Source: a bacterium (lineage in GTDB: Bacteria; Planctomycetota; Planctomycetia; Pirellulales; Pirellulaceae). From it: 34,593 bases of DNA. A program made the position numbers and the translations under genes. How positions within the stretch are numbered: position 1 is the first letter of the stretch; every line of letters starts with the position of its first letter. The notes beneath the pieces are model-generated. The model was not told the DNA's origin, made no database searches, and saw nothing but the letters and a program-made list of their open reading frames with translations. Location: contig JANSWS010000030.1 of the NCBI GenBank assembly GCA_024743355.1, positions 1 through 34,593 of the forward strand, written 5' to 3'. Positions 1-34,593 of the stretch are shown here, piece after piece.

Positions 1-194
1 GGTAAATTTTCATCTGCCGCTCGCCTTATCATAGTTCACGCTCCCACCAACGGCCGATGTCAGATACCTGAAGGGTAGTTCGCAGACCGTCTGTCCCGAC
101 GACAGGTAGGCCTAGAGCGGTTATACTTCGGCCGCAATTGCCGGTTGGCGAGTTGATTATCGAGTTTGCAACACTCTTCGCGTTGGAATAGCGG

Positions 195-1091
195 ATGGCC
201 TCTTGGGAAGAGCTCTATCCTTTTGAATCGAAATTTCTGGAAATTCCGAAGTCGGAGACTTCGACCGAATCCGTGCGTTTACATTACGTGGAGCGTGGGC
301 CGCAAGACGCGGAGACTACGATTCTATGCGTGCACGGCAATCCCACCTGGTCCTTCACGTTTCGTCGTATTCTGACCGATTGCAGCGAGAACACCCGCGT
401 GATCGCGATCGACCACGTCGGTTGTGGCTTGAGTGACAAGCCTCAAAACTATCCTTATTCGCTGGAGAGGCATGTCGGCAATCTGGCAAGGTTCATTGAA
501 CAAATGAACTTACAGCGTGTACTGATGCTGGTGCATGATTGGGGCGGAGCGATTGGATTTGGAGCGGCGTTGAAGTTACCGACGCGCATCGATCGATTTG
601 TGGTGTTGAACACAGCTGCCTTTCCACCACCCTATATTCCGTGGCGGATTGCCGCCTGCCGCATACCCGGCATCGGCAACTTTGCCATGCGAGGACTCAA
701 TCTGTTCGCGAGAGCGGCTCTGACCCAAACGCTGCACCGCTTGCCCGCCTTGGATCCACAAGTCGCGGCCGGCTTGATCGCACCCTATGACGACTGGAAT
801 TCGCGGATCGCCATCGCCCGCTTTGTACAAGACATCCCGACTCGCAAGAACCAGCCGACCTGGCAGCTATTGTCCAACATCGAACAGGGGCTCGAGCTTT
901 TTTCCAACCGACCCGTTCACATCGTATGGGGCATGCAGGATTGGTGTTTTCGCCCAGAGTGCCTGGAACGCTTTGAGAATATCTTCACGCAAGCACGAAC
1001 AACGCGGTTGGAAGACGTCGGCCACTATGTGATGGAAGAGGCGGCGGACGAGGTGATCGAGGCCGTTCACCAGTGCCTTTCGGCTCCATGA
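195..1091 (+). CDS. alpha/beta hydrolase (haloalkane dehalogenase-like)
   Basis: 298 aa ORF; HGNPTWSF oxyanion region, LVHDWGGAIGF nucleophile elbow (Asp nucleophile), C-terminal GHYVMEE catalytic His region. Confidence 0.9.
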   Translation: MASWEELYPFESKFLEIPKSETSTESVRLHYVERGPQDAETTILCVHGNPTWSFTFRRILTDCSENTRVIAIDHVGCGLSDKPQNYPYSLERHVGNLARFIEQMNLQRVLMLVHDWGGAIGFGAALKLPTRIDRFVVLNTAAFPPPYIPWRIAACRIPGIGNFAMRGLNLFARAALTQTLHRLPALDPQVAAGLIAPYDDWNSRIAIARFVQDIPTRKNQPTWQLLSNIEQGLELFSNRPVHIVWGMQDWCFRPECLERFENIFTQARTTRLEDVGHYVMEEAADEVIEAVHQCLSAP

Positions 1092-1111
1092 GCGGCCATC
1101 GACCTGCAGCA

Positions 1112-1984
1112 ATGTTTCCACTGGACCGGGCATGGCAATTGCCGGAAGCCGTGACGCTAGCCTGTTTGTTGGAAGCATCGTCGCCCAAAGCCGGCAACGT
1201 CCACCCTCAATGCAGTTTTCGGGATATGGAATTCCACCATTTCTCGGCCAGCGCCATGGCCATTCAGCCGAGCTTCATCGGGGCCCAGCAGAAGTCAGTG
1301 GGCGAGATTCTACTGGACGCCGTCCGCCGCACCCAAGCTCGCGTCGGCTGCAACACTAATCTGGGCACACTCATGCTGTTCGCCCCTATCGCCAAAGCTT
1401 GGACCCCGGATAGCGATTGGCCTGCCGCGCTGCGTCAAGTCTTACAGGAACTTACGCCTCAAGACAGCCAAGATACCTACCATGCGATTCGCTTGGCGCA
1501 ACCCGGTGGACTGGGGACGCAGGCCGAGAATGACGTGCGAGCCGCTGCTCCAAAGGACCTCCTGCAGGCCATGCGCCAGGTTGCCACGTTCGACGCCGTT
1601 GCCCGCCAATACACCAACGACTTCCACGATATTCTCAACCTTCTTCTGCCCTGGCTGGAGGAAGAACTCACGCGGTCAGGTTCCGTCGATAACGCCATTT
1701 GTCGATTGCAAATACGCTGGCTGGCGCAGGAACCCGATGGGCTGATCACCCGCAAACTGGGACCGGAAGCGGCCGTTGAAGTGCAGCAAAGATCGCGGGC
1801 ACTGTGGGCTGATATCGAAGATAGGCAGGGCGAGGTCTATGAACTTGCTGCCTATCAGCGGCTACATACATTTTTATGTAGCGACCCTGAGAGACGCGGA
1901 AGAAATCCTCGTAACCCAGGCACAACAGCCGACCTGATCGCCGCCACGCTGCTGATTCGATTGTTGGATCCACCGGCACACTAA
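1112..1984 (+). CDS. triphosphoribosyl-dephospho-CoA synthase (CitG/MdcB)-like protein
   Basis: ORF 1073..1984; likely start ATG 1112 (MFPLDRAWQL). EASSPKAGNVHP and CNTNLGTLMLFAPIAKA motifs match the CitG family. Confidence 0.8.
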   Translation: MFPLDRAWQLPEAVTLACLLEASSPKAGNVHPQCSFRDMEFHHFSASAMAIQPSFIGAQQKSVGEILLDAVRRTQARVGCNTNLGTLMLFAPIAKAWTPDSDWPAALRQVLQELTPQDSQDTYHAIRLAQPGGLGTQAENDVRAAAPKDLLQAMRQVATFDAVARQYTNDFHDILNLLLPWLEEELTRSGSVDNAICRLQIRWLAQEPDGLITRKLGPEAAVEVQQRSRALWADIEDRQGEVYELAAYQRLHTFLCSDPERRGRNPRNPGTTADLIAATLLIRLLDPPAH

Positions 1985-2022
1985 GCTATGGCGACCAACT
2001 CACGCGCATAGAGCTGACCTAA

Positions 2023-2114
2023 TTGGACAGCGCCACTTTCGATAAAGCTCCTGGCAATTCCTTGGTTAACTGTGATAACACGATTTCTGGCTAATCGAAT
2101 GTGGCGCTGTCCAA
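2023..2114. mobile_element. MITE-like element with terminal inverted repeats (candidate)
   Basis: TTGGACAGCGCCAC (2023-2036) is the exact reverse complement of GTGGCGCTGTCCAA (2101-2114); similarity continues inward (CAC[T/A]TTCGAT[A/T]A). Flanked by CTAA at 2019-2022 and CTAA at 2115-2118. No ORF inside. Confidence 0.65.
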
Positions 2115-2138
2115 CTAACTTCTGCATCCAATCCGATT

Positions 2139-2774
2139 TTAGCCGGCGAACTGCTTCTTGTAGATTTCTTGGATCAGTGTTTCGGTATCCTTGAATTTGC
2201 CGCCGCTGGCCAGAGCTTGTTCAATCAACTGTCGCGCGTCGGCTTCACCATGGCCTAGGGCCAATAGGGCTTGGAAAGTCTCTTCCACGACTCCCGACTG
2301 TACATGCTCCTCAGCGCCTTGAGGCACATCGCGGCGAACGAGCAGTGCGAACTTGGGCATCTTTCTCCGAAGTTTGGCGATGATTCTCTCGGCCGTGGCC
2401 GGACCGATCCCCGGCAGCTTCGAGAGCCCTTTCGCATCCTGTTGCTCAATCATCACCGCGGTATCTTGAACGGGCTGCGTCATGGCTCGCAAGGCCTTCT
2501 TCACACCCACCCCATCCACGGAGCAGAACAATTCAAAAAAGTCTCGCTCCGCGGTATTGAGAAAGCCTACCAGCCGCGGCGTCAATCGCCCTCCCGTGCT
2601 GACGTTGCCCTCCAGGTAGTGAATGGTATGCAGCACAATCTCGCGCTCTCGCTGGGCTTGCAAATGACGGCGAGTAAATTCAGCAATGAGAACTTCGTAC
2701 TCCATCGGTGGAATGGAAAGTGTCGCAACTTCTTCGGTTAGTCCCACGAGTTTGCCGTGGATCTTGGTAATCAT
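2139..2774 (-). CDS. ruvA: Holliday junction branch migration protein RuvA
   Basis: 211 aa; [12 protein letters not shown]-terminus, helix-hairpin-helix [21 protein letters not shown]-terminal UBA-like domain. Confidence 0.93.
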
Positions 2775-2897
2775 GGCTGAGTCTTCAGTGCACTGGGATG
2801 TTGAGAACGGAAAATCTGTTACCGAGATATTGCATTGCGAAGGCGGCCAAGGGTGAGGCTTAGCTCACCACGGATTCCTTGCATCGATCCGGAATAT

Positions 2898-3455
2898 CTA
2901 GGGCAATTTATCGAGCGAAAGGAGGTTGTTCGCGGGTCCACTATTCAACCACTGCATTCCCTGCGAGCTCTGACAATGAGTCAGCGCGATGGCCAAGGCA
3001 TCGGCCACGTCGGCAGGTTCCGGCAACTGTTTCAGACCCAGCTGATGTTGTACCGCGAACTGCATCTGGCTCTTGGGCGCTCGGCCATTACCGGTCAATG
3101 TTTTTTTTACTTTGGTAGCCGCATAGGATGAGACTTCCAGCCCAGCCCGGGCGGCGGCCAGAAGAATAACGCCCCGAGCGTGCCCCATCAAAATAGCCGT
3201 AGTGGGCCGATCATAATGCGAGTAGAGCTCTTCGATGGCCACGCAATCGGGATTGTGATCCTGCAAGACTTCGACCATGCCATCGTTGAGTTCCTGCAGG
3301 CGTTCCGGCAATGGCCGATCTCGTCGACATCGGATCACGCCGGCGTCCACCACTTCGATCGTGGTTCCACAAACCCGCAGCAATCCATATCCCGTGGTTC
3401 CGAGAGCCGGATCTATTCCCAGTGTTATCCATCCGTTGCTGGTTGTACGCTCCAT
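2898..3455 (-). CDS. ruvC: crossover junction endodeoxyribonuclease RuvC
   Basis: 185 aa; GIDPALGTTGYG, CVAIEELYS, GHARGVILLAAARAGL and ADALAIALTHCQS motifs. Confidence 0.93.
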   Translation of the reverse strand: MERTTSNGWITLGIDPALGTTGYGLLRVCGTTIEVVDAGVIRCRRDRPLPERLQELNDGMVEVLQDHNPDCVAIEELYSHYDRPTTAILMGHARGVILLAAARAGLEVSSYAATKVKKTLTGNGRAPKSQMQFAVQHQLGLKQLPEPADVADALAIALTHCQSSQGMQWLNSGPANNLLSLDKLP

Positions 3456-3487
3456 CGATCCCTACTCTCAAAATGAGCTGTGGCCTG

Positions 3488-5104
3488 CTAGGCTTTCTCC
3501 CAGGTCGTACCGTCCTTCAAGTCCTGCAGCGTGATCCCAAGTTCACTTAAGCCATCGCGGATGGTATCGGACGTAGCAAAGTCCTTTTTCGCTCTCGCGT
3601 CAGCTCTCAACTTGATCAACAGATCCATGAGACCAGCCAGCGTTTCGCCGCTGCCCTCGTCGGCAGACGCCTTGGGAGGCTTGACGAACAGCCCCAAAAT
3701 AGCTCCGAGTTCACGCAGCACTCCCATCGCCTTCGTGAAAATCTCCAGATCTTCCGCGGACCGCTGTTTCGCATCCTCGAGCTTGGCTTCGTCCACGAAT
3801 CGATTGATCGAACGCGCCATTTCGAACAGTTCGCTAACAGCACCACCCGTGTTGAAGTCATCGTCCATCTTGTCTAGGAACGACGCTCGCAATTCGGCCA
3901 ACTGCTTGAGGAGTGGAGTGCTGGCGGCTGCCAGGGCCGCGTCTCCACTGATTCGATCGCGGGCATAAGCCACGCTTTCGTAGAAAGACTTTTCTGTCAG
4001 CCGCTCAAAGCGTTGAATGAGGCGGTAGAAAGCATTCAAGGCTTGGCCGGCTTCCTCCAACGTCTCATCACCGAATAAGATCGTGCTGCGGTAATGCGAG
4101 CGAAGCAAGAAGAAGCGGATCCGATCTCCCGTCTGCTGTTCGATCAATTGCGCCAGTCCGCCGTCGCCCGCGCTGCGGCTGATCTTGTTCGAGGCCGCAT
4201 CCGTGGGTTGCTGGCGATCTGCTTTTCCTCCCAGCTTAGCGGTGGCTCCGGAACGTTGCATGAGCCCGTTGTGCATCCAGTAGCGGACCATCGGCTGACC
4301 ATGGCAACAGCGACTCTGCGCCAGTTCGTTCTCGTGGTGAGGGAACACCAGGTCTAAGCCGCCACCGTGAATGTCGAAGGTCTTACCCAACAGCTTGCGA
4401 CTCATGGCCGAGCATTCAATATGCCAGCCCGGCCGCCCCTTGCCCCAGGGACTATCCCAGCTGGGTTCGCCGGCTTTGGCCGATTTCCACAGAGCAAAAT
4501 CGCCTGCCGATCTCTTCTTGGCAGCGGCGCCGCCGCCTTCTCCCTGTTGACTCTCTACCGAGCGATTGCTGAGCTGACCATATTCGGAATCACTCGTGAC
4601 ATCGAAGAACACATCCCCGTCACTGGCATAAGCATGGCCGCCGGCAATGAGTTCTTCGATGAAGTGGATAATCTCGTCCATGTTATCGGTAGCCCGTGGC
4701 AAGGCGTCGATCTGATCGACACCCAAGGCTTGCAAATTCGCCAGGTAGTCCATGGTCATTTCCGTGGCTACTTGCGACATGGGGATGCCACGTTTGTTGG
4801 ACGCTGCGATTAGCTTGTCATCCACGTCCGTAATATTGACCACCCAATAAACCTGGTAACCGCTGTACACAAGGTAGCGTTTGATCGTGTCGAAAATTAC
4901 GGGACCCACCATATGGCCGATGTGGGCTTCCGCATAAACCGTGGGACCACACAGGTACATTCCTACCTTGCCGGGCTCGACGGTAGCAAAAGGTTCCTTC
5001 TGGCGAGTCAGAGTGTTATAGACGCGGATCTTGGTGTTTTCTGTCATCATTACGGGGCTTAAAGGAACCGATGTTTGCTCGGTGGTAGGCGATACACTAG
5101 CCAT
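3488..5104 (-). CDS. cysS: cysteinyl-tRNA synthetase
   Basis: ORF 3488..5188; the true start is probably internal ([10 protein letters not shown], or [21 protein letters not shown]). [13 protein letters not shown] motif, [18 protein letters not shown]; divergent KISRS in place of KMSKS. Confidence 0.9.
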
Positions 5105-5442
5105 GAAAGAGTCTCCGTCTCGTTCACATCCAGAATCAAACTTGGGCCAGAAACCAACTCGCCGGGAGCGAGCTGGAATAGGGGGCATGATCTCTCACCG
5201 TCTTGTTGTCCATGACTCATCATGCGGCGTAAACGCGAAAGCACCGTTGCGGGTGACTCATCCGGACAATGTGTCGCCGCGGCGGGGATCCCTCGTTAAC
5301 GCTTCGGAATTGACGGCACGAGCCCTGAGTGTTGGCCCAACGCACAATCGGCGGCTCTTGCCAGGTCTTTCCCGCGGTCCAAAATTATAGAGATTCCAGC
5401 ATTTCATGGTACGCCAGTTTCCCATCCACCGCCCTGCCCATC

Positions 5443-5898
5443 ATGACACCTGAACGCTATGCCGTCATTGCTACCTGGCTCTTACGCATCATTGGGGCTT
5501 CGGTGTGTCTGGCAGTGGTGCCTGTTTTTTTCCCGCTGAGTTGGATGAATGCGATCCATGCTTGGCTGGGGCTGGGCCAGATTCCAGACCAACCGATCTT
5601 CGAGTATCTGGCTCGATCCTTGTCAGCCATGTATTTCGCCCATGGATGTTTGGTTCTGCTAGCTTCCACCAACGTACACCGCTATCTCCCCTTTGTGTGG
5701 ATGATCGGCGGTCTGAATGTCGTTCTGGGAGCCCTGCTGCTGGCGGTGGATCTGCGAATACCGATGCCCTGGTTCTGGACGTGGTTGGAAGGTCCGCCCA
5801 TTTTGACCATGGGACTATTGGTATTGTGGGCGAGCCGCGGAATCAACCCGCAGCCCGGATCTGACACCACGCCAGCGGATGCTTCCGCCAACCATTGA
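5443..5898 (+). CDS. hypothetical multi-pass membrane protein
   Basis: ORF 5329..5898; likely start MTPERYAVIATWLLRIIG at 5443. About four hydrophobic segments; no family recognised. Confidence 0.65.
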   Translation: MTPERYAVIATWLLRIIGASVCLAVVPVFFPLSWMNAIHAWLGLGQIPDQPIFEYLARSLSAMYFAHGCLVLLASTNVHRYLPFVWMIGGLNVVLGALLLAVDLRIPMPWFWTWLEGPPILTMGLLVLWASRGINPQPGSDTTPADASANH

Positions 5899-5920
5899 TG
5901 TCCTGGCACGGACCCTGCGG

Positions 5921-7360
5921 CTACTGCTGGGCAACCACCGCGCCTTCAATCGTGCGAATCAGCTCTTGGCTGGGCGTATCGATGGTTAGCATACGGCTCT
6001 GACCGCTTTTGTCACGAAAGATACAGATCACCTGCTCGGTCTGGGCAGCCCCGGAATTAGCCAAAGCTGGGACGACGGGATTGCCACTGTCCTGCAGGTC
6101 TTCATCCGGCCACTGCAATGGGTCCGCCGGTGTCGTGGGATTTACCTGAGTAGCCTGGCTAGCGAACTGGACGGGAGCCGCCGCTGTCGAATCAGGCTGG
6201 AAGAGGTGGGTCATACCCAGCCGCTCTATCTGGTCGTAAATCACGTCCGCCGCCGCATAGATACCTTCGTCGTCGTTGGCATCCGCGGCATTGCACACGC
6301 CGATGAGGCGACCTTGAACGTCGAACAAGCCACCGCCGCTGCGACCGACCGCTGGTGCTCCGGCAATCTCGACATTAGCTGCTCCGACGTACCGATTGAT
6401 GTTAGTGATATGTGTATCTCGGCGAGTTGGATCCTGGCCATGGTCGCAACCGTAGCTGAACGCTCGCTGACCAATCCTTAGTGGCTCTCCACGCGGTAAA
6501 AGCTGAACCGGTTCAACGGCAACTGGCAACTTGAAGCTGATCAAGCCAATGTCTTCTTCATCCGCCTTGTGGTCAATGAGAGCCGCTGCCAGATTGACCT
6601 CTTGCGGAGTGCCGGCGAACAAGTCGACTGAAAGCTGGCTACCCGGCTGCATGTCGCGAAAGAGATGACCGCAGGTCAACACCAGCGCTTCCTGGCCGTG
6701 CACGTCGATGATGGTTCCCGTTCCGTGGGCGGTTGTCTGCCCTTCATCGACTCGAATGCGAACCGTTGCCGCGGCTGCTTTGGCCATCGCCTGTTCCAGC
6801 GTCATGGCTGGGGCACTGCCGGCCGCTGCTGGAGAAACAGAAGGGCTGACCAGGGTTGCCGCCTCGGTCTTGGGAAAACTGGGTGTACGAGGCCGCGTGG
6901 CTGCGGCGGATGAGACCACCGCGGACGCTGTGGCTGCGACGCCCGGGGATTGCCCTCTGACGATCGGCTGTGTTCCCTGTTGCTGCGTCCCCGGAGTTTG
7001 GGGATGAGCCGTGGGTGTCGGCGAATTGGTAGCTAGCCGCGATGCACCACTGCGGGCAGCCGCTCGTGTGGAGCGCTTGGCAAGCTCAGCGTAGGATGCG
7101 ACGCCGACAACTCGGTCAACTTCCTGGTCACTAGCCAGGATCACCACCGTCGGCAAATTCTGAATCTGAAACTTCTGCGCTAGCTCGGGATGCTGATCAA
7201 CGTCGATTCGCTGTACATCCCAGCCTTCGCCGTACAGCTGCTGCAGATTCGGCTGCATCTGAGCACAGGGCTGACACCAATCGGCCGTGAAAAAGAGCAG
7301 AGTGACATCGGAATTTCCGACACCGGCCAACAACAAAGCGGACAAGACAAAAGTTGCCAT
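5921..7360 (-). CDS. secreted thioredoxin-domain / trypsin-like serine protease fusion
   Basis: ORF 5921..7492; likely start MATFVLSALLLAGVG (7360) with a signal peptide. FFTADWCQPCAQM thioredoxin active site; VLTCGHLF, DEEDIGLISF, VGRSGGGLFD protease triad motifs. Confidence 0.8.
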   Translation of the reverse strand: MATFVLSALLLAGVGNSDVTLLFFTADWCQPCAQMQPNLQQLYGEGWDVQRIDVDQHPELAQKFQIQNLPTVVILASDQEVDRVVGVASYAELAKRSTRAAARSGASRLATNSPTPTAHPQTPGTQQQGTQPIVRGQSPGVAATASAVVSSAAATRPRTPSFPKTEAATLVSPSVSPAAAGSAPAMTLEQAMAKAAAATVRIRVDEGQTTAHGTGTIIDVHGQEALVLTCGHLFRDMQPGSQLSVDLFAGTPQEVNLAAALIDHKADEEDIGLISFKLPVAVEPVQLLPRGEPLRIGQRAFSYGCDHGQDPTRRDTHITNINRYVGAANVEIAGAPAVGRSGGGLFDVQGRLIGVCNAADANDDEGIYAAADVIYDQIERLGMTHLFQPDSTAAAPVQFASQATQVNPTTPADPLQWPDEDLQDSGNPVVPALANSGAAQTEQVICIFRDKSGQSRMLTIDTPSQELIRTIEGAVVAQQ

Positions 7361-7555
7361 TGGATTCCCTCCCAAAGGCATGAACTTGCGGTTACTGAGT
7401 TGGGCGGGAGTTTGGCTGCATACTTGGCTTACCGCAAGGGCAATATCGCAAGCTAGCGTTGCCAGACGGACCATGCCATAACTCGCGTCCAAGCGATGGC
7501 TCTCCTTGCTGATGTCAGTGCTTTGCGGGCCCTTCGACGCAAATTTTTGTTTGGC

Positions 7556-8257
7556 TTAAAGCAGATCGCTGCGGCGTTGTCGGGTACGTTCGATGCGCTG
7601 AGCGGTGCGCCAACGGGCGATTTCCTGATGATTGCCGCTGAGCAAGATTTCGGGAACCTGCAGCCCGCGATACTCGCGTGGACGTGTGTACTGAGGAAAT
7701 TCGAGCAGCGCTTCATCACTGAACGAATCCTCCGCGCTACTCCGCTTATCGCCCAAGACGCCGGGGATCAAGCGAATGGTCGATTCGACGATGGCCATCG
7801 CCGCGACCTCGCCTCCATTCAGCACGAAATCACCCAGACTGATTTCCCGCGGCTGCAGGATATCGATCACCCGCTGATCAAAGCCCTCGTAACGCCCACA
7901 AATCAAGATCATTCTGGATAGGGTGGCCAGCTCTTGTACCACCGCTTGCTTCAGAGTTTCTCCTTGGGGACTCATGATCAGCAATTCGCCGGGATCGTCG
8001 CTCATGGCCCGCACAGATTCCACGCATTCCACCACGGGTTCCACGCAGATCAACATACCCGGCCCACCGCCATAGGGCGGCGCGTCCACTTTGTGGTGCT
8101 TGTCTTTGGACCAGTCACGCATATTGTGCACATGCACTTCCACCAAAGAACGATCAATGGCCTTTGCTAGCAAGCTCTCTCCGAGGTAGCCGGGAAAAAT
8201 TTCCGGAAACAGTGAAATGATGTCAAAACGAATAGGAGCCAAATTGCTGTCTTTCAT
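7556..8257 (-). CDS. trmD: tRNA (guanine-N1)-methyltransferase
   Basis: 233 aa; RFDIISLFPEIFPGYLGESLLAKAI, DAPPYGGGPGML, ICGRYEGFDQRV, SLGDFVLNGGEVAAM. Confidence 0.96.
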   Translation of the reverse strand: MKDSNLAPIRFDIISLFPEIFPGYLGESLLAKAIDRSLVEVHVHNMRDWSKDKHHKVDAPPYGGGPGMLICVEPVVECVESVRAMSDDPGELLIMSPQGETLKQAVVQELATLSRMILICGRYEGFDQRVIDILQPREISLGDFVLNGGEVAAMAIVESTIRLIPGVLGDKRSSAEDSFSDEALLEFPQYTRPREYRGLQVPEILLSGNHQEIARWRTAQRIERTRQRRSDLL

Positions 8258-8490
8258 TCGGTGGCGAAACGCTGAAGAGCCGCTGGAGTGTCAAGGCCTG
8301 CCCGACCGATACAGATTAACAGCGCGCGGGCGGATCTTCGATGTGGGGATCCACAAGTGGCCTTCACGGACATCAGCCCGACTGCGGGACCTTTCGCATC
8401 GGGGGATCTGAGTGCTGGGTGGCAGATCTGGGGGCCACAACAGATAGTTACCAGTTGACGGCTGCACCGCCGCTTACCAAGGAGTCGAAC

Positions 8491-9360
8491 GTGTCGTCTG
8501 TGCCCAATCCCCGTCGCATCTATCGCGGAGCCAAGTTGCCTCCCACGCTCTACCGCTGGCTGAGCGATTGGGGCGAAATGGTCGTCGATGCCTTGGTCAC
8601 GCTGGGTGACATGGCGATCTTTGCGGGGCATATGTTTCGCTGGATGTTCAGCGCGCTGCCCCGCCGGGGCACCATTCTGCCGAACTTCTATTACGTCGGC
8701 GTGCTGAGCTTGCCTGTGGTCGCCTTGACCGGCACGTTTATTGGCATGGTTCTAGCCGTTCAAAGCTACGCGCAATTTCACAACATTGGACTGGAAAGTC
8801 GCCTGGGAGCTGTCATCAACATGTCGCTGGTTCGCGAACTCGGACCGGTGCTGGCCGCAACAATGCTGGCCGGCCGAGTCGGTAGCGCAATGGCGGCCGT
8901 GCTGGGGACGATGCGCGTTACCGAGCAGATCGATGCGCTGACCAGCATGGGGGCAGACCCCATTCATTACCTGGTTGTTCCTCGCTTTTTAGCTTGCATC
9001 ATGCTCATTCCTGCCCTGACCATCATGGCCGATTTCATGGGAATCGTGGGCGGTTACTTCTACAGCGTTATTATGCTCGGTATCGATCACTACCAGTACC
9101 TGAACAACAGCCGACAATTTGTGGGAGGCTGGGACTTTTTTATGGGAATCTTCAAAAGCTTCTTTTTCGGTGGCGTCATCGCCATTGTCAGTTGCTATCG
9201 AGGCTTCCACTGCGAGCCGGGGGCCGAAGGCGTCGGCCGTGCCGCCACAGCCGCCTTTGTTTTTAGCTTTGTGATCATTCTGGCAATTGATCTGCTGCTC
9301 AACATCTTCCTAGACGCGGTGTACACCGCGATCTGGCCCCATGGAGCAAGACTGATTTAA
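8491..9360 (+). CDS. MlaE-family ABC transporter permease
   Basis: ORF 8341..9360; likely GTG start at 8491 preceded by AAGGAG. TGTFIGMVLAVQSYAQF, LVRELGPVLAATMLAGRVGSAMAAVLGTMRVTEQIDAL. Confidence 0.92.
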   Translation: MSSVPNPRRIYRGAKLPPTLYRWLSDWGEMVVDALVTLGDMAIFAGHMFRWMFSALPRRGTILPNFYYVGVLSLPVVALTGTFIGMVLAVQSYAQFHNIGLESRLGAVINMSLVRELGPVLAATMLAGRVGSAMAAVLGTMRVTEQIDALTSMGADPIHYLVVPRFLACIMLIPALTIMADFMGIVGGYFYSVIMLGIDHYQYLNNSRQFVGGWDFFMGIFKSFFFGGVIAIVSCYRGFHCEPGAEGVGRAATAAFVFSFVIILAIDLLLNIFLDAVYTAIWPHGARLI

Positions 9361-9367
9361 CTCGTTC

Positions 9368-10273
9368 ATGACCACCACCGCAGAACCTACCAGCAGCCCT
9401 TCCGAATCCAGCGTGTCCCGAGACACGCCCCTGGTGGAGCTGCGCGACTTGACCCTGCAATTCGCCGGACAGACCATTCTGCAGCGGATCAATTTAAGTA
9501 TTCCGCGCGGACAGACCCTGGTCATCATCGGTGAAAGCGGATGTGGAAAAACCATGTTGCTCAAGTCAGTGGTGGGTCTGATCAAACCCACCAGTGGCAA
9601 CGTGCTGTACGAAGGCCAGGACATTCATCGGCTGAACGCGAAGGAAATGACTGCTCTGCGTCGCAAGTTCGGGTTTGTCTTTCAGAATGCGGCACTTTTT
9701 GACAGCTTGTCCGTAGGCGACAACGTCGCCTTTCCTCTGGTCCAACATGGAGTGGCATCGGGATCCCAGCTACGACGCATTGTCAGCAATGGTCTGGCTC
9801 AAGTTGGTTTGCCGGACAACGTAGCCGCCAAACGCCCCGCTGAACTTTCCGGGGGCATGCGGAAACGCGTCGGCCTGGCCCGTGCCCTGGTGCTGGAGCC
9901 CGAACTCGTACTGTACGACGAGCCCACTACCGGGCTGGACCCCATCATGAGCGACGTCATCAACGAGTTGATTCTCAGAACCCGCCAGAACCTGAACGTT
10001 ACCAGTCTGGTGATTACGCATGACATGCGAACAGCTCTAAAAGTCGCCGACCGGGTCGTCATGCTGTATCCATTTGCTCGCCTGGAGAGAGGGGAAAATC
10101 AGATACTGTACGACGGTCCAGCCGAGGGCCTGGAGACCACCTCGGATCGCCGCGTCAGTCAGTTCGTACGGGGTGAGGCAGGCGAACGGCTGATGGAAAT
10201 GCGACGCAGTGAAATCCGTGGTTTCCAGGAAACTCCGGATGTTTCGCAGTATTACGGACGCCAGTCGAATTGA
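9368..10273 (+). CDS. MlaF-family ABC transporter ATP-binding protein
   Basis: GESGCGKTMLLKS Walker A, ELSGGMRKRVGLARAL signature, LVLYDEPTTGLDPI Walker B. Confidence 0.94.
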   Translation: MTTTAEPTSSPSESSVSRDTPLVELRDLTLQFAGQTILQRINLSIPRGQTLVIIGESGCGKTMLLKSVVGLIKPTSGNVLYEGQDIHRLNAKEMTALRRKFGFVFQNAALFDSLSVGDNVAFPLVQHGVASGSQLRRIVSNGLAQVGLPDNVAAKRPAELSGGMRKRVGLARALVLEPELVLYDEPTTGLDPIMSDVINELILRTRQNLNVTSLVITHDMRTALKVADRVVMLYPFARLERGENQILYDGPAEGLETTSDRRVSQFVRGEAGERLMEMRRSEIRGFQETPDVSQYYGRQSN

Positions 10274-10353
10274 ACTGAAAACAGGACAATTGTCCATAAA
10301 CCCGAGTAGTGCCGAGAACGTTTTCGTAGCATCCACAAGGAAAGCCTAGATTC

Positions 10354-11556
10354 ATGGACGAGCAAGGCTACAGGTTCGGAGTAGGTGTTTTGGTGGTTGC
10401 CTCGATGGTAATCGCTATCATCCTGATTCTGTTCTTCGGCGCTGCGCCCAACCTGTTCACCGAGCGCTATCTGGTCACCATCCGCTTTGATGCCGCGCCC
10501 GGCGTCACCACAGACACGCCCGTCCGCAAGAATGGTGTGCAAATTGGCCGCGTCAAGAGCGTGCAGCTGTTGGATGAAGATGGCGTGGACCTGACTCTGG
10601 AATTGGATTCCGAGTTTAAGGTCCGAGCGGGAGAACTTCCGCGAATCGGCAAGGGCTCGCTGATCACCGGTGATGCGGTGGTCGAGTTCTTCCCTCCCAC
10701 GCAGGTCAGCTTGATCGATCGCTTCGATGGCACCGGTGGTTCCCCGCAGGATGGTTTGCTGGACATCAACGAGTCGCAGTTGGCCGCCGCCGACTTGAAG
10801 AATGGAGACTTTCTGCGAGGGGGTCGGGTGGCCCCCGATCCCATGGATGCTCTGTTGAACATGCAGGACTCCATGTCCACGGCCCTCAGCGGCATTGAAG
10901 CTGCCGCCGGCCAGGTGCAGTCGCTTGCCTCCGACGTTCAGACCCTGATCTCGGGCAGCGACGGAGATTTGAAACGCATCGTCGAAAAAACCGAGGGAAC
11001 CATCGAGAACTTCAACCGCACGCTGCTGGCTGTCGAAGACGTTTTTCGCGATCCGAATCTCAAGTCCACCATGGAGACGATCGCTAATCGCCTGCCGCAG
11101 TTGGTGGATGAAGCTGCGAATGTCATGCAACAAACTGACTCAACTCTGCAGGCTTTTGAGGACGCCGGTAGAGCCGCTGAGGTTACGATCAACAACGTGG
11201 CCGCCTTCACCGAACCCCTTGGTCAACAAGGCGAACAAGTGGTCAACGACGCCCTCCGCACGCTTCAAAACCTGGATAACCTCATCACCGATCTGCGGCG
11301 GGTATCCTCCACCATCAACGAAGTCGGATTGCGGGTCAACAACAGCCAAGGCAGTCTTTCCAAACTCATTGACGACGATCAACTTTATTACAAGCTGATC
11401 GGTACGCTGGAGAACATTGAGACTCTCACTCGTCGGCTGCAACCGATCGTAGAAGACGCCCGCGTCTTCTCGGACAAGGCAGCCAGAAATCCCTCTTCGC
11501 TGATTGATATCCGCGGAGCCTTGATGGGACGACCGAGCGCGGCCGGAGTGAAATAG
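10354..11556 (+). CDS. MlaD/MCE-domain protein
   Basis: 400 aa; N-terminal TM then MCE domain (YLVTIRFDAAPGVTTDTPVRKNGVQIGRVKSVQL); C-terminal helical region. Directly downstream of the MlaE/MlaF-like genes. Confidence 0.9.
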   Translation: MDEQGYRFGVGVLVVASMVIAIILILFFGAAPNLFTERYLVTIRFDAAPGVTTDTPVRKNGVQIGRVKSVQLLDEDGVDLTLELDSEFKVRAGELPRIGKGSLITGDAVVEFFPPTQVSLIDRFDGTGGSPQDGLLDINESQLAAADLKNGDFLRGGRVAPDPMDALLNMQDSMSTALSGIEAAAGQVQSLASDVQTLISGSDGDLKRIVEKTEGTIENFNRTLLAVEDVFRDPNLKSTMETIANRLPQLVDEAANVMQQTDSTLQAFEDAGRAAEVTINNVAAFTEPLGQQGEQVVNDALRTLQNLDNLITDLRRVSSTINEVGLRVNNSQGSLSKLIDDDQLYYKLIGTLENIETLTRRLQPIVEDARVFSDKAARNPSSLIDIRGALMGRPSAAGVK

Positions 11557-11666
11557 ATCCACCAAACTGATCGAACTGCAGCATACTCGAACGGCAACTT
11601 GCCTGAATTCCTGGTTCGGCTTTCGGCTCAGGTCGCTGCGTTTTACAACAGCGTTTATGCGTATTC

Positions 11667-11788
11667 AGGGCATTTTTAGTAATCGCCTGGATCGAAAGTC
11701 GCCGCTCGCTCCGCGATCGATACGTTTTCAGGCCGAAGCGCTACGATCGCGGAGCGAGCGGCGAATATGTCAAAAATGAAAATGCTCT
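11667..11788. repeat. palindromic dispersed-repeat/MITE candidate (may act as bidirectional terminator)
   Basis: TCGCCGCTCGCTCCGCGATCG (11699-11719) is the perfect reverse complement of CGATCGCGGAGCGAGCGGCGA (11744-11764). Outer imperfect arms AGGGCATTTT (11667-11676) and AAAATGCTCT (11779-11788). Between convergent genes. Confidence 0.7.
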
Positions 11789-12449
11789 AGCGTGCGTTGG
11801 AATCGTTTTCACCGCGCCTTCGCGCCTCGCCCATGGGCGGGCGATAGCTCCCGCCAACTTCCGGAATCCGTTCGGGAAACCAATTGATGTCGCTGGGAGG
11901 GAGAACTTGCGGCGGTGGTGTCACCACGGGTGCGAGAGGATTGTTCGGTGCTGGAGTTACGGGTACCACGCCTGGTTGCGGCAAGACCGGCACGGGAGCC
12001 TGCTCGACTTCCGGCAGCGGTGTGGCCAAGCCCTGGTTTGCCTGAATTCTCATCATGTCAGCTCGAGATTGAAGTTCCTCGCTGACGGGAACTTGATTTG
12101 GGATCATCTCAATATCCAGAACACGTTCGTCGCGTAGCTCCCAAGGCCACACACTTTCAGCGAGAAAATCGATGCCCGGAAGTTGATACCAGGGCGGCTT
12201 AATCTTCCTTAAGATCGTTTCCGTGCGATAACCATCGGCCACCACTTCTACCTCACGCGTACCGTAGTAGGTAAACGAGGTTGAAATGGGACTGCTTCCG
12301 ATCAGTTGCTTGTCCACGTACACCGTGGCTCCAGCAGGTTTAGTTCGCACCGTCAATCGTCGGCGTACGCAACCCGCACTAATCCAAAAGATTGTGGCGA
12401 GTGCCAGCAGCTGCCAACCGAATTGCGAAGCCCGCTTATGACTGTACAA
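11787..12449 (-). CDS. PEGA-domain lipoprotein-like hypothetical protein
   Basis: 220 aa; SAGC lipobox-like segment near the N-terminus, then LTVRTKPAGATVYVDKQLIGSSPISTSFTYYGTREVEVVADGYRT (PEGA-like); Pro-rich C-terminus. Confidence 0.75.
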   Translation of the reverse strand: MYSHKRASQFGWQLLALATIFWISAGCVRRRLTVRTKPAGATVYVDKQLIGSSPISTSFTYYGTREVEVVADGYRTETILRKIKPPWYQLPGIDFLAESVWPWELRDERVLDIEMIPNQVPVSEELQSRADMMRIQANQGLATPLPEVEQAPVPVLPQPGVVPVTPAPNNPLAPVVTPPPQVLPPSDINWFPERIPEVGGSYRPPMGEARRRGENDSNAR

Positions 12450-12773
12450 AAAACTTCCCTCTGATCGCTAAACTCGGAAAACCGGGCGTGTTATCTTCTG
12501 CCCTGTCCTACGAACCCACGTGTTGCCGCGGATGAGAGTTCTCGGGAATATAGAAAACTGCCACGCTTAATCGCCAGACCAGTTCCACGAGCTGCAATAA
12601 TGGGTGCCGGCGGACGAATATTTTGGAAGCGATTAAGCTGGCTGCGGAGATCCGCGCGGGGCAGAGCCGGCCCATGCCGATCGGGGGTCGCGTCCGATGA
12701 CGGGCCTATCAGAACGGTCCAACAGACGGCGCTGGCGGTCAAGGGATGATCTTTTTTCCCGCCACCCGGCAAG

Positions 12774-14192
12774 ATGCGGCGCGGTATGCTAGCGTGTACT
12801 ACATCGAAATCGCTCGCAAAGTACAATAACGCTCCTTATGGCTCAAAGACTGTCGAACCGCCTGCCTTAGGACATCTCTTGACTGAGTCCTCGAAAAAGC
12901 CTGATTCACGCCCCTGGAAGAGCACTGTTGATTTTGCAGTGATATCCGATGTCGGCATGCGCCGAGCCATCAATCAGGACTCGATGAGCACGCAGGTTTC
13001 GGAAACCAAAGAAGCCTGGCAGAAGTGGGGGCATCTGTTCATGGTCGCCGACGGCATGGGAGCCCACGCCGCTGGCGAAAGGGCTTCGGAGCTGGCGGTG
13101 GATTTGGTGCCACACCACTATCGTAAGACTCAAGGCACGGCTCCCGCGGAAGCCCTGCATAAAGCCATCTCAGAAGCCAATGGCGAGATTTTTCGGCGCG
13201 GTCAGGCCAACATTGAATTCCGCTCCATGGGGACAACCTGCAGCGTCCTATGCTTGTTGCCCGAGGGAGCTGTCGTAGCCCACGTCGGCGACAGCCGCGT
13301 TTATCAACTCCGCGGCAGCCAGCTTTACCAGCTGACTTTTGACCATTCGCTGGTTTGGGAAATGCAGGCCGCGGGCGAAGTCACGGACGAAACGGCCCGC
13401 AGCGGCGTGATTCCTAAGAACGTCATCACACGTTCCCTGGGACCCAATGCCAATGTTGAAATTGATATCGAAGGGCCTTTCCCAGTTAAGAAAGGAGATC
13501 GTTATCTCATCTGTTCCGACGGCTTGAGCGGGCAGATTTCGGACGAAGAAATCGGCGGCCTGCTCAAGACGCTCACGCCTCAAGAAGCCGCACAGATGTT
13601 TGTCGATCTCTCCAATCTACGCGGTGGGCCCGACAATATTACCGCAATTGTGGTGGAAGTAAGCGACGATGGGATCACCACCAGTCAGCAGGGGGCGATC
13701 GCCATCCAACGCAAGCCGGAACGCAAGTCGTTCTCGCTGGCTCTGGCTGTAGTAACCGCCGTTTGCCTATCGCTAGCACTCATCTTCTGGCTGATCAATC
13801 TGGCACCCCTGGCGATTGTCATCGCCGTGCTGGGGCTGATCGCCTTTGCCACTGGCTTGGCACAGGTGCTATGGCAAGGCTCGCCCCCCAAGGATGAGTC
13901 CGCCCGCTACGGCAATGGCCCCTACCGCCAGTACAAGGCGGTTCCCAACGAAACTCTGTTTGAGCAATTGGCCGGCACCATCAAGTCACTGAAGGAAGCC
14001 GCCATGGAACGGAATTGGTCCATTCCCTGGGAAGACCTGGATCGGCGATTTAATCAGGCCTGTTCCAAGGCCGAGGCGGCAGATTATGCACAGGCTGTCG
14101 CCATTGAATCTCGCATCATCATCGAGCTCATGCGTCAAATTCGCAATCAGCGTGGACAGAATCAGGCCGGCGATTCTGCTGTCGATCTGTAG
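12774..14192 (+). CDS. PP2C-family Ser/Thr protein phosphatase with C-terminal TM region
   Basis: ISDVGMRRAINQDSM, MVADGMGAHAAGERASELAV, VAHVGDSRVYQL, LICSDGLSGQISDEEI, GGPDNITAIVVEV motifs; two hydrophobic segments in the C-terminal third. The N-terminal start is uncertain. Confidence 0.93.
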   Translation: MRRGMLACTTSKSLAKYNNAPYGSKTVEPPALGHLLTESSKKPDSRPWKSTVDFAVISDVGMRRAINQDSMSTQVSETKEAWQKWGHLFMVADGMGAHAAGERASELAVDLVPHHYRKTQGTAPAEALHKAISEANGEIFRRGQANIEFRSMGTTCSVLCLLPEGAVVAHVGDSRVYQLRGSQLYQLTFDHSLVWEMQAAGEVTDETARSGVIPKNVITRSLGPNANVEIDIEGPFPVKKGDRYLICSDGLSGQISDEEIGGLLKTLTPQEAAQMFVDLSNLRGGPDNITAIVVEVSDDGITTSQQGAIAIQRKPERKSFSLALAVVTAVCLSLALIFWLINLAPLAIVIAVLGLIAFATGLAQVLWQGSPPKDESARYGNGPYRQYKAVPNETLFEQLAGTIKSLKEAAMERNWSIPWEDLDRRFNQACSKAEAADYAQAVAIESRIIIELMRQIRNQRGQNQAGDSAVDL

Positions 14193-14445
14193 TTTGCATG
14201 CAACCCACGTTGCGAAGCAAATCCCGGATGTATCAACCGTCCGAAAGGCAGCCTCTGCAAGCTCTTGCCCGCAACGGGACCACCCAGGCAGCTGGTCGAT
14301 AGACCGATCCATTGGTTGCCGGGCCTGAGGATTGGTGGCACTTTAGCGGGGATGAAATGCTGCCCGTTCGAGCTTAGAAGTTCACAAAGAGGGGAGCTGA
14401 AGATCGCCATTTTCTCGGACCCGACGAGTTGCTAGACTCCCTCGC

Positions 14446-15639
14446 ATGCGACGCTTCAACCTTTACATTCTTTGGGAAATCTTCAAGCTTTTCTTTGTTG
14501 CGCTGGTCGCATTCACCACGGTAATTTCGCTCGCCGGAATCGCTCAGCAGTTAGTCAGCCAGGGCTTAGGGCCCAAGGCGATCGTCGAGTTACTGCCCTA
14601 CATCCTGCCGATCTCTTTGCAGTACGCCTTGCCGGCAACGCTGCTGTTCGCCGTCTGCAGTGTGTACGGCAGAATCAGCGCTGATGCGGAAGTATTGGCC
14701 GTCATGGCTGCGGGCGTTCCACCCTGGCGCATCATTTCACCGGCGCTCATCGCCAGCTTTCTGCTCAGTCTAGTGGCGGTGTGGATCAACGACGTGGCTT
14801 TTTCTTGGGGTAAGCCTGGAATCAATCGCGTCATCATGCATTCGATTGAACAGGTGGTTTATGGCTTCTTGTCGACACAGGGAAGCTATACCTCCGAGAA
14901 AGGTCTGTCGATTCACGTACATGGGATCGGTGAAGATGGTCGCGAGCTGATCTTGCCAACAATCACCACCACCGGCGATGGCGATGGCGAGCCCTTCAGC
15001 ATATCGGCGCGCTCAGCACGGCTGACGATGGATCCCGTTAAAGACGTACTCCGCATCGAAATGGTGGACAGCATCATGGAGGGCGAGAAAGCGGAGTTCA
15101 CGCACCCCGGACTGTGGGTGCACGAAGTCCTTCTGCCCAATGCCACCAAAAAAGGCACATCCAGCGGACATCCCTCGGAGGTCCCCATCCGCAAGATTGC
15201 TTTTGAGAAAAGAAAGCAGCGTGAGACGATTGAAAAAACTCAAGAGATCATCGCGGCGCGTACAGCTCTGGGCCTGGGAATGGGCCGCTACGATTGGCTG
15301 GATAACGAGCAAACCCATGAATCCTTGAACCAGATACTGCAAGGACAGAGTCGACTGCAACGTCTACAGGTGGAGCCCTGGCGGCGCTGGGCGCAGGGCT
15401 TTAGCTGCTTTTTCTTTGTATGGGTTGCCATCCCGTTCTCGATTTGGATGAAATCCGCGGACCATTGGACTAGCTTCGGCGCCTGCTTTATGCCTATTCT
15501 CCTGGTCTATTATCCGGTATTCGCCATCGGTCTTGGCCATGCCAAGGATGGCAGCTGGCCGGTGGCTTCCGTGTGGCTGGGAAACATAGTGCTGCTGGTG
15601 ATTGGCGTCTACTGGCTGAGAAGGCTTCAGCGGACCTGA
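14446..15639 (+). CDS. LptF/LptG (YjgP/YjgQ)-family permease
   Basis: 397 aa; MRRFNLYILWEIFKLFFVALVAFTTVISLAGI N-terminus, ADAEVLAVMAAGVPPWRI; six predicted TM helices around a soluble domain. Confidence 0.88.
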   Translation: MRRFNLYILWEIFKLFFVALVAFTTVISLAGIAQQLVSQGLGPKAIVELLPYILPISLQYALPATLLFAVCSVYGRISADAEVLAVMAAGVPPWRIISPALIASFLLSLVAVWINDVAFSWGKPGINRVIMHSIEQVVYGFLSTQGSYTSEKGLSIHVHGIGEDGRELILPTITTTGDGDGEPFSISARSARLTMDPVKDVLRIEMVDSIMEGEKAEFTHPGLWVHEVLLPNATKKGTSSGHPSEVPIRKIAFEKRKQRETIEKTQEIIAARTALGLGMGRYDWLDNEQTHESLNQILQGQSRLQRLQVEPWRRWAQGFSCFFFVWVAIPFSIWMKSADHWTSFGACFMPILLVYYPVFAIGLGHAKDGSWPVASVWLGNIVLLVIGVYWLRRLQRT

Positions 15640-15886
15640 GCGAGCTATAGGCCGCAAAGATGGTTGGAACCGACAGGACTGGAACCGACAAGACTGGTGC
15701 CGTAGCTGAACGAAGAACCTATCCGACAACCGAAGCAAACGGCGGCGAACGCCAAACGTTTAAGAGGTATCAGATGGGTTCTGGAACTCACGGGACCGGA
15801 ATGCAATGGGACGGGAACTCATGTGATTGGGACCCACGGTACAGGAAAGCATGGGTTGAGAATCATGGACTGGCTCTGCGGGGCTG

Positions 15887-16564
15887 ATGACACATCGTTG
15901 GAAGGAACCACAAGTGTCCGCTAATGTTGAAACTGGAGTATGGACCGCCGACGGAAGCGATTTGCTTTCTCAGCCGCTGATCAACTTCCTGGCACGCCGC
16001 CGCATCGCTATCAGTCTGGCGGGCTTCATCGGACTGCTGCTGATCAATTTATTGATCTTCGGCACAATCCCGCTGAATCCTTTTGATTTCAGTAACGCTT
16101 ATTCGCTCCTGGCGTCGGTGTTATTGCTTGGTGGATTAGCCATTCGCAGCTGGTCCGCCGGAACGTTGAATAAATCACGCGAGGTGACGGATGACGGACC
16201 CTATGCGCTCACCAGAAACCCGCTTTACATCGGCTCCTTTATGATGATGATCGCCTTCGCGATCTGGTTGCGGGACTTACCCACATTTCTCTTCATCCTG
16301 GGCCCCATGAGCTTGCTCTATCGGACCCAAGTATTGTTTGAAGAGAAGCGGCTGAGTTTTCTGTTTGGCGACGCTTGGACCGCATACGCCAAGCGTGTCC
16401 CAAGATTTATCCCCCGGCATTTTCCGCCCGCCGAAGCATTTCAAGGCTGGACCTTGTTTGAATGGCGGCGCAATCGCGAGTACCGTGCAATTCTGGCTAC
16501 GGCAATCGGAGTTCTGGGGATTTATGCATGGCACATGCTAGCCCCGGGAATCTGGGCCAACTGA
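15887..16564 (+). CDS. isoprenylcysteine carboxyl methyltransferase (ICMT/PEMT)-like membrane protein
   Basis: 225 aa; LTRNPLYIGSFMMMIAFAIWL and FEEKRLSFLFGDAWTAYAKRVPRFIP motifs. A GTG start at about 15914 is also possible. Confidence 0.82.
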   Translation: MTHRWKEPQVSANVETGVWTADGSDLLSQPLINFLARRRIAISLAGFIGLLLINLLIFGTIPLNPFDFSNAYSLLASVLLLGGLAIRSWSAGTLNKSREVTDDGPYALTRNPLYIGSFMMMIAFAIWLRDLPTFLFILGPMSLLYRTQVLFEEKRLSFLFGDAWTAYAKRVPRFIPRHFPPAEAFQGWTLFEWRRNREYRAILATAIGVLGIYAWHMLAPGIWAN

Positions 16565-16574
16565 GTCCCAAGTC

Positions 16575-18326
16575 GTGGTAGCAATCTGCCACCTCATGTC
16601 AGTACTGGAGCCACGCATGCTGTCTCGCATGATGATCCGCAAGAAGATCCTCTACAGCACAATTCTGCTGACCTTTACGCTGCTGTTGCTGATGTACAGC
16701 AGTCTGCGCGGAGTTTACGCCTATCGCTCGCTGACCATCACGCTGCAGGAACTGTCCACCGAAATTCGTACGATCTGGAATCTCCGCGAATCGGTAACCG
16801 CCTTGCGTGACTCACTTTCGAAACCGGCCTTTGATGCTTGGGGAATGCATACTCCTCCACGCAACGAGGAATCACGTCACAGCGAATTCCAGAGCCTGCT
16901 GAAAGCCACGATCACGGAGTTCGAACACCACCGCAGGCATATTCTGGGCCGCATCAGGGAATCCGATGTGCGAAATCCTTTGTTGGCAACAACTCAGCCT
17001 GAGTTGGAAACCATCGATGGCATGCTGGAGTTGCTCGAATCCATTGAAAATGACAGCCTGACATTGAGCGTCGACCCATCTCACAATCTCGCGCTGCTCA
17101 GCAACGATCTCGGTCTGTTGTCCAATTTTTTGACGGAGCGGATGGACACTTTTCGCGACGAAATGCGTTCGCGCTACCGCTCTTGGATTGCCGTGATCAC
17201 CGCCTCCGCACTTGCCTCGCTGGTCAACGTAGCCATCTCCTTCTGGTTTTTCCGTCGCTCCGTGGTCCAACCCTTCAAAGAACTGCTCGAGGGCTGCCGT
17301 TCCATCGCCGGAGGCAACTTTGAGCGGCGAATCCACTTGGATTCCAAGGATGAACTGGCCGAGTTGGCGGAGGGCATGAACGGCATGACGGATCGCTTCT
17401 TGCAGATTCGTGACAACCTCAACCAGCAGGTACAACAAAGAACCCGCGAAGTTGTCCGCAGCGAGCAACTTGCCAGCGTGGGTTTCCTGGCCGCCGGTGT
17501 CGCGCATGAAATCAACAATCCACTGGCTTCGATTGCCTGGAGTGCCGAGGCCTTGGAAAGTCGTCTTCACGAAGTTCTGCACCCCTGCAACGCGCAACAG
17601 CCCTATCCCAGCCAGGCCGCCGAGGAATCCGAAGATCAGCCACTGCATGCCAGCCTTTCGGCTGGTGCGGACAAGGCCGCTGCTTCCAGCCCACAGGTCG
17701 CTGAAAGCGTGGTCTTTGACGCGGAACAAATCGATATTCTGCGGGAGTACCTGAAGCGCATTCAGGACGAAGCGTTTCGTTGCAAGGGCATTACGGAACG
17801 CCTGCTGGATTTCTCGCGACTGGGAGAATCGCAGCTTAAACAAGAGACCGATATCGATGAAGCTGTAGCCGACGTTTGCGAACTGGTGCGACACTTGGGC
17901 GAGTACCGGAATCGACGCCTCAAGTATGTCGGTACGCCCGGTGTATTCGCCTGGGTCAGTCCCACTGAATTCAAACAAGTCGTGCTGAACTTGCTCACCA
18001 ACGCTCTGGATGCCACCGACGACGGAGGTCAGGTAGAGGTCAGTCTCGAGGCCAACCAACATTGCTTCACCTTGCGGGTGGTGGATCCAGGCTGTGGCAT
18101 GACCGAAGAGGTCATGAAACATCTCTTCGAACCTTTCTTCACCCGCAGACGAGATGGACGCGGAACCGGACTGGGACTCTCCATCTCCTATCGCATCGTT
18201 CAAGACCATGGCGGTACCCTGGTCCCATCCAGCCCAGGCCCAGGTCGCGGTGCCACGATGGAACTGGTGCTTCCAATTAACCAACTAGATTCGGAAAATC
18301 ATGACAGCCTCAAAGCAGCAGCCTGA
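16575..18326 (+). CDS. membrane sensor histidine kinase (HAMP-HisKA-HATPase)
   Basis: TM at N-terminus, HAMP, GVAHEINNPLASIAWSAE H-box, NLLTNALDATDDGG N-box, VVDPGCGM, GRGTGLGLSISYRIVQDHGG. Confidence 0.93.
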   Translation: MVAICHLMSVLEPRMLSRMMIRKKILYSTILLTFTLLLLMYSSLRGVYAYRSLTITLQELSTEIRTIWNLRESVTALRDSLSKPAFDAWGMHTPPRNEESRHSEFQSLLKATITEFEHHRRHILGRIRESDVRNPLLATTQPELETIDGMLELLESIENDSLTLSVDPSHNLALLSNDLGLLSNFLTERMDTFRDEMRSRYRSWIAVITASALASLVNVAISFWFFRRSVVQPFKELLEGCRSIAGGNFERRIHLDSKDELAELAEGMNGMTDRFLQIRDNLNQQVQQRTREVVRSEQLASVGFLAAGVAHEINNPLASIAWSAEALESRLHEVLHPCNAQQPYPSQAAEESEDQPLHASLSAGADKAAASSPQVAESVVFDAEQIDILREYLKRIQDEAFRCKGITERLLDFSRLGESQLKQETDIDEAVADVCELVRHLGEYRNRRLKYVGTPGVFAWVSPTEFKQVVLNLLTNALDATDDGGQVEVSLEANQHCFTLRVVDPGCGMTEEVMKHLFEPFFTRRRDGRGTGLGLSISYRIVQDHGGTLVPSSPGPGRGATMELVLPINQLDSENHDSLKAAA

Positions 18327-19686
18327 CGCCGGATTGCGAATCCTGTTCGCCGATGATGAGGAATCACTCCAGTCGGTGATGAGCATGGAATTGCCTCGCA
18401 TGGGCCATCAAGTTACGGTTTGCCCCAACGGTGAGCACGCGGTCCGCGAAGCGCAGGGTTCGATCTTCGATTGCTTGATCGTCGATCTGGACATGCCTGG
18501 CATGCACGGTATCGAGGTCATACGGCGGGTGAAAGAGCTATCACCGCAAACCGAAGCGATTGTGTTGACCGGAAAAGAATCGCTGGAAACCGCCGTGGCC
18601 GCCATGCGCTACGGGGCTTGCGATTACTTGACCAAACCCTGCAAACTGAAGGAACTCCAAGAGCTCCTGGTAAAAATTCTGCATCGCCGCGAACTGGTGC
18701 GGCAATACCATGCCTGCAAGCGTCTGGTCGAGCAACAATCCAACTCGCAGCCATTGATAGGCGATCACCCTTCCATGGCCGCCGTGCGACGCCTGGTTTC
18801 CAAAGTTGCCCCGACGCAATCAACGGTACTTATCCGAGGTGAAACCGGTTGCGGCAAGGAGTTGGTGGCCAAGAGCGTTCATGCCGAAAGCCTGCGCAGC
18901 CAGGGCCCCTTCGTCGCCATCAATTGCGGTGCTCTACCGGAAAATCTCATCGAAAGTGAATTGTTTGGTCACCGCAAAGGCGCATTTACCGGCGCGGATG
19001 CCGAACGCGTCGGACTCTTCCAAGTTGCCGACGGCGGAACCATCTTCTTGGATGAAATCGGTGAACTCCCGCTGGCCATGCAAGCCAAGCTGTTGCGAGT
19101 TTTGGAGAGCGGAGAGATCCGCCGCATCGGCGACAACGAACCCTTTCGCGTTGATGTGCGTGTGGTTTGCGCAACCCACCGCGATCTCGAGGATATGGTG
19201 CAGCAGAGTACTTTCCGAGAGGACTTGATGTTCCGCATCAACACCTTCGAAGTTCATGTCCCCTCGCTGCGTGAACGTCAATCGGATATTCCCAAATTGG
19301 CCATTCACCTGTTTCGCCGATTCCGCAATGAGAGCGTGCCCGACGATGCCTTGATCAGCCCGGAAGCCATGCAAGAACTAACTCATCACGTGTGGCCAGG
19401 AAACGTGCGGGAACTGGCCAATGTGATCGAGCACGCCTGCATTCTGTGTGAACATCCACCGATTCGCAAAGAACACCTGCCCCGCCAGTTTACCGACCGC
19501 CGACTCCGCAAAGAATTGAGGTCGCTGGGCCCCATGTCACTCAAAGAGATGGAGCTCACCGCCATCCAAGAAGCCGTCTCGCGGCACGAGGGCAATAAGC
19601 AGGCGGCCGCGGAAGAATTGGGGATCAGCCTCAAGACGCTCTATAACAAACTGAACCAACAGGCGGCCCAGCGCGAGGCCGCCTAG
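18301..19686 (+). CDS. sigma54-dependent NtrC-family response regulator
   Basis: Receiver (LFADDEES, VDLDMPGMHGIEVI), AAA+ (GETGCGKELVAKSVH, GAFTGADAERVGLF, GGTIFLDEIGEL), FIS-type HTH (NKQAAAEELGISLKTLYNKL). Overlaps the HK stop by 26 bp. Confidence 0.96.
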   Translation: MTASKQQPDAGLRILFADDEESLQSVMSMELPRMGHQVTVCPNGEHAVREAQGSIFDCLIVDLDMPGMHGIEVIRRVKELSPQTEAIVLTGKESLETAVAAMRYGACDYLTKPCKLKELQELLVKILHRRELVRQYHACKRLVEQQSNSQPLIGDHPSMAAVRRLVSKVAPTQSTVLIRGETGCGKELVAKSVHAESLRSQGPFVAINCGALPENLIESELFGHRKGAFTGADAERVGLFQVADGGTIFLDEIGELPLAMQAKLLRVLESGEIRRIGDNEPFRVDVRVVCATHRDLEDMVQQSTFREDLMFRINTFEVHVPSLRERQSDIPKLAIHLFRRFRNESVPDDALISPEAMQELTHHVWPGNVRELANVIEHACILCEHPPIRKEHLPRQFTDRRLRKELRSLGPMSLKEMELTAIQEAVSRHEGNKQAAAEELGISLKTLYNKLNQQAAQREAA

Positions 19687-19738
19687 GCCGAGACAGTGCA
19701 GCACAGACCGCACAGCACAAACCGCAATCTGGCCAGCA

Positions 19739-20347
19739 TCACGTGAAGCTCCTGACCAGACCCACGATCTGGCCAGACCATCCAATGTTGGCAGGATGAT
19801 AATCGTGCAGCACACGATTGGTATGCTGCACTTGAACTTGCTGCTCCGTACAAAGCAATACGCGCCCCACATGCAGCGGGCTGCTTGAATCGATGCCCAA
19901 GAGGACCAATTGTCCAGCCTGAACCGCCTGCGGCCGCACCACCAGCAAATCCTCGCGACGTATGCTCAGCTCGCTCAGACTGTCATCCATCACCTGGAAG
20001 GCTAGATTCTGGCCCCCGCCCAGCAGACTGGCGACATCCCAATCGGCTCGCAGCTCAGAAAGGTCCAAGCGGCCAATCCCGTTCTGGAAGATTCCCCGAA
20101 TCGGCAGACTTGATGGTGGGGAACGCTCAAGCGGCTCGGTGAGCTCAATAGCCCGGCTTTTGTTGGCCGCTCGGGTGATCATTCCCTTGCGTTCCAAGGC
20201 CCGCAGATGACACATAACGCCATTGGGAGACTTGATGTTCATGTGTCCGCCGATCTCCCGCACGGTTGGACCATAGCCGCGCGTCAGGATCTGCTGGCGG
20301 ATATAGTCGTAAACGGCCTGCTGTTGATGCGTTAACGAACGGCTCAT
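19739..20347 (-). CDS. LexA-family repressor homologue with divergent autoprotease active site
   Basis: 202 aa; LTHQQQAVYDYIRQQILTRGYGPTVREIGGHMNIKSPNGVMCHLRALERKGMI matches the LexA wHTH; C-terminal S24-like domain VMDDSLSELSIRREDLLVVRP. Catalytic Lys and cleavage site altered (see findings). Confidence 0.9.
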   Translation of the reverse strand: MSRSLTHQQQAVYDYIRQQILTRGYGPTVREIGGHMNIKSPNGVMCHLRALERKGMITRAANKSRAIELTEPLERSPPSSLPIRGIFQNGIGRLDLSELRADWDVASLLGGGQNLAFQVMDDSLSELSIRREDLLVVRPQAVQAGQLVLLGIDSSSPLHVGRVLLCTEQQVQVQHTNRVLHDYHPANIGWSGQIVGLVRSFT

Positions 20348-20503
20348 GAATGCTTGTTATGGTGCGCGCAAGTTCACATGGGTCAAATGTCCAGTATCTG
20401 AGTGTTCCAGCATAATCACCCGGATGGATGGATGCACGCCGGTCTGGAAATGTGACACCTGCTCCCCATGAGCTTGAGCAGCGCTACCGCAACCAGATAT
20501 CCC

Positions 20504-21973
20504 TCAAGACGGAGAAGAATTCTTGAGAGCCTGCAGCTGATCTCGCTCCGGACGGCGTTTGTAAAACTCATCCAGAGGATAGCAACCGCTGACCAGCCCG
20601 TTCCTGGGGGCGGTGGTGCAATCGCTGAAGGTGCGGCAAACCAATTTCCTTTCGGATTTTCGGCCCGCCAGAGCGTCATGGGGCATGGTTGGATAGGAAA
20701 GAACCATGCGTCCCAATCCAATAAAGTCGACCTGCCCATTGCGAACCGCCGCTTGACCGACCAAGGGCAGATACTCCTGCAGGTAACTGTACCCCGATCC
20801 AACGATGGGCAGATCAGGAAATTCTTGTTTCATTTCCGCAACGGTTGCCACGTGTCGGGCCACACCCACCAAGGGATCTTCCGGCGGCAGATAGCCATCA
20901 CTGGGCGGGAAAATCGCCGGCCGCTGCAAATGCGGGTTGTAGTACGGGCTAGCACAAGTGAAGTTCAACATGTGTACTCCGTGCTCGATTAGCATCCGCA
21001 CCAACTGCTTGGGTTCCTCCAAGTCAATTTCCAAAGGATTCAGCGGATTCAATCCGAATCCGAATGGATAGGGAGCGTCCGCTTCCCAGGCTGCGGGAAC
21101 GCCAACCGCTCCGCCGTCGCCCTCGGCCGGCTGATAAGGCAGCGAATCGAACAGGCTCAATCTCACGCCGATGACCAGTCCCGGACAAGTTTGCCGAACG
21201 CGATCGATGATCGTGCGGAGTAGCCGCGATCTTCCCTGCAAATCCCCTCCAAACCTGCCCGGACGATCGCGAGCGCTCAAGAACTCGTGCAACAGGTAGC
21301 CGTGACAAGCCTTGACGTCCACGAATTGAAACCCCAGCTGATGGGCCAGTCTGGCCGCGGCCACGTAATCCTCGATCAGCTCTTCCAACTCGTCATCGCT
21401 GAACACCACTTGAGTATCATTCGGATCGATTCCGAATTTCGCATCCAGCAATGGATGGTGGTAAGCAATCCGTGACTCCCATTTTTTGTGATCATTGGGT
21501 TTGCAGAAGCGACCCGAGTGCGTCAGCTGCAGCCCGACCATCAGATCCTCGGTAGTGCCCGAACACTTTTCGTGTTGCTCCCGCAGCGTCATCAACAGAC
21601 TTCGCAGCCCCGCTTCATTGCTGGTGGTGGCCAGCGTCTGATTCGGGTTCGCCCTGCCGGTAGGCCGCACAGCGGCTGCTTCACCGCCCCAAATCAACTT
21701 GGCACCGCTCTCACCGAAGCGTGCCCAGCGGCGAAGCGTCAGCTCGGAAGGACTGCCATCGCGATTGGCATCCCAGCCTTCCATGGGATGGATACACCAA
21801 CGATTCCCGATCCGCTGTCCGGCCAGTTGGTAGGGCTGAGCCAGCGGCGATCCATCATCGGCCGACAGCAATTGCTCATCGCAGGGCAGTTCGACACCCA
21901 GCTCGCTCAGCCGCTGTTGAAGTTTGGCCACGGTGCGGAGCTGAGCTATTTTGGGATATTTGGGGGCCGGCAT
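20504..21973 (-). CDS. NADH:flavin oxidoreductase, old yellow enzyme family
   Basis: 489 aa; WGGEAAAVRPTGRANPNQ, QLTHSGRF, DVKACHGYLLHEFLSARDRPGRFGGDLQGRSRLLRTIIDRVR motifs. Confidence 0.92.
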   Translation of the reverse strand: MPAPKYPKIAQLRTVAKLQQRLSELGVELPCDEQLLSADDGSPLAQPYQLAGQRIGNRWCIHPMEGWDANRDGSPSELTLRRWARFGESGAKLIWGGEAAAVRPTGRANPNQTLATTSNEAGLRSLLMTLREQHEKCSGTTEDLMVGLQLTHSGRFCKPNDHKKWESRIAYHHPLLDAKFGIDPNDTQVVFSDDELEELIEDYVAAARLAHQLGFQFVDVKACHGYLLHEFLSARDRPGRFGGDLQGRSRLLRTIIDRVRQTCPGLVIGVRLSLFDSLPYQPAEGDGGAVGVPAAWEADAPYPFGFGLNPLNPLEIDLEEPKQLVRMLIEHGVHMLNFTCASPYYNPHLQRPAIFPPSDGYLPPEDPLVGVARHVATVAEMKQEFPDLPIVGSGYSYLQEYLPLVGQAAVRNGQVDFIGLGRMVLSYPTMPHDALAGRKSERKLVCRTFSDCTTAPRNGLVSGCYPLDEFYKRRPERDQLQALKNSSPS

Positions 21974-22022
21974 AACTAATCGCTGTCATGAGATGAGGGA
22001 ACGGGACCGCACAAAGGCGTCA

Positions 22023-24419
22023 TCAATGCGTTTGCCCGACCAGATCCAGTCGAACATGGGAGAGACGAAAAGTACGGCGAGAGCCGTCATTGGCAAACTG
22101 TATCGTCACCGATCTTTTGGGGCCATTACCCTGTCCGGAAATGATCTCTCCAATTCCAAATCTTTCGTGACGCACGGTACTGCCGGGACGGAAGTCCGAG
22201 GCCTCGTCGGGCCGATCCTGTGCGGCCTGCTTGGGCCAGGAGCCGCGGAGCCTTTGGATGCGGGCCCGCATCTCGTCGGGGGGCAGCTGACAATCCTCAA
22301 AATCAATCTGACACGAGTCTGCTTCCATCTCGCCGTAGGGAGCGTCGAGCTGGCAAGCCTCATCCCACTCCCCTCGATCCTGGCTCTGGTCCCATGCTTC
22401 ATGTGAATCTCCATCATGACCAGGGGTTCCCCAACCGAAGCCATCGTGCTCCATGCCACCCCAGGCTTCGGTCTTGTCCATCCACTGCATCTCCTGACGT
22501 GGCAATTCCATCAGAAAAGAACTGGGAACACCGGAACCGTGGTTGGAAAAGCCTCTGCGTTTGGCATAGCTGATTTGAAGATGATTCTCGGCCCGCGTTA
22601 TGCCCACAAAGAGCAAGCGCCGTTCTTCCTCCAACGCGGCAGGATCATCTTTGCTGCGAGAATGGGGCAGAATATTCTCTTCGACCGCCGCGATGTAAAC
22701 CTGCGGGAACTCGAGACCCTTGGCAGCATGCAGCGTCATCAGTGTAACTTGCTCTTGGCCATGCACCATGCGATCCGCGTCCGCCTGCAAGGCGGCAAAC
22801 TCCAGGAACCGCTCCAGCGGCGCACGCTCAGACTCGATCGCATTCTCCAATTCGTAGTGGCGGTCCAGCTCATAGGCCTCCGATAACAACTCGTCCAAGT
22901 TTGCCGCCACGTCCGAATCGTCCGACGCATCAGACTTCTGTTTCGCTAGAAAATCCCGGTAGCGAGTCAAGTCGATCGTTGTTTCCAGCAGATCAACCAA
23001 AGGACCACAGGCTAGGCTGCTGATCTGGTCATAGACCTTCAAGAAACTCCTGACGGCGCTAGCCGCTCGACGACTGAGAATGCCCGAGTCAACGCATTCA
23101 CGGCAAGCCACCAACAGGCTTACACCCTGGCGATCGGCGTGCTGCTGAAGCTTGGCCAAAGTCTGCTTGCCGATGCCGCGACTGGGCGAATTGATGGCGC
23201 GTTGCAAGGCGACGTTGTCATCTGGATTGTTGACCAATAGCAGATAGGCGATCAGATCCTTGATCTCCTTGCGGAGATAGAATCGGAATCCACCAATCAA
23301 CTGAAATGGAATCTGACGACGCATCAAGGCATGCTCGAACAAACGTGATTGCGCGTTCGTCCGATACAGCACGGCAAAATCGCTGTAGCTGGCGTCATGC
23401 TCTACCGCCGCCAAAATCTGATCGGCAATATCCTCGGCTTCTTCTCGGGCTGAGCCATACACGGCCAAGCGAACACTCGACCCGGATTCCCTGCATGGCA
23501 GCAGACTCTTCTCTTTCCGCTGCTCATTGTGCTGAATCAAGAAATCGGCGATGGATAGGATCTCGGGCGTACTGCGATAATTGCTTTCCAGCCGAACGAT
23601 ACGCAAATCACGGTAATCCCGCTCCAAATTAGTTACGTTCTGCGCGTTGGCGCCGCGCCAGCCGTAGATGGATTGATCCGGATCACCGGTCGCGGCCAGA
23701 TTGGGCACGTCCACACTCAGATGCCGCACAATTACGTACTGAGCCAAATTGGTATCTTGATACTCGTCCACCATCACATGCTGCAGTCGCTGGTCCCAAT
23801 CGGCACGCAATTCCGGGTGCGAGCGGAGCAAGACGGCCACGTGCATCAAGATGTCATCAAAGTCGACGGCTCCATTCCGCTGCAGTTCTCGCTGGTAGAA
23901 GGGATATACTTGCCCAACCGCGAACTCTTGGCTGGAAAGTGCCTCGGCTTGCAGTATTTCCGGGGTAATCAAGCGGTTCTTGTAGTAACTGATCCGGTTC
24001 GCCAAGCTGCTTAAGCTGGTGTGCGTCAGTTCGAAGTCAGCCCGCTGAACGGCAGCTTTCAAAACTGACTCGGCGTCTTTTGTATCGTAGATGCTGAAGT
24101 TCTCGGGCAGCCCCACCAACCGTGCGTAGCGGCGGAGCAAACGCACACAGAAACCGTGAAAGGTCCCCATCCACACCGGAGCATTTCCCACCAACTCCGT
24201 CACACGCGAACGCATCTCCTCGGCAGCCTTGTTGGTAAAGGTCAAGGCGACCATGCTTTTGGGATCCACTCCCTGCTCGATCAAGTAGGCAATGCGATGC
24301 GTCACCACCCGCGTCTTCCCACTGCCCGGTCCGGCCAGAACCAGAAGTGGGCCGTCGATGTGAGTCACCGCCGCGACCTGTGCCGCATTGAGTCCGCTGA
24401 GTAGATCCCGAGTTGCCAT
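22023..24419 (-). CDS. UvrD/Rep/PcrA-family ATP-dependent DNA helicase
   Basis: ORF 22023..24662; likely start MATRDLLSGLNAAQVAAV at 24419. LAGPGSGKTRVVTHRIA, VDEYQDTNLAQY, ATGDPDQSIYGWRGA, LMTLHAAKGLEFPQVYI, RRLLFVGITRA. Confidence 0.95.
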   Translation of the reverse strand: MATRDLLSGLNAAQVAAVTHIDGPLLVLAGPGSGKTRVVTHRIAYLIEQGVDPKSMVALTFTNKAAEEMRSRVTELVGNAPVWMGTFHGFCVRLLRRYARLVGLPENFSIYDTKDAESVLKAAVQRADFELTHTSLSSLANRISYYKNRLITPEILQAEALSSQEFAVGQVYPFYQRELQRNGAVDFDDILMHVAVLLRSHPELRADWDQRLQHVMVDEYQDTNLAQYVIVRHLSVDVPNLAATGDPDQSIYGWRGANAQNVTNLERDYRDLRIVRLESNYRSTPEILSIADFLIQHNEQRKEKSLLPCRESGSSVRLAVYGSAREEAEDIADQILAAVEHDASYSDFAVLYRTNAQSRLFEHALMRRQIPFQLIGGFRFYLRKEIKDLIAYLLLVNNPDDNVALQRAINSPSRGIGKQTLAKLQQHADRQGVSLLVACRECVDSGILSRRAASAVRSFLKVYDQISSLACGPLVDLLETTIDLTRYRDFLAKQKSDASDDSDVAANLDELLSEAYELDRHYELENAIESERAPLERFLEFAALQADADRMVHGQEQVTLMTLHAAKGLEFPQVYIAAVEENILPHSRSKDDPAALEEERRLLFVGITRAENHLQISYAKRRGFSNHGSGVPSSFLMELPRQEMQWMDKTEAWGGMEHDGFGWGTPGHDGDSHEAWDQSQDRGEWDEACQLDAPYGEMEADSCQIDFEDCQLPPDEMRARIQRLRGSWPKQAAQDRPDEASDFRPGSTVRHERFGIGEIISGQGNGPKRSVTIQFANDGSRRTFRLSHVRLDLVGQTH

Positions 24420-24599
24420 AGAAATGCTAGCAATCCTTTCGCCAGTTGGACTAAATTTTCTCCTATTGTTATACTCGCCCGGGTTCGTGTTCGAAACGCG
24501 TCCCGCAGATGCCGAAGTCGAGCAGCCGACGTCCAGAAGGTCCGTGTTGTGCAGCGGACTGGCTGCCATTCGGCCATTCACCGAAGAAAGGAATCTTAC

Positions 24600-24878
24600 A
24601 TGGCAACCACACGCATCCCAATCAGTCAGGCAGAAGAGATGGCTCGCATCAAGCGCGAGCAACTTGATCTGAGCACGGCTGAAATCGGGCTCACCGTGCG
24701 GACAACGAATTGCTTGGAAGAAAAGGGGATCTTCACGGTGCGTGATCTGCTCAAGAGCACGCCGAAGGAGCTATTGAGCATCTCGAATTTCGGCGAGAAG
24801 ACCCTCGAAGAAGTGTATCTCGCCCTGGAAAAAATCGGTTATTATCGGCCTCACCGCGAGCCGACGGCGAGCGTCTAG
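24600..24878 (+). CDS. stand-alone RNA polymerase alpha-subunit C-terminal domain (alpha-CTD) protein
   Basis: ORF 24549..24878; likely ATG 24600 preceded by GAAAGGAATC. IGLTVRTTNCLEEKGIFTVRDLLKSTPKELLSISNFGEKTLEEVYLALEKIGY aligns with RpoA alpha-CTD. Confidence 0.88.
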   Translation: MATTRIPISQAEEMARIKREQLDLSTAEIGLTVRTTNCLEEKGIFTVRDLLKSTPKELLSISNFGEKTLEEVYLALEKIGYYRPHREPTASV

Positions 24879-24914
24879 CCAAGAATCCAACAGCGCCGAC
24901 TGAAACAATAAACC

Positions 24915-24946
24915 GACGCTGCCGTCTCATGCCGGACGGCAGCGTC
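24915..24946 (+). terminator. putative transcription terminator hairpin downstream of alpha-CTD gene
   Basis: GACGCTGCCGTC (24915-24926) / GACGGCAGCGTC (24935-24946): perfect 12-bp stem with 8-nt loop, 36 bp after the stop. Only a weak T-rich tail. Confidence 0.65.
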
Positions 24947-25124
24947 ACTTCTTGATAGCCGTCTCTTCCGCGCAATGTCCGCCCCGCATTCGTCTCCCAC
25001 ACGGGACTTTGCTGCCAGGGACTTTGCTGGGATGGTTTACTGCGAGATGCTCGATGCGACTCGCACGCCGGCACTGAGCGCGGCCGCTAGCGGGCAACGA
25101 CCGGCGTACCGCAACTTGAGCGGT

Positions 25125-26396
25125 TCATGACATCGTCACCCACGGTTCCCATTCCGCTTCATACTCACGCCGCCAATACTGCCGCTGTTCCGCGTCGTCC
25201 AAAATATGCCCGCCTTGGCCCTCGGTAACTACGGTGCGGCCCGTCCGATGAGCGATATTGCCCAGATGACACAGGAGCGTACTGCGGTGCCCTTCGGTGA
25301 TCGGCAGATTGAGTAGCTGGGGATCGTCGGCGCGAATCGCATCGACAAAATTCTGTAGATGCTCTCGCTGACCAACCGACGACTGCTCTCCCTGAAATAC
25401 CGGTTTGTCATTGCGATCGAAGATGCGAAACTGCCCATCGCTGTCCAACTCAAGCGTACCCTCGTCTCCGTAAAAAGCGCACATAAAATCGACGCCGTGC
25501 TTGTTGCAACTGAGCGCATCCCAGGTCGCCTGTTTGCGACCTTCAAACTCGAAACACACAGAATGCACATCGGGTGTTTCTTGATCGTCGTCATACCAAT
25601 AGCGGCCTCCGGAGCTGACGGTACGAATGGGAAAGTCTACATTCAAACCCCAGCGACAAAGATCGAGGCCGTGAACACCATTATTGGCCAACTCTCCTCC
25701 ACCCCAATGCCAGAACCAATGCCAGTTGTAATGCACTACATTGCTGCGAAAGGGAACATGCGGCGCCGGTCCCTGCCACAAGTCGTAGTCTAAATCCGCC
25801 GGTGGATCGACCTGCATACCGCGTCCAATGGGTCCCCGCAGACTGTTGTAGTAACAGCGAGCCAAATGCACCTGACCGATATCGCCCGCATGCAAGCGGC
25901 GGATAGCCTCTTGAGTGCCTGCAGCACTCCTGCGTTGCGCTCCCATCTGGACGCAGCGTTTGTATTTTTCGGCAGCCTGAATCATCCATTCACCTTCCTG
26001 CGGATTATGGCTACAGGGCTTTTCGACGTACACGTGCTTGCCCGCCTTGCAGGCCATGATGGTTGCCGGGGCATGCCAGTGGTTGGGAGCCGCACAGACC
26101 AGCGCATCAACGTCGTCGTCATCGAGAATCCGCCGAAAGTCGCCGACCATCTCAGGGGCCACACCGACTTCTTTCTGAAACTGTCTTGCCAGGCTTTCCG
26201 AACGTCGCTTGTCGACGTCGCACAAATACTTAACCTCCACTCCCTCAAACTTGGCCAGATCCGCAGCCAAGGATTGTCCACGACTCAAGCCCATGACTCC
26301 AACGCGGACCAGCGGCAGATCCGACTGACCACGGGCCTCCGACATCAGGCTGCCGGCGGCCACCCCAGCCAGTACGAATTCTCGTCGATTTGCCAT
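25125..26396 (-). CDS. Gfo/Idh/MocA-family oxidoreductase with Tat-like signal
   Basis: 423 aa; NRREFVLAGVAAGSLM N-terminus, VRVGVMGLSRGQSL, APNHWHAPATIMACKAGKHVYVEKPCSHNPQEG. Confidence 0.93.
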   Translation of the reverse strand: MANRREFVLAGVAAGSLMSEARGQSDLPLVRVGVMGLSRGQSLAADLAKFEGVEVKYLCDVDKRRSESLARQFQKEVGVAPEMVGDFRRILDDDDVDALVCAAPNHWHAPATIMACKAGKHVYVEKPCSHNPQEGEWMIQAAEKYKRCVQMGAQRRSAAGTQEAIRRLHAGDIGQVHLARCYYNSLRGPIGRGMQVDPPADLDYDLWQGPAPHVPFRSNVVHYNWHWFWHWGGGELANNGVHGLDLCRWGLNVDFPIRTVSSGGRYWYDDDQETPDVHSVCFEFEGRKQATWDALSCNKHGVDFMCAFYGDEGTLELDSDGQFRIFDRNDKPVFQGEQSSVGQREHLQNFVDAIRADDPQLLNLPITEGHRSTLLCHLGNIAHRTGRTVVTEGQGGHILDDAEQRQYWRREYEAEWEPWVTMS

Positions 26397-26719
26397 CTCT
26401 CATTCTCCTTTCACCAGACTATCTTGATGTCGATGGATCGCTGAACCGCGGCTTAACAGTTCCGCCTCCCTCACTTGATTGGTCACAAATCAACCTCCAG
26501 CCTAGCAAATGCTTGCTAGCAAAGGTGAGGCCCAGGGAAAATAAAACGGCCGGAATGGGGGCGCCACGCAACGTCAGCAGCGGGCAAAGCAAATCTGTCG
26601 GCCTCTTGAGAAAACTTCAGAAGCTTGGATCCATGGGCCACAAAGATCCCTAGACTCGCCCATGCGACATTCGGTAAAAGGCGCCAGCGTGTAGCAAATC
26701 ATTCCTTACCGGAGTTGTC

Positions 26720-26974
26720 ATGAATCAATTCAATTTTTTCTCGTGGCTACGTGATGGTGTACGCCAATCCGTGTTGCTTGGCGTCAATGACGCCGTCGAG
26801 CAACTGGGTACACCGGCGACCGAAGAAGAATTACACCCCAGCCTGGCTGGGTTCCTGCAGCTACAGCGTACGGAAGCGGAAGTACCCAAACTGGGCACCA
26901 AATCGAAACCCGCCACCGGTCGCAAGAGGCTCGGAAAATCGCTCAAGGATTTGGGCAACGAAAGCGGCCAGTAA
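26720..26974 (+). CDS. small hypothetical protein (84 aa)
   Basis: MNQFNFFSWLRDGVRQSVLLGVNDAVEQLG...; ATG start in otherwise non-coding space, basic C-terminus; no family recognised. Confidence 0.55.
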   Translation: MNQFNFFSWLRDGVRQSVLLGVNDAVEQLGTPATEEELHPSLAGFLQLQRTEAEVPKLGTKSKPATGRKRLGKSLKDLGNESGQ

Positions 26975-26983
26975 CCCGCTTGG

Positions 26984-27697
26984 CTACTCGGCAGGCGCGT
27001 CACCGCCATTGCCGGGTTTTCTGGGTAGCATCAATGTCACACGCGTGCCTGCCCCAGGCGAAGACGCAATTTGCAACTGTCCACCGATCAAGCGGGCTCG
27101 CTGCTCCATACTGGAGATGCCGAAGCGATCTTGCTGAGCGCGTGCGGCATCCACGTTGAATCCACAGCCGTCGTCCTCAACACACATTCGATAAGCATCC
27201 CCCTCCAGGCTGCTTCTCACGCGGATTGTGCATGCGCCCGCATGCGTGATCGCGTTGACCACCGCTTGCTTCAGCACACGGAGAACGCTCCAAGCGACTG
27301 ACGGCGGCAGCTGTGGCCAGCCATGCTGGCCCTGCTCGACGATCAACGTCTGATTGGCGGCTTGTGCGTCAAAACTGCGCAGTTCGATGAATCGCGCGAG
27401 ATGTTGTTCCACCGCGGTAGCTTCTTCGGCCTGCGTGTGGTCCAGGAAGCGGATCAACATCCGGCCCTCCTCACCCGCCTCTCGGACGAATTGCAGCGAC
27501 TGCTCAAGTTGCTTTCGCACCTCGGACGGAATCTGTGGCAGCTCCTCGAGACGACTCTTGACCTGCTCTAAATTCATTCCGGCCGTAAGTATCCACTGCA
27601 ACAATCCATCGTGCAGCTCGTAAACCAACCAAGCTTTGTCGCGGTCGCTCATTGCATCCGAAGGATTTGAACCTGCGTCTACCATCGCTTGTCCCAC
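26984..27697 (-). CDS. soluble HisKA_3-type histidine kinase (no sensor domain, orphan)
   Basis: YELHDGLLQWILTAGMNLEQ (H-box), VLKQAVVNAITHAGA, CVEDDGCGFNV, RFGISSMEQRARLIGGQLQIASSPGAGTRVTLMLP. Confidence 0.9.
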   Translation of the reverse strand: MGQAMVDAGSNPSDAMSDRDKAWLVYELHDGLLQWILTAGMNLEQVKSRLEELPQIPSEVRKQLEQSLQFVREAGEEGRMLIRFLDHTQAEEATAVEQHLARFIELRSFDAQAANQTLIVEQGQHGWPQLPPSVAWSVLRVLKQAVVNAITHAGACTIRVRSSLEGDAYRMCVEDDGCGFNVDAARAQQDRFGISSMEQRARLIGGQLQIASSPGAGTRVTLMLPRKPGNGGDAPAE

Positions 27698-27718
27698 GCC
27701 GCTGGAGTGCCAATTGAA

Positions 27719-28420
27719 CTACAAGTCTAAAGCATCCAAGTCATCGACCAACTGATCAAGGTGATCCCAATCGCCTTCGTCCTGCTCCAGCTCAGCTTCC
27801 GGCCGATACAACTGGGAAGCAGCGGGCTTCGCAGGCGGCTGCGTGTGATTTGGCTGTGCGCCTTTCACCGCCTGCGAAACGGTCCCTTCCGAGTGAGTTT
27901 GCGAGTCTTGCCGCGTGGACTGTGACGCGACTCGCGGCGCCGCGGCAGAAGCTTCTTCCGTGGGGGCTGGACGGTGGACTGTGGATGACGGAGCCAAGCT
28001 CCCCAGTCCAATAGCGATGGTCTTTACGCTGCGATCTTGTTGTATCTGCAAAATCTGCTTCATCAAATCTGCCACCTCACCACCTCGGTCGAGTGGCACA
28101 TGATAAATCCGCTTCGCTCCACTCCTCGCCGCCGGATCTCTGCGGTCCACGGCGACGACCTCACCCGCCAGATCCAATCGCTGCCAATGCCGCCGCAGCT
28201 CTTCGGTCTCTAACGCCGAAACAACTACAAAACTGTGATTAAAGCTGCTCAGGCAGAGGTGGTCAGTGTCATCGGCCGCAATGTGTTCGAGCGGACCAAT
28301 CATGGTCGCATCCAGACCTTGCGTCATCATCAGCTCAGCCACCAGTGTTTCTTCCTGATCAGCGGACAGAGCGTTGCGATTGGCTCCTTGGCTCACCACC
28401 ACAGTCAGTCGACTCGTCAA
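27719..28420 (-). CDS. hypothetical protein, acidic/low-complexity C-terminus
   Basis: 233 aa ORF in operon-like position; no domain recognised. Possible N-terminal alpha/beta domain, Pro/Ser/Gln-rich linker and acidic tail EAELEQDEGDWDHLDQLVDDLDALDL. Confidence 0.65.
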   Translation of the reverse strand: MTSRLTVVVSQGANRNALSADQEETLVAELMMTQGLDATMIGPLEHIAADDTDHLCLSSFNHSFVVVSALETEELRRHWQRLDLAGEVVAVDRRDPAARSGAKRIYHVPLDRGGEVADLMKQILQIQQDRSVKTIAIGLGSLAPSSTVHRPAPTEEASAAAPRVASQSTRQDSQTHSEGTVSQAVKGAQPNHTQPPAKPAASQLYRPEAELEQDEGDWDHLDQLVDDLDALDL

Positions 28421-28578
28421 GCGTTTCTCCTTCGAAGATCAGTTAAAGAAACCTGTCGCATGCATCCATGGATTGGCTGAGCCCGAGGCACAGACCCTGT
28501 CTCCCTGGACAAACCTTGTCTCCCTGGAACGCAGCCTGGAATCCATGTCTTCGACGCAAACTCCATTGGATATTGTAC

Positions 28579-29307
28579 TCAGCGATAAAGAGACGATGGC
28601 GCGTCCCCCGATCCCACCGCACTCTTCTGTGTTGCGCATTGGTTGTGGTAATCGTCATACAGCCGCATCAACAACTCACGCATATTCCCGCGGTGCTCCT
28701 CAAGCTGGGCCCTCAGGCGAGCATCGTTCAGCCAATCCGCAGGAAGCGTGGCCGCTGCTTGTTCTGCCAAATGTTCCACAATCCTTCTGGCTAATTCGGC
28801 CGTTACCTGCATCTGTAGCAAAGTCGGGATTCCGGCGACTCGAGCATGTGAGCTAACCAGAAGCCCCATTTCTTGCCACCGCATGACGCGTCCCAAGAAG
28901 GCTCTGCATGCGATCGGCAGTTGCTCCCATCCATCCACGATCAAGGTTCTACCAGCAGCCCAATGGCCGCGCGAATTCAACCAGTCTCTCAAGGGCCGGT
29001 GGCCACGCCGCAGTTGAATCCAAACTACCATCCCTGCATGATCGTCATTCGCAGCTCGTAGCTTCGCCGCGTGTTTCGCGATTCCCGGCTGTGAGCGATA
29101 GCAAGTTGGGCCCAGTTCGGCCGCCAGATGAACCAGCAGAGTAGATTTTCCGCTGCCATGCGGGCCAACCAGAGCCCCACAGCGATTTAGCTCATGCCGC
29201 CAGCGACGCAGCAGATTGGGAATATCAGAAGCATGCTCTTGCTCCGCGACGAACCAAGGCACAGCCCCAGGATGCACGAAGCGGGTTGCAAAGGGGTTAG
29301 ACTTCAC
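28579..29307 (-). CDS. P-loop ATPase
   Basis: 242 aa; CGALVGPHGSGKSTLLVHLAAEL (Walker A), RTLIVDGWEQL (Walker B). Confidence 0.82.
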   Translation of the reverse strand: MKSNPFATRFVHPGAVPWFVAEQEHASDIPNLLRRWRHELNRCGALVGPHGSGKSTLLVHLAAELGPTCYRSQPGIAKHAAKLRAANDDHAGMVVWIQLRRGHRPLRDWLNSRGHWAAGRTLIVDGWEQLPIACRAFLGRVMRWQEMGLLVSSHARVAGIPTLLQMQVTAELARRIVEHLAEQAAATLPADWLNDARLRAQLEEHRGNMRELLMRLYDDYHNQCATQKSAVGSGDAPSSLYR

Positions 29308-29749
29308 GTGTCAAGGGACCGAGATAGAACGGTTTCTCGGCAGAAATCGTGCGACCATCCTTCATATAGAGACGCAGGCGAACACACCAGCGAATCGTCA
29401 ACAGGCGTCCCTCGTAACTCAAGGGAGCAGCGGGCAGCGTGGTCACAATCGGGTGCGATTCACCATTAATTACGGGCAGAAGCTCGCCTTCAGACAGGCT
29501 CTTGAACAAGTGAACCCCGAAATCTTCACTGCCCTTACCCTCGGTGTACCACAGAACAGAAATCTCCAGTCGATCCACCTCTTCTGGGGATACCCGCTGG
29601 ACGCGATATTCAAACTCCAGCAATTCATTAGGTTCCAGCCTTGGCTGAAGCGCAAGAAACCGTAGCCCCAACGCAGGTTCGGTGCGTCGAGTCAGGCGGC
29701 GCTGCGGGGATAAACGGCGACTGGGAAACTTCGGTAAAACGCGGGCCAC
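29297..29749 (-). CDS. hypothetical protein, possible beta-sandwich (arrestin-like) fold
   Basis: 150 aa; LRFLALQPRLEPNELLEFEYRVQRVSPEEVDRLEISVLWYTEGKGSEDFGVHLFKSL; overlaps the upstream and downstream genes in the same direction. Confidence 0.65.
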   Translation of the reverse strand: MARVLPKFPSRRLSPQRRLTRRTEPALGLRFLALQPRLEPNELLEFEYRVQRVSPEEVDRLEISVLWYTEGKGSEDFGVHLFKSLSEGELLPVINGESHPIVTTLPAAPLSYEGRLLTIRWCVRLRLYMKDGRTISAEKPFYLGPLTREV

Positions 29750-30837
29750 TTAGGACATTCTCCCTCGACCACAATCTTCCAAACCAAGGCGTTGTGTTCA
29801 CTTTGGAACGAATGCATGATATCCGCGGGCAGGCTGATCGTGCAATCCAATTCCAACGGCTTTTCCGGTTCAGCTTCCAGCTTATACGAAATACTTTGCT
29901 GGCTAGCGGTTTCGCTCCAAGGTTCGTCCGTATCTTTGGCCACCCCATCAACCTTCGGCCTTCGCACATCAGCGATCTGCCCCGCTCCGTGTCGAAATGG
30001 CCCGTGGATCTGAGCCGGAATGCGATAGGTTTCGTGGCTTTCCGTGCGTACATCGGTGCCCTGCTCGTAGGTCGTTTCTTCGAAAGCCACCAGGGCAACC
30101 TTGAGCACCTTGAACGCCACACGTCCGTATTGGCAAAGGTATACGCGATAGTTGTTCCCGGGCAACAGCGGCAGATAGTCAATTTCGATAGCCGTTGGCC
30201 CAACGCCGGCCTTGCGACGGAACAATTGGAAAAACCAGCGGGTCGCGTAAAAGGCAACGGCAACGAACAGTACCAACAGGACACTCAGGAACCAATTCAC
30301 GCCGTGGCTGAGCGACTGTTGCAGTGTGACGACCAACAACACGGAAGTGACAGCATTCCAGGTGGTGGTAAACAATGCACTCAGGATCAATTGCGTGTTT
30401 TCACCGCGCTGGATGGGCAAGCGATAGGCCAATTTGACTCCTGGACTATCCGTCAGACTCTGTAGACTGGGTAAAGAATCGGGACTTTCCGTACGATTCC
30501 CGGCTGCTCGCTTCTTATGTTGCTGCTTCGCCTTGCTGGCTAGGGCCGATCGGCGTTCCGGCGATGCAAGTGTATGGGAGAGCTGCAAAACGAAGGCCGT
30601 AAGTCCAATCACCATGAACGAGACGGAAGCACATACCATCAGCCAGAAGCCGAAACCGGGTCTCAGGATTGTGGATTCAGGCCAAAATACTTGCCAGGAA
30701 ACCACAATGGTCAGAGATATAATGCCCAAAATGAACAGAGCCCCAAAGAAGGCCGCTTCGCTGACGCTGCCCACGACCCACCAGCCGCTGAGCCGCGTAC
30801 CGCGTTTCTTTCCCCACAGCCGTATCCACTTCGCCAC
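29692..30837 (-). CDS. multi-pass membrane protein with C-terminal arrestin-like domain signature
   Basis: 381 aa; N-terminal TM pair, basic linker, second TM pair, then a beta-rich domain ending SLPADIMHSFQSEHNALVWKIVVEGECPKWPAFYRSFPVAVYP. GTG start. Confidence 0.75.
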   Translation of the reverse strand: MAKWIRLWGKKRGTRLSGWWVVGSVSEAAFFGALFILGIISLTIVVSWQVFWPESTILRPGFGFWLMVCASVSFMVIGLTAFVLQLSHTLASPERRSALASKAKQQHKKRAAGNRTESPDSLPSLQSLTDSPGVKLAYRLPIQRGENTQLILSALFTTTWNAVTSVLLVVTLQQSLSHGVNWFLSVLLVLFVAVAFYATRWFFQLFRRKAGVGPTAIEIDYLPLLPGNNYRVYLCQYGRVAFKVLKVALVAFEETTYEQGTDVRTESHETYRIPAQIHGPFRHGAGQIADVRRPKVDGVAKDTDEPWSETASQQSISYKLEAEPEKPLELDCTISLPADIMHSFQSEHNALVWKIVVEGECPKWPAFYRSFPVAVYPRSAA

Positions 30838-30852
30838 CTAAGGCTCCTGAGA

Positions 30853-32262
30853 ATGATCGAGACCTCGATCCGCATGACCGTTCCAAATCTGACCCGACTA
30901 TCTTTTCTTGGAACGCCCCGATTTTCCAGGGGGCGACCTCGCGTCTGCTGCCAGCCCCAAACAAAGACTGCCCCCCGGTTACCAGGTCGGCAGCCGATAC
31001 CAAGCCCGTGGCCGCGCTGCCGCTGGTCATTCTACTTGAGTCTGGCATGGTTCACTTTGGGATTCCTCGAAGGCGGCCTAAGCCAGGACTGGCCTCAGAT
31101 CCTGGGGCCCAATCGCGATGGACAGGCTACGGCTCAGCAACTGCATCCCCAGCAATGGCCGGAGCGACTAACCCCCGCCTGGAAAGTCGAGCTTGGAAAC
31201 GGCCACGCGGGAGCCGCCATCGTGGGATCGCGCGTCCTGATCCCCCATCGGCGTGCGGATTCCGAAGTTCTTACCGCGCTGGAATTGGAATCGGGAGGAA
31301 CCCTTTGGGAATGCAGTTGGCCAGCCAGTTACCAGGGAACGATCACCCCCGACGACGGTCCGCGTTGCGTTCCTGTGTGCCACAAGGATTGGGCGGTTTG
31401 CTACGGGGCAGCCGGAGACTTGGTGTGCATCAATCTCTCAAACGGTGAGAAGCGTTGGCAGCGAACTCTGCGCAAAGACTACGATGCGGAAGACGGCTAC
31501 TTCGGGGCGGGGAGCTCGCCGCTCATCGTGAACGATCTGGTGATTACCTGCGTGGGCGGTGAAAAGGGTGGCGTGGTGGCAGTGGAACTGGACAGTGGCC
31601 GCACGCGTTGGACTTCTACCGGTCGAGAGGCGAGTTATGCATCGCCCATTCATATTAAACTGGGATCAGAAGATCTGTTGTTGGTAGTTACCCGTCTAGA
31701 CACCCTGCTGCTCAATGCCCGCGACGGTTCCTTGCTCTCCGAAGTCAAGTTTGGCAGCCGCGGCCCCACAGTGAATGCAGCCACCCCAATCGCCTTGGGC
31801 GGTAACGACTACCTATTGACCGCTAGCTATGGCGTAGGAACCCTGATACTGGGAATCGACGGCATTACTTTGGTCGAGAAGCTGCGAGATAGAAATCTGC
31901 TGGCCAGCCAGTACAACACGCCACTCTTGGTCAGCCAGCGAATCCTGGGCATTCACGGCAGGGAAGATGTCGGCATTGCGAGCCTGCGTTCGATTGATCT
32001 TCAGAGCCGCGAAGTCCTGTGGGAACAAGCCGAGTTTGGGGCGGCTCACTTGCTCAACTTTCAAGACCAAGTGTTGGCCGTTTCGCTGGATGGCATGTTG
32101 ATCATGTTGGATGGACAGGCAGATGCTTACGAGCCCCTCGCGCAGTCCTTCCTGCCCACAGGCACATACCGCGCCTTGCCGGCGGTCTCGGGCAATCAGC
32201 TGGTACTGCGGGCCTCGCACGGTCCGACCGAAAGTGAACTCATGATGTTCCGCCTGCAGTAG
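30853..32262 (+). CDS. PQQ-like beta-propeller repeat protein
   Basis: ORF 30574..32262; ATG 30853 is the first start clear of the divergent gene. DWPQILGPNRDGQATA, TPAWKVELGNGHAG, TLWECSW, LVCINLSNGEKRWQRTL, VVAVELDSGRTRWTST. Confidence 0.88.
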   Translation: MIETSIRMTVPNLTRLSFLGTPRFSRGRPRVCCQPQTKTAPRLPGRQPIPSPWPRCRWSFYLSLAWFTLGFLEGGLSQDWPQILGPNRDGQATAQQLHPQQWPERLTPAWKVELGNGHAGAAIVGSRVLIPHRRADSEVLTALELESGGTLWECSWPASYQGTITPDDGPRCVPVCHKDWAVCYGAAGDLVCINLSNGEKRWQRTLRKDYDAEDGYFGAGSSPLIVNDLVITCVGGEKGGVVAVELDSGRTRWTSTGREASYASPIHIKLGSEDLLLVVTRLDTLLLNARDGSLLSEVKFGSRGPTVNAATPIALGGNDYLLTASYGVGTLILGIDGITLVEKLRDRNLLASQYNTPLLVSQRILGIHGREDVGIASLRSIDLQSREVLWEQAEFGAAHLLNFQDQVLAVSLDGMLIMLDGQADAYEPLAQSFLPTGTYRALPAVSGNQLVLRASHGPTESELMMFRLQ

Positions 32263-32389
32263 TTTGGCATCGTTCGCTCACGCTCGCCTTTCGCTCGGCG
32301 GAAGCAAAGCAAAAAGCTTCCATCACGGAACGAAAGGGGACTATCGGACGCGAATCCAGCAAACGCTACTGGGAACCTATTCGAAATTC

Positions 32390-33904
32390 TCACTTCTTTC
32401 TGGCCTGAGGCCTTTGTCTTGGGTTGCGGTTCTTTCGTCGAGCGTCGGCCTCCGCCTGCACGGAGGTCATGTATGCCTGTAAGACCGACGGATCCCCGCG
32501 TTCTTCGAAGACCTCGGCCAATGGATCCCCACTGGACCGCATGTGCTCCAAGAGCCGTTCGCGAAGTTCATTGGCTGCCGATTCATGTTCGGCGGAATTG
32601 ATCAGATTCACCAGACAGTCCGGATCCTCTCGCACGTCGTACAACTCTTCCAATACGCGATGCTCCATCAAGTCAACGCGGGCGGCGACTTCCGAGTTAC
32701 TGAGAGCCATCATCTTCATCCGCCTCCAGCTGGAGGTTCCATTGGTGGCGGTAGCCATCAGGCGCTTGCCGTCGGACCAGGGATTGAAGATATAGAGATA
32801 ATCCTTGGTTTGAAGCGCTCGCATCGGATTGCGCTTCGCGCCCGAGTTTTCGTTGTACTCCTTGACGATGTATTCGCGATCCGCCTGCGATTCCCCGCGC
32901 AGCAAGGCCGCGAACGAGCGACCATCCAGATCCTGGGGAATATCCCAGTGCATTATCTCAGCCAAGGTGGGCAAGAGATCAACGGCGGAAACCATGTGCC
33001 TCTGATCCAGGGAATCCGGCGGAGTGACACCTGGCCAACGCACCATCAGCGGCGTACGAGTGCTGTGATGGTAGAGCTGCGTCTTTGCAAAGGGCAAAGG
33101 CATGCCGTGGTCCGACAAAAAAAGCACCAGGGTACGATCGTCCAGGCCACTTTCCTGCAAGGCTTGCAACACCTTCCCCACACCATCATCGGCCCGCCGA
33201 ACCGAAGAGTAATACAAAGCCAACTCCTGTTTCACCGCAGGATCGTCTGGCAAGAAGCCTGGTACCGGAACCTCTTCGGCCTGGAATACATGCGACGGCA
33301 CGTGAGGATCTACGCCCTGCTTGACTTCCGAATAGAACGGCTTGTGCGGGTCCGAAATGTTGATCAGCACACAGAACGGCTTACCCGCCTCCTCCGACGC
33401 AGCAATGGCCTGCCGCATCGAATCACCGTAACTCTCGGCATCTTTCACGTGAGGCCTGCTTCCGCCAGGAAGCTGATCCAGCTCCAAATCCCATGCATAG
33501 GGTGAATAGGGAGTGGAGTGCGAAATCTTGTGGCGTATGGCGGTAAAGTAGCCTGCTGATCGGGCCAAATCGCAGAGCACTGGATACTGAATCTTGCGGA
33601 CTTGATAAAAACCTTCCACACCATTGTTGTGCGGATAACGACCGGACCACATCACATTGCGGGATGGCATGCAATTGCCTACCTGGACATGCGCGTATTC
33701 GAAACGCAACGCCGTCCTGGCAAACGCATCCATGTTGGGTGTTGTATCGGCCAGCTGGCAGCCGTAGACCCCGACCGAATCGCAACTCATGTCGTCCACG
33801 GTGATCACTAACAGGTTGAGCGGCGACTGGGCGGTCAGAGGTGAGATAGCCATCCATAAAAGAAACACCCAGCTAGCCGCGAAGGCGAATGGTCTTGAAA
33901 GCAT
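32390..33904 (-). CDS. secreted sulfatase (Cys-type, FGly-dependent)
   Basis: ORF 32390..33925; likely start MLSRPFAFAASW (33904) with signal peptide. LLVITVDDMSCDSVGVYG, GNCMPSRNVMWSGRYPH (C-x-P-S-R), LFLSDHGMPLPFAKTQLYHHSTRTPLMVRWPG. Confidence 0.95.
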   Translation of the reverse strand: MLSRPFAFAASWVFLLWMAISPLTAQSPLNLLVITVDDMSCDSVGVYGCQLADTTPNMDAFARTALRFEYAHVQVGNCMPSRNVMWSGRYPHNNGVEGFYQVRKIQYPVLCDLARSAGYFTAIRHKISHSTPYSPYAWDLELDQLPGGSRPHVKDAESYGDSMRQAIAASEEAGKPFCVLINISDPHKPFYSEVKQGVDPHVPSHVFQAEEVPVPGFLPDDPAVKQELALYYSSVRRADDGVGKVLQALQESGLDDRTLVLFLSDHGMPLPFAKTQLYHHSTRTPLMVRWPGVTPPDSLDQRHMVSAVDLLPTLAEIMHWDIPQDLDGRSFAALLRGESQADREYIVKEYNENSGAKRNPMRALQTKDYLYIFNPWSDGKRLMATATNGTSSWRRMKMMALSNSEVAARVDLMEHRVLEELYDVREDPDCLVNLINSAEHESAANELRERLLEHMRSSGDPLAEVFEERGDPSVLQAYMTSVQAEADARRKNRNPRQRPQARKK

Positions 33905-34163
33905 GAACACACTCTTCTCATACAAGTGCCCGAATCGGAAATGGGACGACCGACAGCCGGGCCGGCTACAAGCCTGGCCACCGGAACAGCGCTGACTGTC
34001 CAGCTCCGCCTGCCGTCAAGATATCAGGATTATTCGGGTCCTGCCGCATGCAGAATCGAAAGTATCGATGCTTGCCGAAAACGTCGATTTACTGCTAGAG
34101 GCCGCAAAACAGGCACAGGCCGACGTCGACAAACAGGCGGAAGCGATCAAGGAGAAATGGGCA

Positions 34164-34593
34164 ATGGCAAGCAATTACCTGGGCTTCTGGCGGATTCTGG
34201 CAACAGCGCTGTTTGCTGCCAATTTCCTTCTTCCCGCCCACGACGGCCATCAAGCCCACGCACAAGTAACAACTTTCGCCTCAGCAAACGCCTCGCCTGC
34301 AGGCATTGGCTACTCTTCAGACTCATTAATGCGAAGCCTGGCTACGATTCAGCCGGGGCTGGACGACGTCGACAACGTGCAAATGCTCGGCACCATTCCA
34401 ACGGAAATGGATGCGACTGCCGTACAGCCGGCTGGCTATGGCTGTAGCCAATGCGACTCCGGATGCAACGGCACCACTTGCAGTTGTCAGGGTTCAGGGA
34501 CACCGAACGCGGCCCCCTGCATCGATTGTCCGCGGATCTCGACTCTGAAGCCCTATCACAACATCAACGTCTACGGCGCGCTGGTATTGGACA
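34164..34593 (+). CDS. secreted/outer-membrane protein, 3'-truncated at window edge (possible porin-like)
   Basis: Own translation from ATG 34164 (GGAG upstream): MASNYLGFWRILATALFAANFLLPAHDGHQAHAQVTT...GYGCSQCDSGCNGTTCSCQGSGTPNAAPCIDCPRISTLKPYHNINVYGALVLD; open to the end of the window, so not in the ORF track. Signal peptide then Cys-rich segment. Confidence 0.7.
   Translation, partial: MASNYLGFWRILATALFAANFLLPAHDGHQAHAQVTTFASANASPAGIGYSSDSLMRSLATIQPGLDDVDNVQMLGTIPTEMDATAVQPAGYGCSQCDSGCNGTTCSCQGSGTPNAAPCIDCPRISTLKPYHNINVYGALVLD

Follow-up and report, generated by a model that had tools for sequence, protein, structure and literature searches.

A LexA protein without the Ala-Gly cleavage site or catalytic lysine in a genus of the Pirellulaceae, and the apparent loss of LexA boxes from its SOS genes

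RecA-stimulated cleavage of LexA is the core of the SOS response and is often assumed to be universal. We found that the only lexA gene of a member of the Pirellulaceae, carried on contig C556 (the window, i.e. the whole stretch of 34,593 nucleotides that was analysed), encodes a LexA that lacks both the Ala-Gly scissile bond and the lysine of the Ser-Lys dyad. At the level of sequence, the site and dyad are lost, the LexA box is lost from SOS promoters, the DNA-binding domain is conserved, the gene is present in single copy, and lexA is repeatedly absent from related genomes. We consider it likely that this is an orthologous LexA whose self-cleavage was lost in the common ancestry of its genus (g1), within a wider dismantling of the SOS circuit. 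DNA binding, absence of cleavage, constitutive repression and self-regulation are what these sequences would predict for the LexA proteins of the genus.

The Pfam model LexA_DNA_bind (PF01726) matched the protein with an E-value of 3.1e-21 (75.3 bits, passing the cut-off of 23.7), in agreement with the LexA-like N-terminal winged helix-turn-helix (wHTH) described in the initial annotation, and a phmmer search of the PDB returned LexA chains only. The Peptidase_S24 model (PF00717) matched at an E-value of 0.002, under its cut-off, and the NCBIfam lexA model TIGR00498 aligned over the full length with 99.0 bits, which fails its cut-off of 110.95. Multiple alignments placed Asn-Gly at the cleavage site and kept the catalytic serine, bearing out the initial readings that GRVAAG of E. 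coli LexA has become GIFQNG and that this serine survives in VMDDSL. The further reading that VTVKRL has become LHVGRV was correct as to the loss of the lysine, whose position falls on Gly161 in an ungapped alignment and on Arg162 with a one-residue shift; the span given for it (19862-19876) was corrected to 19859-19876. The only lysines of the protein are residues 39, 54 and 63, all outside the C-terminal domain, so that realignment is unable to rescue the Ser-Lys dyad, and the better alignment that the initial annotation had allowed for, with a lysine at the dyad position, is impossible. The window protein thus shares with E. coli LexA, the SOS repressor (TIGR00498, PF01726 plus PF00717), the domain order, wHTH, S24 fold, Ser position and length, but differs in having Asn89-Gly90 for the Ala-Gly bond, Ser123 with no dyad lysine, and no C-terminal lysine at all, and in belonging to a genus without the box at recA or imuA. 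The features of the gene are collected in Table 1.

Table 1. Features of the lexA gene and its promoter, with positions in the window
Feature	Position	Strand	Basis
lexA coding sequence, 202 aa, intact, no Ala-Gly site, no catalytic Lys	19739..20347	-	ATG start
Winged-helix DNA-binding domain of LexA (residues 3-66), under strong conservation	20150..20341	-	Pfam PF01726
S24-like fold of the C-terminal domain (residues 80-202), free of lysine and predicted to be catalytically dead	19742..20110	-	model and weak Pfam S24 match
GIFQNG, residues 85-90, former cleavage-site region; Asn89-Gly90 replaces Ala84-Gly85	20078..20095	-	alignment
VMDDSL, residues 119-124	19976..19993	-	
Ser123, equivalent of catalytic Ser119; context VMDDSL vs SGDSM	19979..19981	-	alignment
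LHVGRV, residues 158-163 (Gly161 at 19865-19867)	19859..19876	-	
Gly161-Arg162, where catalytic Lys156 is expected	19862..19867	-	alignment
Element of the lexA promoter, GATACTGGACATTTGACCCATGTGAACTTG, a copy of the genus motif TATACTGRACAT-N10-GTATACTTG that has diverged; candidate operator for self-control, core promoter, or both	20369..20398	-	

An AlphaFold2 model of the protein, as the initial annotation had suggested making, reached a mean pLDDT of 85.7 with 50 homologues (a run with eight sequences gave 65.6). The top Foldseek matches of this model in the PDB were all LexA structures (E 1e-12), with TMt values of up to 0.75 for isolated LexA C-domains and 0.89 for the wHTH, which predicts that the LexA/S24 fold has been retained despite the lost active site. 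This retained fold, together with a conserved last strand, suggests that the C-terminal domain probably survives as a dimerisation platform.

The loss was seen across the genus. We searched 60 related genomes for lexA. In the genus, the C-terminal domain could be read in nine LexAs, and two more lexA sequences were partial at contig ends. The complete Ala-Gly/Ser/Lys set was present in none of the nine, as compared to each of the 30 LexAs sampled elsewhere in the family and order. Their cleavage-site pairs were NG, NG, DS, GG, DS, GG, SG, AG and KG; the serine was kept in six and replaced by Ala, His or Asp in three; and the lysine position held Arg, Gly or Ala, with the single Lys sitting in the member whose Ser had become Asp. 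As eight further species of the genus show the loss, and none of the 30 LexAs from outside it (family and order) does, the loss reflects more than chance or sequencing error; a sequencing or frameshift artefact was ruled out by the equal loss in these eight species with intact frames. In four of the 15 genus genomes, three of which are at least 96% complete, no lexA was present.

These proteins might conceivably still be cut, with arginine or another base in place of the lysine and Asn-Gly or Gly-Gly in place of Ala-Gly, or by a host protease. The serine retained in most members, the arginine found at the lysine position in five other members and the retained fold are consistent with this, and the Lys-to-Arg exchange in several relatives might have left some slow chemistry. 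However, the lysine-free C-terminal domain of the window protein, the three members without the serine, and site pairs that follow no common rule across the genus argue against cleavage, as does the requirement for both Lys156 and Ser119 in E. coli LexA cleavage that is stated in the title of Slilaty and Little 1987, as listed in PMC7567884. We therefore regard continued cleavage as very unlikely. With the scissile bond and the general base gone, RecA should not inactivate the LexA of this genus: its wHTH would still bind DNA, and RecA filaments would be unable to release it.

The initial annotation had also proposed that the genome might encode a canonical LexA of which this one would be a paralogue. 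Such pairs do occur in other planctomycetes (e.g. Rhodopirellula rubra and isolate AM_0621). The search for a second, canonical LexA found none: the genome (8.3 Mb in 823 contigs, 98.5% complete) encodes one LexA-type DNA-binding domain over the cut-off, which is that of the window gene, and no S24 peptidase domain elsewhere at E <= 10. A diverged paralogue is thereby ruled out at this completeness, and we give this idea almost no weight. RecA, DinB, ImuB and DnaE2 are all encoded in the same genome, and across the genus RecA is present in all genomes, DnaE2 in 14 of 15, and DinB and/or ImuB in most. The dnaE2 gene is separate from imuA-imuB in most of the genus (e.g. on contigs C212 and C402 of genome G000), and the intact three-gene operon was seen in genome G007 only.

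A LexA box was derived de novo from the lexA promoters of canonical relatives rather than by experiment, and took the form TTGACT-N-TGTACA-NN-CGTATATTA, with the palindrome TGTAC-N4-GTATA ([AC]TGTAC-N4-GTATAT at lexA). For recA promoters, the box was trained on lexA sites only, which avoided circularity, and p < 0.05 against shuffles was taken as positive. The box was detected at recA in ten of 15 canonical relatives (leaving five without a detectable box) and in none of the 14 members of the genus (Fisher p 2e-4, with no correction for phylogeny). It likewise marked the imuA-imuB-dnaE2 genes of canonical relatives, being present at imuA in 3/3 of these versus 0/6 genus members, and the dnaE2 upstream regions of 13 genus genomes contained no LexA box. 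The window lexA promoter itself scored 3.7 bits for the canonical box (p 0.29), and in 1.2 Mb of one complete genus genome no box was found beyond control level. As defined from canonical relatives, the operator that marks LexA's own and SOS promoters was therefore missing from the genus, suggesting that the SOS genes have been kept and that their operators are gone or changed beyond recognition. At the lexA promoters of Rhodopirellula/Rubripirellula type in the sister Rhodopirellula clade (L081, L082, L088, L094, L102, L103, L124), the box has itself drifted, to about GTGGAC-N4-GTTTAG. Scores at recA were also poor for several species of this clade whose LexA is canonical, so part of the box loss in the genus could be motif drift.

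Without a LexA box, expression of recA, imuA-imuB and dnaE2 should not be LexA-dependent. Together with the genus-wide loss of site and dyad and the lysine-free C-terminal domain, the loss of the box at recA and imuA/dnaE2 supports the original proposal of a repressor uncoupled from RecA-stimulated cleavage. The planctomycete palindrome is similar in form to the cyanobacterial LexA box, RGTACNNNDGTWCB (PMC3091678), and the E. coli motif is reported not to be recognised by planctomycete LexA (PMC3108266). Neither a planctomycete LexA box nor a non-cleavable planctomycete LexA was described in the literature searched, whose coverage was short on subscription papers; a box of the TRTAC-N4-GTAYA type, not found in those papers, would enable regulon mapping in this phylum.

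Two other elements were conserved in the promoters of the genus. The lexA promoters had TATACTGRACAT-N10-GTATACTTG in common (width 30; log-likelihood 131 versus 70 in shuffles), and the strict genus-wide pattern occurred in four genomes with one match each, always at lexA. Allowing up to three mismatches added only one site in each of two other genomes, both with three mismatches and at about control level. The motif may serve as operator, as core promoter or as both, and the fact that the genomes with it have it at lexA alone suggests a regulon that has shrunk to self-control plus any further targets. By ancestry, the window protein is a LexA. It most likely acts as a constitutive DNA-binding protein whose regulon has collapsed; in terms of function it does not belong with the SOS repressors, since the cleavage site, dyad and operators were examined and found missing. 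The recA promoters carried a TTGCYA-N10-GATTCG-N-TAGKATCG-like element (12 of 14 within two mismatches of the core; e.g. L198 on G000:C532, L197, L201 and L202), which was present also in the lexA-free genomes G012 and G002 and in none of the relatives with canonical LexA. It looks like a promoter of the sigma-70 type with additional conservation, and it could mark LexA-independent control of recA. We did not see it at the lexA, imuA, dnaE2 or dinB promoters, which ruled out a new operator shared by the SOS genes of the genus. Its matches in 1.2 Mb of genome G008 were only weakly above control (14 versus 7).

In order to gauge constraint, we used divergence by codon position in place of dN/dS, because synonymous sites were saturated. 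Positions 1, 2 and 3 had diverged by 20, 12 and 58% in the DNA-binding domain and by 54, 45 and 68% in the C-terminal domain. Mean pairwise identity within the genus was 85% for RecA, 74% for the LexA DNA-binding domain and 30% for the C-terminal domain, as compared to 75%, 73% and 64%, respectively, in other families of the order. By these measures the DNA-binding half of LexA is under selection, and the C-terminal domain is weakly constrained and not neutral. Such figures bear on whether the gene is a relic in decay, under weakening selection after the loss of SOS, discarded lineage by lineage and with no important present function. The genomes that lack lexA, the low identity of the C-terminal domain and the failure of the canonical box to exceed control level in the complete genus genome fit a relic; however, the strongly constrained DNA-binding domain, the intact frame of every lexA gene, and the C-terminal domain's second-position constraint (against the third) and conserved last strand do not, and we find decay possible but doubtful.

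A rewired regulator, answering to a different trigger (for instance phosphorylation or a bound ligand) and acting on non-SOS genes, is a tentative alternative and, alongside decay, one of the two main rivals. It would account for the strong conservation of the DNA-binding domain and for the two aspartates (DD) before the Ser position that are invariant in the aligned genus members, and it has a precedent in Synechocystis sp. PCC 6803, for whose LexA such a role has been proposed (PMC7567884, PMC3091678). Against it, the lexA promoter was the only place where a conserved site was found, and limited whole-genome motif work yielded no second shared target. Synechocystis LexA (sll1626), with a Gly-Gly site and Asp for the Ser, is a transcriptional repressor for which phosphorylation may act as a means of tuning and which has been suggested to no longer control SOS genes, and in some cyanobacteria lexA has been lost together with LexA binding sites (PMC7567884, PMC3091678). 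As a natural LexA without Ala-Gly or a complete dyad, it is the closest precedent for the window LexA, which is likewise an orthologue without the site or complete dyad in a genome that has kept RecA. In Synechocystis the Ser was lost, whereas most members of this genus have lost the Lys and often kept the Ser; many non-SOS targets are known for the former, whereas for the latter only the lexA promoter motif was found; and the planctomycete state spans a whole genus, includes repeated absence of the gene and arose in an independent lineage. HdiR, UmuDAb and the non-canonical LexA of Bacteroidetes are S24-family damage regulators outside the classical LexA group (PMC8565304, PMC11332147). They keep their self-cleavage determinants and lack the classical wHTH, the reverse of the window LexA.

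Returning to an orthologue that lost self-cleavage, one speculative order of events, which we would not rate as probable, is that cleavage was lost, recA came under a new LexA-independent promoter, boxes disappeared from the mutasome genes, and LexA stayed on as a permanently active DNA-binding protein. Its rebuilt operator, in this scenario, would consist of two direct half-sites with a spacing of about 22 bp and would lie chiefly or solely at lexA, a gene that several species then lost altogether.

In a tree of a single gene, RecA, the genus formed a monophyletic group (100/99) with the Rhodopirellula clade as its sister, and the lexA-free species of the genus were scattered, forming no common group. 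LexAs with neither Ala-Gly nor the Lys were also found in this sister clade, in one group made up of R. maiorica and strain CA13 and in a second made up of R. europaea, R. sallentina, Aporhodopirellula and R. rubra. Like the window LexA, each of these was the only full-length LexA found in its genome, except in R. rubra, which has two canonical copies besides. As the RecA tree places species with canonical LexAs in between those that lost the dyad, the sister-clade losses were probably independent, in at least two groups. Taken together, the genus and these Rhodopirellula-type parallels would form a natural series, from an intact circuit, through a non-cleavable LexA, to no LexA, while recA and the mutasome are kept throughout. 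This series permits a direct test of what role a LexA that cannot be switched off may have, and of what governs error-prone polymerases when LexA is absent.

Other unusual LexAs were observed among the planctomycetes. Isolate RYN_439 (G068; locus L145 and others) has about a dozen LexA-like genes, and the two non-cleavable ones that we examined have no Ala-Gly and Arg for the Lys, alongside one canonical LexA. A separate group of planctomycete LexAs (L073, L099, L100, L109, L116, L132 and L144) keeps Ser and Lys and has Gln-Gly or Gln-Thr at the cleavage site; two of its genomes also have canonical copies. In the window, a UvrD-type helicase gene (22023-24662, minus strand) lies two genes upstream of lexA, and the genes for a histidine kinase and sigma-54 response regulator pair (16575-19686, plus strand) converge on lexA from the other side.
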